NCBI RefSeq assembly: GCF_014274465.1
Contig: NZ_CP060394.1
Span: 5,828,001-5,892,000 of the forward strand
DNA: 64,000 bases
Source of the DNA: Alloacidobacterium dinghuense
GTDB taxonomy: Bacteria > Acidobacteriota > Terriglobia > Terriglobales > Acidobacteriaceae
Reading direction: 5' to 3'
Numbering within the stretch: position 1 is the first letter of the stretch; each line of letters begins with the position of its first letter. Of this stretch, positions 1-64,000 are shown piece by piece. Position numbers and translations under genes: made by a program. The notes beneath the pieces are model-generated. The model had not been told where the DNA came from, searched no databases, and saw nothing but the letters and a program-made list of their open reading frames with translations.

Positions 1-358
1 CGACACTCTGCGGCTGGATGGTCATGCCCACGCCGTAGTATTTGCCGTGTTGGTCCTCACGCATTTTGGCGTAGGCTTTGGGGTCATAGAAATTCGAGTG
101 CGGATCGAGCACACGCAGCATGCCGGGAATCGCGCCGTCGTAGATGGCCTTGTCCGGCTTATCGCCGTCGAGTGGCTCGGCATAGTTCTGCGACACAACG
201 TCATACACGCTGGTAAATGACTTCAGGGAGTCGCGAAATTGCGATTCGTCGGAGCTGGATTGCGCGCCGACTTTTTGGCTGACAATCATGCCTGCAATAC
301 CACAGGCAGAAAAAAAGACTACTAATGAGAAAACAGTGCGTCGAGTGCGGGATGGCAT
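1..358 (-). CDS. S41-family C-terminal processing peptidase (N-terminal part)
   Basis: The gene starts at the ATG at 356-358 and runs off the left edge, so only the first 119 residues are visible. A signal peptide or membrane anchor covers roughly residues 7-33. It is followed by the N-terminal helical part of carboxy-terminal processing peptidases, with the typical stretch DPHSNFYDP and then YYGVGM, where the PDZ domain begins. The Ser/Lys catalytic domain lies outside the window. Members of this family cleave C-termini of envelope proteins in the periplasm. It is divergent from the SurA-like gene at 592, so the 233-bp gap probably holds promoters for both. Family call is firm; substrate is unknown. 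Confidence 0.85.
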   Translation of the reverse strand, partial: MPSRTRRTVFSLVVFFSACGIAGMIVSQKVGAQSSSDESQFRDSLKSFTSVYDVVSQNYAEPLDGDKPDKAIYDGAIPGMLRVLDPHSNFYDPKAYAKMREDQHGKYYGVGMTIQPQSV

Positions 359-591
359 GATTGCGAGGACCCTCTGGGCAATCCTGTGCAAAGTATAACA
401 AGCCGGGGAAGAAAGAGAGCCCTCGATCTACCGCATTTTTGCTACCCAACGGCGAAATCGAGCTGTCATTTCCTTAAGTTCGATTCGCATTCGCCTACCC
501 GTAGTGTTTAGAATGGCGGAAGCGCCACCTGAATCCTCTAAAGCAGCCTTTACCCGGATTCCGGCATGCCTTCAAGTTGAGACGTATACAT

Positions 592-2460
592 ATGATTTAT
601 CGATCCTTACCCCTCTCGGCCGCGTTCTCTGCAGGCATCGTCTTTCTGGTAATTCCAGCTCTCGGCCAGACTGCGGCCAAAACACCGGCTCCGGCTGCAC
701 AGTCGTCTCCCTACCAGGGCATGGTGGTTGAAGAGATTGTGGCGCGTGTCAACGATCAGGTCATCAGCAAGTCTGATTACCAGCGCGCCGATCAGGAACT
801 TGCGACGCAGGCACAGCAGCAGGGGTGGTCGCAGCAGCAGCTGTTTGAGGCGCGACATGACTTGCTGCGCGATTTGATCGATCAGCAACTGCTCCTTTCC
901 AAGGGAAAAGAACTGGGAATTACCGGCGAAACCGAAACGGTCAAGCGGCTGGATGACATTCGTAAGCAAAACCACCTCGACAGCATGGACGACCTGCAGA
1001 AGGCGGCCGAGTCGCAGGGAGTTTCGTTTGAAGATTTCAAGCAGCACATCCGCGACGGCATCATCTCGTCCACGGTAATTCGCGACGAGGTTGGACGTCA
1101 CCTGAATCTCAGCCAGGCCGATGTGCAGAAGTATTACGACGCGCACAAGGCTGACTTTGACCAACCCGAACAGGTGAAATTGAGTGAGATTCTGGTTCCA
1201 ACGGCGAACCCGGATGACGCGACGCAGGTTGCGGCTGCTCAGAAAAAGGCCGATGACATTGCCGCGCAGTTGAAATCCGGTGGTGACTTCGCACAAGTGG
1301 CGAAGACCGAATCAGGCGGCCCGACAGCGGCTCAGGGCGGCGAGCTTGGCGACTTCCGTCGCGGACAGTTGGCTAAGGTCCTTGAGGACCAGACCTTCGT
1401 GCTGAAACCTGGCGAGTACACGCAGCCAATCCGCACCAAGCAGGGGTTTGTCATTCTCAAGGTCACGGAACACACTTCGGGTGGAGTGCAGCCTTTGAAA
1501 GATGTCGAGCCGCAGGTTGAAGACGCGATTTACAGCCAGAAGATGGCTCCGGCGCTGCGTCAGTATCTCACCACGCTGCGGGAAGATTCTTATGTTGAAG
1601 TGAAAGAGGGCTACGAGGATGCAGCGGCAACGCCAAATGAAACCAAGCCCACGACAACATATAGTGCCTATGCGCCGCCAACCGGGAAAAAGAAGAAGCA
1701 TGTAGAGCGAACCCGCTTCCGCCAAAAGTCGACCAATCCAAAGCCCACGACGGAGACCGCAAGCGCCCCAGCTAATGTACCTTCTTTGGCAGATGTACCG
1801 CAGGGCAATGCAACGCAGACGGCGGCGACTCAAACTGCGGGCGCAACCGAAACCGCAAGCGCAACGCCGCCATCTGCTCCGGCTGCGACAACTGCTGCTG
1901 CGACTCCGGCTAAGAATTCTCAGGTTGCCAGTGCAGGCGTAGAGAAGCCGGGTAAGAAAGAAAAGATCCGTTTTGGCCAGGCACCACGCGAAACTCTACC
2001 TTCGGCTCCGACCAAGACCGAGGATGCGGGCGCAAACGCCGGTACACAGGTAGCATCCAACAATGTTCCGCAGAACATGCAGGTCGTTGGCCCCGATGGG
2101 ACGGTAGACAACCAAACCGTCGAGGAGAAAAAAGAGAAGACCAGATTCTCAGCGCGCGCCAAGGAGCCGAAACAGAAAAAGAGCAAGGATAAGACCGATC
2201 CATTTGCTCCAGCACCGGAAAGCCAGGATGAACTGGCTACTCGCCAGGAACAGTCCACTCCATTGGGCCTGAACGGCGATACCTCCAAGGCAAAGAAGGC
2301 GCCAAAGCCGACAGAGAAGACACGCTTGTCTGACAAGACTAAAGAGAAGCCAGACAGCGGCCAACAGCCGAATCCAAACGCGGCTCCTGCCGACCAGCAG
2401 GCGGTACCTTCAGCTCCTACTCCGGCTCCGGCGACGTCTCCGACTACCCAGCAGCCGTAA
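592..2460 (+). CDS. SurA-like periplasmic chaperone / parvulin PPIase with basic low-complexity tail
   Basis: The protein has 622 residues from the ATG at 592; a TTG at 577 in the same frame is possible but adds nothing family-like. A signal peptide ends near residue 25 (ALGQ). Residues about 40-175 resemble the SurA N-terminal chaperone region. Residues about 195-292 are a PpiC rotamase domain (LSEILVP, GGDFAQVAK, GGELGDF, TKQGFVILKV). The last 280 residues are Pro/Ala/Thr/Lys-rich and contain four spaced copies of a basic motif ending in Arg-Phe or Arg-Leu. Known relatives fold outer-membrane proteins in the periplasm. The tail is far longer than in E. coli SurA and its role is unknown. It is followed after 22 bp by the HD nuclease gene. 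Confidence 0.85.
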   Translation: MIYRSLPLSAAFSAGIVFLVIPALGQTAAKTPAPAAQSSPYQGMVVEEIVARVNDQVISKSDYQRADQELATQAQQQGWSQQQLFEARHDLLRDLIDQQLLLSKGKELGITGETETVKRLDDIRKQNHLDSMDDLQKAAESQGVSFEDFKQHIRDGIISSTVIRDEVGRHLNLSQADVQKYYDAHKADFDQPEQVKLSEILVPTANPDDATQVAAAQKKADDIAAQLKSGGDFAQVAKTESGGPTAAQGGELGDFRRGQLAKVLEDQTFVLKPGEYTQPIRTKQGFVILKVTEHTSGGVQPLKDVEPQVEDAIYSQKMAPALRQYLTTLREDSYVEVKEGYEDAAATPNETKPTTTYSAYAPPTGKKKKHVERTRFRQKSTNPKPTTETASAPANVPSLADVPQGNATQTAATQTAGATETASATPPSAPAATTAAATPAKNSQVASAGVEKPGKKEKIRFGQAPRETLPSAPTKTEDAGANAGTQVASNNVPQNMQVVGPDGTVDNQTVEEKKEKTRFSARAKEPKQKKSKDKTDPFAPAPESQDELATRQEQSTPLGLNGDTSKAKKAPKPTEKTRLSDKTKEKPDSGQQPNPNAAPADQQAVPSAPTPAPATSPTTQQP

Positions 2461-2482
2461 CCGCGCTTCGGGCCAAGGGAAA

Positions 2483-3532
2483 ATGAAAGACCTGTTTGTT
2501 GGAGATTTAGGGAAATTTGAAAATCAAGTGGTGACGGGCTTCTTTGCCGTCGCCGCAAAGCAGGTGCGCAGCAAGAAAGACGGCGCCGTCTACTTTGCCA
2601 TGACTCTCTGCGACTCTACCGGCCAGATTGAATGCCGAATGTGGGAAGTCGCGGATGCCCAGCCTTTTGAGTCCGGCGATGTCGTGAAGGCCCGAGGACA
2701 GATTTCGCGTTATCAGGACCGCCTGCAGTTGACACTGGATAAGATTCGTCGGGCAAACCCTGAAGAGTACGACCTCGGGGATTTTGTTCCCAAGACCTCA
2801 CGCGATATTGAGGAGCTGTGGGCGGAGCTGAATGGCTATGTCTCCACCCTTACCAATGCTCACCTGCAGGCTCTACTACGCGCCTTTATCGACGATCCAG
2901 AGATTGCTTCTGCGCTCAAGAGCGCACCCGCTGCCAAGAGTATGCACCACGCCTGGGTGGGCGGCCTGTTGGAACATGTCGTTTCATTACTTGGCATCAG
3001 CGATCTGGCGGCGCGGCACTATCCGGAAATCAATCGTGACCTGCTTCTCACTGGCGTGGTGCTCCACGATATCGGCAAGCTGCATGAATTGCGTTGGGGA
3101 ACGAGCTTCGATTACACGCTCGAGGGTCAACTCATCGGCCACATTTCGATTGGAATCTCCATGGTGGAGAAAAAGCTGGCCAATCTGCAGGATTTCCCGG
3201 ACAATCTTCGCGTGTTGGTCGAGCACATTATTTTGAGTCACCACGGAAAGTATGAGTTCGGCTCACCTAAGCTGCCCATGATTCCGGAAGCACTATTGCT
3301 CCATTACCTCGATGATCTTGATGCCAAGATGCAGACGATGCGCAGCGAATTTGCGCGTGCTGGCGCGCTAGGCCGTGCTCCCGGTCAGATGACGGAGTGG
3401 GTCCGAGCGCTGGAGCGGCCGCTTCTGAATACGGCCGGATATTTGGGTGAGCTGGCGCCGACCACAGAAGCTACGGCAGCCGAAGAACTTGAGCCACGGG
3501 AGGAAATCAATGCCTTACCTGCTGAAGACTGA
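2483..3532 (+). CDS. YhaM-like 3'-5' exoribonuclease (OB fold plus HD domain)
   Basis: The protein has 349 residues. Residues about 10-95 form an OB-fold nucleic-acid-binding domain (TLCDSTGQIECRMW, VVKARGQISRYQDRLQ). Residues about 150-290 form an HD phosphohydrolase domain, with HHAW at 155-158, the HDIGK signature at 195-199 and the later metal ligands in HIILSHHG at 248-255. This architecture matches the YhaM/Cbf1 family of metal-dependent 3'-5' exoribonucleases acting in the cytoplasm. The C-terminal 30 residues are Glu/Ala-rich. The end overlaps the EVE gene by 23 bp, suggesting co-translation. Fold assignment is strong; RNA rather than DNA as substrate is inferred from the family. Confidence 0.85.
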   Translation: MKDLFVGDLGKFENQVVTGFFAVAAKQVRSKKDGAVYFAMTLCDSTGQIECRMWEVADAQPFESGDVVKARGQISRYQDRLQLTLDKIRRANPEEYDLGDFVPKTSRDIEELWAELNGYVSTLTNAHLQALLRAFIDDPEIASALKSAPAAKSMHHAWVGGLLEHVVSLLGISDLAARHYPEINRDLLLTGVVLHDIGKLHELRWGTSFDYTLEGQLIGHISIGISMVEKKLANLQDFPDNLRVLVEHIILSHHGKYEFGSPKLPMIPEALLLHYLDDLDAKMQTMRSEFARAGALGRAPGQMTEWVRALERPLLNTAGYLGELAPTTEATAAEELEPREEINALPAED

Positions 3533-3890
3533 GCCGACGGTGTATTCGTTCAGCGATCTGGAACGCGAAGACGAGACGGTTTGGGATGGCGTCACCAACC
3601 CTGCGGCTGTGAGGTTCTTGCGCAGCATGAAACCTGGCGAGAAACTCGTGATTTATCACACGGGCGATGAGCGCACGGCCGTAGGTACAGCGAAAGTCTT
3701 GTCGGTAGATGCTGCGAATCCCAAAGTCCCTAACGTGCGCATCAAGGCGGGTAAACCCATCAACACGCCGCACACGCTGGCAGAGATCAAGGCGCATAAG
3801 CTCTTTGCTGATTCGCCGCTCGTGAGCCAAGGCAGGCTTTCAGTCGTTCCTCTCACGGACGCGCAGTACGCTTGGCTGACGGGCGAATAA
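3510..3890 (+). CDS. EVE domain protein
   Basis: I chose the ATG at 3510, behind GGGAGGAAATCA, because the protein then begins MPYLLKTEP, as is usual for this family. The open frame extends further upstream but only inside the HD nuclease gene. The 126 residues form one EVE domain (W-D-G-V-x-N-P, VIYHTGDERTAVGTAKV, SQGRLSVVPL). EVE domains belong to the PUA-like superfamily and are thought to recognise modified bases in RNA or DNA. Overlap with the preceding exonuclease suggests a shared transcript and perhaps RNA-related work. The exact ligand cannot be read from the sequence. Confidence 0.85.
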   Translation: MPYLLKTEPTVYSFSDLEREDETVWDGVTNPAAVRFLRSMKPGEKLVIYHTGDERTAVGTAKVLSVDAANPKVPNVRIKAGKPINTPHTLAEIKAHKLFADSPLVSQGRLSVVPLTDAQYAWLTGE

Positions 3891-3935
3891 AGACCACGCG
3901 CGCTGCGCTACAATCAAAGTTGGCACAGCACGCAC

Positions 3936-5117
3936 ATGTTACGTTTTTCCACTGCAGGTGAATCGCACGGCGAGAGTCTAATTGCTCTTCTCTCAGGGCT
4001 GCCCGCCGGCGTTGAAATCGACACAAACTTCATCAATCGCGAACTGTGGCGCCGCCAACAGGGGTACGGTCGCGGTGGTCGCATGCGCATCGAGCAGGAC
4101 ACCGCGCACATCCTCTCCGGGGTGCGGCACGGCAAGACAATCGGCTCCCCGGTCGCTATTGAAATCGAAAATCGCGACTGGAAGAACTGGACCGATATTC
4201 TTCCCGTTGAAGTTGGCGATCCTGCGAAGCACAAGATCGTAGCGTCGCCGCGTCCCGGACATGCTGATCTTGCAGGGGCTCTAAAGTACGACTTTCCGGA
4301 TGCACGGTATGTCCTCGAGCGCGCCTCGGCGCGTGAATCAACCGCCCGCGTTGCCGCCGGAGCATTAGCAAAACAACTGCTTTTGCAACTCGGCATCGAC
4401 ATTGCCAGCCATGTGATTCGAGTAGGCCATGCTGAATTGGAACGAGACGCGACGTGGGATGAAATCGCGGCGCTGCGTGCAAAGGATGAAGTGCTTCTGG
4501 GCTGTGTCGACACTGAGGCAGAAGAGCGCATGAAGGCCGAGGTCGACAAAGTGCTGCGAACCGGCGATACCGTCGGTGGCGTCTTTGAAGTGGTGATTCA
4601 TGGCGCGCCCGCAGGCATCGGTACCCACACAAATTGGGATGAGCGGCTGGACGGCATTCTGGCGCAGGCTGTCATGTCGTTACAGGCCGTTAAGGCCGTC
4701 GAAATTGGCCGTGGCGTGACAGCTGCCGAGTCTTTTGGTTCAGATGTCCACGATGCTATTGGCTATAGCAACGAGCCAGCGAACGGTCGGCATACCCGTT
4801 TCACACGCGAGCATAACAATGCCGGTGGCGTCGAGGGGGGCATCTCGAACGGTGAAGATGTCATCGTGCGTGGTTATCTCAAGCCGATTTCTACATTGCG
4901 CAGACCGCTGCAGTCTGTTCGTTTTGACACGCGTGAGGTGACCAAGGCTGCTTACGAGCGAAGCGATGTTAGTGTAGTACCGGCCGCAGGAGTTGCGGCA
5001 GAAGCTATGGTGGCGCTTGCATTCGCACGGCTGGTGTTGGAGAAATTTGGCGGGGATTCTCTGCGGGAGCTAAAACGTAACTATGATGGTTACGTGGATC
5101 AGATTCGTGCCTACTGA
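3936..5117 (+). CDS. aroC: Chorismate synthase
   Basis: The enzyme converts EPSP to chorismate in the last shikimate step and needs reduced FMN. The 393 residues start with the family signature FSTAGESHG, followed by GLPAGVEID. They also contain RPGHADLAG, the RASARESTARVAAGALA segment, and RFTREHNNAGGVEGGISNG near residue 300. The length is typical. It leads the compact cluster aroC-def-fmt-rsmB on the plus strand, with an 11-bp gap to def. aroB lies 5 kb away on the opposite strand, so the pathway is not one operon here. No leader or attenuator was recognised upstream. Confidence 0.97.
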   Translation: MLRFSTAGESHGESLIALLSGLPAGVEIDTNFINRELWRRQQGYGRGGRMRIEQDTAHILSGVRHGKTIGSPVAIEIENRDWKNWTDILPVEVGDPAKHKIVASPRPGHADLAGALKYDFPDARYVLERASARESTARVAAGALAKQLLLQLGIDIASHVIRVGHAELERDATWDEIAALRAKDEVLLGCVDTEAEERMKAEVDKVLRTGDTVGGVFEVVIHGAPAGIGTHTNWDERLDGILAQAVMSLQAVKAVEIGRGVTAAESFGSDVHDAIGYSNEPANGRHTRFTREHNNAGGVEGGISNGEDVIVRGYLKPISTLRRPLQSVRFDTREVTKAAYERSDVSVVPAAGVAAEAMVALAFARLVLEKFGGDSLRELKRNYDGYVDQIRAY

Positions 5118-5128
5118 GTTTTGAAAGA

Positions 5129-5638
5129 ATGATTCGAGAAATAGTCAAATATCCCGAGCCGATTCTGCAAAAAACGACCCAACTGGTAACTGAGTTTGAT
5201 GACGAGCTACGGTCACTGGTGGACGACATGTTCGAGTCGATGTATGCGGCGCAAGGTATCGGCTTGGCCGCACCACAGATTGGCATCTCCAAACGGGTAA
5301 CTGTCATCGATCTGAGCTTCAAGAAGAATCTGGACGACAAGATTGTTCTCATCAACCCCGAGGTTATTCACAAAGAAGGTAAACAGAACGAAGAAGAGGG
5401 TTGTCTAAGTCTTCCCGAGATTCGCGAGAAGGTATCGCGCGCACATAAAGTGCGTGTCCGCGCTCAAGATCTTACGGGAAAATGGTTCGAAATCGATGGA
5501 GAGGAGTTGTTGGCTCGCGCCTTTCAACATGAAATCGATCACCTGGATGGAATCCTCTTCATCTTTCGTGTAAGCGCGTTGAAGCGCGATCTGCTGTTGC
5601 GCAAGATTCGCAAGATGCAGAAAAATGGCGAGTGGTAG
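5129..5638 (+). CDS. def: Peptide deformylase
   Basis: The enzyme removes the N-formyl group from nascent proteins at the ribosome. All three family motifs are present: GIGLAAPQIG at residues 43-52, EGCLSLPE at 90-97 with the metal-binding Cys, and QHEIDHLDG at 133-141 with the two metal His and the catalytic Glu. The 169-residue length is normal. The start ATG at 5129 follows GAAAGA. The gene is 3 bp from fmt, its functional partner, which adds the formyl group to the initiator tRNA; def-fmt pairing is very common in bacteria. Confidence 0.97.
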   Translation: MIREIVKYPEPILQKTTQLVTEFDDELRSLVDDMFESMYAAQGIGLAAPQIGISKRVTVIDLSFKKNLDDKIVLINPEVIHKEGKQNEEEGCLSLPEIREKVSRAHKVRVRAQDLTGKWFEIDGEELLARAFQHEIDHLDGILFIFRVSALKRDLLLRKIRKMQKNGEW

Positions 5639-5641
5639 GCG

Positions 5642-6577
5642 ATGCGCCTTGTTTTTTGCGGCACTCCGCAGTTCGCGGTTCCAACGCTGAAGGCGCTGCT
5701 ACGTGCCGGGCACGACATCCGGCTTGTCGTTACGCAGCCCGACCGTCCTAGCGGACGGGGTATGCAACTTGTCGCTCCACCGGTGAAACACGCCGCGCTC
5801 GCCGCTGGTATTCCAATCGCGCAGCCAGAAAAGATAAAAAACAACCAGGATTTTCGTGCGCAATTGGAAATGATTCAGCCTGAGGCGATCATCGTTGTAG
5901 CCTACGGCCGCATTATTCCGAAGTGGATGTTGGATCTGCCGCACTTCGGCAATCTGAATCTGCACGCATCTTTGCTGCCTAAGTATCGTGGTGCTGCCCC
6001 GATTCAATGGGCAGTTGCGAATGGAGAGCCGGTAACGGGGGCAACCACCATGCGCATCGACGAGGGCCTGGATACTGGCGATATGCTCATGCAGCGTGAA
6101 CTGCCGATCGCTCCTGATCACACGGCAGAGGACATATTTCCATTGCTGGCCGAAATGGGTGCTCCGTTAATGGTCGAAACTCTTGAGAGACTGACCGCGG
6201 GCACCATTAACCCCAGAAAGCAGGATGATTCACAGGCCACGCTCGCGCCGATTCTAAAACGAGAGGACGGGCAGGTTGATTTCACTCGTTCAGCAATGGA
6301 AATCTATAACCGGTGGCGTGGCTTTCAGCCCTGGCCCGGAGCCTACACGCAATTCCGCGGTAAAAAGCTAGCCTTCCACCATATGATGCCAATGGAACTC
6401 CGGGGCGAACAGAGCGTGCCAGGTGAGGTAGGTGTCGAACATGGTCAACTCTTTGTCGACTGCGGTGCAAATAGCCGGCTTGAAATCTTTGGAGTTCAGG
6501 CAGAAGGCAAAAAACGCATGTCTGCGGCAGATTTTCTGCGCGGCCACCAGTTGACGACTGGCGATCGCCTGGGATGA
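5642..6577 (+). CDS. fmt: Methionyl-tRNA formyltransferase
   Basis: The enzyme formylates Met-tRNA(fMet) with 10-formyl-tetrahydrofolate. The 311 residues begin with MRLVFCGTPQFAVPTL. The catalytic segment around residues 103-124 carries LNLHASLLPKYRGAAPIQW, with the Asn-His-Asp type catalytic set (the Asp is in RIDEGLDTGDML). The C-terminal OB-like domain continues to residue 311. It sits directly after def and overlaps rsmB by 4 bp (ATGA-type overlap), which indicates translational coupling. Confidence 0.97.
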   Translation: MRLVFCGTPQFAVPTLKALLRAGHDIRLVVTQPDRPSGRGMQLVAPPVKHAALAAGIPIAQPEKIKNNQDFRAQLEMIQPEAIIVVAYGRIIPKWMLDLPHFGNLNLHASLLPKYRGAAPIQWAVANGEPVTGATTMRIDEGLDTGDMLMQRELPIAPDHTAEDIFPLLAEMGAPLMVETLERLTAGTINPRKQDDSQATLAPILKREDGQVDFTRSAMEIYNRWRGFQPWPGAYTQFRGKKLAFHHMMPMELRGEQSVPGEVGVEHGQLFVDCGANSRLEIFGVQAEGKKRMSAADFLRGHQLTTGDRLG

Positions 6578-7929
6578 ACGGCGTTGCGCCAGCACGTGCC
6601 GTAGCCTTTGAGATTTTGCTGAAAGTAGAACGCAGCGCAGGTAATAGTGACGAATTGTTATATCAACCTGCCGTGGCAAGGCTATCCTCACAAGACCGCA
6701 ATCTAGCCACAAACCTGGTAATGGGCACTCTAAGATGGCAGATTGCTCTGGACACGCGCATTACCGCACTACTGACCCGCCCCAACACACAACTTGACCC
6801 TGTAGTGAAAATTGCATTGCGACTTGGTGCATTTCAGTTGCTCTATCTTGATCGTGTGCCCGTCTATGCGGCAATTGGCGAAAGTGTTGAACTCGCCAAA
6901 GGCACAGCCAACAAATTCGCTGCCGGAATGGTGAATGCAATTCTGCGCAAGATCGCAGCGCAGCCCAAACCAGGAGCGACGTCTGGAATCATCAAAACCG
7001 CCGATTTGGCGGAGGCCTTTGCGCACCCTCAGTGGCTGGTCGAACGCTGGGTGAAGAACTTCGGATTGCAAACGGCACTGCGAATCTGTGAATACGACCA
7101 ACAGCCTGCCCCTGTCTTTGTTCGACTGATGACACGAGATGCAGAGCAGGCATTACTGCAGGAAGCTATCGAGCTTGCTCCCGGAAACTTCCTGGTCAAT
7201 GTCCGCAGAGTGACAAGTGGCGACGTCTCGGCGACTACCGCCCTTAAAAACGGCAGGGTGCGCATTCAAGATGAGGGATCGCAACTTATCGCAGAAATCG
7301 CAGGACATGGGATGCGGATTCTAGACGCCTGCGCAGCTCCCGGTGGGAAGACCGCTATTCTGGCAGAACGCAATCCTGATGCCTCAATCATTGCCTGTGA
7401 TGTCAGCAAGAGACGGCTCGCCAAAATGCAACAAGTCTTGCAGAACACTTCTTACGGGCCCGGAATCAATTTCAAATTGGCCGATGCAGCTACCCTCACG
7501 CTTAGACCAGAGTTTGATCTCGTTTTGTGTGACGCGCCATGCAGTGGCACTGGAACGCTGGCGCGAAATCCAGAAATTCGTCATCGGCTCAGACCGGAAG
7601 AATTGAAGCGCCAATACGATCGTCAAGTGGCAATTCTGAATTGCGTAATGGGAGGTATCAAAGCAGGCGGTCGACTCCTCTATTCCACGTGCTCTCTCGA
7701 GCCAGAAGAAAATGATCTTGTTGTTCGCGAGTGCCTCAATCGTCGAGATGATTTTGAAATGATTCGCCTGGATCAGGAGATTGAGCGGATCGCGGGTGCT
7801 GGGGTTCTTCACGCTGAAGGTGCAGACACGTTGCGCGCCACCACACTTGTAAATGGCTGTCTGCGCACGCTGCCCGGCGTTCACGCATGCGATGGTTTCT
7901 TCGCGGCTTTGCTAGTACGTCCTGCCTAG
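6574..7929 (+). CDS. rsmB: 16S rRNA (cytosine-967-C5) methyltransferase
   Basis: The protein methylates C967 of 16S rRNA with SAM. Residues about 5-140 form the NusB-like RNA-binding domain (AREIL-type start, YLDRVPVYAAIGESVELAK). The C-terminal Rossmann domain has the SAM motif DACAAPGGKT, the DAPCSGTGTLARNPEIR motif with a catalytic Cys, and STCSLEPEEN with the second Cys. The length of 451 residues is usual. It is the last gene of the aroC-def-fmt-rsmB cluster. Its stop overlaps the 3' end of the convergent PASTA gene by 4 bp. Confidence 0.95.
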   Translation: MNGVAPARAVAFEILLKVERSAGNSDELLYQPAVARLSSQDRNLATNLVMGTLRWQIALDTRITALLTRPNTQLDPVVKIALRLGAFQLLYLDRVPVYAAIGESVELAKGTANKFAAGMVNAILRKIAAQPKPGATSGIIKTADLAEAFAHPQWLVERWVKNFGLQTALRICEYDQQPAPVFVRLMTRDAEQALLQEAIELAPGNFLVNVRRVTSGDVSATTALKNGRVRIQDEGSQLIAEIAGHGMRILDACAAPGGKTAILAERNPDASIIACDVSKRRLAKMQQVLQNTSYGPGINFKLADAATLTLRPEFDLVLCDAPCSGTGTLARNPEIRHRLRPEELKRQYDRQVAILNCVMGGIKAGGRLLYSTCSLEPEENDLVVRECLNRRDDFEMIRLDQEIERIAGAGVLHAEGADTLRATTLVNGCLRTLPGVHACDGFFAALLVRPA

Positions 7930-8690
7930 CGGGCAACGGTCAATTGAATTGTGGTGTTTGCATCAACGCGATGCCCTGCAATCGGTAATTGCGCTGTCAC
8001 GGTGCCCGGGGGAACTGGGGCAGTCAGGGTCTGCGTTGTATTGACTGAAACGGCGGGAACACTTGTTGGTACAACCGTTGTAGGCGTTAGCTTGAGACCT
8101 GCGTGGGTTATGGCGGCAGCAGCAGCAGCGAACAATTGCCCGGTGAGATCCGGCATCACAACGTCGGTTCCGTCAGCGCTTGTGCGCCCGGCATATGCGA
8201 CCAATAAGCTCATGCTGGGCCGTCCCACTCCCAGAGCATCCGGTGCAGGATTCTGCGCGATGACAGCACTTGCTGATGCGCCGGAGTAGGGCATTCGCGC
8301 GACATTCCCAAGATCAAGCCCGGCGCGCCGAATGGCGATTGTTGCCGCTCTCTCCGGCTGTCCAATTACATTGGGAATCGCCATTCGTTGGGGACCAAGG
8401 CTTTCCGTAATACGAACATGCCATTCGCGGCGGACAACCGTGCCTGATGCCGGAGATTGAGAAAGAACGCGGCCTGACGGCATCTCAGCACTGTAGAAAT
8501 GATTGTCGACGCTCAGGTTCAACTCAAGGGAGGCAGCTTTTCGCATCGCATCAGCTGTTGTTAATCCTCTGAAGTCCGGTACTGAAACTTCCGCTCCATG
8601 GATGGCAAAATGCATCGTCGTTATGGCCGACAGCAACGCGACAACACACAAAAGCAAGAACACCAATGCGAGCCGAAAGAAGGGAATCAT
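7926..8690 (-). CDS. Membrane-anchored protein with three PASTA domains
   Basis: The 254 residues begin with one hydrophobic segment (about residues 3-28), likely a signal anchor. Three PASTA-like repeats follow at about residues 35-95, 98-165 and 175-254, each opening with a V-P-D or I-P-N motif and ending with a short strand such as QLTVAR. PASTA domains in other proteins bind muropeptides or beta-lactams, often on Ser/Thr kinases, but here there is no kinase domain. The gene overlaps the end of osmC-like by 4 bp, so the two are probably co-transcribed. A cell-wall role is inferred only from the domain. Confidence 0.8.
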   Translation of the reverse strand: MIPFFRLALVFLLLCVVALLSAITTMHFAIHGAEVSVPDFRGLTTADAMRKAASLELNLSVDNHFYSAEMPSGRVLSQSPASGTVVRREWHVRITESLGPQRMAIPNVIGQPERAATIAIRRAGLDLGNVARMPYSGASASAVIAQNPAPDALGVGRPSMSLLVAYAGRTSADGTDVVMPDLTGQLFAAAAAAITHAGLKLTPTTVVPTSVPAVSVNTTQTLTAPVPPGTVTAQLPIAGHRVDANTTIQLTVAR

Positions 8691-9103
8691 TCGCGCGGAA
8701 CTCCATCCATATATTCGATGACGAACTCGATTGCAGCATTCTTTTCCAGCATTTTGGATACGGAGCAGTATTTATTCTTTGAAAGTGAAACGGCGTCTTC
8801 CATTCCCTTTTTCGAAACCGCACCCCCGACGCGATAGACCAGCCGAATATGTGTGAACACGCGCGGCGGAGCTGGGGACTGTTGTGCCTCCGCAGAAACT
8901 GCAAGACTGGTAATCGGTTCGCGCTTCTTCTGCAGAATACTGACAATATCCATCGAGGTGCACCCGCAGAGCGCTGTTAAAACGACCTCCATTGGGCTTG
9001 GTCCTGTAGTGTGTGCCTGATCGGCATCGAAATGTATCGTGTGGCCACTCCCTGAACTCCCTACATACTGCGTTCCTTCCTTCCATTCAGTGCTTGCGAT
9101 CAT
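8687..9103 (-). CDS. OsmC-family peroxiredoxin-like protein
   Basis: I chose the ATG at 9101-9103, which has GGAAG about 6 bp upstream on the minus strand. The open frame continues upstream to 9289 but that part does not look like the family. The 138 residues match OsmC/YhfA-type proteins: GPSPMEVVLTALCGCTSMD contains one of the two conserved Cys, and NKYCSVSKML carries the second. Such proteins reduce organic hydroperoxides using the Cys pair. The last residues (DGVPRE) overlap the start of the PASTA gene. Whether it truly reduces peroxides or serves another thiol function is not shown. Confidence 0.88.
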   Translation of the reverse strand: MIASTEWKEGTQYVGSSGSGHTIHFDADQAHTTGPSPMEVVLTALCGCTSMDIVSILQKKREPITSLAVSAEAQQSPAPPRVFTHIRLVYRVGGAVSKKGMEDAVSLSKNKYCSVSKMLEKNAAIEFVIEYMDGVPRE

Positions 9104-9303
9104 ATAACTTCCTTTCACTGATGATGATTGTCCTGGCAGGTTCCGGATGGACCAGGACACGATAGACCTCGGGGCATTCCAGCTTGAAGTCGTCTTCAAG
9201 GGCAGTGATCCGTCGTGTACTCGACGCATCTCTATTGTCGGGAAGGGTACAATGGCACGAAACCTGCGTTTTGTCTCCCATCCTTCCAAGCATGGTGCTT
9301 AAT

Positions 9304-10047
9304 TCAGGCTTTCATACCGCGGTAGAGTCCGGCAATGCCGAAGCTATAGGGTTGCCATGAAACGTTTGTGAACCCGATGCCGCGCATCTCATCGAGCATT
9401 TCATGTGGTGGCGGGAATTTGTGCACGGATGCGGGAAGATACGCATAGGGCCCCGCGGTACCTGAGATACGCGATCCGATCGCGGGGAGCACTCGGCGGA
9501 AGTAAAACGCGTAGAGTTTTCCGAATAAGCCGTCGGGCTCGCTGAAGTCGAGAATGCCGACCAAGCCGCCGGGACGCAGGACGCGATGAAATTCAGCCAA
9601 GCCTGCGCAGTAATTTGCGAGATTGCGGAAACCGAAGGCTGTGGTGATTAGATTTACGGAATTATTCGCAAGCGGAAGTTGTAAGGCATCAGCTTCGATT
9701 GCTGCGGCGTTTTGTCCCACAAATTTGGCGCGGCCGCGAACCAGCATTTGATGCGCGAAGTCTGCGGCGAGGACTGGCCTGCTATTTGCTAGCCGATGGC
9801 GCAGGAGGGCCATCGTCATGTCGCCGGTGCCGCAGCAGATATCGAGGATCGTTGCATCGGGGTTCGAAAGCACGTCGCGGAACTTGCGTGCGGTTCGCCA
9901 CCACCAGAGGCGGTCGACGTTCATGGAGAGCACATGGTTGAGAAGGTCGTAGCGCGGCGCAATGCTGTCGAACATTTCACGCACGGCGCGAGCGGCGCTC
10001 TGCTCATCAGAGGTTCCGGCGGGTTGAGCGCCCTGAGTCAGCATCAC
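9304..10047 (-). CDS. ubiE: Demethylmenaquinone / ubiquinone methyltransferase
   Basis: The 247 residues form a class I SAM methyltransferase of the UbiE/MenG family. Visible signatures are [20 protein letters not shown] near residue 25, the SAM motif [10 protein letters not shown] near 68, and [10 protein letters not shown] with VLRPGG. It performs the last C-methylation in menaquinone synthesis. Because Acidobacteriota use menaquinone, MenG-like function is more likely than ubiquinone synthesis. The start ATG overlaps the aroB stop by 4 bp, so the two are coupled. Confidence 0.93.
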
Positions 10048-11165
10048 GATTCCTTCACCTTGCTGAGCATCCAGTCGATAGCCGCAATTAGCTCAGTGTC
10101 GGTTACATTTTCGATGACGGATGCATTGCCAATTTCTTGAGGCAACACAAAGCGGCGAACCCCTGCGCGGTTTTTCTTATCGCGCGATGCTGCATCAAGC
10201 AGACGTTGGGCTGTTGTTTTGAAATGAGGAAGCGGACCATAGTCAAGGATCGTGCGTTCGACTCGATTTGCGTTAGTGGTTGAGATTGTTCCGCGCATGC
10301 GTCCAAGCTGGAGAGCAGCGAGCATACCCCAGGCGACGGCTTCGCCGTGTAGCAGCTTGCGATAGTGCATTGCGGCCTCGATCGCGTGGCCGACTGTATG
10401 GCCGAAATTCAGAATCATGCGCAGGCCAGATTCTTTTTCATCGATTCCGACGACATCTGCCTTCATACGTATGGACGCGGAGATAACATATTCAAGCGCT
10501 TTGTTGCCCCGCTTGAGAATAGTTTCGGCGTTGCGTTCCATGAAGCGGAAAAGACGCGCGTCGCGGATTACACCGGCTTTCAGGCTTTCGAAGAGTCCGG
10601 CTCGCAATTCACGGTCGGGAAGAGTCCGCAGCAGATCGATATCGGCAAAGACGGAGAGAGGATGATGAAAGCTGCCGATGAGGTTCTTTCCCGATGCGAG
10701 GTTTGCGCCGGTCTTTCCGCCTACGGATGAATCTACCTGCGCCAGCAGTGTTGATGGAATCTGGATATAGTCGATGCCACGCATGTAGATGGCGGCAAGG
10801 AATCCACCGATGTCGCCGATAATGCCGCCGCCGAAGGCGACGAGGAGAGAGCTTCGATCTGCGTGATGGGAGGCCAATTGCGAGGCTAGTTGTTCAATGT
10901 AGGTGAGCCGTTTGTATTGCTCTCCTGCGGGCAAAAATAAGACGGCGGGTTGATTTCCCTTAGGGAAGGAAGCAAGGAAGTACTTCGACCAGAGCGCCCA
11001 GATCTCGGGCGATGTAAGAACAAAGATGCTATTCCGTTTGGGCAGCCTTCGCCAAAGGGTAGACAGTAAGCCGCTTCCAACGACGACGGGGTACTTTGCC
11101 GACTCAGTTTTGACTTGAATTGTTCGCACGCTCTTTACATCGTATCGTACGGATTCTTGTCGCAT
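10044..11165 (-). CDS. aroB: 3-dehydroquinate synthase
   Basis: The enzyme cyclises DAHP to 3-dehydroquinate using NAD and a divalent metal. The 373 residues contain GGGIIGD near residue 115, [17 protein letters not shown] near 140, and the metal-binding His in HTVGHAIE and HGEAVAWGM. The exact start is uncertain: the ORF opens at 11165 and a shorter start a few codons in would also keep the fold. The gene is divergent from nadB, and their 5' ends are separated by only about 60 bp, so the two promoters must overlap. Confidence 0.95.
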
Positions 11166-11225
11166 CTTTTGCGGTGGCTAGCGAGTCTAGAAGTGTTGCG
11201 TGCGCGAGTGATAGCCTCAAAGTTT

Positions 11226-12797
11226 ATGGAAGTTCCAACACCGGCAGAATACGTGATCGTAGGTGCAGGCATTGCTGGCTTGCGTGCAGCTATTGGCTTG
11301 TCGAATGCGGGTCACGTTTTAGTGATTACGAAAGAGCAGCTGGGCGAATCGAACACGAGCTACGCTCAGGGTGGAATTGCCGTAGCCATGGGTGGCGATG
11401 AGGATGTGTCTCTCCACCTTGAAGACACAGTCAATGCCGGCGATGGACTGGTCAATCGTGAAGCGGCAAGAGTGTTGGTGGAAGAAGGTCCACAGCGTGT
11501 GGACGAACTTCTGCACTGGGGTACAGGGTTTGACCGTCATAACGGCGAACTGATGCTCACAAGGGAGGGCGCTCATAGTAGGAACCGGATCTTGCATGCC
11601 AACGGAGATGCGACAGGGGCAGAGATTGGCCGCTCACTTCTGGAGCATGCGCGTGCTTTGAAAAATGTCAGCCTGCTCGAATGGGCGATGTGTGTTGACC
11701 TGCTCGTTGAGGGGGATGAGGTCGTTGGCCTTACTGTTCTTGACCACGAGGGTCGGCTACATGCTATTCGTGCAAGCGCTGTGTTGTTGGCGAGCGGAGG
11801 AGCGGGACAGGTCTATAGCGATACGACGAATCCAACGGTAGCCACTGGGGATGGCATTGCCATGGCGTATCGTGCGGGAGCGGAGATCTCCGATATGGAG
11901 TTTTATCAATTTCATCCGACCGCATTGAGCCTGCCCGGTGTTTCTCGCTTTCTGCTTTCTGAAGCATTACGTGGTGAGGGGGCTTATTTGTGCAATGCAC
12001 GCGGTGAGCGATTTATGGAACGCTACCATTCTCTGGAAGAGCTGGCGCCGCGCGATGTGGTTGCGCGGGCCATCACGCTTGAGGGAATTGGCTCTAATGG
12101 TGAGCAAATTCCTGTCTACCTTGATATGCGGCATGTTCAAGGAGTGGATTTACACAAGCGGTTTCCCGGCATCTCAGCGTTTCTTGCCCAGCACGGGCTT
12201 GATCTAGGCCGTGATCTTATTCCGGTGCGTCCGGCTGCTCACTACCTGATGGGCGGCGTGAAGACTGATGTAAATGGGAAGACTTCTTTGCAGCGTCTCT
12301 ATGCAGCGGGTGAGGCCGCTTGTACAGGTGTTCACGGAGCTAACCGTCTGGCCAGCAATTCTCTTCTGGAAGGGCTGGTTTTTGGTGCGCGTGCTGCTGA
12401 GGCGATGCGTGCGGAAAGTGGCGTTAAGGCAAGATCCATCTCTGTTGATGATTCAAAGTCTACGCCTTCGTCTCATCAAGCTGGGAATCTTTTGGAGGAA
12501 TTACAACAGGTTACGTGGCAGAAAGCCGGATTGCTTCGCGATGCTTCAGGGTTGCGTGAGGCTGAGGTAGAACTTCAACGCACATGCACTCAGCTACCTA
12601 AAAGCACGGCTCGGTCCTCACTTGAACTGCGCAATCTGCATACGATCGGGGAATTAATTGTGCGTTCGGCGTTGGCGCGTAAGGAGAGCCGTGGAGCGCA
12701 CTTCCGCAACGACTATCCGAAACGAGACGAGGCTAATTTTCAGAAACATTCTGTATTGAGTAAAGATCAGAGCGCTGTTCGCTTCGACGCTGACTAG
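11226..12797 (+). CDS. nadB: L-aspartate oxidase
   Basis: The FAD enzyme oxidises L-aspartate to iminoaspartate, the first step of de novo NAD synthesis. I start at the ATG at 11226, which places the dinucleotide motif VIVGAGIAGLRAA near residue 9; the longer frame from 11115 adds 37 unrelated residues that overlap aroB. Further family signatures are SNTSYAQGGIAVAM, FYQFHPTALSLPG, and GVHGANRLASNSLLEGLVFG. The length of 523 is typical. Its partner nadA lies 18.6 kb downstream and nadC is not in the window. The stop overlaps the convergent terC-like gene by 4 bp. Confidence 0.95.
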   Translation: MEVPTPAEYVIVGAGIAGLRAAIGLSNAGHVLVITKEQLGESNTSYAQGGIAVAMGGDEDVSLHLEDTVNAGDGLVNREAARVLVEEGPQRVDELLHWGTGFDRHNGELMLTREGAHSRNRILHANGDATGAEIGRSLLEHARALKNVSLLEWAMCVDLLVEGDEVVGLTVLDHEGRLHAIRASAVLLASGGAGQVYSDTTNPTVATGDGIAMAYRAGAEISDMEFYQFHPTALSLPGVSRFLLSEALRGEGAYLCNARGERFMERYHSLEELAPRDVVARAITLEGIGSNGEQIPVYLDMRHVQGVDLHKRFPGISAFLAQHGLDLGRDLIPVRPAAHYLMGGVKTDVNGKTSLQRLYAAGEAACTGVHGANRLASNSLLEGLVFGARAAEAMRAESGVKARSISVDDSKSTPSSHQAGNLLEELQQVTWQKAGLLRDASGLREAEVELQRTCTQLPKSTARSSLELRNLHTIGELIVRSALARKESRGAHFRNDYPKRDEANFQKHSVLSKDQSAVRFDAD

Positions 12798-13699
12798 CTG
12801 TGTTTCTTTTCCGGGATGAGTTTGCTGGCGATGGCGAAGATCAATAAGACAGTCAGGATAAAGGCCAGTGAGATTGTGACGGGAACTTCGACCCAGTACA
12901 CTAACAACATCTTGAGCGCGACGAAGGCGAGAATGACTGCGAGTCCGTAGTGCAAGAGGCGCAGCTTGTCGAGCATCCCGGCGAGAACGAAATATAAAGA
13001 ACGCAATCCGAGAATCGCGAAGATATTCGACGTGTAAACGATGAACGGATCGCGCGTGATGGCCAGCACGGCCGGAATCGAATCGAGCGCGAAAACAAGA
13101 TCGGTTGCTTCCACTGCGAGAATCACGAACAACAATGCGGGCATGCCGAGTTTCACGCCCGATTCACCTTGATCTTTCACTCCTCGCAGGCAGCGGCGTT
13201 GCAACCAACTCATCATTCCGGGCTTCGATTCGCCGCCGGGCTTATGACGGAGCAGGCGAATCGCCGCAACCAGCAGAAATGTACCAAAGACGTATTCAAT
13301 CCACGCGAAGCGATTCAATAATGAAACGCCGACAGCGATGAAGGTGGCCCGCATCACGATGGCGCCCAGCACTCCCCACAGAAGCACACGTCGCTGCTCG
13401 TCTGCATCGAGACGCAGAGAGCGGAACATCAACAGGAAAACGAATAAATTGTCGACGCTTAGCGAAGCTTCGATCAGGTAGCCGGAGAAGAACTCCAGTC
13501 CTGGCTCCCGGCCCTGTGTCTTTGAAAGAAAGAGCGCGAAGCCGCAGGCCAGCGTGGCGAGAAAAATTGTCCATGCCCAGGCCTTTCGCAGCCTTGCTGA
13601 GTGTGTGCCTCCCTGCAGAAGGACAAGATCGACGATTAACAGGACAGCAACGAGGATGTGAAATCCAACCCAGTATGAGATGGATGCTCCGCCAATCAT
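12794..13699 (-). CDS. TerC/Alx-family integral membrane protein
   Basis: The 301 residues are almost entirely hydrophobic, with eight or nine predicted membrane segments. Acidic residues typical of the family stand in SLSVDNLFVFLL near residue 78 and ALDSIPAVLAI near 205. TerC/Alx proteins are now associated with manganese export, and some are found in tellurite-resistance clusters. No tellurite genes are nearby. The start codon is 2 bp from the stop of the M28 peptidase gene on the same strand. No yybP-ykoY-type riboswitch was recognised upstream. Confidence 0.88.
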   Translation of the reverse strand: MIGGASISYWVGFHILVAVLLIVDLVLLQGGTHSARLRKAWAWTIFLATLACGFALFLSKTQGREPGLEFFSGYLIEASLSVDNLFVFLLMFRSLRLDADEQRRVLLWGVLGAIVMRATFIAVGVSLLNRFAWIEYVFGTFLLVAAIRLLRHKPGGESKPGMMSWLQRRCLRGVKDQGESGVKLGMPALLFVILAVEATDLVFALDSIPAVLAITRDPFIVYTSNIFAILGLRSLYFVLAGMLDKLRLLHYGLAVILAFVALKMLLVYWVEVPVTISLAFILTVLLIFAIASKLIPEKKHS

Positions 13700-13701
13700 C
13701 G

Positions 13702-14577
13702 TTAGCGCTGATTCAGGAGCCGGATGGTTTCAAGCATCGTGTTGCCGACAATGGTGAGACTCTTCGCGCTAATCTTATCCATCGTGTCTTGGGCGGTGTG
13801 CCAGTAGGAGTTCTGATATCCGTAGTTGAGATCGATAATGTCTGCCGAAGGGACGCCGCGGCGCACAAACGGGAGATGATCGTCGGAGTCGGCAGTTTGT
13901 TCCTGAAAGAAATAGGATTGATCGCCATTTTTTGCAGCAGCTCGTTTAATTACATCGAGCAGCCACTGCGTCGAGTTCGAATCGCGTTGAATATCAAGAT
14001 CTTTGTCACCGATCATGTCGAGAATGATAAAAGCTTTGATGCGCTTCAGCGTGCCGTCGTTCTGCCATTTTGCCGCGAGATGACGGCTGCCGTACGTACT
14101 GTCTGAATCAGACCATTCTTTAAATGCTTCTTCGCCGTCGAAGAAGACCATCCAGACGCTGTAACCGTCGAGCGTGCGACCGCGCAGGTGATTCGCCATT
14201 TCGATCAGTAAACCTGTCGATGAGCCGCCATCGTTTGCGCCGATGAAGTTGATGTTGCGTAGCGGATAGTTTGTCTCGTAGTGCGATGCCAGCACGATCG
14301 CTCCGTCTTTTTTGCCGGGGAAGCGGACGATGAAGTTGTGCATCTGCTGGGGGCCGGCCGGGGTGTCCATCGTGAAGGTGTCTTCTTCGAGGTTGTCTTT
14401 GGCGAATTGCTTCTTCAGGAAGGCTTCGGCCTTGGCGTGGCCGGGGCTTCCGACCCACCGCGGGCCAATGGAGACGAACTGGCGGGTGTATTCGAGAGCT
14501 CGTGCGCCGTTGAAGGCGTCGGTAGAGGCGTTTGCACTCGCACACATAAGCAGGAGTGCGAATAAGCAGCGGTACAT
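13702..14577 (-). CDS. M28 peptidase, glutaminyl-peptide cyclotransferase-like
   Basis: The 291 residues begin with a signal peptide (to about residue 17). Zinc-ligand motifs of the M28/glutaminyl cyclase group follow: SHYETNY, GANDGGSSTGLL, FFDGEEAF, DHLPFVRRGVP and WHTAQDTMDK. The combination of GANDGGSST and DGEEAF is closer to glutaminyl-peptide cyclotransferases than to plain aminopeptidases, so it may convert N-terminal Gln to pyroglutamate on secreted proteins. It overlaps tatC by one base, so they are likely co-transcribed. Catalytic activity is inferred. Confidence 0.8.
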   Translation of the reverse strand: MYRCLFALLLMCASANASTDAFNGARALEYTRQFVSIGPRWVGSPGHAKAEAFLKKQFAKDNLEEDTFTMDTPAGPQQMHNFIVRFPGKKDGAIVLASHYETNYPLRNINFIGANDGGSSTGLLIEMANHLRGRTLDGYSVWMVFFDGEEAFKEWSDSDSTYGSRHLAAKWQNDGTLKRIKAFIILDMIGDKDLDIQRDSNSTQWLLDVIKRAAAKNGDQSYFFQEQTADSDDHLPFVRRGVPSADIIDLNYGYQNSYWHTAQDTMDKISAKSLTIVGNTMLETIRLLNQR

Positions 14578-15380
14578 CAGGCTGCGGCCTCGTCCTTCTT
14601 CTTACGGCGGCGGCTCGGATGCACCATGAAGGCTACGCCAATGCTAATGAGGTAGAGCACAAGCATAGGTGTCGCAAAGACACACATGGTAAGAACGTCC
14701 GGCGTCGGCGTAATGATGGCCGCGATGATGAAGATGATCAGGATCGCGTAGCGCAGGTTTCTCCACAGGAATCTTGCGTTGACGATGCCAAAGAGCGCCA
14801 GGAACATCACCAGAATCGGCAGTTCGAATGTCACTCCAAGCCCGAGAATGACTGTCAGGAACAGGTCTGTATATTCGTTAATCTCGATGAGCGGGTTGAA
14901 GTCCTTGTTAAAGGTGAAGAGGAAGTCGAGGGAGCCGGGGAAGACCCAGCGGTAGCCGAAGTAGGCTCCGGCGAGAAACAGGCTCACCGTCGCGACCATG
15001 AAGGGGGTCACGAAGCGCTTCTCCTGCTTGTAGAGTCCCGGGGAGATGAAGAGCCAGACCTGATAGAGCACGAAGGGCGCGGCGATGATGCAGCCGGCCA
15101 TGAAGCTGATCTTCAGGTACATGTTGAAGCCGTCGATCGGATTGTGATAGTTCAGCAGGGCTGGCTGGTGATGCTTGGTCAGCGCGTACTTGATCGGCCG
15201 CTCCATGAAGCCGTAGATCTTCTCGTGAAAGCCGTAGGCGACGAAGAAGCCGACAACGAGATAAATGACCGAGTGCACGATGCGGCGGCGGAGTTCCTCC
15301 AGGTGCTCGAGAAGGCTCATGCCGGGCAGTTCTGCGCGTTCCGATACGGCGCCGCGAGCGCGGTCTAAGAAATCAAGCAT
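14577..15380 (-). CDS. tatC: Sec-independent (Tat) translocase subunit TatC
   Basis: The 267 residues carry the TatC N-terminal cytoplasmic signature LLEHLEELRRRI near residue 25, which binds the twin-arginine signal, and then six membrane segments. The conserved FGYRWVFPGSLDFL loop and the P-I-L-V-M-F segment are present. The C-terminus is basic (RRRKKK). Together with the TatB-like protein, whose stop it overlaps by 8 bp, it forms the folded-protein export site in the inner membrane. Confidence 0.95.
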   Translation of the reverse strand: MLDFLDRARGAVSERAELPGMSLLEHLEELRRRIVHSVIYLVVGFFVAYGFHEKIYGFMERPIKYALTKHHQPALLNYHNPIDGFNMYLKISFMAGCIIAAPFVLYQVWLFISPGLYKQEKRFVTPFMVATVSLFLAGAYFGYRWVFPGSLDFLFTFNKDFNPLIEINEYTDLFLTVILGLGVTFELPILVMFLALFGIVNARFLWRNLRYAILIIFIIAAIITPTPDVLTMCVFATPMLVLYLISIGVAFMVHPSRRRKKKDEAAA

Positions 15381-15846
15381 GGTGGATCGGGGTGTGCTCG
15401 CTTTCAGGGGTTTCAGAGCCCGTTCCGTTTACAGCTTCGCGCGCGACTTGCTCTTCTTTTCTTACTGCTTCCTGGTAGCCAGGATCGATCTCAGAGACCG
15501 GCAGGTCTTTATTGTAGGGCCATTCGGTGGCGCTGACCGGCTCTCCGGTGCTCGGAGGCTGGATGGTCGGCGTTGCCGGGGTTGCAGGCTCGGCGGTTGC
15601 TGTGGTCTCGGCGGGGAGCTGCGGCGCTTCGGCCTGAGATTTCGCGGCGGTTGCTTCCAACTGCTTTTGCCTTTCCTGCTGTTCCATGTTGCGCAACTCT
15701 TCGTCGATCTGCATTTTGAAGTCGTTGCTTGCGCGGCGGAACTCGGCCAGGAGCTTGCCGATCTGGCGGCCTATTTCCGGGAGCCGCTTGGGGCCGAAAA
15801 GGACCAATGCCAACAGGAAGATAAAGATGGAGTCGCCGAAGTGCAT
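15373..15846 (-). CDS. tatB: Sec-independent (Tat) translocase subunit TatA/TatB
   Basis: The 157 residues start with one membrane helix (about residues 5-20) followed by the FGPKRLPEIGRQIGK hinge, then a charged amphipathic helix and a Pro/Ala/Thr-rich tail. The FGPKRLPE motif and the long helix favour TatB over TatA. It overlaps tatC, and both lie upstream of the QC-like peptidase and terC-like gene in one minus-strand series. The promoter should lie in the long gap beyond 15846. Confidence 0.9.
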   Translation of the reverse strand: MHFGDSIFIFLLALVLFGPKRLPEIGRQIGKLLAEFRRASNDFKMQIDEELRNMEQQERQKQLEATAAKSQAEAPQLPAETTATAEPATPATPTIQPPSTGEPVSATEWPYNKDLPVSEIDPGYQEAVRKEEQVAREAVNGTGSETPESEHTPIHHA

Positions 15847-16383
15847 CTCGTTCCATCATGATACCTGCCAGAAAGGATGGCTCACAAATATGGACCGTTT
15901 TCGGGTTTCGTCACGATGCAAGGGCCTACCCCCCTCCCCCGGGGGTGTCTCTTTGATTTATTTGTTTTCAATAGTTTAGCAGGGGATCATCCCCTGCTAT
16001 GCTTATGATTCTAAAAAGTTTAACTGCTTTCTAGTGTTTTCAATCACTTAGCGGGGGGCCCCTTCCTCAAATGAGAAAAGCCCGCCGAAAGGGCGGGCTT
16101 TTTCTCTCTTCTTCTATTTTAGCAATTCAGGCGGTAATCGCACGCCAATTTGTTGCTGCTATTTTCTGTTTGGAATGTGTGCGTTAGAAGATTTTTTCAG
16201 GTTTGGGGGGCTTGACAGCGGTTGTTGTGGAAAAAGGTTGGCGATAAGAGTTTCTGAAGGTATCTGTGCCGAAGAACGTGGCAAATTTGTGCGTTTAACG
16301 TTGAGTTAAGTCGAGAATTCGTGTCACAAATCGGGGTTTAAGTGCAGCGATTTTTTTGCGTGCAGAAAATCTAGAACCGCCTC
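15847..16383. other. Non-coding AT-richer gap with palindromes
   Basis: I see no convincing gene here. The stretch holds a C-run/G-run palindrome near 15930-15946, a perfect 10-bp inverted repeat with a 1-nt loop at 15978-15998, and a terminator-like hairpin at 16078-16100. Two related phrases around 15964-15980 and 16035-16053 (TGTTTTCAAT or GTGTTTTCAAT, each followed by TTAGC) suggest a decayed duplicated repeat. A TTGACA at 16212 has no matching -10. The tatB promoter, reading left, must be somewhere in the first part. Confidence 0.5.
16073..16107. terminator. Strong hairpin, terminator-like in both directions
   Basis: An 11-bp stem (AAAGCCCGCC, loop GAAA, GGGCGGGCTTT) is followed by a T-rich run on the plus strand and by an equivalent U-run when read on the minus strand. 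No ORF of note ends just before it on either strand, so it may close a small RNA or be part of a repeat. Confidence 0.6.
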
Positions 16384-16660
16384 ACACAAGCCAAATGAAG
16401 GATTATATGGACCCATCCCGCCTGCTTAAGGGGCGCGAGCAAGGTGGCACGTCGGTGCCCGACGCGCGGCTGAATATGATCCGCTGCGGTCTTTGACCTG
16501 TGCGGATGGGCCTACGGCAGTAAGGTTGGTCGCCTAGGGCGACCGCTTTATTCCGGGGACTGAAGTCCCCGGCTTTTACCTAGAGGCGCGTTGCGCCTCC
16601 TGATATTTTGGAATTTGCTTTTTGCTCGATGAGGCAGCCATGCGTTGGAAACTGGGACCG
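16384..16660 (+). repeat. Modular palindromic repeat, copy 1
   Basis: This copy has a degenerate hairpin arm (16384-16415, ACACAAGCCAAATGAAGG), then a module around 16436-16508 with GGTGGCACGTCGG and CCGCTGCGGTCTTTGACCT. A palindrome-rich module follows at 16509-16660: GGCCTACGGCAGTAAGG, GTCGCC-GGCGAC, GGGGACTGAAGTCCCC, GAGGCGC-GCGCCTC, then GCGTTGGAAACTGGGA. The same modules recur at 17797, 18070 and 21042. The DNA looks non-coding; short frames through it are not conserved in frame between copies. Confidence 0.8.
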
Positions 16661-16822
16661 GTGCACGTGAGTCAATAGAAAGCTTTCTGGGCCACGCCGT
16701 CGAGCTAGAGGCGCTGGTTTTTCATAGCCTAAGTTTCGCGGCGGTTTATGGTGCGAGGAGAACTTACGACAAGGGGGCATATTTCTCTTCGCAAGGTGTG
16801 CGCAGGGTAGAATTTTTAGAAA

Positions 16823-17722
16823 ATGGCAACTGTACCGCCGCCTTTTGCGGCAAGAAATCGTCGCGAGAAAGCTTGGATCGAAGAAGACTTTCCATCCTCG
16901 GCACGTACTGGACTTCTTCACCTGTTGAACGAGGCGGTTGGCAAGGACTATCTTTCAGGCTGGCACATCGTCGCGAAGGAGCTTAGAAGAATTGCCAGAA
17001 CGCCCGTCCGAAACTATCGTCCCAATTACGTTCCAAGCATTGAACAGGCTGAGAAGGATGCCGAAACTTTCCTTAATCAGATCGGCTGGGAACAAGTCTA
17101 CGATTTCTGCGAACGACTTCACAGCCATCTTGTCCAAGGCACCGTCTACGAGCGGAACGACGAAGTGGTCACGATCACGAAAACGGAATCACAGCTGTTT
17201 ATTGCTGAGGAAATGCAGCGTCTGTTTGAAGAAGAGAGTCTGGGGTACGAGTTTAGAGATGGTTTAGTACAGCGGCGAGGAAAACGCCATATGATAGACC
17301 AAATTAACAAGGCGGAAAAGGCTTTGACTGACCTGAAATTGGAGGCTGCTCGAAAGCATTTTTCAAAAGCCCTTCGCCACTTCCGTGATCGTAAGAAACC
17401 CGACCATGAAAATGCAGTAAAGGAAGCTGTTTGTGCGGTGGAAGCGGCGGCGAAGGAGTTGTTTCCTGATGCCAAGGCTACGACCCTTGGGGACTTCGTC
17501 AAATGGGCGACTGCTAGCGAATCTAACTTAATGCCGAAAACGATTGGGCAGACATTCACCGGTCTATATGCGTTTCGTAACAGCGGCGAAGGGGTATCAC
17601 ACGGAGCTACGTCAGGCGGAATCGTAACGGCCGAGCTTTCTGAATACGTTCTCGGGATGGCGGCTTCTCAGGTAATCTTACTGGCCGATCTGGCAAAGGA
17701 CGATGAAGAGCCCCCGTTCTAA
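16823..17722 (+). CDS. Unknown protein with possible HEPN-like C-terminal region
   Basis: The 299-residue protein has no signal peptide or membrane segment. Residues about 1-55 and 90-165 are charged and helical. The C-terminal third (about 195-295) has ENAVKEAVCAVEAAAKELF, then LGDFVKWA, then LYAFRNSGEGVSHG. That layout, a helix with repeated Ala/Glu followed by an Arg-Asn...His-Gly motif, resembles the C-terminal regions of AbiJ/DUF7014-type and other HEPN-like proteins linked to phage defence; the Arg-to-His spacing is slightly longer than canonical. The gene stands alone between two repeat copies, and its base composition looks less GC-rich than its neighbours. Function is not known; defence is a hypothesis. 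Confidence 0.6.
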   Translation: MATVPPPFAARNRREKAWIEEDFPSSARTGLLHLLNEAVGKDYLSGWHIVAKELRRIARTPVRNYRPNYVPSIEQAEKDAETFLNQIGWEQVYDFCERLHSHLVQGTVYERNDEVVTITKTESQLFIAEEMQRLFEEESLGYEFRDGLVQRRGKRHMIDQINKAEKALTDLKLEAARKHFSKALRHFRDRKKPDHENAVKEAVCAVEAAAKELFPDAKATTLGDFVKWATASESNLMPKTIGQTFTGLYAFRNSGEGVSHGATSGGIVTAELSEYVLGMAASQVILLADLAKDDEEPPF

Positions 17723-17796
17723 AATGCTTCTGTAGCCAGCCAACGATTTCACTGGGTGTGTTCAGTGCGTAGACGGTTAGGTCGCGCCGGCTTGCC

Positions 17797-17990
17797 TCCA
17801 CTTCGGCCTACGGCAGTGAGGTTGTCGCCTTTAGGCGACGCTTTATTCCGGGGACTGAAGTCCCCGGCTTTTACCGAGAGGCCGCTTGCGCCTCCCGGCA
17901 TTTGGAATTTGGTTTCTGCTGGAGGAAGCGGTCATGCGGTGGAAACTGGACTACCCCACACAAGCCAAAAGAAGGCTTGTATAGGCCACC
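17797..17990 (+). repeat. Modular palindromic repeat, copy 2
   Basis: This copy carries the palindrome module (GGCCTACGGCAGTGAGG, GTCGCC..GGCGAC, GGGGACTGAAGTCCCC, GCGCCTCC) and ends with an intact hairpin arm at 17955-17985. The stem CCCACACAAGCC pairs with GGCTTGTATAGG around the loop AAAAGAA. It follows the HEPN-like gene by about 75 bp. Confidence 0.85.
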
Positions 17991-18156
17991 CTGCCTGTTA
18001 CCCCGCAATTAGGAAGGCGAATATGTCGGCATTCGCAATTCCTCGATGACGTTCCGGCAAGTTCTCTATGTAGTTCGCACTTGCGGACCGAAGGTGGCGC
18101 GTCGGTTTCGACGCGCGGCTGAAGGTGATCCGCTGCGGTCTTTGACCTTCGCCGAT

Positions 18157-18199
18157 CCACCCCATCACGCGAACAACGCGCGTGACGGGGACCCCGGAG
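18157..18199. repeat. Inserted hairpin module (first)
   Basis: The segment has the form CACCCCA, a stem TCACGCG / CGCGTGA around AACAACG, then CGGGGACCCCGGA. Copy 1 of the surrounding repeat lacks it at the same place, so it is an insertion. A segment with the same outer layout is found at 18259-18304. Confidence 0.6.
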
Positions 18200-18258
18200 G
18201 ATGAGCCTACGGCAGTAAGGTTGTCGCCTTCGGCGACCGCTTTATTCCGGGGACTGAA

Positions 18259-18304
18259 GATCACCCCAGAACACGAACTCCGCGTGTTCCGGGGACCCCG
18301 ATCC
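18259..18304. repeat. Inserted hairpin module (second)
   Basis: The segment has GATCACCCCA, a stem GAACACG / CGTGTTC around AACTC, then CGGGGACCCCGATCC. It interrupts a palindrome that is continuous in repeat copies 1 and 2. The outer part matches the first inserted module while the stem differs. Confidence 0.65.
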
Positions 18305-18481
18305 GTCCCCGGCTCCTACCTAGAGGCGCTTTGCGCCCCCCCATATTTCGAAATTGCATTTTGCTGGAGGAAGCGGCCTTGCATTGGAAACTGGAACTGC
18401 CCCATACAAGCCAAAAGAAGGTGTAAAGTTCCACGAGATACTTTACAGTTTGTCTCCAGAGATTGTTTACAGTTTTGGATT

Positions 18482-19625
18482 TCAGAAGGGGTCTTCTATC
18501 CAGCGATCGACGATCGTCGATCGCTGGATAGAGAAGTCCAGTTCCCGGATCAGCGTGGTGCAGTAGTAGACCAGCACACGCTGCTCCACAGCCACGATCT
18601 GCACCCATTGCCGGTTCAGAGCGCGACTGAGATGCCACTGTTGCCCGCCTACCTGGAGTTTGCCGTCGGCGTCTACCTTGCGCAAGACCGCTCCCTCCGG
18701 ATACTCCCAGCCGGCCGGGTGGGGCTGATATTTCCGCCGACTCGGCTGCCATACCTTCGCCGGGGTTTTCATCCCCAGGGCTTCATGCGGCCGAAGATGG
18801 TTATATTCCCAGCGATAGTCATCCAGCCACTGCTGCGTGCGCTGCTCCCACAGGCGCCTCCTCTGGATGGAACGCAGCAGCGTGCCGTGGAAACGCTCCA
18901 CTTTGCCTTGTGTCTGCGGGTGCCGCACCCCGCTCCAGTACAGCCGGATCCCTTGCTGCATCAGCCAGACGGAGATCTTCGTCAGCCCCAGCGGGATCGC
19001 GGCCCCACCATGGAATGCCATGATCCATCAGCATCGCCTCCGGCACCCCGCAGCGCAGAAATGCCTCTTCCAACTGCTCGCGCACCGGCTCTGCCTGCGT
19101 GCTGCCCAGCGCCCGTAACCCGATCAGGTAGCGGCTATGATCATCGAGAATCGATAACGGACCCACTTCCTGATTCCATCCGCTCGGTCCCTTGAAGTCC
19201 ATCTGCCACAGCTCATTGGGATGGCTGCGCTCAAACCGCTGACAGCATCGGCTGCTCTGCAACCGATCGCGCACCAGATCGTGGCGGCGCAAGATGCGGT
19301 GGATCGTACTGGGCGGAAGTTGCTGGCCCGATCGCTCGAGCAGCACGCTCAACTTACGCGCTCCCCAATCCGGATACCGCCGCCGCAACGCCATCACCTG
19401 CTCTTCCAGCGACTCCCTGATCCGGGTCGGACTCGCATGCGGCTTCCGGCTCTGTTCTGCGATGCCTTCAAGACCTCCGCTACGATACCGTTTCCACCAC
19501 AAATACCCGGTCGGACGGGATACCCCGAACTCTTCACAGAGCCGGCTGAAAGGCTTCTCCCCGCGTGTCGCCGCGACTACAAACTCCACCCGCTGCTGCC
19601 GTACATCCATCGTCTTCCAGCCCAT
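18482..19625 (-). pseudogene. IS481-type transposase, frameshifted
   Basis: Aligned by eye with the intact transposase at 28207-29364, this gene starts MGWKTMDVRQQRV at 19625. It runs through a helix-turn-helix (RLCEEFGVSRPTGYLWWKR) and the first DDE motifs (ELWQMDFKG, LDDHSRY) to MLMDHGIPWW near 19010. Reading then shifts to a second frame, ending at 18482, that carries the remaining DDE part (HPQTQGKVERFHG, YRWEYNHLRPHEALGM). The shift falls at a run of four G near 19008. Compared with the intact copy about two residues are also lost there, so a deletion rather than programmed slippage is more likely. IS481 transposases normally are one frame. Confidence 0.85.
18495..18532. repeat. Perfect 38-bp palindrome in IS copy 1
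   Basis: The half-site TCTATCCAGCGATCGACGA is followed by its exact reverse complement. It lies within the transposase coding end, encoding IQRSTIVDRWI. The matching site in the other element is at 29308-29339 and differs by two paired changes. Confidence 0.95.
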
Positions 19626-19630
19626 CTCGC

Positions 19631-19673
19631 CTTTACACTCCGCCGCTCGCTGCGCTCGCCGCGGAGTGTAAAG
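19631..19673 (-). repeat. Hairpin before the transposase start, IS copy 1
   Basis: A perfect 13-bp stem (CTTTACACTCCGC with GCGGAGTGTAAAG) flanks a 17-nt GC-rich loop. It ends 5 bp before the transposase ATG at 19625, so in mRNA it could limit access to the ribosome site. The intact element has a 10-bp stem at the same place with a different sequence. Confidence 0.75.
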
Positions 19674-19954
19674 GATGTCCGGAGACATTTTGTAAAGCAT
19701 GTCATGAAACTGAACACCAAAACCAGGCTTGTATGGGCCACCCGGCCACCCCGCCTAAATAACTTTGGTCCGCGTACCGCGGCAACGCTCGCTTACTGTG
19801 ATGTATTGACCATACAAAAGAGCAAGGGGAATCCTGGGAGTGCCGGCATTCATCTCTTGATTGTTGAGAGTTTGCCCTGAGGCCTGGCGGATTCGACGCT
19901 GGATGGAAGGGCGAGCCGAAGAATCAATGCTTGCAATCAACCGGAGATGACACT

Positions 19955-21037
19955 ATGAAAGCAACCCAGACCCTCCACAATCTCGGTCAGAGCCTTTGGC
20001 TCGACAACATCACTCGCGACATTCTGAATAACGGCACTCTGAAGCGATACGTAGACGAATTTTCGGTTACGGGCCTTACTTCCAACCCGACCATCTTCGA
20101 ACACGCGATTTCCAAGAGCGCTTCCTACGACGAGGATATTGTCGGGTTCAACGAGCAAGGGGTACACGACGAGGCGCTGTTCTTTGAGCTCGCGCTGCAG
20201 GACCTGAGAAGAGCGGCAGACCTGTTCTTGTCTGCGCACACACGCACCAATGGCGTTGACGGGTACGTTTCACTTGAACTCTCGCCGCGACTGGCGTACG
20301 ACACGAAGGCATCTGTCGCCTCCGCCAAAGAATTGCACGCTAAAGCCAACCGCCCGAATTTGTTTATTAAGATTCCTGGCACTAAAGAAGGAAATCCAGC
20401 CATTGAAGAGTCGATCTTCTCGAGTGTTCCCATCAATGTGACCTTACTGTTTTCCGCCGATCACTACGTCGCTTCCGCAGAAGCGTACATGCGTGGTATC
20501 GAAAGGCGAATCGATGCAGGCCTGTCTCCGAATGTTCGGTCGGTGGCGTCGGTGTTCCTGAGCCGCTGGGACAAGGCAACGATGGATAAGGCGCCAAGCG
20601 AGCTGCGAAACAAGCTGGGCATCGCGGTTGGTCAACAGGTGTACAAAGCCTATCGAGACATTCTGGATTCCGACCGGTGGCAAAGACTGGCGAACTTCGG
20701 GGCTCAAGCGCAACGCCTTCTGTTTGCCAGCACCGGCACAAAGGATCCGAAAGCGTCCGATATTCTCTATGTTTCAGCGCTCGCAGCTCCAAACACGATC
20801 GATACCATGCCGGAGGAAACTTTGGTGGCGTTCCATGACCACGGGGTAGTGAAGGGATCGATGCCGCGTGATGGTGGTGACTTCAAGACGGTTCTCGACG
20901 GGTTTCAGAAGGCGGGCATCGACCTTACAAAGCTGGCTGCCGATTTGCAATCGGACGGCGCGAAGTCTTTCGACAAGTCGTGGGACAGTTTGCTGCAGAC
21001 GATCCAGTCGAAGAGCGAAAGCCTGCAGACAAAATGA
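19955..21037 (+). CDS. tal: Transaldolase
   Basis: The enzyme moves a dihydroxyacetone unit between sugar phosphates in the pentose phosphate pathway. I use the ATG at 19955 behind CCGGAG, because MKATQTLHNLGQSLWLDNI is the usual start; the TTG at 19931 adds only eight residues. Family motifs are TGLTSNPTIFEHAI near residue 38, the Schiff-base Lys in NLFIKIPGT near 130, and NVTLLFSADHY near 160. At 360 residues it is of the longer Tal type often seen in actinobacteria and acidobacteria. It lies between IS copy 1 and repeat copy 4 with no operon partners. Confidence 0.95.
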   Translation: MKATQTLHNLGQSLWLDNITRDILNNGTLKRYVDEFSVTGLTSNPTIFEHAISKSASYDEDIVGFNEQGVHDEALFFELALQDLRRAADLFLSAHTRTNGVDGYVSLELSPRLAYDTKASVASAKELHAKANRPNLFIKIPGTKEGNPAIEESIFSSVPINVTLLFSADHYVASAEAYMRGIERRIDAGLSPNVRSVASVFLSRWDKATMDKAPSELRNKLGIAVGQQVYKAYRDILDSDRWQRLANFGAQAQRLLFASTGTKDPKASDILYVSALAAPNTIDTMPEETLVAFHDHGVVKGSMPRDGGDFKTVLDGFQKAGIDLTKLAADLQSDGAKSFDKSWDSLLQTIQSKSESLQTK

Positions 21038-21041
21038 AGGG

Positions 21042-21195
21042 TGGTCCGGGGACTGAAGTTTCCGGCTTCTACTTGGAGCCGCTTTGCGCTTTTTGGTATT
21101 TAGACTTTGCTTTTTGCAGCAGGAAGCGGCCATGCGTTGGAAATTGGGGACAATCCCACACAAGCCAAAAGAAGGCTTGTATGGGGCACCCCCGC
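21042..21195 (+). repeat. Modular palindromic repeat, copy 4 (partial)
   Basis: Only the last part of the palindrome module is present (GGGGACTGAAGTTTCC, GGAAGCGGCCATGCGTTGG). It is followed by an intact hairpin arm at 21155-21185 (CCCACACAAGCC, loop AAAAGAA, GGCTTGTATGGG; one mismatch in 12 pairs). It sits between the convergent tal and DedA-rhodanese genes and may also act as a transcription block. Confidence 0.85.
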
Positions 21196-21224
21196 CAACT
21201 CTGACGTTAATTCTCCTGAAATCA

Positions 21225-22229
21225 TTAAGGCCGGGTTGACGGAGGATGCCAGGACGGAGTCATTTCGATGCCTAGACGTTGCAACTCGGCTGCCGGGTCC
21301 GCAAATTCATCACTTAAAGAGAAACCTTGCGCTGTCCAGGCGTCCAGGCCGCCCTTTAATACGTGAACGCCGCGAATACCATGTTTCCGCATCGCAGCAG
21401 CGACTCGTGCACTGACGAAACTATTCTTCGATCGGCAATAAATCACGATATTGACGTCGGAAGGAATTGTGATGCGCTTTTTGCGCCGAATTTCAGGAGG
21501 GGCAAGCCTGATCGCGCCCGGTATTCCAGCCACACCTTCACAGTCGTCTTCAAAGCGAAGCAAATCAATCACGCCAAACTTTTCATCCGAGTCAAGATGC
21601 TGCTTGAGTTCAGCCGGAGTGATTTGCAGAGGGCGAAGCAATTGAATCATGCGGATGAGCATGAAAACTCGCCAAAAAAACATTGCCAACAGAGGAATTC
21701 CCAAAACAATAATCAGGAAGTTAGCAGCTACAGCCAACTGCTTTGCGACCATATCCAGTTGTTTTGCAAAGAGGAAACCGCAGAAGATATAAGCTCCTGC
21801 CCAAAGGGACGCTCCTCCGGCATCGTATGCGACAAAAGAAGGGAGTGACGCGCCAAGCATTCCAGCGAGAGGGGGACAGATGCCATCGAGCCCGGGGACG
21901 AACTTAGCAACTAAGAGCAGCCGGACGCCTCTCTTTTGGAAAACGGCTCGGCCCCGCTTGATGCAGTAGCCTGGATCGCTGGTCAATGCACACAAGAGCC
22001 GCAGGACCCTCTTTCCTGCGACTCGGCCGGCCTGAAACCACACCGAGTCCGCCAAAACGCAGCCAAGGACAGCGATCACAAGTATTCCGGCGAAACTCAA
22101 TTTTCCCGCGCCTGCGAGTGCTCCGCTAGAGAGAAGAAAAAGAATAGCTGGAACCGGGAGACACAATTGCCGCGCAAATACGGCCACAAAGAGGATGGGA
22201 TACGTCGTGTGGATCAGGTAGTAACTCAT
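21225..22229 (-). CDS. DedA-family membrane protein fused to a rhodanese domain
   Basis: The 334 residues hold a DedA/SNARE-associated domain in the first about 200 (LCLPVPAILFLLSSGALAG, FVPGLDGICPPLAGM, several membrane helices). A rhodanese-like domain follows at about residues 210-310. The likely active-site Cys is in VIYCRSKNSFVSARVA, with GGLDAW downstream. DedA proteins are lipid scramblases or flippases of the inner membrane; rhodanese domains carry persulfide sulfur or act as binding modules. The fusion occurs in several phyla, but its job is unclear. The gene is convergent with tal. Confidence 0.88.
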   Translation of the reverse strand: MSYYLIHTTYPILFVAVFARQLCLPVPAILFLLSSGALAGAGKLSFAGILVIAVLGCVLADSVWFQAGRVAGKRVLRLLCALTSDPGYCIKRGRAVFQKRGVRLLLVAKFVPGLDGICPPLAGMLGASLPSFVAYDAGGASLWAGAYIFCGFLFAKQLDMVAKQLAVAANFLIIVLGIPLLAMFFWRVFMLIRMIQLLRPLQITPAELKQHLDSDEKFGVIDLLRFEDDCEGVAGIPGAIRLAPPEIRRKKRITIPSDVNIVIYCRSKNSFVSARVAAAMRKHGIRGVHVLKGGLDAWTAQGFSLSDEFADPAAELQRLGIEMTPSWHPPSTRP

Positions 22230-22321
22230 AGGATTCGTGCGCCAGAGGTGAACCTGTGAGATTAAGCCTAGTGGAAATTTTCAATCATGGCGGGCATTTT
22301 TGGACAGGGGAGCGCGCGTAC

Positions 22322-24427
22322 TCAGCGTGGAAAGATTTGAAATTGTTCAATCGCGATCTTGGGGGCTACCAGCGAGTGCCGCATGTCGGGAAGCAGGGAG
22401 ATCGTAATCCGGTCGAACCTGCGGAACGATGTGTGAGCGGGAAAGGGAAAGCTGAGCGTTTCGTGCCTGGGTTGGGCGCCGATTGAAGCGGGGCTTGTGA
22501 GCGATTTCGTGCCGAGGCTGAGCGTGGGTCTACCCGGCAAAATTGAATCCGTTACGAAAACCGCCATGGTGATGGTTCCGGACTCGGTGTCGCGGTTGTC
22601 TATCTGGATCTGAATTTCGCGGCAGCGCGCTATGTTGATGCTTCTACCGAGACTCTGGTGCGCTTGCATGATGAGGGGAATCGAATTGTTCGACTTGATG
22701 TTTACGGACAGGGGCGTGCCGTGGGCCTTGTGGGCCATGGGGCCGGGTCGAATATCGGGCGGCTGCAAATACCAGTAAGGGCCGTCGAAGTGAATCACGA
22801 GTGGGTGGGACTTTTCCGGAGCGGTGAGACGTCCCGGAGCAGAGAAGGGAAAGACCAGTTCTTTCTTTGCGGGCGGTGGCAGCAGAATGATGCTTTCGTA
22901 TCCGTAGCTCGGAAACGATGCGGGTGATTTGATTCTGACATTTGCCTTTGCGATCGCGTTGGCCATTGCGCCGATGGAGCCAAGTTCGTTGTGATAGCTG
23001 ACGCCGAGCATGGCCCAGAACGTTACGAAGACGGCGGGCAGCGCTACCAAAGTGAGTCTTAGTACGGCGCGCTCGCGTTCTGTAGTTCTGTCGAATGTCT
23101 CGGGCGGTGCGAATCCCCATTTCCAACCGAAGAGAAATGTCGCCACGGCTCCGAAGGCGCTTGAGGCCAAGGTGAAACCGTGAAAGAGAGCGTAGCCGGA
23201 TGCGTAGATACACAGCGCAATGACAAAGCCGTGTGCCTCGAACGGAGGCTCGTAGAGGGCCGTAGCGAAAAGATCGCCATTCCCATAGACAAAAGAAGAC
23301 AAGCTGGGTTGGGCGGGCGCGAGGACAACTGATGCTATTCCGCGCAAACTTGTGGCCAGCAGCGCCGCACCCACAATCGAGATGAACGGCGCGACGGGCG
23401 AACTCTGCAGAGACAGGAGCATGGATGGAGGAGTCCAAACCCAGGTGGCCGAGCAGATGAGAGCCAAGAGGCCGAACGGTACGGGAGGATCGATGCGGAA
23501 GGGGCTGGATGGGCGATTCCAATAAAGCCACGCGCCGATTGCGCCTCCGACGAGGCCAAACAGAATGTAGATAACTGCTCTGACGAAAAGCGACGCGAGC
23601 GATGGCGAATGAGATTCGGGCAGGTGACAAAGCAGGTACGCCGTGATCAAAGAATTCACCAAGCCGGCAGCTACGACGAGGACGAAGCATTGCTTCACGC
23701 TGAGTTCGTCGGAACTGGAGTCGAGCCAGATTCCATCGATGAGAGACCTGGCCGGTCTGCCCCCCATGGCAGGAATTGCCTGCATTTTTTGAGAGCGGGG
23801 TATGGCTTGCCATAGTGCACAGAGCAGAGTGACGAGAAACGGGATACGGATCGCGTTCGCCCACAACCGCACGTCCATGAACTCGCCCAGGAGAGTCATC
23901 GTGCTGCGATCGACTTGCGGGCCGGGGAAGAAATAGAGGTTCGTGACGATGAATGTAGCAATGTACGCAGGTAGGAATACGAAAGCCGCGAGGAGAAATG
24001 CGCGCGTGACCTGCCGCCGGGTGAAGCGCTTTGTGAAATGGGGATGGGAAATGAAGTAGAAGAGGACTCCAGCCCAGAGAAAGATCAGGTTCAGAGTGAG
24101 CCAGACGGCAATGGTTGAGATGCCCTTGAAGGAGAGGTCCATGCGCCACATGTGCTCGGGACCGTGCATGATGCGTTCCTGCAGAGTTGTCCAGGCGGGA
24201 GCGAACATGGACCAGACAACGGCGAAGACTACGATCATTTTGCGATCGCCGAGATACCGGAGCCATGCGGCGAGACACGCGGCGAGGACCTGACGCCAAT
24301 ACCATCGGCTGGAGCGGCCGGCGCGAAAATCTTCGAGGAGATCGCCAGCGAGAGCTTCATTCTGGTGGCCGGGCGCCAGGTGCTCCAGTATCCAGGTAGC
24401 GAGCGGTGGAGGTTCGTAGCGCGTCAT
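22322..24427 (-). CDS. Permease-prefix domain membrane protein
   Basis: I choose the ATG at 24425-24427, behind GGAGGG, giving 701 residues. The N-terminus (ATWILEHLAPGHQNEALAGD, then LLEDF) matches the permease-prefix domain that in Acidobacteriota precedes MacB-like permeases. No FtsX/MacB permease part follows. Instead there are about twelve hydrophobic helices (residues 60-480) and a soluble C-terminal region of about 190 residues, probably periplasmic. It follows the PadR gene by 8 bp, the usual pairing for this class, so PadR probably controls it. Function is unknown. Confidence 0.75.
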   Translation of the reverse strand: MTRYEPPPLATWILEHLAPGHQNEALAGDLLEDFRAGRSSRWYWRQVLAACLAAWLRYLGDRKMIVVFAVVWSMFAPAWTTLQERIMHGPEHMWRMDLSFKGISTIAVWLTLNLIFLWAGVLFYFISHPHFTKRFTRRQVTRAFLLAAFVFLPAYIATFIVTNLYFFPGPQVDRSTMTLLGEFMDVRLWANAIRIPFLVTLLCALWQAIPRSQKMQAIPAMGGRPARSLIDGIWLDSSSDELSVKQCFVLVVAAGLVNSLITAYLLCHLPESHSPSLASLFVRAVIYILFGLVGGAIGAWLYWNRPSSPFRIDPPVPFGLLALICSATWVWTPPSMLLSLQSSPVAPFISIVGAALLATSLRGIASVVLAPAQPSLSSFVYGNGDLFATALYEPPFEAHGFVIALCIYASGYALFHGFTLASSAFGAVATFLFGWKWGFAPPETFDRTTERERAVLRLTLVALPAVFVTFWAMLGVSYHNELGSIGAMANAIAKANVRIKSPASFPSYGYESIILLPPPAKKELVFPFSAPGRLTAPEKSHPLVIHFDGPYWYLQPPDIRPGPMAHKAHGTPLSVNIKSNNSIPLIMQAHQSLGRSINIARCREIQIQIDNRDTESGTITMAVFVTDSILPGRPTLSLGTKSLTSPASIGAQPRHETLSFPFPAHTSFRRFDRITISLLPDMRHSLVAPKIAIEQFQIFPR

Positions 24428-24435
24428 GTGCCCTC

Positions 24436-24759
24436 CTATTTCAAGGCGGGGAGTGTCTGCCACAACTTCGTTAGAACGCGGCGCGTCTCCTGGACCTGAT
24501 GCAGGCCTTCCTTGGTGATCCGAAAATAACGCTTCGCTTTGCCGCCGCGTTCAGGGGTGGGATCGCCAAGACTGGATGAGACGAGGCCTTTCGCTTCGAG
24601 GCGCTCGAGAGCCGCGTATACGCTGCCTACCGAGACGGTTCTGCCGCGATTTGCTTCGAGTTCGCGCGAGATGGGAACTCCGTAGGCGTCGTCGCCGAGA
24701 TGGATGACGGCGAGGAGGAGCATGAGTTCGAACTCTCCGAGATAGCCCCGCTCTGGCAT
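24436..24759 (-). CDS. PadR-family transcriptional regulator
   Basis: The protein is a small winged-helix regulator: YLGEFELMLLLAVIHLGDDA, then YGVPISRELE, VSVGSVYAALERLEAKGLV, and GKAKRYFRITKEGL. I use the ATG at 24759, which puts the conserved YLGEFE at residue 5 as in relatives (107 aa). The ORF also allows an ATG at 24795 with 12 more residues, and neither has a good ribosome site. It is immediately upstream of the permease-prefix gene and is the likely local repressor of that pair. Confidence 0.9.
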   Translation of the reverse strand: MPERGYLGEFELMLLLAVIHLGDDAYGVPISRELEANRGRTVSVGSVYAALERLEAKGLVSSSLGDPTPERGGKAKRYFRITKEGLHQVQETRRVLTKLWQTLPALK

Positions 24760-24860
24760 TAATTCAACAATAGCGAATAAATCGGATTTGTGCATGAAAA
24801 TTTTCGTCTTACGGGAAATGGGCTTGTTGGGAATAAGAGCTTTCCACTAAGCTTGCGGGC

Positions 24861-26573
24861 ATGAGTCAACGTATTGCCGCGTGTCTTTTCGTGTTCGTTT
24901 GCTGCGGTTTTGGTGTCACTTCTCCACGGTCGAGCGCGCAATCGATGCCGAACATGCCGGGGATGTCGGGTGGGGAGCATCATCACCATGACGATGCTCC
25001 TTTGAGCACCGAGAAGCTGGGGCAGGTGCACTTTCCGGTTTCGTGCGCGGCGAAGTCGCAGGCTCCGTTTGAGCGCGGCATTGCACTTCTGCACTCGTTT
25101 GGATACACGCTGGCTGAGCAGCAGTTCGAAAGCATTGCCGAGAGTGATCCGACGTGCGCGATGGCGCACTGGGGCGTTGCGATGTCGCAGTTCCATGAAT
25201 TGTGGGGGCGTCCGGATGCGGAGGCGCTGAAGACGGGCGCGAGCGAAATGATGAAGGCTCGTGAGATTGCGGCGAAGACGAAGATCACGCCGCGCGAGCA
25301 GGCTTATATAGGTGCGCTGAGCGACTTTTATCGTCTTGCGCCAGAGAGCTTCCAGAAGGGCGCCGATGCTTATGCGATGGGGATGAGCAAACTGCATGCG
25401 GCTTATCCGGACGATACGGAGGGCGCGGCATTTTATGCCTTGTCGCTGTTGGCCGATGTTGCGCCGAACGATACATCTTTGACGAACGAGCGGCATGCGC
25501 TGGTGATCCTGAAGCCGCTGTTTGAGAAGAATCCGGATCATCCGGGACTGGCGCATTACATTATTCACACCTGCGATACGCCTGCGCTTGCAGGCGAGGG
25601 TCTGGAGGCGGCGAAGGTGTATGCCAAGATCGCGCCATCGTCGCCGCATGCGCTGCATATGCCGAGCCACATCTTTTCGCGGCTGGGGATGTGGCAGGAT
25701 TCCATTTCGTCGAATCTGGCTTCGGTGGCGGCTTCAGAGAAAGACGAGGCTGAGCATATGCCGGGCGTCGCGCACCAGATGCATGCCGATGAATTTCTTG
25801 TCTATGCGTATCTGCAGACGGGGCAGGATGAGAAAGCTCGTGAGCTGACGTACCAGATGCGGTCGATTGGCGAGCATATCGCCGCGCTGCCGGGGCACGA
25901 TGACATGAAGGACTCAGGTGCGTATTTCGATAACGAGCTGCGCGTCATCTACAACATGGAGATGCATGACTGGAAGACGCTGGCGGCGTTGCAGGTTGAT
26001 CCGGGCAAGCCACATGGGGACCGCTTCTCTGAGTTCGACATTTACTGGGGGTGGGCTGTTGCGGCCGGGCACCTGCATGATTCGAAGCTGGCGGCGCAGG
26101 CACTGGTGAAGTACGACGAAGCTCTGGCGTGGATGAAGAAGTCGCCCTACGCCGATGACGTCGACGGTGCGCAGATTCGGCGGAACGAGATTGTGGGGTG
26201 GCAGGCGTTTGTTGTGGGCCTTCCGGAGGCGGCGATTGCCGCGATGAGCAAGGCTGCCGCCCAGCAGGACAAACTGGGGCAGGGCGAGGTGGATATTCCG
26301 GCGCGCGAGATGCTCGGAGATCTGCTGCTCTCGCTGGGCAGGCCGGAGCAGGCGTTGGCTGAGTACAAACTTGCGCTGAAGCTGAGTCCGAATCGGCTCA
26401 ATGGGCTGCTGAGCGCTGGTGCTACAGCCGAGGCTACTGGTGATACCGCGCTGGCGCGTTCGTATTACGAGCAAGTGGCTCGGAATACGGAGAACGGAGC
26501 GCATACGAGCCGTCCAGCGGTGGCGCATGCGGTGCAGTTTGGGGTGGATCATCCGGAGGTGGCGGTGAAGTAG
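24861..26573 (+). CDS. Secreted or periplasmic TPR-repeat protein
   Basis: The 570 residues start with a signal peptide (to about residue 27), then a Met/His-rich stretch (MPNMPGMSGGEHHHHDD) that could bind metal. A family-typical core follows (FERGIALLHSFGYTLAEQQF, CAMAHWGVAMSQFHELW, LPGHDDMKDSGAYFDN). Helical repeats of TPR type run to the end (ALAEYKLALKLSPNRLNGLL near 505-525). It has no domain of known catalysis. It is a single gene, divergent from padR, and ends just before a hairpin at 26579-26599. Confidence 0.75.
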   Translation: MSQRIAACLFVFVCCGFGVTSPRSSAQSMPNMPGMSGGEHHHHDDAPLSTEKLGQVHFPVSCAAKSQAPFERGIALLHSFGYTLAEQQFESIAESDPTCAMAHWGVAMSQFHELWGRPDAEALKTGASEMMKAREIAAKTKITPREQAYIGALSDFYRLAPESFQKGADAYAMGMSKLHAAYPDDTEGAAFYALSLLADVAPNDTSLTNERHALVILKPLFEKNPDHPGLAHYIIHTCDTPALAGEGLEAAKVYAKIAPSSPHALHMPSHIFSRLGMWQDSISSNLASVAASEKDEAEHMPGVAHQMHADEFLVYAYLQTGQDEKARELTYQMRSIGEHIAALPGHDDMKDSGAYFDNELRVIYNMEMHDWKTLAALQVDPGKPHGDRFSEFDIYWGWAVAAGHLHDSKLAAQALVKYDEALAWMKKSPYADDVDGAQIRRNEIVGWQAFVVGLPEAAIAAMSKAAAQQDKLGQGEVDIPAREMLGDLLLSLGRPEQALAEYKLALKLSPNRLNGLLSAGATAEATGDTALARSYYEQVARNTENGAHTSRPAVAHAVQFGVDHPEVAVK

Positions 26574-26578
26574 TTAAT

Positions 26579-26599
26579 CCACATCTCTTCGAGATGTGG
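26579..26599 (+). terminator. Hairpin after the TPR gene
   Basis: A 9-bp stem CCACATCTC / GAGATGTGG around TTC sits 6 bp after the stop. It is followed by GGGCACCC rather than a T-run, so it may be a repeat or a weak terminator. Confidence 0.4.
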
Positions 26600-26734
26600 G
26601 GCACCCGGCACAGCAGAGTTGGACCCAAAGGTTGACGGCATCCTCGAGAAAGGCGCCCGCGTCCGCGCCACCCTTCATCCATGACATCCGGCATGATGCA
26701 CTACACTAAGACGCGAGTAGCAGGCCGCTTTCCG

Positions 26735-27187
26735 ATGATCGATATCCAAATTCCAGTTCTGGTTCCGCTTGCGACGGGCGCGTTTCTGGTGGCGTTGACG
26801 CTTGCGATTCACGCGCTGGCGGTGTTGGCGACCGTGCAGTTGTTTCGTCGGGAGAAGGTATCCGGACGCGCAGGCTCAAGCACCCTCATGGATGTTTCGA
26901 TCGTCTTCCGGGCGAACGGGTTAGCGTTCATTGCGCACCTGGTCGAGATTTGCTTGTGGGCCAAGTTGTACATGATCTGCGGAGAGTTCCGGTACTTTGG
27001 AACGGCCATCTATCATTCGGCGGTGAATTACTCGACGCTCGGTTATGGAGATATCGTGATGAGCCCGTCGTGGAGACTGCTGGGACCCATCGAGGCCGCA
27101 AACGGAGCGCTGATGTTTGGGGTTTCGACGGCCATGATTTTTGCCGTCATTCAGGGGCTGGTTCAGATCCGGTATCGGGACCTCTGA
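26735..27187 (+). CDS. Two-helix potassium channel protein
   Basis: The product has the selectivity filter TLGYGD in YSTLGYGDIVMSPSW near residue 103, one re-entrant pore, and flanking membrane helices. I start at the ATG at 26735 (150 aa); the frame is open to 26681, and ATGs at 26693 and 26696 are alternatives. Residues about 5-30 and 60-80 give additional hydrophobic helices. No RCK/TrkA_N regulatory domain follows. A short ORF overlapping its end continues to 27341. Confidence 0.8.
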   Translation: MIDIQIPVLVPLATGAFLVALTLAIHALAVLATVQLFRREKVSGRAGSSTLMDVSIVFRANGLAFIAHLVEICLWAKLYMICGEFRYFGTAIYHSAVNYSTLGYGDIVMSPSWRLLGPIEAANGALMFGVSTAMIFAVIQGLVQIRYRDL

Positions 27188-27341
27188 GACCACGGAATCT
27201 CAGTCGGGTCTTGAGGCTCCCGAAGCTGCCGAAATCCTTAGAGCGCTCAAGTCATTGGGTGCCGATGTTGTCGATGATCCAAAGCTGTCGAAGAAAGTCG
27301 AAGCGGCACTCCGCCGTCGTTCGGAATACTCATATAGCTAG
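27141..27341 (+). CDS. Small ORF of uncertain status between channel and DUF4386 genes
   Basis: The 66-codon frame overlaps the end of the channel gene by 47 bp. Its last 40 residues (EAAEILRALKSLGADVVDDP, KLSKKVEAALRRR) look like real helical protein rather than a shadow. The TAG stop at 27339-27341 overlaps the Shine-Dalgarno sequence of the next gene, which would suit translational coupling. It could also be the frameshifted C-terminus of the channel. No family recognised. Confidence 0.35.
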   Translation: MPSFRGWFRSGIGTSETTESQSGLEAPEAAEILRALKSLGADVVDDPKLSKKVEAALRRRSEYSYS

Positions 27342-27350
27342 GAGGCGGAA

Positions 27351-28073
27351 ATCGAAAACGCTGAAGCGGCCAAAACCCAACGGACATACGCAAGGCTTGC
27401 GGGCTGTTTGTTCCTCGGGGTGATCATCGTTGCTTTCGGCAGCGGCTTCATCCTCTCCCATGTCGCGGGGAGTGGAACCTTCGCAGAAACGGCAAAGCGA
27501 ATCGCAGCGTCGGAGCGCTTATATCGAGTGGGGCTCTCGGCTGTGGTGATTGTGAGTCTGGGTAGCGCCCTGCTTGCTGTCGCTCTGTATGCGACGCTGA
27601 AGCCGGTCAACAGTCTGCTGGCTCAACTCGCGATGATCTTCAGCCTGGGAGATTCATTTCTGGCCCTGGTGGTGCGGATGTGCGAATTCGTGAGGCTGCA
27701 TCTTTACCTCTCCGCACAAACCGCGGGAGCCGGGACGGCCAGCATACAAGCGTTGGCGGAGCTGATGCGCACTATTGAGCGTGTCACGGAGAACATCGGC
27801 GGGATTGCTTTCGGCATCGGCTCGCTGCTTTTCTTTTACCTGTTTTTCAAATCGAGATATATCCCGAGGGTCCTATCAGGGCTGGGCGTCGCTGCTTCGG
27901 CGATCTGGATATGCCTGTATTTTGCCAGCCTGGTATTCCCGGAAAGGCGCGGATTATTTCAAATCATCTCTTTTCCGCCGATGGGTCTGGCTGATGTCCT
28001 AACCGGCTTCTATTTGATGCTGTTTGCGGTGAAGACCGGAGGCGGTGGAGTCGTGCTGGAGAAAAGTGCTTGA
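27351..28073 (+). CDS. DUF4386-family membrane protein, apparent ATC start
   Basis: The conserved part begins before the first ordinary start codon. Family members usually start a few residues before a R-L-A-G-x-L-F-L phrase, here TYARLAGCLFLGVIIV. In this frame the only upstream options are ATC at 27351 (5 bp after AGGAGG at 27340-27345) and an internal TTG at 27408, which would cut off the start of the first helix. An in-frame TAG at 27339 closes the frame. From 27351 the protein has 240 residues with six hydrophobic segments. Function of DUF4386 is unknown. Repeat hairpin and IS copy 2 follow. Confidence 0.7.
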   Translation: MENAEAAKTQRTYARLAGCLFLGVIIVAFGSGFILSHVAGSGTFAETAKRIAASERLYRVGLSAVVIVSLGSALLAVALYATLKPVNSLLAQLAMIFSLGDSFLALVVRMCEFVRLHLYLSAQTAGAGTASIQALAELMRTIERVTENIGGIAFGIGSLLFFYLFFKSRYIPRVLSGLGVAASAIWICLYFASLVFPERRGLFQIISFPPMGLADVLTGFYLMLFAVKTGGGGVVLEKSA

Positions 28074-28095
28074 ATGGACTTCTGCGGCGAACAGC

Positions 28096-28114
28096 CCCAC
28101 ACAAGCCAAAAGAA
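28096..28114 (+). repeat. Left half of hairpin arm, interrupted by IS copy 2
   Basis: CCCACACAAGCCAAAAGAA matches the stem and loop of the arms at 17955 and 21155. The element at 28115 starts immediately after the loop. The remainder (AGCTTGAGTGAGCC) continues at 29423 after a second copy of AAAAGAA. Confidence 0.85.
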
Positions 28115-28162
28115 TGTTCAGTGCCATGACATGCTTTCCAGGATGTTTCTAGTCATCCTTTA

Positions 28163-28197
28163 CACTCCCTGCGCGAGCGAAGCGAGAGCAGGGAGTG
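28163..28197 (+). repeat. Hairpin before the transposase start, IS copy 2
   Basis: A perfect 10-bp stem (CACTCCCTGC with GCAGGGAGTG) around a 15-nt loop ends 9 bp before the ATG at 28207. The equivalent stem in copy 1 has a different inner sequence but is also perfectly paired. Confidence 0.75.
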
Positions 28198-28206
28198 AGA
28201 CTGAGG

Positions 28207-29364
28207 ATGCCTTGGAAGACGATGGACGTGCGGGAACAGCGGGTGCGGTTTGTGGTGGCGGCGTTGCGCCGTGAGCGGAGCTTGAGCAGCTTATGCCGGG
28301 AGTTTGGCATCTCGCGTCCAACTGGGCGGCTGTGGGTCGAGCGCTATCGGGCTGGCGGGGTGGAAGCCATCGCGGAACGCAGCCGACGCCCCCTGCACAG
28401 TCCACAGCAGACCGCGCCGGAGGTGGAAGGGCGTGTGATCGAGCTACGCCTCCGCTATCCCGACTGGGGTGCGCGCAAACTGCAGGTATTGCTCGAGCAA
28501 TGCGGGACACGTTTGCCCGCAAGCACCATCCATCGCATTCTGCTGCGCCATCAACTGGTGCGCCCCGAGGACCGGCATCGCCCCGCGCCCAGGCGCTTCG
28601 AGCGGGCCGCGCCCAACGAGCTGTGGCAGATGGATTTCAAGGGTCCCAAGTCGTGGCACCAGCCGATCGGACCGCTTTCCATCCTGGATGATCACAGCCG
28701 TTATGTGATCGCGCTGGAGGCGGTGGGCAGCACCCAGGCCGAGCCGGTCCGTGTGCGGCTGGAGCATGCCTTTCAAGAGTGCGGTCTGCCCGAGGCCATG
28801 CTGATGGATCACGGCGTGCCCTGGTGGAGTTGGGCCGGACCACAGGCGGCGACGACAGGACTGGCGCTGTGGCTGATCAAACAGGGCATACGCCTCTGCT
28901 GGAGCGGCATCGGGCATCCGCAGACGCAAGGCAAGGTGGAGCGCTTTCACGGCGCGCTGGAACGCGCGCTCACCCGGCGTGGACTGCGTGGCCACGCGCC
29001 CCAGCAGTGGCTGGACCGCTATCGCTGGGAGCACAACCATCTGCGTCCGCACGAAGCCCTGGGCATGCAGACTCCAGCCAGCCGCTGGCGCCCCAGTGAG
29101 CGGCGCTACGATCCCAACCCGCCGCGCTGGCAGTACCCCGAGGGAGCCTGGGTACTGAAGGTCGACTGTCAAGGCAAGCTGGAGATCGCCGATACCAAGT
29201 GGCGCATCGGTCGCGCTCTGGCCGGTGAATGGGTGCAGATCCTCCCTGTCGAACAGCGGCTCCAGGTCTATTACTGCAACACCCTGATCCGGGAACTCGA
29301 TCCCGCCATCCAACGCTCGACGATCGTCGAGCGTTGGATACCAGCTCAAAACCCTCGACCCTAA
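28207..29364 (+). CDS. IS481-family transposase
   Basis: The 385-residue DDE transposase begins MPWKTMDVREQRV at the ATG at 28207; a GTG at 28195 is possible. A helix-turn-helix lies near residues 25-50 (LCREFGISRPTGRLWVERY), and a second helical domain follows (YPDWGARKLQVLLEQ). The rve catalytic core carries ELWQMDFKG with the first Asp, MLMDHGVPWW with the second, and QTQGKVERFHGAL with the Glu. YRWEHNHLRPHEALGMQTPA is the usual IS481 tail motif. It catalyses cut-and-paste transposition of the surrounding element. It appears functional. Confidence 0.95.
   Translation: MPWKTMDVREQRVRFVVAALRRERSLSSLCREFGISRPTGRLWVERYRAGGVEAIAERSRRPLHSPQQTAPEVEGRVIELRLRYPDWGARKLQVLLEQCGTRLPASTIHRILLRHQLVRPEDRHRPAPRRFERAAPNELWQMDFKGPKSWHQPIGPLSILDDHSRYVIALEAVGSTQAEPVRVRLEHAFQECGLPEAMLMDHGVPWWSWAGPQAATTGLALWLIKQGIRLCWSGIGHPQTQGKVERFHGALERALTRRGLRGHAPQQWLDRYRWEHNHLRPHEALGMQTPASRWRPSERRYDPNPPRWQYPEGAWVLKVDCQGKLEIADTKWRIGRALAGEWVQILPVEQRLQVYYCNTLIRELDPAIQRSTIVERWIPAQNPRP
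29308..29339. repeat. Perfect 32-bp palindrome in IS copy 2
   Basis: The half-site ATCCAACGCTCGACGA is followed by its exact reverse complement, inside the codons for IQRSTIVERWI. Compared with copy 1 two bases in each arm differ, and each change is mirrored in the other arm. Confidence 0.95.
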
Positions 29365-29422
29365 CTGGAAAGAATGTCCAGAGACAAACTGCAAACGATG
29401 TCGTGTAACTTGACAAAAAGAA

Positions 29423-29818
29423 AGCTTGAGTGAGCCAATCCCCGGCGGTCAAACTGGCGATCGAGGACTTTGATCGCGAATTCCTTGGAATAGCTGCGTG
29501 TCGTGAATCGGCCGTCATCGCTGAGATTCTTCGCTACGACTACGGCTCCGCTCAGAAATGACGGCGAACTTTCGGTGTAGGCTCTGATGAATTGCTTAGC
29601 AGGGCTGAGTCTTAGACTGGCTCTCTTTCGTATTAAAATTAGATGAAATCGGTTTGTCCGGTGAGGGTTGCAATTTTGCGACGCAAACCTTGAGCGGCAC
29701 ATCGAAGAAATAGGGTTGCAACATCCCCGTGGGTTGGGCGGCATCGCAGCGAATCCACTGCAACCGTGATTGCTTTCAACATCCCCGTCCACATTTGGAC
29801 TGAAGGCGGAAAAGGGAC
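29423..29818. other. Non-coding gap before nadA with repeat fragments
   Basis: No gene is supported. The first bases are the end of the interrupted hairpin arm. A dispersed repeat (TCGCTGAGATTCTTCG ... CTCAGAAATGACG) lies at 29515-29563. The 12-mer CAACATCCCCGT occurs at 29719-29730 and 29777-29788, shortly upstream of nadA, and could be a regulator site or chance. Confidence 0.5.
29515..29563. repeat. Dispersed CGCTGAGATTCTTCG repeat, copy 1
   Basis: The segment TCATCGCTGAGATTCTTCG ends with CTCAGAAATGACG. Related sequences occur at 31471-31520 and 32783-32826, always between genes. Confidence 0.65.
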
Positions 29819-30976
29819 TTGAGCGTATTTGTTGAAGAAATAGTGTCGGCCCCTGCTGTTGAGCAGGACGTTTGTTCTCTGGATAACTACCTGGCGCAGC
29901 CTGACCACACCATAGACGGGCGGATTGCGGCGGCGCGCGCGAAGCTCGGCAAGAGCACGATTTTGCTTGGGCACCACTACCAGCGCGATGAGGTGATCCG
30001 TTTTGCGGATTACACGGGCGACTCCTACAAGCTTTCGAAAATTGCCGCGGAGACGGAGGCGAGGTATCTCGTTTTTTGCGGCGTGCATTTCATGGCGGAG
30101 AGCGCCGATGTGCTGGGGCGTCCTGACGATCCTCCGGGTACAGGTCAGCAGGTGATTCTGCCTGATCTGAATGCCGGCTGTTCGATGGCTGACATGGCGG
30201 AGATTGGGCAGGTAGAAGACTGCTGGGACTCGCTGATGGCGGCTGGCTTGTCGCCTGCAGATATTCTGCCGATCACGTATATGAACTCGACGGCGGCGAT
30301 CAAGGCTTTCTGTGGCGAGCGCGGCGGGTTGGTGTGCACTTCATCGAATGCGGGCAAGGCGTTTGACTGGGCCTTTGCGCGCGCGGAGAAGATTCTGTTT
30401 CTGCCGGATCAGCATCTGGGGCGCAATACGGCGTTTGCGATGGGGATTCCGCTGAACGAGATGGTGGTGTGGGATCCATACCAGATCAATGGCGGGCTGA
30501 CGCCGGCGCGGTTGAAGGCGGCGAAGATCATTTTGTGGAAAGGGCACTGCTCGGTGCACCAGCGCTTTTTGCCGGAGCATGTCGAAAAAGTTCGCGCGAA
30601 GTATCCAGGGATAAAGGTGGCTGTGCATCCGGAGTGTCGCTGGGAGGTTTGCCAGAAGGCCGATGCTCTCGGTTCTACAGAACGGCTGATTCATCTGGTC
30701 GAGAGCGCGCCTGAGGGATCGATGTTTGCGATTGGCACGGAGATCCATCTGGTGAACCGGCTGGCGAAAGAGTTTGCGGCGAAGGGCAAGCGGATTATCA
30801 CGCTCGACGATACGGGCTGTTTGTGTACGACGATGTACCGGATCAGTCCGCAGCACCTGGCGTGGGCGCTGGAGAATCTGGTTGAAGGCAGAGTCGTCAA
30901 TCGGATTCAGGTGCGCGAGGATGTGAAGCGCTGGTCGCGCGTGGCTCTGGATCGCATGCTGGAAATTCGGGCTTAA
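29819..30976 (+). CDS. nadA: Quinolinate synthase
   Basis: The enzyme condenses iminoaspartate with dihydroxyacetone phosphate to quinolinate and needs a 4Fe-4S cluster. The start is a TTG at 29819 with GGAAAAGGGA upstream; no ATG fits. Three Cys ligands are visible: Cys87 in FCGVHFMAES, one in HPECRWEV, and one in DDTGCLCTTM. Substrate motifs ILLGHHYQRDEV and ADYTGDSYKL are present. The length is 385. It works with nadB at 11226, far upstream on the same strand. The DUF2203 gene follows after 9 bp. Confidence 0.96.
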   Translation: MSVFVEEIVSAPAVEQDVCSLDNYLAQPDHTIDGRIAAARAKLGKSTILLGHHYQRDEVIRFADYTGDSYKLSKIAAETEARYLVFCGVHFMAESADVLGRPDDPPGTGQQVILPDLNAGCSMADMAEIGQVEDCWDSLMAAGLSPADILPITYMNSTAAIKAFCGERGGLVCTSSNAGKAFDWAFARAEKILFLPDQHLGRNTAFAMGIPLNEMVVWDPYQINGGLTPARLKAAKIILWKGHCSVHQRFLPEHVEKVRAKYPGIKVAVHPECRWEVCQKADALGSTERLIHLVESAPEGSMFAIGTEIHLVNRLAKEFAAKGKRIITLDDTGCLCTTMYRISPQHLAWALENLVEGRVVNRIQVREDVKRWSRVALDRMLEIRA

Positions 30977-30985
30977 AATGAAGGC

Positions 30986-31420
30986 ATGAAGACCTTCAGC
31001 CTCGATGAGGCGCAATCGCTGCTGCCGGTGCTCGAATCGCTGCTGAAGCGGGCCATCGAGGGCAAGAAAAGCGCGGAGGAGAAAGAGGCGGAGCTGCATG
31101 AGTTGCGGCAACGCATCTTTCTCTCGGGCGGCATGATGGTGAATGTGATCTCTGCGACGCGCCAGCGGGCGGAGATCGACAAATTTGTGCAGCAGGCCAA
31201 GGACGCTGTGGCTGAGATTGATTCGATCGGCGTCCAGGTGAAGGATCTCGAGACTGGGCTGCTGGATTTTCCGCACATGATTGATGGAGAGATTGTCCTG
31301 CTGTGCTGGAAGATGGGCGAGTCTCGGATTGATTACTGGCATACGGTGGATGCGGGGTTTCGCGGGCGCCAGCCGATTGATGAGCGGTTTGGGCGGAGCA
31401 AGCCTGAGCGGCCGAATTGA
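30986..31420 (+). CDS. DUF2203-family protein
   Basis: The 144-residue protein begins MKTFSLDEAQSLLPVLESLL and ends with MGESRIDYWHTVDAGFRGRQP, both typical of DUF2203. It is soluble and mainly helical with a charged coiled-coil-like middle. It has no known function. It is 9 bp after nadA and probably shares its transcript. Confidence 0.88.
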   Translation: MKTFSLDEAQSLLPVLESLLKRAIEGKKSAEEKEAELHELRQRIFLSGGMMVNVISATRQRAEIDKFVQQAKDAVAEIDSIGVQVKDLETGLLDFPHMIDGEIVLLCWKMGESRIDYWHTVDAGFRGRQPIDERFGRSKPERPN

Positions 31421-31470
31421 TTCAGTTACCTCTCCAATTATCGAGTTAACAGCGGTTTTTGACCAGCCAG

Positions 31471-31520
31471 GATCGCTGAGATCCTTCGTCCCCTTCGCAA
31501 GCTCAGGGTCTCAGGACGAC
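31471..31520. repeat. Dispersed CGCTGAGATTCTTCG repeat, copy 2
   Basis: GATCGCTGAGATCCTTCG followed by GCAAGCTCAGGGTCTCAGGACGA variants matches the layout at 29515 and 32783. It ends 15 bp before the perR-like promoter. Confidence 0.6.
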
Positions 31521-31534
31521 GACTCTGTGGAACT

Positions 31535-31563
31535 TTGACAAACGATAATTATTATTGTTTAAT
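31535..31563 (+). promoter_or_regulatory. Promoter with Fur/PerR-type operator
   Basis: TTGACA (31535-31540), 17 bp, then TTTAAT (31558-31563) form a good sigma-70 promoter. The spacer and -10 are covered by AACGATAATTATTATTGTT (31541-31559), an inverted repeat with eight of nine pairs matching around one central base. This is the layout of Fur-family boxes. It sits just before the Fur-family gene, so autoregulation is likely. The TTG of the -35 box is in frame with the gene but is not a start. Confidence 0.75.
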
Positions 31564-31570
31564 AAGAAAT

Positions 31571-32005
31571 GTGAACACGGTTGAGGCGCAGGAATTTCGT
31601 GAGATGTGCGAGAACGCTGGGCTTGCGGTGACGCATCAGCGGCATGTCATTTACGAGATTCTTAAGAATATGCACGGGCATCCCAGCCCGGAAGAAGTGT
31701 ATGCGCGCGTGAAGCGCAGAATTCCGTCGATCTCACTTGCGACGGTTTACAAGAATCTTCATCTATTTATAGAGAGCGGAATTTTTCACGAGGTGAGCTT
31801 GCATCATGGCTCGCTGCGCGTGGAAACGAATCACAGACCGCATCATCACCTGGTTTGCACGCGGTGCAAATCGATTTCAGACATCGATGCAAAAGAGCTA
31901 GGGCTGGCTGCGAAGCATGGCAAGCTGCCCGGCGGTTTTCTTGCGCAACGCTATGCAGTCGATGTGTTGGGGCTGTGCGCCGAGTGCCAGCGGAAGGCTG
32001 ATTAG
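31571..32005 (+). CDS. Fur/PerR-family metal-dependent repressor
   Basis: From the GTG at 31571 the protein has 144 residues. The winged helix occupies residues about 1-80 (GLAVTHQRHVIYEIL, HPSPEEVYARVK, ISLATVYKNL). The regulatory metal site includes HHHLVC, and two CxxC pairs (CTRC and CAEC) form the structural zinc site. ahpC and ahpD lie directly downstream, which favours a PerR (peroxide sensing) role over iron control. The gap from the -10 to GTG is only about 7 bp, implying an almost leaderless mRNA. ATG at 31604 is possible but would cut the first helix. Confidence 0.88.
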   Translation: MNTVEAQEFREMCENAGLAVTHQRHVIYEILKNMHGHPSPEEVYARVKRRIPSISLATVYKNLHLFIESGIFHEVSLHHGSLRVETNHRPHHHLVCTRCKSISDIDAKELGLAAKHGKLPGGFLAQRYAVDVLGLCAECQRKAD

Positions 32006-32096
32006 AGTTTTGTCTTAAAGCGTATTTGAAATTCGTCTGGCTAAGAGCCTTGCGGAAATTCCCGGAGCTAAAGCCCTTAGATTTTTATTCCTGGTT

Positions 32097-32116
32097 CACC
32101 GGCCTAAAGGCCGGTG
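32097..32116. repeat. CACCGGCC hairpin repeat upstream of ahpC
   Basis: A perfect 8-bp stem CACCGGCC / GGCCGGTG around TAAA, followed by CTTCCACCC. It lies in the 191-bp gap between the regulator and ahpC. Confidence 0.6.
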
Positions 32117-32196
32117 CTTCCACCCGAAACACTGTTGGAAAATCTTGTTACCATCGTTCATTCATTTTCATAACAACTTACTTAGAGGAGTCATAC

Positions 32197-32733
32197 ATGT
32201 TAGGTATCGGCGAGAAGTTTCCTATCTATTCGGTCACTGCTACGGTCAGCCGCGATAAAAACAAGGCCTTTGAAACAATCACGAACGAGAGCTATCCGGG
32301 CAAGTGGAAGGTGTATTTCTTCTGGCCAAAGGATTTCACTTTTGTTTGTCCTACGGAGATTGCTGCTTTCGGAAAGATCAACAATGAGTTTCAGGATCGC
32401 GATACGCAGGTGCTGGGCGGTAGCGTGGATTCCGAATTTGTGCATCTTGCTTGGCGCAACAACCATGATGATCTGAAGGATCTGCCTTTCCCCATGCTGG
32501 CTGATGTGAAGCGTGATCTCTGCGAGCAGCTTGGGATTCTCGATCCCGCAGCCGGCGTGGCGCAGCGCGCGACGTACATCGTCGATCCTGAGGGCATCAT
32601 TCGTTTCGTGTACGTGACGGATCTTTCGGTGGGCCGCAATCCGCAGGAAGTGCTGCGCGTTCTGGATGCATTGCAGACTGACGAGCTCTGCCCCTGCAAC
32701 TGGCAGAAGGGCGAAGAGACTTTAGTCGCTTAG
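32197..32733 (+). CDS. ahpC: Peroxiredoxin, alkyl hydroperoxide reductase AhpC (mycobacterial type)
   Basis: The ATG at 32197 follows AGAGGAG with 6-bp spacing; the longer frame from 32026 runs through repeat DNA. The 178 residues include the peroxidatic Cys51 in FVCPTE, the R-x-T-Y-I-V-D-P segment, and the resolving Cys residues at 165 and 167 in LCPCNWQKGEETL. That tail resembles M. tuberculosis AhpC (CACNWRKG), which is reduced by AhpD rather than AhpF. Fittingly, ahpD is the next gene. The enzyme reduces H2O2 and organic peroxides in the cytoplasm. Regulation by the upstream PerR-like protein is inferred. Confidence 0.95.
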   Translation: MLGIGEKFPIYSVTATVSRDKNKAFETITNESYPGKWKVYFFWPKDFTFVCPTEIAAFGKINNEFQDRDTQVLGGSVDSEFVHLAWRNNHDDLKDLPFPMLADVKRDLCEQLGILDPAAGVAQRATYIVDPEGIIRFVYVTDLSVGRNPQEVLRVLDALQTDELCPCNWQKGEETLVA

Positions 32734-32757
32734 GACTAGCTTGTAAAACGGGTACGG

Positions 32758-32792
32758 CTCAGCGATGTGCATGCACATTGAACATCGCTGAG
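32758..32792 (+). terminator. Hairpin after ahpC
   Basis: An 11-bp perfect stem (CTCAGCGATGT / ACATCGCTGAG) encloses GTGCATGCAC-like loop sequence. It is followed by ATTCTTCC, not a pure T-run, and its right arm doubles as the start of a dispersed repeat. Confidence 0.45.
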
Positions 32793-32879
32793 ATTCTTCC
32801 TCCCTGTGGTCGTCAGAATGACGAGGGAGATAGATGGTCGTCAGAATGACGAGGGAGATAGATGGTCGTCAGAATGACG
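32783..32879. repeat. Dispersed repeat copy 3 with 28-bp tandem repeat
   Basis: CATCGCTGAGATTCTTCC leads into a 28-bp unit beginning TGGTCGTCAGAATGACGAGG. The unit is repeated at 32807-32834, 32835-32862 and partly at 32863-32879. The two full copies are identical. The inner CGTCAGAATGACG is itself a partial inverted repeat. It lies between ahpC and ahpD. Confidence 0.9.
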
Positions 32880-32952
32880 TGAAGAGTTGGTCGGTCAAGA
32901 CGATGGGCAGCGGTCGATCTGCAGTCAGGATGACGGGAAAGGATTTGGAAAT

Positions 32953-33504
32953 ATGCAATTGGATCAGTTGATTGACGGGCTTCCGGTTTATGCGAAGGAC
33001 CTGAAGCTGAATTATTCGAGTCTTGTGCGGCAGAATCAGGAACTCACTCCGCAGCAGCTTTGGGGTACGGTGGTGGCGAGCGCGATTGCCACGCGCAATC
33101 CTGAGCTGACGGAGGCGGCGCTGGAAGAGGGTGCAAAGCAACTTTCGGCGCAGGCGCTTGATGCGGCGAAGGCTGCGGCGGCGGTGATGGGGATGAATAA
33201 CATCTACTACCGTTTTCTTCACCTCACTTCGAACGAAAAGTACTCGACCTTGCCATCGCGTTTGCGCATGAACGTCATGCGCACGCATGGCGTCGATCAC
33301 AACGACTTCGAGCTATGGTCGCTGGCGGTGTCGGCGATCAACGGCTGCGGCAAGTGTGTGGATTCACACGAGAAAGTTGTTCGCGAGAAAGGCGTAAGCG
33401 AGGAGACGGTGCTGGCAGTGGTGCGTGTCGCCTCCATCGTTCATGCGATCGGGGCTGTTCTCGATGCGGAGCGCGTGGCCCAGCCGGAGGCTGTGGCTGT
33501 TTAG
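32953..33504 (+). CDS. ahpD: Alkyl hydroperoxidase AhpD
   Basis: From the ATG at 32953 the protein has 183 residues; the frame upstream to 32887 is repeat DNA. The CxxC active site is Cys132-Gly-Lys-Cys135 with His139 in CGKCVDSHE, and ELWSLAVSAING precedes it with Glu120. These match the M. tuberculosis AhpD catalytic set. AhpD transfers electrons to AhpC and has weak peroxidase activity itself. The gene follows ahpC after a 219-bp repeat-filled gap and ends before a terminator at 33524. Confidence 0.95.
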   Translation: MQLDQLIDGLPVYAKDLKLNYSSLVRQNQELTPQQLWGTVVASAIATRNPELTEAALEEGAKQLSAQALDAAKAAAAVMGMNNIYYRFLHLTSNEKYSTLPSRLRMNVMRTHGVDHNDFELWSLAVSAINGCGKCVDSHEKVVREKGVSEETVLAVVRVASIVHAIGAVLDAERVAQPEAVAV

Positions 33505-33523
33505 CCTTGTTGTTTGCGTGGTC

Positions 33524-33553
33524 AAGGTCCGCTGCGGCGGGCCTTTTTCTTTT
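33524..33553 (+). terminator. Rho-independent terminator after ahpD
   Basis: Stem AAGGTCCGC / GCGGGCCTT (one G-T pair) with loop TGCG is followed by TTTCTTTT. It closes the ahp unit before the convergent OmpA-like gene. Confidence 0.75.
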
Positions 33554-33599
33554 GTGCTATGGAAATTCATCGTCGCGCGATGTCGATCGGGGTCTCTCC

Positions 33600-34100
33600 T
33601 CAATTTGGACGGTAAGTGAACCGGACAACCCGGTTCTTGGCATGGCACTCCTCGGTGTTTTCTAAACAAGCTGGATATAACTCCCCCCATGGCACGGCCA
33701 GCACGATCCGATCCTCCGCAATTCCCTTGCGTATCATCACTTGTCTGACCCACCACGCTCGTTCTCCCGAGAGTCTCAGATTGTAGGCCTCGGTGCCCGT
33801 CGCAGAGGTGTAACCGTCGATGAAGAAGCGATCACTTGGATGATCCTTCAACCATTGGATATCGGCATTCAACGCACTCTCGTCCACAGCATGGTTAAAG
33901 CGATCATGAGCAAACCTGATTTCGTGCATGTTTGCGTTGAAGGCTTCCTCCTCGGGACCATAGAGAGCCACCATTGGTTTTGACCAGAAATCAACCCAAT
34001 AGGCATCATCCGTGAATGCTTCTGAAGGACCTTCTGCAAATAGCGGGACACTGGTCACGAGGAGCATTGTGACCGCAACGAGAGCATGTCGATATCTCAC
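33600..34100 (-). CDS. OmpA-like domain periplasmic protein
   Basis: I start at the GTG at 34098-34100, which has GGAGG 8 bp upstream and gives a clean signal peptide (MRYRHALVAVTMLLVTSVPLFA). The 166 residues contain an OmpA-C-like peptidoglycan-binding fold: WLKDHPSDRFFIDGYTSATG, YNLRLSGERAWWVRQVMIRKG and NRVVRFTYRP. A beta-barrel is absent. Such proteins tie the outer membrane to the cell wall. The longer frame to 34307 has no family resemblance. Confidence 0.8.
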   Translation of the reverse strand: MRYRHALVAVTMLLVTSVPLFAEGPSEAFTDDAYWVDFWSKPMVALYGPEEEAFNANMHEIRFAHDRFNHAVDESALNADIQWLKDHPSDRFFIDGYTSATGTEAYNLRLSGERAWWVRQVMIRKGIAEDRIVLAVPWGELYPACLENTEECHAKNRVVRFTYRPN

Positions 34101-34398
34101 TGGTGTAACCTCCGTTCGGTTGCTATTGCCGCATCGGTGGAGATGATAGCCCCGTGCTTGGTTCCAGGAAACTGTCATTTCGGACAGGCTGTCCATTTTC
34201 CCATCGTAAAGACGGCCCAACCTAATGAACTCGGAAATTTCAGTCTGAGGTGCCCGGTAGTGAACGATTGCAAGCAGGGCGACAGGCTCATTGAGGCTCG
34301 TCCGCACCTGCGGCCCGCAATTTGTCGTGTCGTCGGGCTATCCGGAAATAACGCTGCCTAGCCTCACCTACCAGTAGCATTTATGAGTTAGGTAGTTT

Positions 34399-35400
34399 CT
34401 AGGGTTTTCCGTTTGGAGTCCAGGTTGGTTTCCAGTCGGTGTCGGAGAGCCATTGGATGGGTTTGACCATTGAAGAAATCACGGTGGTCATGTAGGGGAT
34501 GTCGAGTTTGCTGATTTCGTCGCTGGGCTGGTGGTAGTCCTTGTGCAGGTTAAAGCTGGAGACGGTCTGGGCGACGATGCCCCGTTTGGCGAGCGCGAAG
34601 TTGTCGGAGCGCTGGAAGAATTTCTGGTCGGGGTGCGGGTCGCCGACGAGGTGCGCGCCGTGTTTTGCGAGCGTGGGACCGAGATCGGAGCGTTCGTATC
34701 CGGTGAGCCAGAAATTGCCTGCGGGGACGGCCGGGTCGGGGCGGCCGATCATTTCGAATTCGAGATTGGCGACGATGTGGTCTAGCGGGACGGGCGGGTG
34801 GTCGATGAAGTAGCGGTTGCCGAAGCCGCCGAGTTCTTCTGAGCCGAAGAGGGCGAAGACGATGGTGCGCCTGGGGCGCTTGCCCTGGCTGAGGGTGCGC
34901 GCGAGCTCGATGACGGCGGTAGTGCCGGAGGCGTCGTCGTCGGCTCCGTTGTAGATGGAGTCATTGTTGACGGCGGGGCCGATGCCGAGGTGGTCGAGGT
35001 GCGCGGTGAGCAGAATGGCGTCCTGCTGCGTCTTAGTGTCGGAGCCACGAAGAACGGCTACGGCGTTCCACGTTTTGGTGCGGGGCGTGTCTTCGTACTT
35101 TGCCAGGCGCTGCTGGATGCGATCCGGCAGCGGGTTGGGCAGCGGAGCTTTCTGAATGAAAGTGCCGTTGTCGCCGCCGGGTTCGAGGCCGAAGCTCTGG
35201 AACTGAGAAGCGGCCCAAGTGGCGGCGATGTGCTCGTCGCGGGTGGCGCTGCCGCGTCCGTGGAGTTCGTCGGACGCGAGAAATTCTTCGTCGGCGCGGA
35301 CGCATGGGTTGCAGAAGGTTGAACGATCGGCGGCGCTGGCGACGCGACAAAAGGGTGAGAGCAGTGATATCACCAAGACAAGGCGAAAACAGAGGCGCAT
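34399..35400 (-). CDS. Secreted M28-family zinc peptidase
   Basis: The 333 residues begin with a signal peptide (to about residue 22). The zinc-site motifs are LTAHLDHLGIG, NGADDDASGT, FALFGSEELGGFG, and EMIGRP; the last ligand His is in FNLHKDYHQPSDE. These indicate a dinuclear-zinc aminopeptidase fold. It differs clearly from the QC-like M28 protein at 13702, which lacks the HxDHxG motif. It is divergent from the beta-propeller lipoprotein gene, sharing about 60 bp of upstream DNA. Substrate unknown. Confidence 0.88.
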   Translation of the reverse strand: MRLCFRLVLVISLLSPFCRVASAADRSTFCNPCVRADEEFLASDELHGRGSATRDEHIAATWAASQFQSFGLEPGGDNGTFIQKAPLPNPLPDRIQQRLAKYEDTPRTKTWNAVAVLRGSDTKTQQDAILLTAHLDHLGIGPAVNNDSIYNGADDDASGTTAVIELARTLSQGKRPRRTIVFALFGSEELGGFGNRYFIDHPPVPLDHIVANLEFEMIGRPDPAVPAGNFWLTGYERSDLGPTLAKHGAHLVGDPHPDQKFFQRSDNFALAKRGIVAQTVSSFNLHKDYHQPSDEISKLDIPYMTTVISSMVKPIQWLSDTDWKPTWTPNGKP

Positions 35401-35461
35401 AAGGGTAAGCGCAGTATATCGAAGAAGAAATAGCGCTTTTTCGCAGAACTGTTCTCAAACC

Positions 35462-36634
35462 ATGGAGCATGAGAACGAGAGAGAGTCGAACGCAGTGAGA
35501 GTTGGATTGAAGTCAAGGTTTCTCCCTTTGTTGTGTATGGCTGGCCTGCTTGCGTTGTCGTCGTGTGAGACGGGGAAGTTTTTTCCGCCTCCTTGTAAGA
35601 CCAACTGCAACCCGACGAGCAGCGGGAACTTTATTTATGTGGCGAATTCGTCGACGAGCGTAAGTTCCGTAGCGGCCTTCACGATTAACAGCACTCCGGC
35701 GGTCGCGGCCTTGAACGGTTCACCGTTTGCTACGGGCCTGCCACCGAATGCGCTGGCGGTGACGCCCAAAGACACATTCTTGTATGTGGGAAGCGTTTCC
35801 GGGGGCATCTACGCATACACGATCAACTCGGATGGGACTCTGACTGTAGCCAACAACGGAAGTCCAGTGGCCACGGGCGTCAGCCCGATTACGATGAAGA
35901 TCGACCCGACGGGGCAGTGGCTGATTGCCGCCGATCTAAGCCCTGCAGTGTATGTCTTTGGCATCAATGCCAGCACCGGCGCTTTGACAACGCAGGGAAA
36001 TGCGCTCGCGCTCGATACGGGAACCACGACGAACCTGATCATCACGCCGAATGGACTGAACGTTTTTGTCTCGCTGGGGACAGGCGGCGTGGATATTCTG
36101 ACGTTCAATACCACGACTGGTGTGATTACCAAGCTGAATCAGATCCTGCATCCCACCGCCTCGACGAATGCCGACTTCGGGCTGGCGAGCGACCCGAACA
36201 GCAAGTATCTCTTTGTTACCGAAACGGGGATCAATTCACTTCGCGTTTTGAACATCAATGCCACAGGCACCATCCTTACAGAGCTTTCTACCTCGCCGGT
36301 AAAGACTGGCCTCGGGCCGTCGCAAGTCATCGTCGCGGATGGAAGCTATGTGTACGTAACCAATCGGACGGATGGAACGATCAGCGGCTTCACGCTGGTG
36401 GCGAACGGGTCGCTTACGCCTCTGACTGGTTCGCCGTACACGACGGGCACGGCCCCGGTCGATATTGTCGAGGATAAGACCAATACCTATCTTGCGGTAG
36501 CGTGTGTAGGAGGGAATCCTGATATGCAGGTGTTCACCATCGACACCACGACGCCGGGTAAGCTCGATCCGTTTGCAAGCCTGACTACGGGGGCTGATCC
36601 TACGCTGGCGAGTGCTATCGCGGCTACGCATTGA
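35462..36634 (+). CDS. Beta-propeller (YncE/lactonase-like) lipoprotein
   Basis: The 390 residues contain a lipobox LLALSSC ending near residue 36, so it is probably an outer- or inner-membrane lipoprotein. The rest is a series of beta-propeller blades with recurring phrases such as FIYVANSST, LYVGSVSGGIYAYTINSDG and VYVTNRTDGTISGFTL. Similar proteins are annotated as lactonase or 6-phosphogluconolactonase-like; enzymatic activity is not shown. The ATG at 35462 or GTG at 35495 could start it. Confidence 0.78.
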   Translation: MEHENERESNAVRVGLKSRFLPLLCMAGLLALSSCETGKFFPPPCKTNCNPTSSGNFIYVANSSTSVSSVAAFTINSTPAVAALNGSPFATGLPPNALAVTPKDTFLYVGSVSGGIYAYTINSDGTLTVANNGSPVATGVSPITMKIDPTGQWLIAADLSPAVYVFGINASTGALTTQGNALALDTGTTTNLIITPNGLNVFVSLGTGGVDILTFNTTTGVITKLNQILHPTASTNADFGLASDPNSKYLFVTETGINSLRVLNINATGTILTELSTSPVKTGLGPSQVIVADGSYVYVTNRTDGTISGFTLVANGSLTPLTGSPYTTGTAPVDIVEDKTNTYLAVACVGGNPDMQVFTIDTTTPGKLDPFASLTTGADPTLASAIAATH

Positions 36635-36686
36635 TGGTTAGGATGGGGCACTTTTTCCGTATGGGATTGGCAGTAGACTTACCCTC

Positions 36687-37865
36687 ATGGCGACGCCCCA
36701 CTATCGACAGCAGCGACAGGCGGTACGGAGAGATCCATTCAGGGAACGCGCTGAACAATTCTGGCAACGCGTGACTGAGGGCATGGAACTCAGCGAGTTG
36801 TGGTCACAGTTTCGGAAGGATGCGCATTCGAGCTATCGGCTGTATTCGCAGGAAGTTGACGCCACGCGCACCGCCGGTGTTCCTCACAGCAAGCATTTTT
36901 TTCGTGTAGCAAGCGAGTTCTTCTGGGCGATTGTCGAGAAGCTTACCCCGGCTCGTCGCGTCCTGCTGCTGGCGGCGTTGATTCTTGTTATCGTGCCCGG
37001 CGGCGAATGGACCTTCTCGACGAGGTCGCATGAAGTGAAGATTTTTGCTTTGGATTTTCACTTCTATGGCGGGCTGCTGATGTTTGCGCTGCTCATCCTG
37101 GAAGTCGGAGACCGGGTGGTGATGAAGCGGGATCTCCAGATCGCGAAGGAGATTCAGGCATGGCTGCTTCCCTCCGAACCGCCGCTGGTGCCGGGTTTGG
37201 AGATTGCATTTGCCACGCGTCCGGCGAATACCGTGGCTGGCGACTATTACGATGTTTTCGCGCGCGCCTCAGCGGAATCAGAAAGGAGCCCCACCTTTCT
37301 CATCGCCGTAGCGGATGTTGCCGGCAAGAGCGTTCCGGCTGCCATGCTGATGGCTACGTTCCAGGCGAGCCTTAAGACCCTCAGCACAACTCCTGGGTCG
37401 CTGGTGGAACTGGCGAACCGGATGAATCGCTATGCATGTAGCAACAGCCAGCGCGGCCGACGGTTCACGACGGCATTCATCGCGGAATATGACACGGTGT
37501 CACGGCGTCTGACGTATGTAAATGCGGGGCATAACAATCCGATTCTGCGGCGGAAATCGGGCGCGATCGAACGGCTTGAAGCAGGCGGGATGCCTTTCGG
37601 GATTATGGAAGACGCGGCATATCAGTCGGGAGAGCGAGTAGTGGAGGCGGGTGACTGGCTGGCCATCTTCACCGATGGGGTTGTCGAAGCGGAGAATGCG
37701 GCACAGCAGGAGTACGGCGAAGTGCGCTTCATCACGATGCTGCATTCGGGAGTGATGCTGGCTCCCTCGATGCTGTTGAACAGTGTCCTTGCTGATCTCG
37801 ATCGCTTTGTCGGGAATGCACCGCAGCACGACGATGTTACATGCGTGCTGATGCGGGCTGTCTAG
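36687..37865 (+). CDS. SpoIIE/RsbU-type PP2C serine phosphatase with membrane anchor
   Basis: The 392 residues have a cytoplasmic N-terminal part, two membrane helices at about 88-108 and 120-140, then a short coiled coil (RDLQIAKEIQAWLLP, the usual RsbU linker). The phosphatase domain carries AGDYYDVF, LIAVADVAGKSVPAAMLM, YVNAGHNNP, IFTDGVVEAEN and HDDVTCVL, with metal-binding Asp residues intact. It likely dephosphorylates an anti-sigma antagonist in a partner-switching pathway. No RsbW or RsbV gene is adjacent. Confidence 0.9.
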   Translation: MATPHYRQQRQAVRRDPFRERAEQFWQRVTEGMELSELWSQFRKDAHSSYRLYSQEVDATRTAGVPHSKHFFRVASEFFWAIVEKLTPARRVLLLAALILVIVPGGEWTFSTRSHEVKIFALDFHFYGGLLMFALLILEVGDRVVMKRDLQIAKEIQAWLLPSEPPLVPGLEIAFATRPANTVAGDYYDVFARASAESERSPTFLIAVADVAGKSVPAAMLMATFQASLKTLSTTPGSLVELANRMNRYACSNSQRGRRFTTAFIAEYDTVSRRLTYVNAGHNNPILRRKSGAIERLEAGGMPFGIMEDAAYQSGERVVEAGDWLAIFTDGVVEAENAAQQEYGEVRFITMLHSGVMLAPSMLLNSVLADLDRFVGNAPQHDDVTCVLMRAV

Positions 37866-38051
37866 CTTCTCTGGGATCGGTTTGCGTTGCCGCGGTCTTA
37901 CCGGCCCATGATCGTTATAAGCGGATCCGGTCAGAGGCGTATCACTGAATTTCCTTTCGACCCGAAACGCGGCGAGTCTACACTGATTCGAGTATTGGGC
38001 AGTAGTCAGTATCGGTAATCAGTCTCATCCGCTTCTCAGGAGGACTTAGCC

Positions 38052-39137
38052 GTGGCCACCGAACCGCCCCTTTCCGATAACCGGTACTACATACGTCGCG
38101 CCCTCGAAGTTGCGATCCATGTCGGCCTGCTCGTGCTTCTTACGACAGCCTGCCTGCTGATTCTGCGCCCATTTCTTCCGCTGGTTGCGTGGGGCATCAT
38201 CATTGCCATCGCTACATTTCCTGCTTACAAAAAGCTGCGGAGTCTTTTAGGCGGGCGAGGGACGCTGGCGGCGGTTCTTTGCACGCTGGCGTTTCTGGCG
38301 GTGTTGATTGTTCCGGTCGCGTTGTTGACCGACACACTGATCAGCGGCATTCGTGGTTTGACTGCTCAGGTGAGAGCGGGGAACATCAGTATTCCTCCAC
38401 CGCCTGAAAGTGTGAAAGGCTGGCCGCTTGTTGGTGCGCCTTTGAGCCGCGTGTGGGACATGGCTTATACGAATTTGAGCGGACTGCTGAAGAGTCTCAC
38501 TCCACAGATTCGCGAGTTTCTTCCCAGGCTTCTCCACACTTCTGCTGGAATTGGTCTGACGGTTGTGCAATTTATTCTTTCTATTGTTGTTGCCGGGGTT
38601 CTGCTGGCGAATGCTTCGGGTGGCGTTTCCGTCACGCATCTGTTGGCCGCCCGCCTTTTTGGGGATCGAGGCCCTGAGTTTGAGGAATTGGCGGGATCAA
38701 CGGTACGAAGCGTCACCAATGGAATTATTGGCGTTGCCGTGATACAGGCGGTGCTTGCCGGGATCGGGTTCCTGGTGGCGGGATTGCCCGGTGCTGGATT
38801 GTGGTGTCTGGTCTTCCTCTTCGGTTGCGTGCTTCAGATTGGAGGCATTGTTCTAATTCCCGCAATCATTTACGTATTTGCGATTGCCAGCACGACCAAG
38901 GCGGTGGTGTTTCTGGTGTGGTGCGTGATAGTGGTGCTGAGCGAGCATGTGCTGAAGCCTTTGCTGCTTGGGCGGGGCGTGGCTGTTCCCATTGTGGTGG
39001 TTTTTTTGGGTGCGATTGGCGGATTCCTTGCGATTGGCATTATTGGCCTTTTTGTGGGCGCCATTGTTCTTTCGGTAGGCTACAAGCTTCTGCTCGCATG
39101 GCTGGAAGGGCCGACCGAGGCGAAGCAGGGAACTTGA
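38052..39137 (+). CDS. AI-2E family transporter / UPF0118 membrane permease
   Basis: The start is a GTG at 38052, behind CAGGAGGACTTAGCC; no ATG fits. The 361 residues form seven or eight membrane helices with a central soluble stretch (about residues 95-170), typical of AI-2E/PerM permeases. The GVAVPIVVVFLGAIGGFLAI segment near the end is the family signature. Members have been linked to autoinducer-2 or Na+/H+ export; the substrate is not predictable. Confidence 0.85.
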   Translation: MATEPPLSDNRYYIRRALEVAIHVGLLVLLTTACLLILRPFLPLVAWGIIIAIATFPAYKKLRSLLGGRGTLAAVLCTLAFLAVLIVPVALLTDTLISGIRGLTAQVRAGNISIPPPPESVKGWPLVGAPLSRVWDMAYTNLSGLLKSLTPQIREFLPRLLHTSAGIGLTVVQFILSIVVAGVLLANASGGVSVTHLLAARLFGDRGPEFEELAGSTVRSVTNGIIGVAVIQAVLAGIGFLVAGLPGAGLWCLVFLFGCVLQIGGIVLIPAIIYVFAIASTTKAVVFLVWCVIVVLSEHVLKPLLLGRGVAVPIVVVFLGAIGGFLAIGIIGLFVGAIVLSVGYKLLLAWLEGPTEAKQGT

Positions 39138-39285
39138 TGGATGATGGCCCTTGCTCCCTTGGTGCTTATGTGGGAACCGTAACGAGTTGATTCTGTGGAG
39201 CGAGCGAGAAAGACCGCGATTCAATGCTATGCTCTGTAAATAGCAGGAGATGTAGTCGCTAACTACCTTCTCTTGTTAAGTGCGC

Positions 39286-40515
39286 ATGGTTTTTCGCTCG
39301 TCTCCTCCTCTACTTCTACGTCTACTGCCAGTTTTTTTGTTGCTTGCTGCAATGGGCGGTTGCAATCGTCTGCGCCCAAAACCTGCCGCGGAATACGTGT
39401 ACGTTGTCGCCAAGGAAACCTTCCTGCGCGATCGCGTGGCTGCCGTGTCCAACCGTGTTGCCAACGTCACGAACGGACAGCGGCTGCAGGTGGTCGAAAA
39501 GGGCCGGCGCTTTCTTAAGGTGAAAACGGACAAGGGCGAGATCGGCTGGATCGAGGAGCATGGCGTCATCGACCAGGACGCCTACCAGCAGTTTGCGGAT
39601 CTGGCGAAGCAGCATGCGAACGATCCGGTGATTTCGACTGCGACGCTGCGCGACGATCTTTACCTGCACGTGAAGCCCGGGCGGCAGACGGATCGTTTTT
39701 ACCTGCTCCCAGAGAATGACAAGCTGCAGATGCTGGTGCGTGCATCGGTGCCGAAAGATGCGCCGCCGCAGGCTGCTCCCGTTGCTCGCAAGCCAGTCGT
39801 GAAGACAGATACGAAGGCGGGGGACAAGCCGGCATCCCCAGCAACTGTACCCACCATTGCTGCAACCCCGTCGCCCCCCGCGGCTCCGGTTGAGCCCCCG
39901 GCTCTCGAAGACTGGTGGCTGGTGCGTGATACGCAGGGCCGCGTGGGCTGGATGCTCTCGCGACGTCTCGATGTGGATGTGCCGGATTCGATTGCCGGGT
40001 ACGCCGAGGGACAGCGTATTGTGGGCGCCTACAAGCTGACGACGGTGAGTGATCCGGAGTCGAGTTTTCCGAATGGGCAGGTACCGGAGTTTGTGACGGT
40101 GATGAGCCCGTATAAGGACGGGCTGCCGTACGACTTTGACCAAGTGCGTATTTTTACCTGGAATGTGCGAAAGCACCGCTACGAAACGGCTTATCGGCAG
40201 CGGAATCTGCAGGGGTATCTGCCGGTGCAGGTTGGAACGCAAGCCTTTGACAAGATTGGGACGGTGCCGGTGTTTTCTCTAAAAACAGCCACCGACGACA
40301 CGATCGCAATCGATCCGGCGACAGGCGCGGCTCGGCCTGCGAATCTGACGACGCAGACGTTCCGGCTGGAGGGCGTGATCGTCCGGAAGGTCGAGCCGCC
40401 GAGCGCCGCTCCACCACCGCCTCTACCGTCAGTCGCTCCGCAGGCATCGCGGGAAACGGGGAAGAAGGCCGCCAAGCACCACGGAACGCGGGCGAAGCAT
40501 CCTAAACACCATTGA
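39286..40515 (+). CDS. Lipoprotein with SH3-like domain
   Basis: The 409 residues begin with a lipoprotein signal (LLLAAMGGC near residue 26), followed by YVYVVAKETFLRDR and an SH3-like domain (GQRLQVVEKGRRFLKVKTDK, GEIGWIEEHGV) at about 35-90. A second partial SH3-like part is at WWLVRDTQGRVGWML (about 210). Between them is a Pro/Ala-rich linker. The C-terminus is Lys/His-rich (KKAAKHHGTRAKHPKHH). Bacterial SH3 domains often bind cell wall; function here is unknown. Confidence 0.72.
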   Translation: MVFRSSPPLLLRLLPVFLLLAAMGGCNRLRPKPAAEYVYVVAKETFLRDRVAAVSNRVANVTNGQRLQVVEKGRRFLKVKTDKGEIGWIEEHGVIDQDAYQQFADLAKQHANDPVISTATLRDDLYLHVKPGRQTDRFYLLPENDKLQMLVRASVPKDAPPQAAPVARKPVVKTDTKAGDKPASPATVPTIAATPSPPAAPVEPPALEDWWLVRDTQGRVGWMLSRRLDVDVPDSIAGYAEGQRIVGAYKLTTVSDPESSFPNGQVPEFVTVMSPYKDGLPYDFDQVRIFTWNVRKHRYETAYRQRNLQGYLPVQVGTQAFDKIGTVPVFSLKTATDDTIAIDPATGAARPANLTTQTFRLEGVIVRKVEPPSAAPPPPLPSVAPQASRETGKKAAKHHGTRAKHPKHH

Positions 40516-40843
40516 GGCGGGATCGCCGGATTCGGCGATTTTCCGGCAATTCTTGTCTGATGTAACGAATTTAAGCGATTTGACACCATCAAATACGCTG
40601 AATTCTCTGGTTCCACACAACCATCAAGCCTAAAAGGCATCTAAACTCAACTAAGGTGTAGTTTGCCTCGTCGTTTGAGGTGAGATATCTGGCGGGAGAA
40701 AGACCATGACGACTTGCCCCGGTCAGTTACAACCTCGTATTGTTCTTTTACAACCTTGCTTCGCCTACGGGCTTTGGCATGAGCTTTAGCATTGCAGTAG
40801 TCGAGTCCCACGCAGTGAAAATAAAACAAGAGGAGATCGGCAC
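40516..40843. other. Non-coding leader before hfq
   Basis: No gene is supported. A TTGACA at about 40580 lacks a good -10. ACAACCTCGTATTGTTCTTTTACAACC holds a short tandem of TTACAACCT. The ribosome site AAGAGGAGA lies 8 bp before the hfq ATG. A promoter for hfq-hflX must be in this stretch. Confidence 0.4.
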
Positions 40844-41161
40844 ATGGACAACAAGCCGGCACAGAACATTCAGGACACGTTTCTTAATACGGTCCGGAAA
40901 GACAAAACCCCAATCACTATCTACCTGGTAAGCGGAGTAAAGCTGACGGGTAAGATTCGCTCCTTCGATAAATACTCCGTGCTGTTGGAGAACAATAGCC
41001 AGGAACAACTGATTTTCAAGCACGCTATCTCGACTGTGGTCAGCTCGCGCTCAGTGCTCCATACCGAACACAGGCCGCCATCGGCGCATACCCCTGGACA
41101 CCCAGGCGGGAGCGGTGTGGCTGCTGCGGGCCCCTCGGGAACAGAATCACAGAGCGCATAA
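40844..41161 (+). CDS. hfq: RNA chaperone Hfq
   Basis: The protein is a hexameric Sm-like ring that pairs small RNAs with mRNAs. Residues 1-70 are canonical: [20 protein letters not shown] with the proximal-face Gln, [20 protein letters not shown], and FKHAISTV with the Lys-His RNA-binding pair. The C-terminal 35 residues are Pro/Gly/Ser/His-rich and flexible. The gene is followed by hflX after 27 bp, the classic hfq-hflX pairing. Confidence 0.97.
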
Positions 41162-41188
41162 CGGTCAGGATTTCAGGAACGGCGTTTC

Positions 41189-42634
41189 GTGGATGAGCTT
41201 CAGCGCAGAAGCATGAATAGCGCAGAAGAGCGCGCACTGCTGGTAGCGGTGGAGTTCGCCACGCGGCGTTCTACTCTGCCGCCGTCGGCAGTTCTGGCGC
41301 GTGATGCGGCGCGCATCTCGGCTGGCATCGAGGAAGCGGATGCCGTGTTCTCTGCGCCCTTAACCCACGATTCTGAATCTTCGCTTGGCGAATTTCGCGA
41401 ACTGGTGGTCAGCGCAGGCGCGGTGATTGCCGGCGAGGTGACGCAACGGCGACCCAAAGCCGATCCGGCGACCCTTATCGGGAGCGGCAAGGTGGACGAG
41501 CTGGCCGGTGTAGCGGCTTCGACGCGCGCCAATGTTGTGCTGTTCGATCACGATTTGAGCCCGACACAGCTTCGAAATCTGGAAGAGCGGCTGCCCAGTC
41601 GTGTTCTTGACCGGACGCAGCTGATTCTTGATATTTTTGCCCGGCATGCGCGGACGCGGGAAGGTCAGTTGCAGGTGGAACTGGCGCAGCTCGAATACAT
41701 GCTGCCGAGGCTGGCCGGGCGTGGGAAATCCATGTCGCAGCTGGGCGGCGGTATCGGGACACGAGGTCCAGGTGAAACGCAGCTGGAGACTGACCGGCGC
41801 AAGATTCAGCGTCGCATTGTGCAGGTGAAAGACGACCTGGAAGGAGTGCGCCGAGTCCGCGGGCAACAGCGGCAGCGGCGAGAAGCGGTTCCGGTCCCAG
41901 CGGTCGCTTTAGTCGGTTACACCAACGCTGGAAAGAGCACGCTATTTAACACGCTCACGAAGGCCGGCGTATTAGAGTCGGCGCGGATGTTTGCGACCCT
42001 TGATCCAAAGCTGAAGGCCATTCAGCTGCCATCGCGAAGAAAAATTTTGCTCTCCGATACGGTTGGGTTTATTCGCAATCTGCCGCATACGCTAGTCACG
42101 TCGTTTCGCGCGACGCTCGAAGAAGTGCAGAAGGCGGAGGTGCTGCTGCATGTCCGGGACGCTTCGAGTCCGGTGCGCGATGAGCAGAAGGCTGAAGTGG
42201 AAAAGGTGCTGGGTGAGCTCGGCGTGCTGCACAAGCCCCGGCTTGAGGTAATGAACAAGATTGACCTGCTCTCGGACGAAGATCGCGCGGAATTGATTGC
42301 GAGCGGGGCAGTTACTACCTCGGGCAAGCTTGGTCTGGGGGTTGAGGCATTGCTGGTGCGGATCGACGCAGAGTTGACGGCTGATCCGGTCATTGAGCAG
42401 ACCTTTACGATTCCGCAGGCAAAGGGCGAGATCCTTGCTGCGCTGGGCGCCGGGGCGGTGTTGCGTGATCGACAATTTATTGACAACACCGTTCGCATGA
42501 CAGTCGCGGGGCCGGCGTCATTGCTGGGGAGATACAGGGAATTTCGGGTGGATGCAAGTACGGACCGGACGAGGGGGAGCGGTGGAGATTCCCAGTCGCC
42601 CGATCCGTTGGACCCTGAACCGGGTCATAGGTGA
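41189..42634 (+). CDS. hflX: Ribosome-associated GTPase HflX
   Basis: The GTPase rescues and splits stalled ribosomes, notably under heat stress. The 481 residues show the HflX N-terminal domain ([20 protein letters not shown] and [16 protein letters not shown]), a glycine-rich [15 protein letters not shown] helix region near residue 190, Walker [10 protein letters not shown] near 245, and [10 protein letters not shown]. The start is GTG at 41189 or the ATG at 41213; neither has a strong ribosome site. It shares a unit with hfq. Confidence 0.95.
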
Positions 42635-42960
42635 TAGTTCAAGTCTACGCCGGGACGGGGTCGAGTCAAGCGGTTTTCTGCAGAAAATCGGCCGGGTGTG
42701 ATACATCTAGAGGGGAAGTGTCCTCCCCTGCGTTGACACTATATTTTTCACTCTGTTACAACCTATAGGTTCCGCAATACCTTCCATATCCAGACTTCCA
42801 AGGGCTTAAAGGGCAGCTAAAAGCGCGCCAGAGCGAGTCGCAAGGCGTTGGGAAAAGGTGTGGATAGGGCGGCGGTACGGAGAAAATCAGACTGCCTGAA
42901 GGTGAATTTCGAGGTGTTTTCGGACTCGCCTGAGGGTGGTTTCAAGAACCGGCAAAAGGC
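42635..42960. other. Non-coding gap before the ATP synthase cluster
   Basis: No gene is seen. An imperfect palindrome GGTTTTCTGCAGAAAATCG lies near 42671-42690. A candidate sigma-70 promoter is at 42733-42762. The leader to the first ATG is about 190 bp. Confidence 0.4.
42733..42762 (+). promoter_or_regulatory. Candidate promoter of the ATP synthase cluster
   Basis: TTGACA at 42733-42738 is separated by 18 bp from TACAAC at 42757-42762 (four of six consensus bases). It is the only good -35 match in the gap. Confidence 0.35.
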
Positions 42961-43428
42961 ATGGATGTAATTCTGAAACAACTCGGCGATCTGGTGCTTG
43001 GCTCGATTCCGACGATGATCCTTTTCATCGTCCTGGTGCTGGCCTACCGGTTTGTGCTCTTTGGCCCGCTTACGCGTACGCTGGCGGAGCGCCGTGACCG
43101 CACGCAGGGGGCGGTCGAACGAGCCGCCGCTGCCATCGCTGCCGCAGATGCGAAATCGCAGGAATATGAAGCCAAGCTGCGGGCGGCGCGCGCGGAGATC
43201 TTTCGCCACCGCGAGCAGCTTATTCACCAATGGAATGCCGAGCGCGAGAGGGCACTGGCTTCCGCCCGGCTGGCTGCGCAAGAGCGGGTCCGCTCCGCTG
43301 AAAGCGCATTGAAAGCGCAGGCTGCTGAGGCGCATAAGCAGATTGAGGGCTCGACTGAGCAACTCGCCTCGCAAATTCTTCAGGCCATACTTCCGGCAGG
43401 CATGGCTCCTGTGGAGAGTGCCCTTTGA
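42961..43428 (+). CDS. F-type ATP synthase F0 subunit b (b'-like)
   Basis: The 155 residues have one N-terminal membrane helix (SIPTMILFIVLVLAYRFVLF at about 14-33), followed by a long charged helix with KLRAARAEIFRHREQL. This is the peripheral-stalk b subunit. A second, different b gene follows at once, so they likely form a b/b' heterodimer as in photosynthetic bacteria and other phyla. The TGA stop overlaps the TTG start of the second b gene. Confidence 0.9.
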   Translation: MDVILKQLGDLVLGSIPTMILFIVLVLAYRFVLFGPLTRTLAERRDRTQGAVERAAAAIAAADAKSQEYEAKLRAARAEIFRHREQLIHQWNAERERALASARLAAQERVRSAESALKAQAAEAHKQIEGSTEQLASQILQAILPAGMAPVESAL

Positions 43429-44135
43429 CGCGTAGCTTGAAGATCAGGTTTGTAACATTCATGGCCGCCCTGGCGCTGCTGGCCGGAGCCGCTCCGCGTG
43501 CCTTCAGCCAGGAGCAGCCGGCGCATGCCCCGAACGTTGACTCCCGGTATGAGCACATGGATGCGCCGGAGACCCATGCTCAGGAAGAGCAGTATCGGCA
43601 TTCGAAGTCGGTGCAGTTTATCGCCAAGGTAATGCATACGGACACGGAAACCGCGGCGAAGATTTTTGAAGATCTCAATTCGGCGATCATCTGGATTGGA
43701 GTCATCTGGCTTCTGGTGAAGGTGCTGCCCAAGGCTTTCCGTGCGCGGTCGGAGAAAATTCAGAAAGAACTTGTTGACGCCCACTCGGCGACCGAAGAGG
43801 CTAAGAGACGGCTGAGCGCGGTTGAAGCTCGACTGGCCCGGCTGGATTCCGAGATCGAGGCCATTCGCAAGCAGGCCGAACATGACAGCGCCGAGGACGA
43901 GAAGCGCATCAAGGCGTCGCTTGAAGAGGAGCGCAAGCGCATTGTCGAGTCTGCCGAACAGGAGATTGAGGCCTTCGGATCAGCGGCGCAACGGGAGCTG
44001 AAGCGATTTGCTGCCGAACTGGCGGTGGACCGGGCCTTGCAGCGGATTCATCTGGGCGCAGATGCTGATCGCATTCTGGTGCAGGAATTCACCGCTGATC
44101 TGGCCGGCACCCAGACGAAGGGGGGGCAGAACTGA
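43425..44135 (+). CDS. atpF: F-type ATP synthase F0 subunit b with N-terminal extension
   Basis: The 236 residues start at TTG 43425, in a TTGA overlap with the previous gene. The first about 28 residues look like a cleavable signal peptide (FMAALALLAGAAPRAFS). A charged stretch of about 50 residues follows, then the membrane helix (AIIWIGVIWLLVKVLP near 87-103), then the long stalk helix (SLEEERKRIVESAEQEIEAF). This is about 70 residues longer than E. coli b. Such extended b proteins occur in Acidobacteriota and some deltaproteobacteria. The extension would lie outside the cytoplasm. Confidence 0.88.
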   Translation: MTRSLKIRFVTFMAALALLAGAAPRAFSQEQPAHAPNVDSRYEHMDAPETHAQEEQYRHSKSVQFIAKVMHTDTETAAKIFEDLNSAIIWIGVIWLLVKVLPKAFRARSEKIQKELVDAHSATEEAKRRLSAVEARLARLDSEIEAIRKQAEHDSAEDEKRIKASLEEERKRIVESAEQEIEAFGSAAQRELKRFAAELAVDRALQRIHLGADADRILVQEFTADLAGTQTKGGQN

Positions 44136-44671
44136 TGGCCGCAATTGCCGGTCCTTATGCCCGCGCCTTTGCCGATGTTGTGTTTGAGGCTCATCTGAAC
44201 GCGCGCGACGTTCAGAAGCAGCTGGATGATTTTGTTGCGGCGTGGCGCGAGAGCGCCGATCTACGCGAGGTCTTTCTTGACCCCTCATTTCCGGCGGACC
44301 AGAAGGTTTCGATTCTGGACAAGCTGAACACGCGTCTGGGGTTGTCGGCGCAGGTGCGGAATTTTATCGCGGTGCTGATTCAGCACGATCGGTTGAATAT
44401 GCTCGATGAAGTTCTGACCGAATACCGCCGGGAAGTGAATCAGCGCCTGGGTATCTCTGAAGTGCACGTAACCAGTGCGCGTCTGCTAGAAGCAGATGAG
44501 CGGCGGGGTATTGAACAAAAGGTGGCGAAAATGACGGGCACCCAGGTGCAGGCCACCTTTCACGAAGATAAATCGCTGCTTGGAGGCGTGGTGGTCCGCG
44601 TGGACAGCACTGTCTATGACGGGTCCGTCAAGGGACGGCTGGACCGTCTGAAAGCGCAGCTTGCCAGCTAG
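44135..44671 (+). CDS. atpH: ATP synthase F1 subunit delta
   Basis: The 178 residues begin AIAGPYARAFADVVFE, typical of delta/OSCP. The C-terminal domain carries the VTSARLLEADERRGIEQKVA and EDKSLLGGVVVRVDSTVYDG motif. It links F1 to the peripheral stalk. The start overlaps the end of atpF by one base (TGATG), so it is coupled. Confidence 0.95.
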   Translation: MAAIAGPYARAFADVVFEAHLNARDVQKQLDDFVAAWRESADLREVFLDPSFPADQKVSILDKLNTRLGLSAQVRNFIAVLIQHDRLNMLDEVLTEYRREVNQRLGISEVHVTSARLLEADERRGIEQKVAKMTGTQVQATFHEDKSLLGGVVVRVDSTVYDGSVKGRLDRLKAQLAS

Positions 44672-44712
44672 GTTGCGAAGGTCTAAACAAGATTCCGTTG
44701 GGAAAGTGAAGT

Positions 44713-46371
44713 ATGGCTCAGATTAAAGCAGACGAAATTACGCAGCTCCTTAAAGAGCAGATTCAGAATTACGACTCGAAGATCCGCGTGGATGAGGTGG
44801 GCACGATCATTGCCCTGGGCGATGGTATTGCCCGCATTCACGGCCTCGACAAGGTCATGTATGGCGAGATGCTCGAGTTTCCCCACGATGTGGCCGGGCT
44901 CGCTATGAACCTGGAAGAGGAGCAGGTGGGCGCCATTCTGATGGGCGAATACACCAAGCTCAGCGAGGGCGACCAGGTAAAGCGCACCGGCAAGATTCTG
45001 AGTGTGCCTGTTGGCGAGGCCGTGGTTGGCCGCGTGGTCGACGCCCTGGGCCAGCCCATCGACGACAAGGGACCGATCCACTCATCCGAATTCCTGCCCG
45101 TGGAACGACTTGCTCCAGGTGTCGTCGACCGCCAGTCGGTGCGCGAGCCAATGATGACCGGTCTCAAGGCGGTCGACAGCATGATTCCAATTGGCCGCGG
45201 ACAGCGCGAACTGATCATTGGGGACCGCCAGACGGGAAAGACGGCGATTGCGCTCGACACGATCATCAATAACGCGAAGAACGACCTGATCTGCATCTAC
45301 TGCGCGATTGGGCAGAAGCGCTCCTCGGTCGCTTCGGTAGTGCAGACGCTGACCGAAAACGGCGCGATGGATTACACCGTCGTCGTTGCGGCGACCGCCT
45401 CTGAGCCTGCGCCGATGCTCTATCTTGCGCCCTATGCCGCCACGTCAATCGGTGAGTACTTCCGTGACAAGGGCAAGCATGCGCTGGTGATCTACGACGA
45501 TCTTTCCAAGCACGCCGTGGCGTACCGCGAAATTTCGCTGCTGCTGCGCCGTCCGCCGGGCCGCGAAGCGTATCCGGGTGACGTGTTCTATCTCCACTCG
45601 CGCATGCTGGAGCGCTCGTCTAAGCTGAGCAAGGAAAAGGGCGGAGGCTCGCTGACAGCTCTGCCGATTATTGAAACGCAGGCGGGTGACGTTTCGGCCT
45701 ACATTCCGACCAACGTGATTTCGATCACGGACGGGCAGATCTTCCTTGAAACCGATCTGTTCAACTCGGGCATCCGTCCGGCGGTCAACGTCGGGCTTTC
45801 GGTGTCGCGCGTCGGATTCTCGGCGGCCATGAAGGCGATCAAGCAGGTTGGCGCGACGCTGAAGCTTGACTTGGCACAGTATCGCGAACTCGCAGCGTTC
45901 TCACAGTTCGGCAGCGATCTGGACAAGGTTACGCAGAATCAGCTCAACCGCGGTCAGCGCCTTACTGAACTGCTGAAACAGCCGCAGTTCGAGCCGCTGA
46001 CGGCGGAGCATCAGGTCGCGATTCTGTTTGCCGGAACGCAGGGCCTGCTCGATGACGTCAAGGTGCAGGATATTCGGGCGTTTGAGGACGGATTCCATAA
46101 GTATCTGGATTCGACGCAGGCGGCGCTGCTTAAGGACATCGGCGAGAAGAAGTCGCTGGACGATGATTTGCGGAGCCGCCTGAAGGATGCGATTAACGAG
46201 TACAAGCAGAACTTCTTCGCGGAACACCAGGATTCCCAGGTTGCGGCAGCGGCAAAGAAGGAGCCCGATCAGGCGAAGTCATCGGATATGAAGAAGGAAT
46301 CGGGAAACTCAAAAGGCGCTTCTGCGAAACCATCATCGGAACAGGCGGAGCCTGTGGCGGCCAGGAAATAA
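44713..46371 (+). CDS. atpA: ATP synthase F1 subunit alpha
   Basis: The 552 residues carry the nucleotide-binding P-loop GDRQTGKTA near residue 170 and the alpha signature [13 protein letters not shown]. The catalytic core ends near residue 505. A further about 45 residues form a Lys/Ser/Glu/Ala-rich tail ([20 protein letters not shown]) that E. coli AtpA lacks. The tail is presumably disordered. Confidence 0.97.
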
Positions 46372-46386
46372 GCACAAGCAGGAAGA

Positions 46387-48938
<2,552 letters not shown>

Positions 48939-48941
48939 ACT

Positions 48942-49355
48942 ATGCCAGATCAACTGCAAGTACGGTTGGTGACTCCGGAGCGCATCCTTGTCGATTCGAC
49001 GGCAGATGCGGTTGAGTTGCCAGCGCCTAACGGATACATTGAGGTGCTCTTCGGGCACACGCCGTTGCTCTCTGAACTCGGTGCTGGCGAGGTGCGACTG
49101 CACGGCGGTCATGCAGGTGAGCAACGATACAACGTGAATTGGGGATTCGTTGAGGTGCTTCCCGAGCGTGTAACGATTCTCGCCGAGAGCGCGTTGAAGC
49201 CGGAAGAGATCGATACCGGGCGGGCCCAAGAGCAGCTCGAACGCGGTCAGAAATTATGGAGCGAAGCGGGCGAGGATGCCGAGAAGTATGATGAGGCGAA
49301 TCACGTGATTGCCGAGGCGGAATCGAAACTGGCGAGTGCCGCGTCGAAATCGTAA
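48942..49355 (+). CDS. atpC: ATP synthase F1 subunit epsilon
   Basis: The 137 residues have the epsilon beta-sandwich (LQVRLVTPERILVDSTADAV, GYIEVLFGHTPLLSELGAGE) followed by a helical C-terminal domain (ALKPEEIDTGRAQEQLER). It is the last gene of the cluster and ends 18 bp before a terminator. Confidence 0.95.
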   Translation: MPDQLQVRLVTPERILVDSTADAVELPAPNGYIEVLFGHTPLLSELGAGEVRLHGGHAGEQRYNVNWGFVEVLPERVTILAESALKPEEIDTGRAQEQLERGQKLWSEAGEDAEKYDEANHVIAEAESKLASAASKS

Positions 49356-49372
49356 CCCGCGTTTACCATTAC

Positions 49373-49403
49373 AAGGCTGGCCATTGCGCCGGCCTTTATT
49401 TTT
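49373..49403 (+). terminator. Rho-independent terminator after atpC
   Basis: Stem AAGGCTGGC / GCCGGCCTT (one G-T pair), loop CATTGC, followed by TATTTTT. It closes the ATP synthase unit. Confidence 0.85.
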
Positions 49404-49497
49404 GCGGCGAACCGAACCGGATGCGAAGTGTTGCCAGAGCCGTGTATTGTGTTGGATTACATTGTGAAGCAAATTCGTAGGGGCCGGGGACCGCAGC

Positions 49498-50232
49498 ATG
49501 CCTCAAGAACAGATGCTTATGGAAGCTGCAGCGCTGACGGATGTTGGACGTATTCGTTCCGGAAATGAAGATAGTTATGGGCTTTGCTACGAGGCCGGCT
49601 TTTTTGTAGTGTGCGATGGCATGGGCGGGGCCGCCGCGGGAGAAGTGGCGAGCCAGGTGACGGTGGCGGCCGTAATGGAGAAAGTCTGCGCTGAAACAGT
49701 CAGCGATCCGCGGCAGGCGCTCGAGACTGCGATTGCAGAATCCAACCGTCAGGTCTTTTCGCGTGCCGAACGCGAGTCCTCCTTGCATGGAATGGGCACG
49801 ACCCTTGTGGCGCTACTGGTGCGCGAGGGCTGTGTGTGGATTGCCCACGTTGGAGACAGCCGTTGTTATCGGCTTCGCGCGGGCGCGTTGGAGCGTATGA
49901 CGCAGGATCATTCCCTTGTCGATGAGCAGATACGCCTGGGACAGATGACGCCTGAGGAGGCGGAAGTGTCACCGTTTCGCAACGTGATTACGCGGGCGAT
50001 CGGGACGCGTGAGCACGTGACGCCGGATATTCAGGAAGTGGCCACCGAGCATGGTGATCTCTTTCTGCTGTGTTCGGACGGATTGACGAAAGAAGTTCCC
50101 GAACCGCGAATGGCCGAACTTCTTTGTGGAGATATTTCCGACTTGCAGGCGCTGTGCCAGGCGCTGATTCAAGATGCGAATGACTCGGGTGGAAGCGACA
50201 ACATCACTGCGATTCTAGTGAGGATTTCTTAG
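49498..50232 (+). CDS. PP2C-family serine/threonine phosphatase
   Basis: The 244 residues are one PP2C domain of Stp1/PrpC type: GRIRSGNEDSYGL, FFVVCDGMGGAAAGEVAS, WIAHVGDSRCYRLR, and the final GGSDNITAILV, with all metal-binding Asp residues. It would reverse Ser/Thr kinase phosphorylation in the cytoplasm. No kinase gene is adjacent. It is monocistronic behind the atp terminator. Confidence 0.93.
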   Translation: MPQEQMLMEAAALTDVGRIRSGNEDSYGLCYEAGFFVVCDGMGGAAAGEVASQVTVAAVMEKVCAETVSDPRQALETAIAESNRQVFSRAERESSLHGMGTTLVALLVREGCVWIAHVGDSRCYRLRAGALERMTQDHSLVDEQIRLGQMTPEEAEVSPFRNVITRAIGTREHVTPDIQEVATEHGDLFLLCSDGLTKEVPEPRMAELLCGDISDLQALCQALIQDANDSGGSDNITAILVRIS

Positions 50233-50309
50233 TCAGCTAACCGCAGTCATTCCGGAGCGGCGAGTGAATTGCCTTTCACTGATACACTCAATTGTTTTGA
50301 GGTGAACGG

Positions 50310-51164
50310 ATGAGTGAGATCAAGGTGGTCGGCGTGCTTGGCGCGGGAACCATGGGGAACGGCATTGCGCACGTGTTTGCGCGCGGCGGATTTGATGTGC
50401 GGTTGTGTGAGGTGGAACAGCGACTTCTCGATCGCGGCATTGAGACCATCCGGAAGAATCTTGATCGCGAAGCGGCTAAAGGAAAGATCACGGCAGATGA
50501 AGTTGCTGCTTCGTTAAAGAGGATTCAGGGGACCCTTGATCGGCAGTCGCTCGCGGCTTGCGATTTTGTTGTTGAGGCTGCCACTGAGAAGTTTGAAATC
50601 AAGAGCCAGCTTTTTGCGGAACTGGATTCGATTCTGCCCAAGGACGTCATCCTGGCGTCAAACACATCATCAATTTCTATCACCAAGCTCGCCGCACAGA
50701 CCGAGCGGCCAGAGCAGATTATCGGCATGCACTTTTTCAATCCGGTGCCGGTGATGAAGTTGGTCGAAGTGATTCGCGGCCTCCAGACTTCTCAGGCGAC
50801 CTATGACACGGTGAAGGCGCTGGCCGAAAAGCTTGACAAGACTCCCGTCGAGGTCAACGATGCCCCCGGCTTTGTTTCAAATCGTGTGCTGATGCCGCTG
50901 CTCAACGAGGCAATGTATGCGGTGATGGAGGGCGTCGCTACGCCGGAGGCCGTGGATGAGGTCTTCAAGCTGGGGATGGCGCATCCCATGGGACCGCTGA
51001 CGTTGGCGGATTTTATCGGGCTCGATGTCTGTCTCGACATCATGCGCGTGTTACACGACGGGCTCGGCGATCCGAAATACAGGCCGTGCCCGCTCCTGAT
51101 TCGCATGGTGGACGCGGGTTGGCTGGGGCGCAAGAGCGGCCGCGGCTTCTATCAGTACGAGTAA
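50310..51164 (+). CDS. 3-hydroxybutyryl-CoA dehydrogenase
   Basis: The 284 residues start with the NAD motif [14 protein letters not shown] at residue 7. The catalytic His/Glu region is in [13 protein letters not shown] and [15 protein letters not shown]. The C-terminal domain is [20 protein letters not shown], ending in [12 protein letters not shown]. It oxidises or reduces the 3-hydroxyacyl-CoA carbonyl in butyrate-type or beta-oxidation metabolism. No thiolase or crotonase gene is nearby, so direction is open. Confidence 0.93.
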
Positions 51165-51167
51165 TCC

Positions 51168-51578
51168 CTAGGTGCCATAGCCACGGTGTTCCAGCGAGCG
51201 GAGTTTTTCGCTGGTCGGCCACGAGATGGTGAGCAAAAACGCTGACCCCTCGAGCGATTCGATATCATGCTTGATGGACGGGGCAAGCGTGAAGAGGCCG
51301 GCGGTGTTCAACTGGCGCGCCTGTCCTTGCACGTTGACGCGGATGGCGCCCTTGAGCACGTGAATGGAAATGGTGCCGTCAGTGTGATGTTCTTTCATGC
51401 GGGCGCCGCGTTCCATAGTGATGAGAACGGTGCGGAAGTCGGCTCGCTTGTCGAGTGTTTTCGCGTAGAGGCCCGATTGCCAGGGCTTTTTCTTTTCCGA
51501 ATCGGCAATCTCGCTCAATAAATCGAACTGCGCGGAGTCGCCCGGCGCGGTGGTCTCTTTGATCGTGTCTGTTGTCAT
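51168..51578 (-). CDS. Cupin-domain protein
   Basis: From the ATG at 51576-51578, with AAGGAGA upstream, the protein has 136 residues. Residues 55-130 form a single cupin (ITMERGARMKEHHTDGTISI, then HVLKGAIRV, then LFTLAPSIKHDIES), with two or three His that could bind a metal. No enzyme family can be named. It is divergent from the kinase-like gene, 87 bp apart. Confidence 0.8.
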   Translation of the reverse strand: MTTDTIKETTAPGDSAQFDLLSEIADSEKKKPWQSGLYAKTLDKRADFRTVLITMERGARMKEHHTDGTISIHVLKGAIRVNVQGQARQLNTAGLFTLAPSIKHDIESLEGSAFLLTISWPTSEKLRSLEHRGYGT

Positions 51579-51665
51579 ACAGCGAGTCTCCTTCCTTGCG
51601 AATTGGCGCAGCCAGAGTAGCGCATTTCTTCGTTGGTTGCGAGGCCCTGACCAAACACAAGTACG

Positions 51666-52556
51666 ATGAAAACAATGGATGCGTTGAGCACGCGTGCTGT
51701 TGCCGCTGCGACGACCGTTGCGCGGAAACTCGGACTCAGGTGTAACGACGAACCAGAGCTGCTCGCCGACGGCAGCAATGTTCTGGTGCATTTGCGGCCT
51801 TCGCCCGTAGTTGCGCGGGTGGCCACGACTACGGGGCTGGTTCGTAAACCGGCACAGGATTGGTTGGCGCTTGATCTAGATCTTGCCGGTTTCCTTGCTG
51901 GCCGGAATTTTCCCGTGGTCGCGCCAAGCACTGAGGTCCCTTCAGGGCCGCATATCTCGGACGATCTCGCGCTTACCTTCTGGGAATATGTCGAACATGA
52001 TCGCGGCTATGTGTCAAATGCGCTGGAAACGGGTGCGTTCTTGCGGGAACTACATGCAGAATTGCGCGGTTTTCGCGGCAATCTGAGGCATTTAAGCCCG
52101 TTCACCGAGATTCCGCAGTGGCTTGATGAAGTAGAAGAGTGGGGGGCGGTCGCAGCAGCCGATCTGGCGATGCTGCGACGGGGATATGCAGCGATTTTGG
52201 TACGGATTGACGCCTTGGCGTTGCCAGAGCAAGCGCTGCACGGCGATGCTCACAAGAAAAACGTGCTCAAGACAAGCCGAGGATTGGTGTGGACAGATTT
52301 TGAAGATGCGTGCCGTGGACCAATTGCATGGGACGTGGCGTGCTTTGTTCGCACTTCGGGTGAAGAGAGAAAGAATGCGCTGGCGAGCTACGACGTGGTG
52401 ATTGAGCCGGAACATCTGGAGCCGTTCTTTGAAGCCCGTGACCTTCAGGGGGCGGTATGGGGCGCGATTCTTTCGACGCGATTTGCTGACCGGCGGGCGC
52501 GGGCAGAGGAGTGGATGGCCGTTTGTCGAGAGCGGTACGCATCGACTTCTGATTGA
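51666..52556 (+). CDS. Aminoglycoside-phosphotransferase (APH) family kinase-like protein
   Basis: The 296 residues carry a kinase-like core: LHGDAHKKNVLK supplies the catalytic Asp and Asn, and WTDFEDACRGPIAWDVA supplies the metal-binding Asp, as in APH and choline/homoserine kinases. The N-terminal lobe is less typical. Substrate is unknown; it need not be an antibiotic. The truncated membrane gene starts 6 bp after its stop. Confidence 0.78.
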   Translation: MKTMDALSTRAVAAATTVARKLGLRCNDEPELLADGSNVLVHLRPSPVVARVATTTGLVRKPAQDWLALDLDLAGFLAGRNFPVVAPSTEVPSGPHISDDLALTFWEYVEHDRGYVSNALETGAFLRELHAELRGFRGNLRHLSPFTEIPQWLDEVEEWGAVAAADLAMLRRGYAAILVRIDALALPEQALHGDAHKKNVLKTSRGLVWTDFEDACRGPIAWDVACFVRTSGEERKNALASYDVVIEPEHLEPFFEARDLQGAVWGAILSTRFADRRARAEEWMAVCRERYASTSD

Positions 52557-52562
52557 GGTTGG

Positions 52563-52946
52563 ATGCCAATGAATGCGCTCACGAAGCATCGTCCGCGCCT
52601 CATCAGTATTGATGCGCTTCGCGGACTCGTGATGGTGGTGATGGCTCTTGATCATGTCCGTGATTTTGTTCATAGCAGCGCGAGGTCGTTCTCGCCGACA
52701 GATCTGACGAGGACTATTCCTGTGTTGTTCCTTACGCGCTGGATTACGCGGTCGGCGTTCTCATCCATTTTCAATCCGCTGCCTTCGATGGGTGGGCCAG
52801 CGCAACTCTTCCCGGCAAACTTCGGGTACAGTTTGTGGGTGGTCTATCTGGCCTGGGACTTCGTAGTCGTGTTGTTGTATCCGCTGTGCCTGTGGTTTGC
52901 CGGAGTCAAGGAGACACGGCATGACTGGCGGCTGAGCTATCTCTAG
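52563..52946 (+). pseudogene. DUF1624/HGSNAT-like membrane acyltransferase, internally deleted
   Basis: The ORF reads as a short protein of 127 residues, but its two halves come from the ends of a much longer family. Residues 1-61 match the family start ([28 protein letters not shown]). Residues about 68-127 match the family end ([37 protein letters not shown]). The helices between, roughly 250 residues, are gone, with the reading frame kept at about 52746-52770. The catalytic middle is missing, so I treat it as a decayed gene. Confidence 0.75.
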
Positions 52947-53054
52947 CTTTGGCGGGTGGATTTACTCCCCAGTTTGGACGCGGTGTAGTCAAGGCAGGTT
53001 CCTGCGTTAGTTTCTGACGCGTCTTCCACACGCGGTGGGCGTATCCTGAAGGGT

Positions 53055-54038
53055 ATGGTTCGAATGACGGTGCTGGCCAGCGGGTCGAAGGGCAACAGCA
53101 CCGTTGTCTCCAACACGCGCACGCGGATTCTGGTAGATGCGGGCATGTCCTGCCGCGAGATTTTCAAGCGCATGCGCTCGGTGGGCGAAGATCCGGAGAC
53201 GCTGGACGCGATTCTCATCACGCACGAGCATCAAGACCATGTGCAGGGCTTGCAGGTGACGGCGCGCAAGCTGGGGATTCCTGTTTATTTCACAGAGGCG
53301 ACACATCGAGCGTGGATGCGCTGGATGACTCCACGCAAGCGTCTGACTTATGCCGAATGGCTGGCACAGCGGCAGCAGGAGGCAGCGCAGAAGAAAGCAG
53401 AAGCGGAGAAGAGCGGGTCAGAACCGGATGCTGAAGCGGAGGACCCCTTTTATCGCGAGGCAGAGTTGGCCGAATGTGCTGCAGAGGAAGAAGAGGAACG
53501 AAAGGCCGACGACAAGGTCGAGGGTGATCCCTGTGCTTTGCCAGGGGTGGAATATTTTCGGGCTGGTACCCACTTTTCAATTGGCGATATCGCGATCAGC
53601 GCCTTTACGATTCCGCATGATGCTGTGGATCCAGTGGGATTTGTCTTCCAGACTGAGAGCATTCGCATTGGGCTGGCCACCGATCTTGGGTACATGCCTC
53701 CGAACGTCAGTCTGCAGCTTCGCGGATGCGATGTGCTCATGCTGGAGTCGAATCATGATTTAGAGATGCTGCGGGATGGACCGTATCCCTGGTCGGTGAA
53801 GCAGCGGGTCATGTCGCGTGTGGGGCATCTGTCGAATGATGCCGCCGCAAAATTTCTTGAGACGCATTATGACGGACAAGCGTCTTATGTTGTTCTGGCG
53901 CATCTATCAGAGAGCAATAACCTGCCCGAACTAGCCCGGGTGGCTGCAGAGTATGCTTTGCGCGACCGTATGAGCTTGTTGGGAAACAGGTTAGTGCTGG
54001 CGGAACAACGAACGGCAACAGAGTCTATTGTGTTGTAA
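53055..54038 (+). CDS. WalJ/YycJ-like metallo-beta-lactamase fold hydrolase with insertion
   Basis: The 327 residues show the MBL zinc motif THEHQDHVQG at residue 56, GLATDLGYMP with the bridging Asp, LESNHDLEML, and VVLAHLSESNN. This is the WalJ/YycJ group. Residues about 100-170 are an inserted, highly charged stretch (AEAEKSGSEPDAEAEDPF, AAEEEEERKADDKVEGD) not present in most relatives. Members are linked to cell-wall and DNA-repair coordination in Firmicutes, but here function is open. Confidence 0.85.
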   Translation: MVRMTVLASGSKGNSTVVSNTRTRILVDAGMSCREIFKRMRSVGEDPETLDAILITHEHQDHVQGLQVTARKLGIPVYFTEATHRAWMRWMTPRKRLTYAEWLAQRQQEAAQKKAEAEKSGSEPDAEAEDPFYREAELAECAAEEEEERKADDKVEGDPCALPGVEYFRAGTHFSIGDIAISAFTIPHDAVDPVGFVFQTESIRIGLATDLGYMPPNVSLQLRGCDVLMLESNHDLEMLRDGPYPWSVKQRVMSRVGHLSNDAAAKFLETHYDGQASYVVLAHLSESNNLPELARVAAEYALRDRMSLLGNRLVLAEQRTATESIVL

Positions 54039-54163
54039 CGAGACTCGTTTATACTTTAGTAAGATTCCCTGGCCGCTCCGGGATGCAGTCACTTCGGGCC
54101 GAATGGGCCCGCTTAGGAAGACTGTTACCTAAGCTAGAACGTTAGGGCGGAGAACGGATTCAC

Positions 54164-54604
54164 ATGACCCCTTGTACCGATCAAGTCATCGGAGACATAC
54201 TCTCAAGTTGGAGATATGACATTTCCGGAATTTCCCCGGAGATGCGCGTCGATTACGAACAACATTTTGTGGAATGCCAGCACTGCCACTCGCGCCAGCG
54301 TCTGCATCGTACTGTCGATGTCACGCTGATTGGGCTGGCCACGATCTCAATGCTGGCCTTTCTGCTCGCATTGTCGGTGATTCACCGCGTAGAGCCACTG
54401 CGCAACTGGGCGGTGATGAACCTGCATCTGCACCAGATCGACGTAGTGCTTACGCTGCAGGCTGCTGCTGTCGTGGGACTACTGATATCGGCGCTGGCGT
54501 GGGTTCTTGTCGCCATTGCGACCCCTGCTCCGGTGTATATTACCGGGGTAGCGATGGCGCAGGCGCGCGAATTGCAGAATCGTTTGCCCAGAAAAGCTGC
54601 CTGA
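54164..54604 (+). CDS. Small zinc-finger-like membrane protein
   Basis: The 146 residues contain an N-terminal HFVECQHCHSRQR motif near residue 36, resembling the zinc-binding part of anti-sigma factors. Two membrane helices follow at about 52-72 and 90-118. No sigma-factor gene is adjacent. Function is unknown; an anti-sigma-like or sensory role is only suggested. A terminator follows directly. Confidence 0.65.
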   Translation: MTPCTDQVIGDILSSWRYDISGISPEMRVDYEQHFVECQHCHSRQRLHRTVDVTLIGLATISMLAFLLALSVIHRVEPLRNWAVMNLHLHQIDVVLTLQAAAVVGLLISALAWVLVAIATPAPVYITGVAMAQARELQNRLPRKAA

Positions 54605-54624
54605 TTTTTCGGATCGGTATGAGT

Positions 54625-54653
54625 AAGCCCTCGCATCGGCGAGGGCTTTTGTC
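54625..54653 (+). terminator. Rho-independent terminator
   Basis: Perfect stem AAGCCCTCGC / GCGAGGGCTT with loop ATCG, then TTGTCTTT. It separates the zinc-finger-like gene from the minus-strand genes. Confidence 0.85.
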
Positions 54654-54667
54654 TTTGGGGAGGGTAC

Positions 54668-54859
54668 TTAAATGGCGCGGATCATACGAGCGGGCAGGAA
54701 GATGATTGCGGCTACCAGTTCGAGTACGCCATGCACGGCGATTCCGACAATCCTGAAGGGTAACAGCAGCAGCCAGACGATCGGATAGACGATGAGAGCA
54801 AGCAGCGCCAGGGGCCAGCAAAAGAAGAAGAGAATACACCAGAGAAGAAATTTGATCAT
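54668..54859 (-). CDS. Small hydrophobic membrane protein (63 aa)
   Basis: The frame starts at the ATG at 54857-54859, behind AAAGGAG about 10 bp upstream, and ends at 54668. The product is almost wholly hydrophobic (IKFLLWCILFFFCWPLALLA) with two helices. The dedicated ribosome site supports it being real. It lies inside a longer open frame that is otherwise a shadow. Function unknown. Confidence 0.6.
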   Translation of the reverse strand: MIKFLLWCILFFFCWPLALLALIVYPIVWLLLLPFRIVGIAVHGVLELVAAIIFLPARMIRAI

Positions 54860-54921
54860 GGGCGATACACTCCTTTCGCTCTGCAAAAAGAATACGCGGC
54901 CACTGACAAAAAGTTCCGCGA

Positions 54922-55539
54922 TCAACGCGTTGCAGTATCCGTGACGACGCGCGGCCGGATCACCTTGAGTGGATTGCCCATGCAGACCATCATCGGCGGA
55001 ACGTCCTTGAATGTGACACTGCACGAGCCGACCACCGCGCCGCGCCCAACGGTAACTCCGGGGCCAATGAAGCAGTGAGCGGCAATCCAGACTTCGTCTT
55101 CGACGGTGATCTGCTTTGCGAAGATATCGAAGGACGGTTTGGTGTAGTCGTGTGAAGCGGCGGCGAGATAAGAGTGCTGCGAGATGACTGTGTCGTTGCC
55201 GATGACGATAGGTCCGAGCGTGTAGAGCGTGACGTGATCGCCGATCCAGCAATCCTCGCCGATGGTGAGCTTCCAGGGATAGGTCACCGAGACGCTGGGA
55301 CGAAACATCACATTCTTACCAATCTTTGCGCCGAAGAGCTTCAGCAGAAAGCGTCTCCAGCCATATAGAACTTGCGGCGAGGTGTGAAAGAGCAGCGATT
55401 GCACTAGCCACCAGGTCTGCACGAACCATGCCGGGCGACCGCGGAAGTTGGGCGGCAGGTGGTGTGCGGAGAGGTCCTGCACCGGACCGGTGATTGCGAT
55501 CCGGTCATTTGGCTCGAATGACCTGGAAGGAGCGGTCAT
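54922..55539 (-). CDS. WcaF-like hexapeptide acetyltransferase
   Basis: The 205 residues from the ATG at 55537-55539 contain hexapeptide repeats of a left-handed beta helix (GAKIGKNVMFRPSVSV, GEDCWIGDHVTLYTLGPIV, EVWIAAHCFIGPGVTVGRGA). The family acetylates sugars in exopolysaccharide synthesis, as WcaF does for colanic acid. It overlaps pyrD by 4 bp but shows no functional link to it. There is no EPS cluster in the window. Confidence 0.87.
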   Translation of the reverse strand: MTAPSRSFEPNDRIAITGPVQDLSAHHLPPNFRGRPAWFVQTWWLVQSLLFHTSPQVLYGWRRFLLKLFGAKIGKNVMFRPSVSVTYPWKLTIGEDCWIGDHVTLYTLGPIVIGNDTVISQHSYLAAASHDYTKPSFDIFAKQITVEDEVWIAAHCFIGPGVTVGRGAVVGSCSVTFKDVPPMMVCMGNPLKVIRPRVVTDTATR

Positions 55540-56507
55540 GCCTTTACCTTTGAGGGCTCGGAGGCGGGCTTTGTTTCGGTGTCTAATGGCTTCGTATCGA
55601 TTGCGCCGATGAGGCTGGAAACGCGTTCGACATGATGGCGAACGCACCATGACTCTAATCCACTCGCTATACGCTCGACTGCACGAGGATCGGCATAGCT
55701 GGCTGTTCCCACTTGAACGGCGGTGGCTCCAGCAAGCAGGAACTCGACTGCATCTTCGGGAGTTGTGATGCCGCCCATGCCGATGACGGGAATGTGGACA
55801 GCCTTCACTGCTTCCCAGACCATCCGAACGGCGATGGGCTTGATGGCGGGACCTGAGAGTCCTCCGGTGATGTTGGCGATGCGCGGGCGGCGCGTCTCTA
55901 CGTCAATCGATAGCGAGACGAAGGTGTTGATCAGGGAGATGGCGTCGGCACCTGCATCTTCGGCGCAGCGCGCCATGGCGGATATAGAAGTGACGTTGGG
56001 CGATAGCTTGACGATCAGCGGATGCTTCGCAACTTCCTTGGCACGGACGACGAGTTCTCCCAGTAATCTCCAATCTGTGCCGAAGACCTGACCGCCGTGC
56101 TTCGTATTGGGGCAGGACGCGTTCAGTTCGTAGGCGGCGATGCCGCGCGCTTCATTCAGTGCCTCGATGACGGCTATGTAGTCTTCGACTTCGTAGCCGA
56201 AGACGTTGGCGATGATGCCACAGGATGGGTAGCGGGCGAGCGCGGGCAGCTTGGTTTCGATAAATGCCTTCACCCCGATGTTCTGCAGTCCGATGGCGTT
56301 GATCATTCCCGCTGCTGTTTCAATGATGCGTGGGGCCTGGTTGCCTGCCATCGGCTCGCGCGATAATCCTTTTGTTACGAAGCCGCCGATGCGGTCGAGT
56401 GACACGATTTCCTCGAACTCGATGCCATAAGCGAAGGTTCCACTGGCCGCAATGACCGGGTTGCGAAGTTCGATCCCGAGGAAGCGAGCTTTCATATCTG
56501 GCTTCAC
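55536..56507 (-). CDS. pyrD: Dihydroorotate dehydrogenase, class 1B catalytic subunit
   Basis: The FMN enzyme makes orotate for pyrimidines. The 323 residues include NPVIAASGTFAYGIEF, the Cys-type base motif NASCPNTKHGGQVFG (class 1B), VKLSPNVTSISAMA, and MGGITTPEDAVEFLLAGA. I use GTG at 56507: GGAG precedes it and it overlaps the stop of the upstream gene as GTGA. The ATG at 56495 is the alternative. The partner PyrK is not in the window. Confidence 0.94.
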   Translation of the reverse strand: MKPDMKARFLGIELRNPVIAASGTFAYGIEFEEIVSLDRIGGFVTKGLSREPMAGNQAPRIIETAAGMINAIGLQNIGVKAFIETKLPALARYPSCGIIANVFGYEVEDYIAVIEALNEARGIAAYELNASCPNTKHGGQVFGTDWRLLGELVVRAKEVAKHPLIVKLSPNVTSISAMARCAEDAGADAISLINTFVSLSIDVETRRPRIANITGGLSGPAIKPIAVRMVWEAVKAVHIPVIGMGGITTPEDAVEFLLAGATAVQVGTASYADPRAVERIASGLESWCVRHHVERVSSLIGAIDTKPLDTETKPASEPSKVKA

Positions 56508-58264
56508 GGCTGTGGCTTCTCCGTTGCGGATTTTGCAGGGGCTTTTGGAGTGGTGTTCTTGCCCGCAGTGGGGTGTGCGCCGCGATGTGTGCGTGCGGGA
56601 ATCGCCTTGGGGTAGGTCACTTCCGCAGCCGGTTTGAGGGCCTGTGTAAGGATGCGTCCTACAGACGCTGACGGTTGATTCACACCCAGCAAGGACGCAA
56701 AGGTTGCCGCGAGGTCGACTGGCTCAACGCGCCCGTGATACACGCCCGTTGTAAAGGGTGCGCCGTAGAAGCCGAGCGGTACATGGCGGTCATATGAATA
56801 AGGAGTGAAGTGCGTCGTGCCATTGGCTTTTTCGAGTCCCATTTGGAAAGCGGCGGGAACGACGCGCACGTACCACCCGCCATTCGGTGTGTAACTGTGC
56901 GCAAGCAGATCGCCAAACTGCGTGTGCGGCAATTCGCCAGCGGCTAACTGCAGGCGAGTGTAGCTGCGGTAGAGAACTGGGCGCGGCGGGAGCTTGGATT
57001 GCGCGGGCAGCTTTATGTCGCTGGGTTTCATGAGCGCTGAGAATGCGCCCTCAAGCGCATCCTGTACTGCCTGTTCTGCTTCCTGTTCGTTGATTCCCGC
57101 ACGTTCGAATGACGGGCGATTCAGCGAGAGGAAAGGCAGTTCCTGTTTTGGAAGTACGTAGACTACTTTTTCGCCGGGGGAAAATTTCTGGTTCATGGCG
57201 TCATTCAATTCGTTGACCAGCTTCTTTGTGTCGATCTGCGCGGCGTTCATGCCAAGTTGCGCAGCGATCGCCGGAGATGGCGCGACGCCGTGATCGGCGG
57301 TGATGGCGATCCAAACATTGCCGAGGCCGCCTTCGACGTTCTTATCGAGCCATGCAAAGAAGCCGTCGAGGTCAGTATCGAGCGCATCTACGATTGCTTG
57401 CTGCTCGTCGGCGTCTGGCCCTACGCGATGCCCGAGAATATCTGTGCCGGAGATGCTGAGCGTGAGCATGTCGGTCACATCATGTTTGCCCATCTGCTCG
57501 CCGGTGACCAGAGCTTTCGCGAAATCGAGCTCGTAGGTGATGCTGGCGGGAGTGCTGCCAATTTCATTTTCGAAATTTGTTGTGTTCGGTTGGTTCGCTT
57601 CCTGTTTTGCCTGATCGAGCCGTCCGCTGGCATTGAAGGCTGTGGCCCAGTCGGGAAGCTGCGGCATGTAATACGTAGAGGTTTCAAAGCGGCCGGTCGC
57701 TTCATCTACCCAGAAAGCGCCGTTCGCTGAGGCTCCGGCAGGAAGAATGGCGGCGCGGTCTTTGAGCGATATTCCGAAGACCCTTGCGTGGCCCTTGGTG
57801 TCGAGGCGCAACTCGTCGCCCACGGTGGAGGCGAGCAGGTTGCGTGGCGAGCGACCAGGGCCGGTCTCACTGCCTTGAGGCATACCGACGATGGCGTAAC
57901 GTTCATCTTCGACTGACGTTATGGGGCGATCTTTATTGCGATCGAGATCCCACCATGCGTTCGAGCCAATGCCATGGCCGTCAGTGTAGGCGCCGGTGCC
58001 GATGGTGGAGTGTCCCGGTGCAGTAAAGAGGTTGGAATAGCCGTAGTAGCAGTCAGGAAAATATGCGCCGTGATCGAGGAAAAGACGGAGGCCTTTCGGC
58101 TTGAAGTCCGCGCGGTAGCGTTGTAGATAATCTTCGCGGAACTGATCGATGACCAAAATGACGACCAGCTTGGGATGCGCATCGTAAGCGCTGGCACTTG
58201 CGCGGGGAGTGAGCCCGACGGTGAGGGCAAGGATCAGGGCGAGGGAGAAGAAACGCTTCAGCAT
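56504..58264 (-). CDS. Alkaline-phosphatase superfamily phosphodiesterase (secreted)
   Basis: The 586 residues start at the ATG at 58262-58264 with a signal peptide (LALILALTVGLTPRASA). The metal/nucleophile motif is FTAPGHSTIGTGAY near residue 75. LVVILVIDQFREDYL opens the domain, and DILGHRVGPDA with ADHGVAPSP gives other metal ligands. The layout is the type I phosphodiesterase/nucleotide pyrophosphatase or PafA-like group. Substrate cannot be read. The C-terminus is Pro/Lys-rich. It overlaps pyrD by 4 bp. Confidence 0.87.
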   Translation of the reverse strand: MLKRFFSLALILALTVGLTPRASASAYDAHPKLVVILVIDQFREDYLQRYRADFKPKGLRLFLDHGAYFPDCYYGYSNLFTAPGHSTIGTGAYTDGHGIGSNAWWDLDRNKDRPITSVEDERYAIVGMPQGSETGPGRSPRNLLASTVGDELRLDTKGHARVFGISLKDRAAILPAGASANGAFWVDEATGRFETSTYYMPQLPDWATAFNASGRLDQAKQEANQPNTTNFENEIGSTPASITYELDFAKALVTGEQMGKHDVTDMLTLSISGTDILGHRVGPDADEQQAIVDALDTDLDGFFAWLDKNVEGGLGNVWIAITADHGVAPSPAIAAQLGMNAAQIDTKKLVNELNDAMNQKFSPGEKVVYVLPKQELPFLSLNRPSFERAGINEQEAEQAVQDALEGAFSALMKPSDIKLPAQSKLPPRPVLYRSYTRLQLAAGELPHTQFGDLLAHSYTPNGGWYVRVVPAAFQMGLEKANGTTHFTPYSYDRHVPLGFYGAPFTTGVYHGRVEPVDLAATFASLLGVNQPSASVGRILTQALKPAAEVTYPKAIPARTHRGAHPTAGKNTTPKAPAKSATEKPQP

Positions 58265-58396
58265 TGGGATCGGTTTTCTAAGGGATTGGTTCAAATTCCA
58301 TGGTAACAAGGTCAGACCTCGAAGCCCGGCTTTTATGCCGTCCTGAGGGCAATCGATTTCTGTTGCCTCGTCCTGATGCAGTAAAGTGTTGCCATC

Positions 58397-59782
58397 GTGA
58401 TCATTAATCTCGCGCGGCGTGCTCACAATCACAATTGGGAACTCGATCCCATTACTCGATCCCTGTTGGACACGGATTTTTACAAGCTGCTGATGCTGCA
58501 GTTTATCTGGAAACATTTTCCGAAGACCCGCGCGTCCTTCTCATTTATCAATCGCTCGGCACAGGTGCGGCTTGCAGACATGATCGATGTGGACCAGCTC
58601 CGGGAACAATTGGAGCAGACGCGTCGCCTGCGCTTTCATAAGTCCGAGTTGATCTGGCTTGCAGGCAATACGTTTTATGGACGGCGCGGCATCTTTGAGC
58701 CCGCGTTTCTTGAATGGCTTGAGTGCGATTTTCGACTTTCCGATTATGAGCTGTCCACGCACGACGGTCAGATCTCGTTGACCTTCCACGGACTGTGGAC
58801 CGAGACGACGCTTTGGGAAATCTACATCCTGTCGACGATTAATGAGTTGAGGACACGCGCCGCGTTAAAGGATCTGAGTGAGCTGGAACTGGACATTCTT
58901 TATGCCCGCGCCAAGACGCGTCTTTGGGAAAAGATGGCGCGCTTGCGCGGCGTTCCATGTCTGCGTGTGAGCGATTTCGGCACACGACGGCGGCACAGCT
59001 TTTTATGGCAGGAATACGTTGTGAACGCGATGACGGATGTGCTGGGTCAAAATTTTACCGGCACGTCGAATACGTATCTTGCTTACAAACATGATCTGGA
59101 GGCCATTGGCACGAACGCGCATGAGCTGCCGATGGCATTGGCTGCGATGGCCGGAGATGATGAAGAACTAAAGGCGTCGCAATATCGGCTGCTCGATTTA
59201 TGGCAGCAGACGTACCAGGGTGAGCTGTTGATTCTGTTGCCGGATACCTTCGGGACGACGCAGTTTCTGCGGGATGCCCCGGACTGGGTTGCGAACTGGA
59301 CTGGTCAGCGCGCCGACAGCAAGGATCCCTTCGTAGCCGGGGACGAGTACATTGCATGGCTCGATGAACATGGGCGCGATCCGAAGCAGAAGCTTTTTAT
59401 CGCCTCCGATTCGCTGGATGTGGATGAAATTCTTGCCCTGCATGCGTATTTCGCCGGGACACTGCGTAATGGCGCGGCTCCGAGTGACTTTCACCAAGCG
59501 ACAGATTTTCTTGATGAAAAGAAGTGGAGCTTGGAGCGTCGCATCCGCTTCAGCGCAGGCTGGGGCACTTTGTTAACAAATGACTTCCGCAACTGCAATC
59601 CGCGTGGCGACGATGCCTTTGATCCTGCCAGCCTGGTCTGCAAACTCAATGACGCTGACGGTAGGCCAGCGGTCAAGCTCTCTGATAATTTCAGGAAAGC
59701 GCTGGGGCCGCAAGATGAGGTTGAGCGCTACAGGCGCGTTTTCGGCTTGGAAGGAATGGCCGAAATACCGGTTGTGACCTAG
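58397..59782 (+). CDS. pncB: Nicotinate phosphoribosyltransferase
   Basis: The enzyme salvages nicotinate to NaMN for NAD. The start is GTG at 58397. The 461 residues contain DTDFYKLLMLQ near residue 28, LWLT-like GLWTETTLWEIYILSTINEL, and GTRRRHSFLWQEYV with catalytic residues. GTSNTYLAYKHDLEAIGTNA, with the His region near residue 240, follows. It is single and lies 130 bp from the divergent phosphodiesterase. It is the third NAD gene in the window. Confidence 0.92.
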   Translation: MIINLARRAHNHNWELDPITRSLLDTDFYKLLMLQFIWKHFPKTRASFSFINRSAQVRLADMIDVDQLREQLEQTRRLRFHKSELIWLAGNTFYGRRGIFEPAFLEWLECDFRLSDYELSTHDGQISLTFHGLWTETTLWEIYILSTINELRTRAALKDLSELELDILYARAKTRLWEKMARLRGVPCLRVSDFGTRRRHSFLWQEYVVNAMTDVLGQNFTGTSNTYLAYKHDLEAIGTNAHELPMALAAMAGDDEELKASQYRLLDLWQQTYQGELLILLPDTFGTTQFLRDAPDWVANWTGQRADSKDPFVAGDEYIAWLDEHGRDPKQKLFIASDSLDVDEILALHAYFAGTLRNGAAPSDFHQATDFLDEKKWSLERRIRFSAGWGTLLTNDFRNCNPRGDDAFDPASLVCKLNDADGRPAVKLSDNFRKALGPQDEVERYRRVFGLEGMAEIPVVT

Positions 59783-59895
59783 TTGCTCCGGCGTCGGAAT
59801 CAGCTGTTTGTCGTTCCAAAGAAGGCTATTTGCCGATGAACCAGATTGAGGCGGGTGTGACTCTGTTTTGAGCCGCCAATCCTCCTGTAAGCTAG

Positions 59896-61218
<1,323 letters not shown>

Positions 61219-61240
61219 AATGAGATAGAGAGTTCCCCCA

Positions 61241-61603
61241 ATGGGTCGTATTTTAAAGAGCTACATTTTCTGGACGTATGAGCGCGGAAGTTTTCACTAT
61301 GACGTGATGGTGACGCTCATTCTGGCATTTATCTTTGTCACGCCGCACTTCTGGAACTACGGTGACCACCCTTCGGTCGGCAGCTTTGCTCCGAGTGAGG
61401 TAGTAGTGCGGGCGGCGGGCGAAAATGCCTTCACGTATCAGATTCCCGCAGAGCAGGTGCGCGGCAATTCGTCGGCGCCCTTTGAGGATCGTCTGGAACA
61501 AAGCATCGGGCGCATCTCCGGTCCGATGGTGATTGACCACTACGACACGCTGAAGGATGCGAGCGGCAAGGTCACAGCCTACAAAGTCTGGGCCCACCGC
61601 TAA
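61241..61603 (+). CDS. Unknown single-pass membrane protein
   Basis: The 120 residues have an N-terminal basic/aromatic stretch ([20 protein letters not shown]), one membrane helix at about 22-40, and a soluble C-terminal region, probably periplasmic. No family recognised. It lies between serS and the lolA-like gene, whose ORF touches its stop codon, so the three may share a transcript. Linkage to LolA suggests an envelope role, but this is weak. Confidence 0.6.
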
Positions 61604-61647
61604 TGGGCTGGAACGCATCCAAAGCAACCGTGCTGATTAAAGGAACC

Positions 61648-62346
61648 ATGAATCGAGTCAAGATCAGCCGTTCGATTATCACAGCCCTGTTTGTAGTTGC
61701 TGCCATCCCCGCACTTGCGCAGAATGCTGACCTGCAGAAGATACTCAGCCAGATGGATGCGGCCTCGCAGAAATTCGAGAGCGCGCAGGCGGACTTCAGC
61801 TGGGACCAGCTTACCGCTGTTGTCCAGAGCCATGAGATCACAACCGGCACGATTGCCTTTCGCCGAGTCGTGTCCAGCACGGAGATGATTGCGCATGTGA
61901 AGACCGATAACGGTCAACCGGCGCCGAAGGACATCTTGTACAAGAACGGCGAGCTTGCCTATTACCAGCCGGCGATCAAGCAGCAGACCATTTTTTCTAC
62001 GGGAGCCAATCGCCAGCAGGCTGAAGGTTTCCTCACGCTCGGCTTTGGCGGCAGCGGCAAGGATCTTGCGGCAAACTGGATCATTAATTTTCAGGGAATG
62101 GAAGCCATCGACGGCACGCAGACCGCGAAGCTTGACCTGACGCCGAAGCAGGTTGGTAGCAATCAGATGTTTACGCACGTCACCATCTGGATCGATCCGG
62201 CTCGGGCGATCTCGCTCAAACAGGTGTTCTTTCAGGAGAGTGGGGACACACGGACGGCGATCTATTCGAATATTCAAATGAATCAGGTCCCTGCGAGTGC
62301 GTTTGCTTTGAAAATTCCGCACGATGTTCAGACGATTCGCAAGTAA
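61648..62346 (+). CDS. LolA-like outer-membrane lipoprotein carrier protein
   Basis: I choose the ATG at 61648, behind AAAGGAACC, giving a signal peptide ([17 protein letters not shown]) and 232 residues. The ATG at 61603, which overlaps the previous stop, would add 15 residues with no ribosome site. The mature part has the LolA-type beta half-barrel: [22 protein letters not shown] at the start, GTIAFRR, and strands ending at [18 protein letters not shown]. LolA carries lipoproteins across the periplasm. Similarity is at fold level; LolB-like or other lipid carrier roles remain possible. Confidence 0.72.
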
Positions 62347-62370
62347 AGCCGACATCTCTCGGAAGGTTGC

Positions 62371-64000
62371 CTAGCCTCCCGCCGCAATCTTCTCTGTCTG
62401 CTGCGACATCTTCGCGGTGCGTTCCAGCTTGTCCCAATTGAATGGGCGTCCGTCGATCGCGCGTTTTAATGTCTTGAACAGTACCAGCGAAAATATCTGC
62501 CGGTAGGAGAAGCGCTGCAGCCAGATGTGGAAGAGCAGCCAGCCGTCACCTTTGTTTGCCGGATGACGCCGTTCGAGCGTGAAGGCGAGGATCGAGGTCA
62601 CGAAGTCGATGAGCAGGAATGCGAGGAAGTAGACTAGCAGCTTCTCGAAGCTGGCCGGGCTGGCGGCTTCCGGATGGTAGTGCTTGTTCCACCAGTACTG
62701 GACGATTCCCGCGGCGAACATGATGTCGATGAACGGCGAGACCAGCGGCAGAAGGATCTGGAAAATGACGATGTTGGGCAGCGCAAATAGGCCCATGGCC
62801 CGATTGGTGCGGAAGGCCTGTTTGTGTTTGAAGACTGCCTGCAGGATTCCGAAGGACCAGCGGAAGCGCTGGCGCATAAGCCCGTTCATGGTGGTCGGCG
62901 CTTCAGTGAAGGCAAGGGCGCGGTCTTCGTAGATGACCTTGTAGCCCTGTTCGAGCAGATTCATGGTCAGATCGGCATCCTCAGCAACGGTATTGACGGG
63001 GTAGCCGCCGCCTTTGATGACTGCATTCGTCCGCCATGCGCCGATCGCTCCGGGAACAACGGTGACAACGTTGAAGAGATCGAGTGCGCGGCGCTCAAAG
63101 TTCTGGCTGGTGATGTATTCAAGCGCTTGCCAGCGTGTCCAGAGATTGACCTTGTTGCCGACCTTTGCGTTGCCGGCAACGGCGCCGATACGCTCGTCGG
63201 CAAAATGACAAACTAGTTTCGCAACCGCGTCGGGCGCGATGACGGTATCGGCGTCGATGCCGACATAGAAATCTTCTTCGAGGCGCTGCAAGGCGAAATT
63301 GAGCGCCTCAGCTTTACCGGCATTCGGCTTTGTGAGCACGGTCAATAGACCGGAAGCAATCTCTTCTGGATATGCCTCGCGCACGACGTCATAGGTGCGA
63401 TCCTTGGAGCCATCATCAATCACAATGATGCGCAGGTTTTTGTAGGTTGAATTCATCACCGAACGCACCGTGCGTACGATGACCTTTTCTTCGTTATAAG
63501 CCGGGATCAATACAGCGACACGAGGCTCGAAGACGCCAGTGTCAGGAGTCTTGCGCTGTCGAAAACGCTCGATCAACGCGAAAAGGCCGACAAGAATGAG
63601 GCGAGCGCTCATCAATACGTCGCCCGCGAAGAAGACGGTCACGACGAAGTGGTTGAAGAAACCAAAGATGAAGAATGCGACTGAGTCGATGCGTGCTTGC
63701 CAGCGCAATTGTGGCGCGATCGGCGGCATCACGTCTGCAGTGGTTTTTCCCATCAGCGCAGAAATGGGAACGAACTCATAGCCCCTTGTGCGCAGCGTAG
63801 TAATCAGCAATGGGAGCGCTGCAACGGTGACCGACCGATCGCCGCCGCCATCGTGCAGCAGGATGATGCTGCCGCGAAAGTCCGGCCTGTCTTTCATCGC
63901 CGCTAGGGCATCGAGAACAGTCTGGACGATCTCCTGAGGTGTCCTCCGCGGATGCTCATTCCAGTCGTCGGTGTCGATCTTGTTCCCGACGATGATGTAT
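62371..64000 (-). CDS. Polysaccharide deacetylase / glycosyltransferase family 2 fusion (5' truncated)
   Basis: The frame is open to the right edge, so the N-terminus is missing. The first visible residues (VGNKIDTDDWNEHPRRTPQE, SIILLHDGGGDRS) are the end of a NodB-type polysaccharide deacetylase. Several helices follow, then a processive GT2 domain: DDGSKDRTYDVV, GIDADTVIAPDA, TVAEDADLTMNLLEQG and MRQRFRWSFGI (QxxRW). C-terminal membrane helices end near 62400. Such proteins build and de-acetylate beta-linked surface polysaccharide, as in PNAG-type or chitin-like synthesis. Which sugar is used cannot be told. Confidence 0.88.
   Translation of the reverse strand, partial: YIIVGNKIDTDDWNEHPRRTPQEIVQTVLDALAAMKDRPDFRGSIILLHDGGGDRSVTVAALPLLITTLRTRGYEFVPISALMGKTTADVMPPIAPQLRWQARIDSVAFFIFGFFNHFVVTVFFAGDVLMSARLILVGLFALIERFRQRKTPDTGVFEPRVAVLIPAYNEEKVIVRTVRSVMNSTYKNLRIIVIDDGSKDRTYDVVREAYPEEIASGLLTVLTKPNAGKAEALNFALQRLEEDFYVGIDADTVIAPDAVAKLVCHFADERIGAVAGNAKVGNKVNLWTRWQALEYITSQNFERRALDLFNVVTVVPGAIGAWRTNAVIKGGGYPVNTVAEDADLTMNLLEQGYKVIYEDRALAFTEAPTTMNGLMRQRFRWSFGILQAVFKHKQAFRTNRAMGLFALPNIVIFQILLPLVSPFIDIMFAAGIVQYWWNKHYHPEAASPASFEKLLVYFLAFLLIDFVTSILAFTLERRHPANKGDGWLLFHIWLQRFSYRQIFSLVLFKTLKRAIDGRPFNWDKLERTAKMSQQTEKIAAGG

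Follow-up and report, generated by a model that had tools for sequence, protein, structure and literature searches.

The window, by which we mean the whole 64,000-nt stretch analysed here, belongs to the single-contig genome of Alloacidobacterium dinghuense (6,271,114 bp; G000 below, our source genome). It carries an intact insertion sequence, element A, set in the loop of a hairpin, together with a diverged relative, element B, and with copies of the same hairpin that are empty:

16386–16406, degenerate empty hairpin with 3 mismatches
17960–17980, empty hairpin ACAAGCC-AAAAGAA-GGCTTGT, exact 21-mer
18422–19716, minus strand, IS481-family element B, diverged, transposase frame broken, in another copy of the same hairpin
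18495–18532, 38-bp spacer-less palindrome inside element B, present likewise in the intact copy L005
21160–21180, empty hairpin ACAAGCC-AAAAGAA-GGCTTGT, exact 21-mer
28096–28107, plus strand, left arm of the target hairpin (CCCACACAAGCC), directly outside the element A duplication
28108–28114, plus strand, left copy of the 7-bp target duplication, equal to the loop AAAAGAA
28115–29415, plus strand, IS481-family element A, 1301 bp, 4 identical copies in the genome
28207–29364, plus strand, element A transposase, 385 aa, NCBIfam transpos_IS481 at 245 bits (cut-off 224)
29308–29339, 32-bp perfect palindrome without spacer in the element A transposase gene
29416–29422, plus strand, right copy of the 7-bp target duplication, equal to the loop AAAAGAA
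29423–29436, plus strand, right arm of the target hairpin, decayed (AGCTTGAGTGAGCC)

Element A begins with TGTTCAGT and ends with ACTTGACA, and its transposase is intact, with HTH and rve domains. The IS481 family is characterised by imperfect terminal inverted repeats of the TGT...ACA type, a single ORF and a size of about 1–1.3 kb, and the elements described here share these ends, the single ORF and the size. The family profile gives 245.4 bits for element A, above the NCBIfam cut-off of 224, and 254.9 bits for intact copies of element B. The intact element B transposase is 64% identical in protein to that of element A, and the DNA of the two elements is 69% identical.

The original prediction placed element A in the loop of a dispersed hairpin, with a 7-bp target duplication equal to that loop, and these coordinates hold to the base. 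The arm 3' of 29422 is decayed (AGCTTGAGTGAG), and this site, L001, reaches a stem score of 6, where the score is the best stem between the left and right flanks and the cut is set at 7. The further repeat copies that had been pointed out are the two exact 21-mers, and the element starting at 18422 does lie in another copy of the hairpin, in reverse orientation and with unlike flanking loops (CCAAAAGAAGG / CCAAAACCAGG) and no exact duplication. The neighbourhood also contains a longer dispersed repeat (16552–16654, 17847–17949, 18292–18394 and 21045–21147, starting with CCGGGGACTGAAG or similar), and at three of its four copies the hairpin forms the tail.

The source genome holds four identical copies of element A; element B also has four there, and three of these are identical to one another. 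All eight sit in the CAAGCC...GGCTTG hairpin, while their outer flanks are unlike. The two circumstances that had been named as counting against hairpin targeting, namely that most copies lie in unrelated sequence or that the insertions in the window are one event followed by copying of the locus, are thus not found, since eight out of eight copies occupy the hairpin and do so at unlike loci. Intact CAAGCC-N3-12-GGCTTG sites number 14 in this genome, against 7 for a reversed control pattern; the CAAGCC type is rare there, with about five intact copies beside the eight occupied ones. At L001 and L002 the element A duplication equals the 7-nt loop, which reads AAAAGAA at the former and TTCTTTT at the latter; seen from the element, the target loop can face either way. 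In element B the duplication takes in the loop and, on each side, two bases of the stem, and the identical copies of this element show 10 bp at L005 (6-nt loop) and 11 bp at L006 and L007 (7-nt loops). The remaining three copies, L003, L004 and L008, have unlike loops on their two sides. Syntenic empty sites for these copies were not seen in genomes of the same genus, where the larger matches were patches of about 67–81% identity.

Relatives were collected from two sources, and loci that recurred between them were counted once. A protein search of 300 genomes of the family gave a match at E ≤ 1e-80 in 19 of them, with at most 6 candidates scored per genome, which undercounts the copies there. 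A scan of GTDB contigs gave 201 relatives and was narrowed to the best 80; 41 of these 80 were counted, and 39 were dropped, either the flank being cut by the contig end or the element ends being impossible to place. Also excluded were L158 (a near copy of L157), L155 and L163 (truncated), L226–L230 and L234 (ends not placed) and L049 (no right end). Flanks were inspected by eye and by script. The two ISRm20 insertions L161 and L162, which represent one site, were both counted.

Among the 77 two-sided loci, 61 have a stem score of at least 7, each copy being counted singly and the loci being not fully independent. By group, the cut was reached at 35 of 41 loci in Acidobacteriaceae, at 6/6 in the sister group and at 20/30 in the wider, mostly proteobacterial set. 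In a null of 3104 flank pairs taken from different genomes such scores arise in 5.6%, and among 6000 draws at random positions 2.0% attain 7 on a related score. Three control IS481 elements outside the group (G346, G336 and type C of the source genome) lack the habit: their 15 copies gave no hairpin, with scores of 1 to 5 (61/77 versus 0/15, Fisher 4.6e-9 with copies counted singly). These three elements are the whole control set, and the ends of G336 and of type C were placed only by where the copies stop matching. In G346 7-bp duplications are visible in 5 of 9 copies. Chance was considered as an explanation and is ruled out by the null, by these controls and by the empty sites described below.

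The 16 insertions of the 77 that fall under the stem cut are heterogeneous. They include L001 with its decayed arm, four hybrids in which each half is REP-like (L052, L063, L245 and L246), and six sites with short or imperfect stems (L086, L109, L118, L139, L157 and L232). The last five, L103, L120, L156, L231 and L233, have clean duplications and no visible hairpin, and because of them the targeting is not absolute. L156 and L231–L233 are located on plasmids.

The targets of the relatives are other palindromes, such as GGCACGGC-TNNA-GCCGTGCC, GGGCAGGGT-TNNA-ACCCTGCCC, CCCATGTCTC-AGAAGC-GAGACATGGG, ATCGCCCGG-TCAAG-CCGGGCGAT and more, and the stem sequences vary widely between them. The proposal that the transposase goes for the hairpin thus stands for all eight copies in the source genome, but across the family the AAAAGAA hairpin is not a shared target. 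In G128, a complete genome, one REP type, GGCAYGGC-TNNA-GCCRTGCC, holds all 14 copies that were found, the left arm of the REP being shortened at L251. Here the stems covary on both arms (e.g. GGCATGGC/GCCATGCC at L242), and exact 8-bp duplications are present at 8 of the 14 sites, with unlike or inverted loops at the other six (L239, L244–L246, L248 and L251). The same genome retains 52 perfect REP sites, two of the 50 listed having unlike loops.

Sinorhizobium meliloti provides empty sites at the strain level. An exact duplication of the 5-nt loop in ATCCCTGTG-N5-CACAGGGAT is seen at four copies of ISRm20 and at one relative with 82% identity. Where strains AK21 and KH46 carry ISRm20 with this loop duplicated, pSymB of strains 1021 and 2011 keeps the intact hairpin; the joined flanks of KH46 and AK21 match 2011 and 1021 pSymB over their full length, at 97.8% and 99.8%, with one hairpin and one loop. 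In two strains of this species ISRm20 occupies one and the same REP but points in opposite directions (L161 in HM006, L162 in AK21).

We read the targeted palindromes as REP elements because three of the targeted types adjoin genes of Y1 transposases (RAYT-like). In G105 a Y1_Tnp gene has CCCACTCAAGCC hairpins upstream of it, within it and at its end. The two Y1_Tnp genes found in the source genome are preceded by hairpins of the CCCAGGTCTC and GGCACGGCT types and have them at their 3' ends as well; these hairpins resemble the targets of L065/L067 and of G128. CAAGCC (G105) and GGCACGG and GAGAC (source genome) would accordingly be RAYT-associated REPs, the RAYT label being our reading of the Pfam Y1_Tnp domain in combination with the REPs. 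As a separate observation, a Y1_Tnp (RAYT-like) gene (L235, 1462–2013) lies about 1 kb from the IS copy L004 in the source genome.

The duplications are direct wherever they are present, insertions occur in both orientations, and exact duplications range from 4 to 11 bp across the elements. At 33 loci that combine a direct repeat (exact or with one mismatch) with a stem score of at least 7, the midpoint of the repeat coincides with the dyad in 23; it is displaced by half a base in 1 and by 2 to 7 bases in 9. That the duplication follows the loop is indicated by three full sites of one element (element B) and by half-sites. In G128, 4-nt loops make up 19 of 20 used sites (8 whole sites and 12 half-sites, two of the 20 sharing a flank) versus 27 of 47 among those empty REPs on the list whose loops have 4 or 5 nt (p=0.003; 50 of the 52 empty sites were listed, and they were counted for the perfect GGCACGGC stem only, while some occupied sites have variant stems). 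At the lone 5-nt half-site of this genome the cut is still 2 bp inside the stem.

Taken together, we consider it probable, at about 0.8, that a large group within the IS481 family has a transposase directed at palindromes of the REP type, for the most part at their dyad axis, with the arms serving as half-sites that place the cuts. The transposase assembly would read the two arms of the hairpin, presumably in duplex DNA, as two half-sites, and each strand would be cut at a set distance from its own arm, which for element A and ISRm20 puts the cut at the loop's edge and for element B and the G128 element two bp into the stem. Staggered cutting followed by ordinary strand transfer may then duplicate the DNA between the cuts. 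If the arms place the cuts in this manner, the dyad is the centre of the duplication, and longer loops give longer duplications.

The original prediction had raised the possibility that the hairpin is recognised in an extruded or single-stranded form. Under such a mechanism the transposase would recognise an extruded hairpin or cruciform and cut each loop at its base, and the duplication would equal the loop because the hairpins of both strands are cut alike. This agrees with the duplications of element A and ISRm20 and with the loop-following ones of element B; four tested targets fold well as single DNA strands (z of -3.5 to -8.6), and the wide variation of stems between relatives, with both arms changing in step within G128, points in the same direction. 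Symmetric half-sites in duplex DNA, however, predict the same, and one hairpin type is chosen per genome: in the source genome nine perfect GGCACGGC hairpins are intact and unoccupied by elements A and B, all copies of which are on CAAGCC. Extrusion is in our opinion the strongest of the competing explanations, though an unlikely one. A broader view, in which a whole IS481 group senses palindrome structure, possibly on extruded hairpins, with arms that place the cuts separately, a duplication that follows the loop without a fixed length and the internal palindrome described below as a part of the same recognition system, appears to us somewhat more doubtful.

Two simpler explanations can be given little credit. 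REPs are mostly intergenic, and insertions there are expected to be mild, so random insertion might leave survivors only in neutral intergenic repeats; this fails on the base-exact centring on the dyad, on the restriction of 14/14 copies to one REP type and on the position of all 15 control copies outside hairpins, and we regard it as very improbable. The arms might, on the other hand, be a part of the mobile element and travel along with it, the flanks then being no target at all, as the single arm type shared by all copies in the source genome could suggest. Yet identical copies have different arms and loops, G128 contains its 52 intact sites, and other strains of S. meliloti have the hairpin intact at the very loci in question, which refutes this idea; we rate it marginally lower still.

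The unlike loops deserve separate consideration. L003 and L004 are 112 kb apart, in opposite orientation, and carry near-perfect reciprocal halves; inversion of the segment between them would give two sites with matching loops, one of them with one mismatch, as recombination between copies predicts. A sister genome with either order of these flanks was not found among the same-genus genomes compared. Alternatively, the insertion itself may produce unlike or inverted loops, the two ends attacking different REPs or the two hairpins of a cruciform. Such loops are frequent (3/8 copies in the source genome and 6/14 in G128), the sets of left and right loops among the G128 hybrids look unbalanced by eye for simple reciprocal exchange, and in P. 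fluorescens SBW25 a new IS481 copy is described as inserted at a REP without a duplication, together with a 60-kb duplication (PMC11708052). The L003/L004 pair speaks against this explanation, and Tobes and Pareja ascribe the hybrid repeats of ISRm22 to recombination (PMC1525189). We therefore judge later recombination between copies to be the better account, and an origin at insertion to be rather improbable.

The transposase genes themselves contain a palindrome. When 29 elements of the Acidobacteriaceae group were tried, 24 could be placed on the RELD motif, and 19 of these 24 have a spacer-less palindrome near the 3' end of the gene, with arms of 16–23 bp (14 perfect, 5 with one mismatch). 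The distance from its centre to the beginning of the Arg codon is 34 nt, and a free search for the centre arrived at this offset for all 14 of the 14 palindromes scoring at least 10. Across the 19 elements, 17 of the 20 pairs change on both sides, in 93 cells versus 24 in shuffles; the 19 palindromes were chosen by at least 11 of 12 inner pairs, and the 8 outer pairs were not used for choosing. Cells of the G-U type are one among 380, with none in the 8 outer pairs. The near absence of wobble pairs and a constraint that reaches the very centre speak for a palindrome that acts as duplex DNA rather than as RNA. As a guess, it may be a putative dimer site for the transposase or for a host protein. 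We also considered it as a mimic of the target REP and rejected this, its similarity to the element's own target being 7.47 versus 7.44 for the targets of other elements (15 elements). The palindrome is missing from L068, L069, L070, L072 and L074, four of which still reach the target stem cut.

Insertion into REPs has been described for the IS3, IS110, IS4, IS256 and IS5 families, with ISRm22 (IS4), ISPsy8 and IS1397/ISKpn1 (IS3) and ISPpu9/10, ISPa11 and ISRm19 (IS110) as examples; IS481 is absent from the text of that paper (PMC1525189). Like the elements studied here, those IS copies interrupt REPs, and ISRm22 duplicates 6 bp at the axis of palindromy and has hybrid repeats, but ISRm22, ISPsy8 and the others have transposases of other families (PMC1525189). 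For the IS481 family, REP targeting was described in 2024 for an element of Pseudomonas fluorescens SBW25 (PMC11708052); this concerns one strain, and section 8 of that paper treats neither the loop geometry nor other IS481 elements. Among the listed open-licence matches for IS481 with REP, RAYT, stem-loop or palindrome nothing beyond SBW25 was found, and in PMC6209633 REP means replication regions. ISRm20 of S. meliloti, which duplicates the exact 5-nt loop, and ISEc19/yagA of E. coli are named IS481 elements and sequence relatives of ours, and REP targeting was not found for them in the titles and abstracts of most of the papers listed for these names. The control elements have the IS481 transposase in common with the group but differ from it in their 0/15 copies in hairpins. 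As far as the searched literature goes, the breadth of the group, the controls, the strain-level empty sites of ISRm20, the centring on the dyad and the loop-following duplication appear to be new.

These data suggest that REP palindromes are the standing target of an IS481 group that crosses phyla, and not of a single oddity. Elements that home to dispersed, mostly intergenic hairpins would spread cheaply and could seed inversions between REPs. The combination of identical transposases, varied loop lengths and known empty sites offers a clean system for studying palindrome recognition by a DDE transposase and the way in which its stagger is set. The group, with relatives in several bacterial phyla, is also a naturally occurring case of mobile DNA directed at a single type of site. 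In a FastTree phylogeny of 91 transposases the strict hairpin label has to change 10 times, and shuffled labels come as low in 62 of 500 trials; the label appears hardly more clustered on the tree than shuffled labels, and the tree is useful for grouping. Given these 10 changes, we make no claim that the trait arose only once.

A predicted structure of the element A transposase (14 sequences in the alignment) has a mean pLDDT of 61, the N-terminal helical part and the C-terminal beta domain being better predicted. Foldseek ranks IS21 IstA and TnsB first, and since the whole-length fits are poor (TM 0.13–0.20), only the order of the domains is taken from the model. Elsewhere in the window, a protein with an AbiJ N-terminal domain 4, a domain of phage-defence type, is encoded at 16823–17722 and adjoins the repeat cluster. 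The ORF at 19931–21037, transaldolase-like by eye, has over nearly its whole length a second copy, 88% identical in DNA, at 5240011–5241111 of the source genome.
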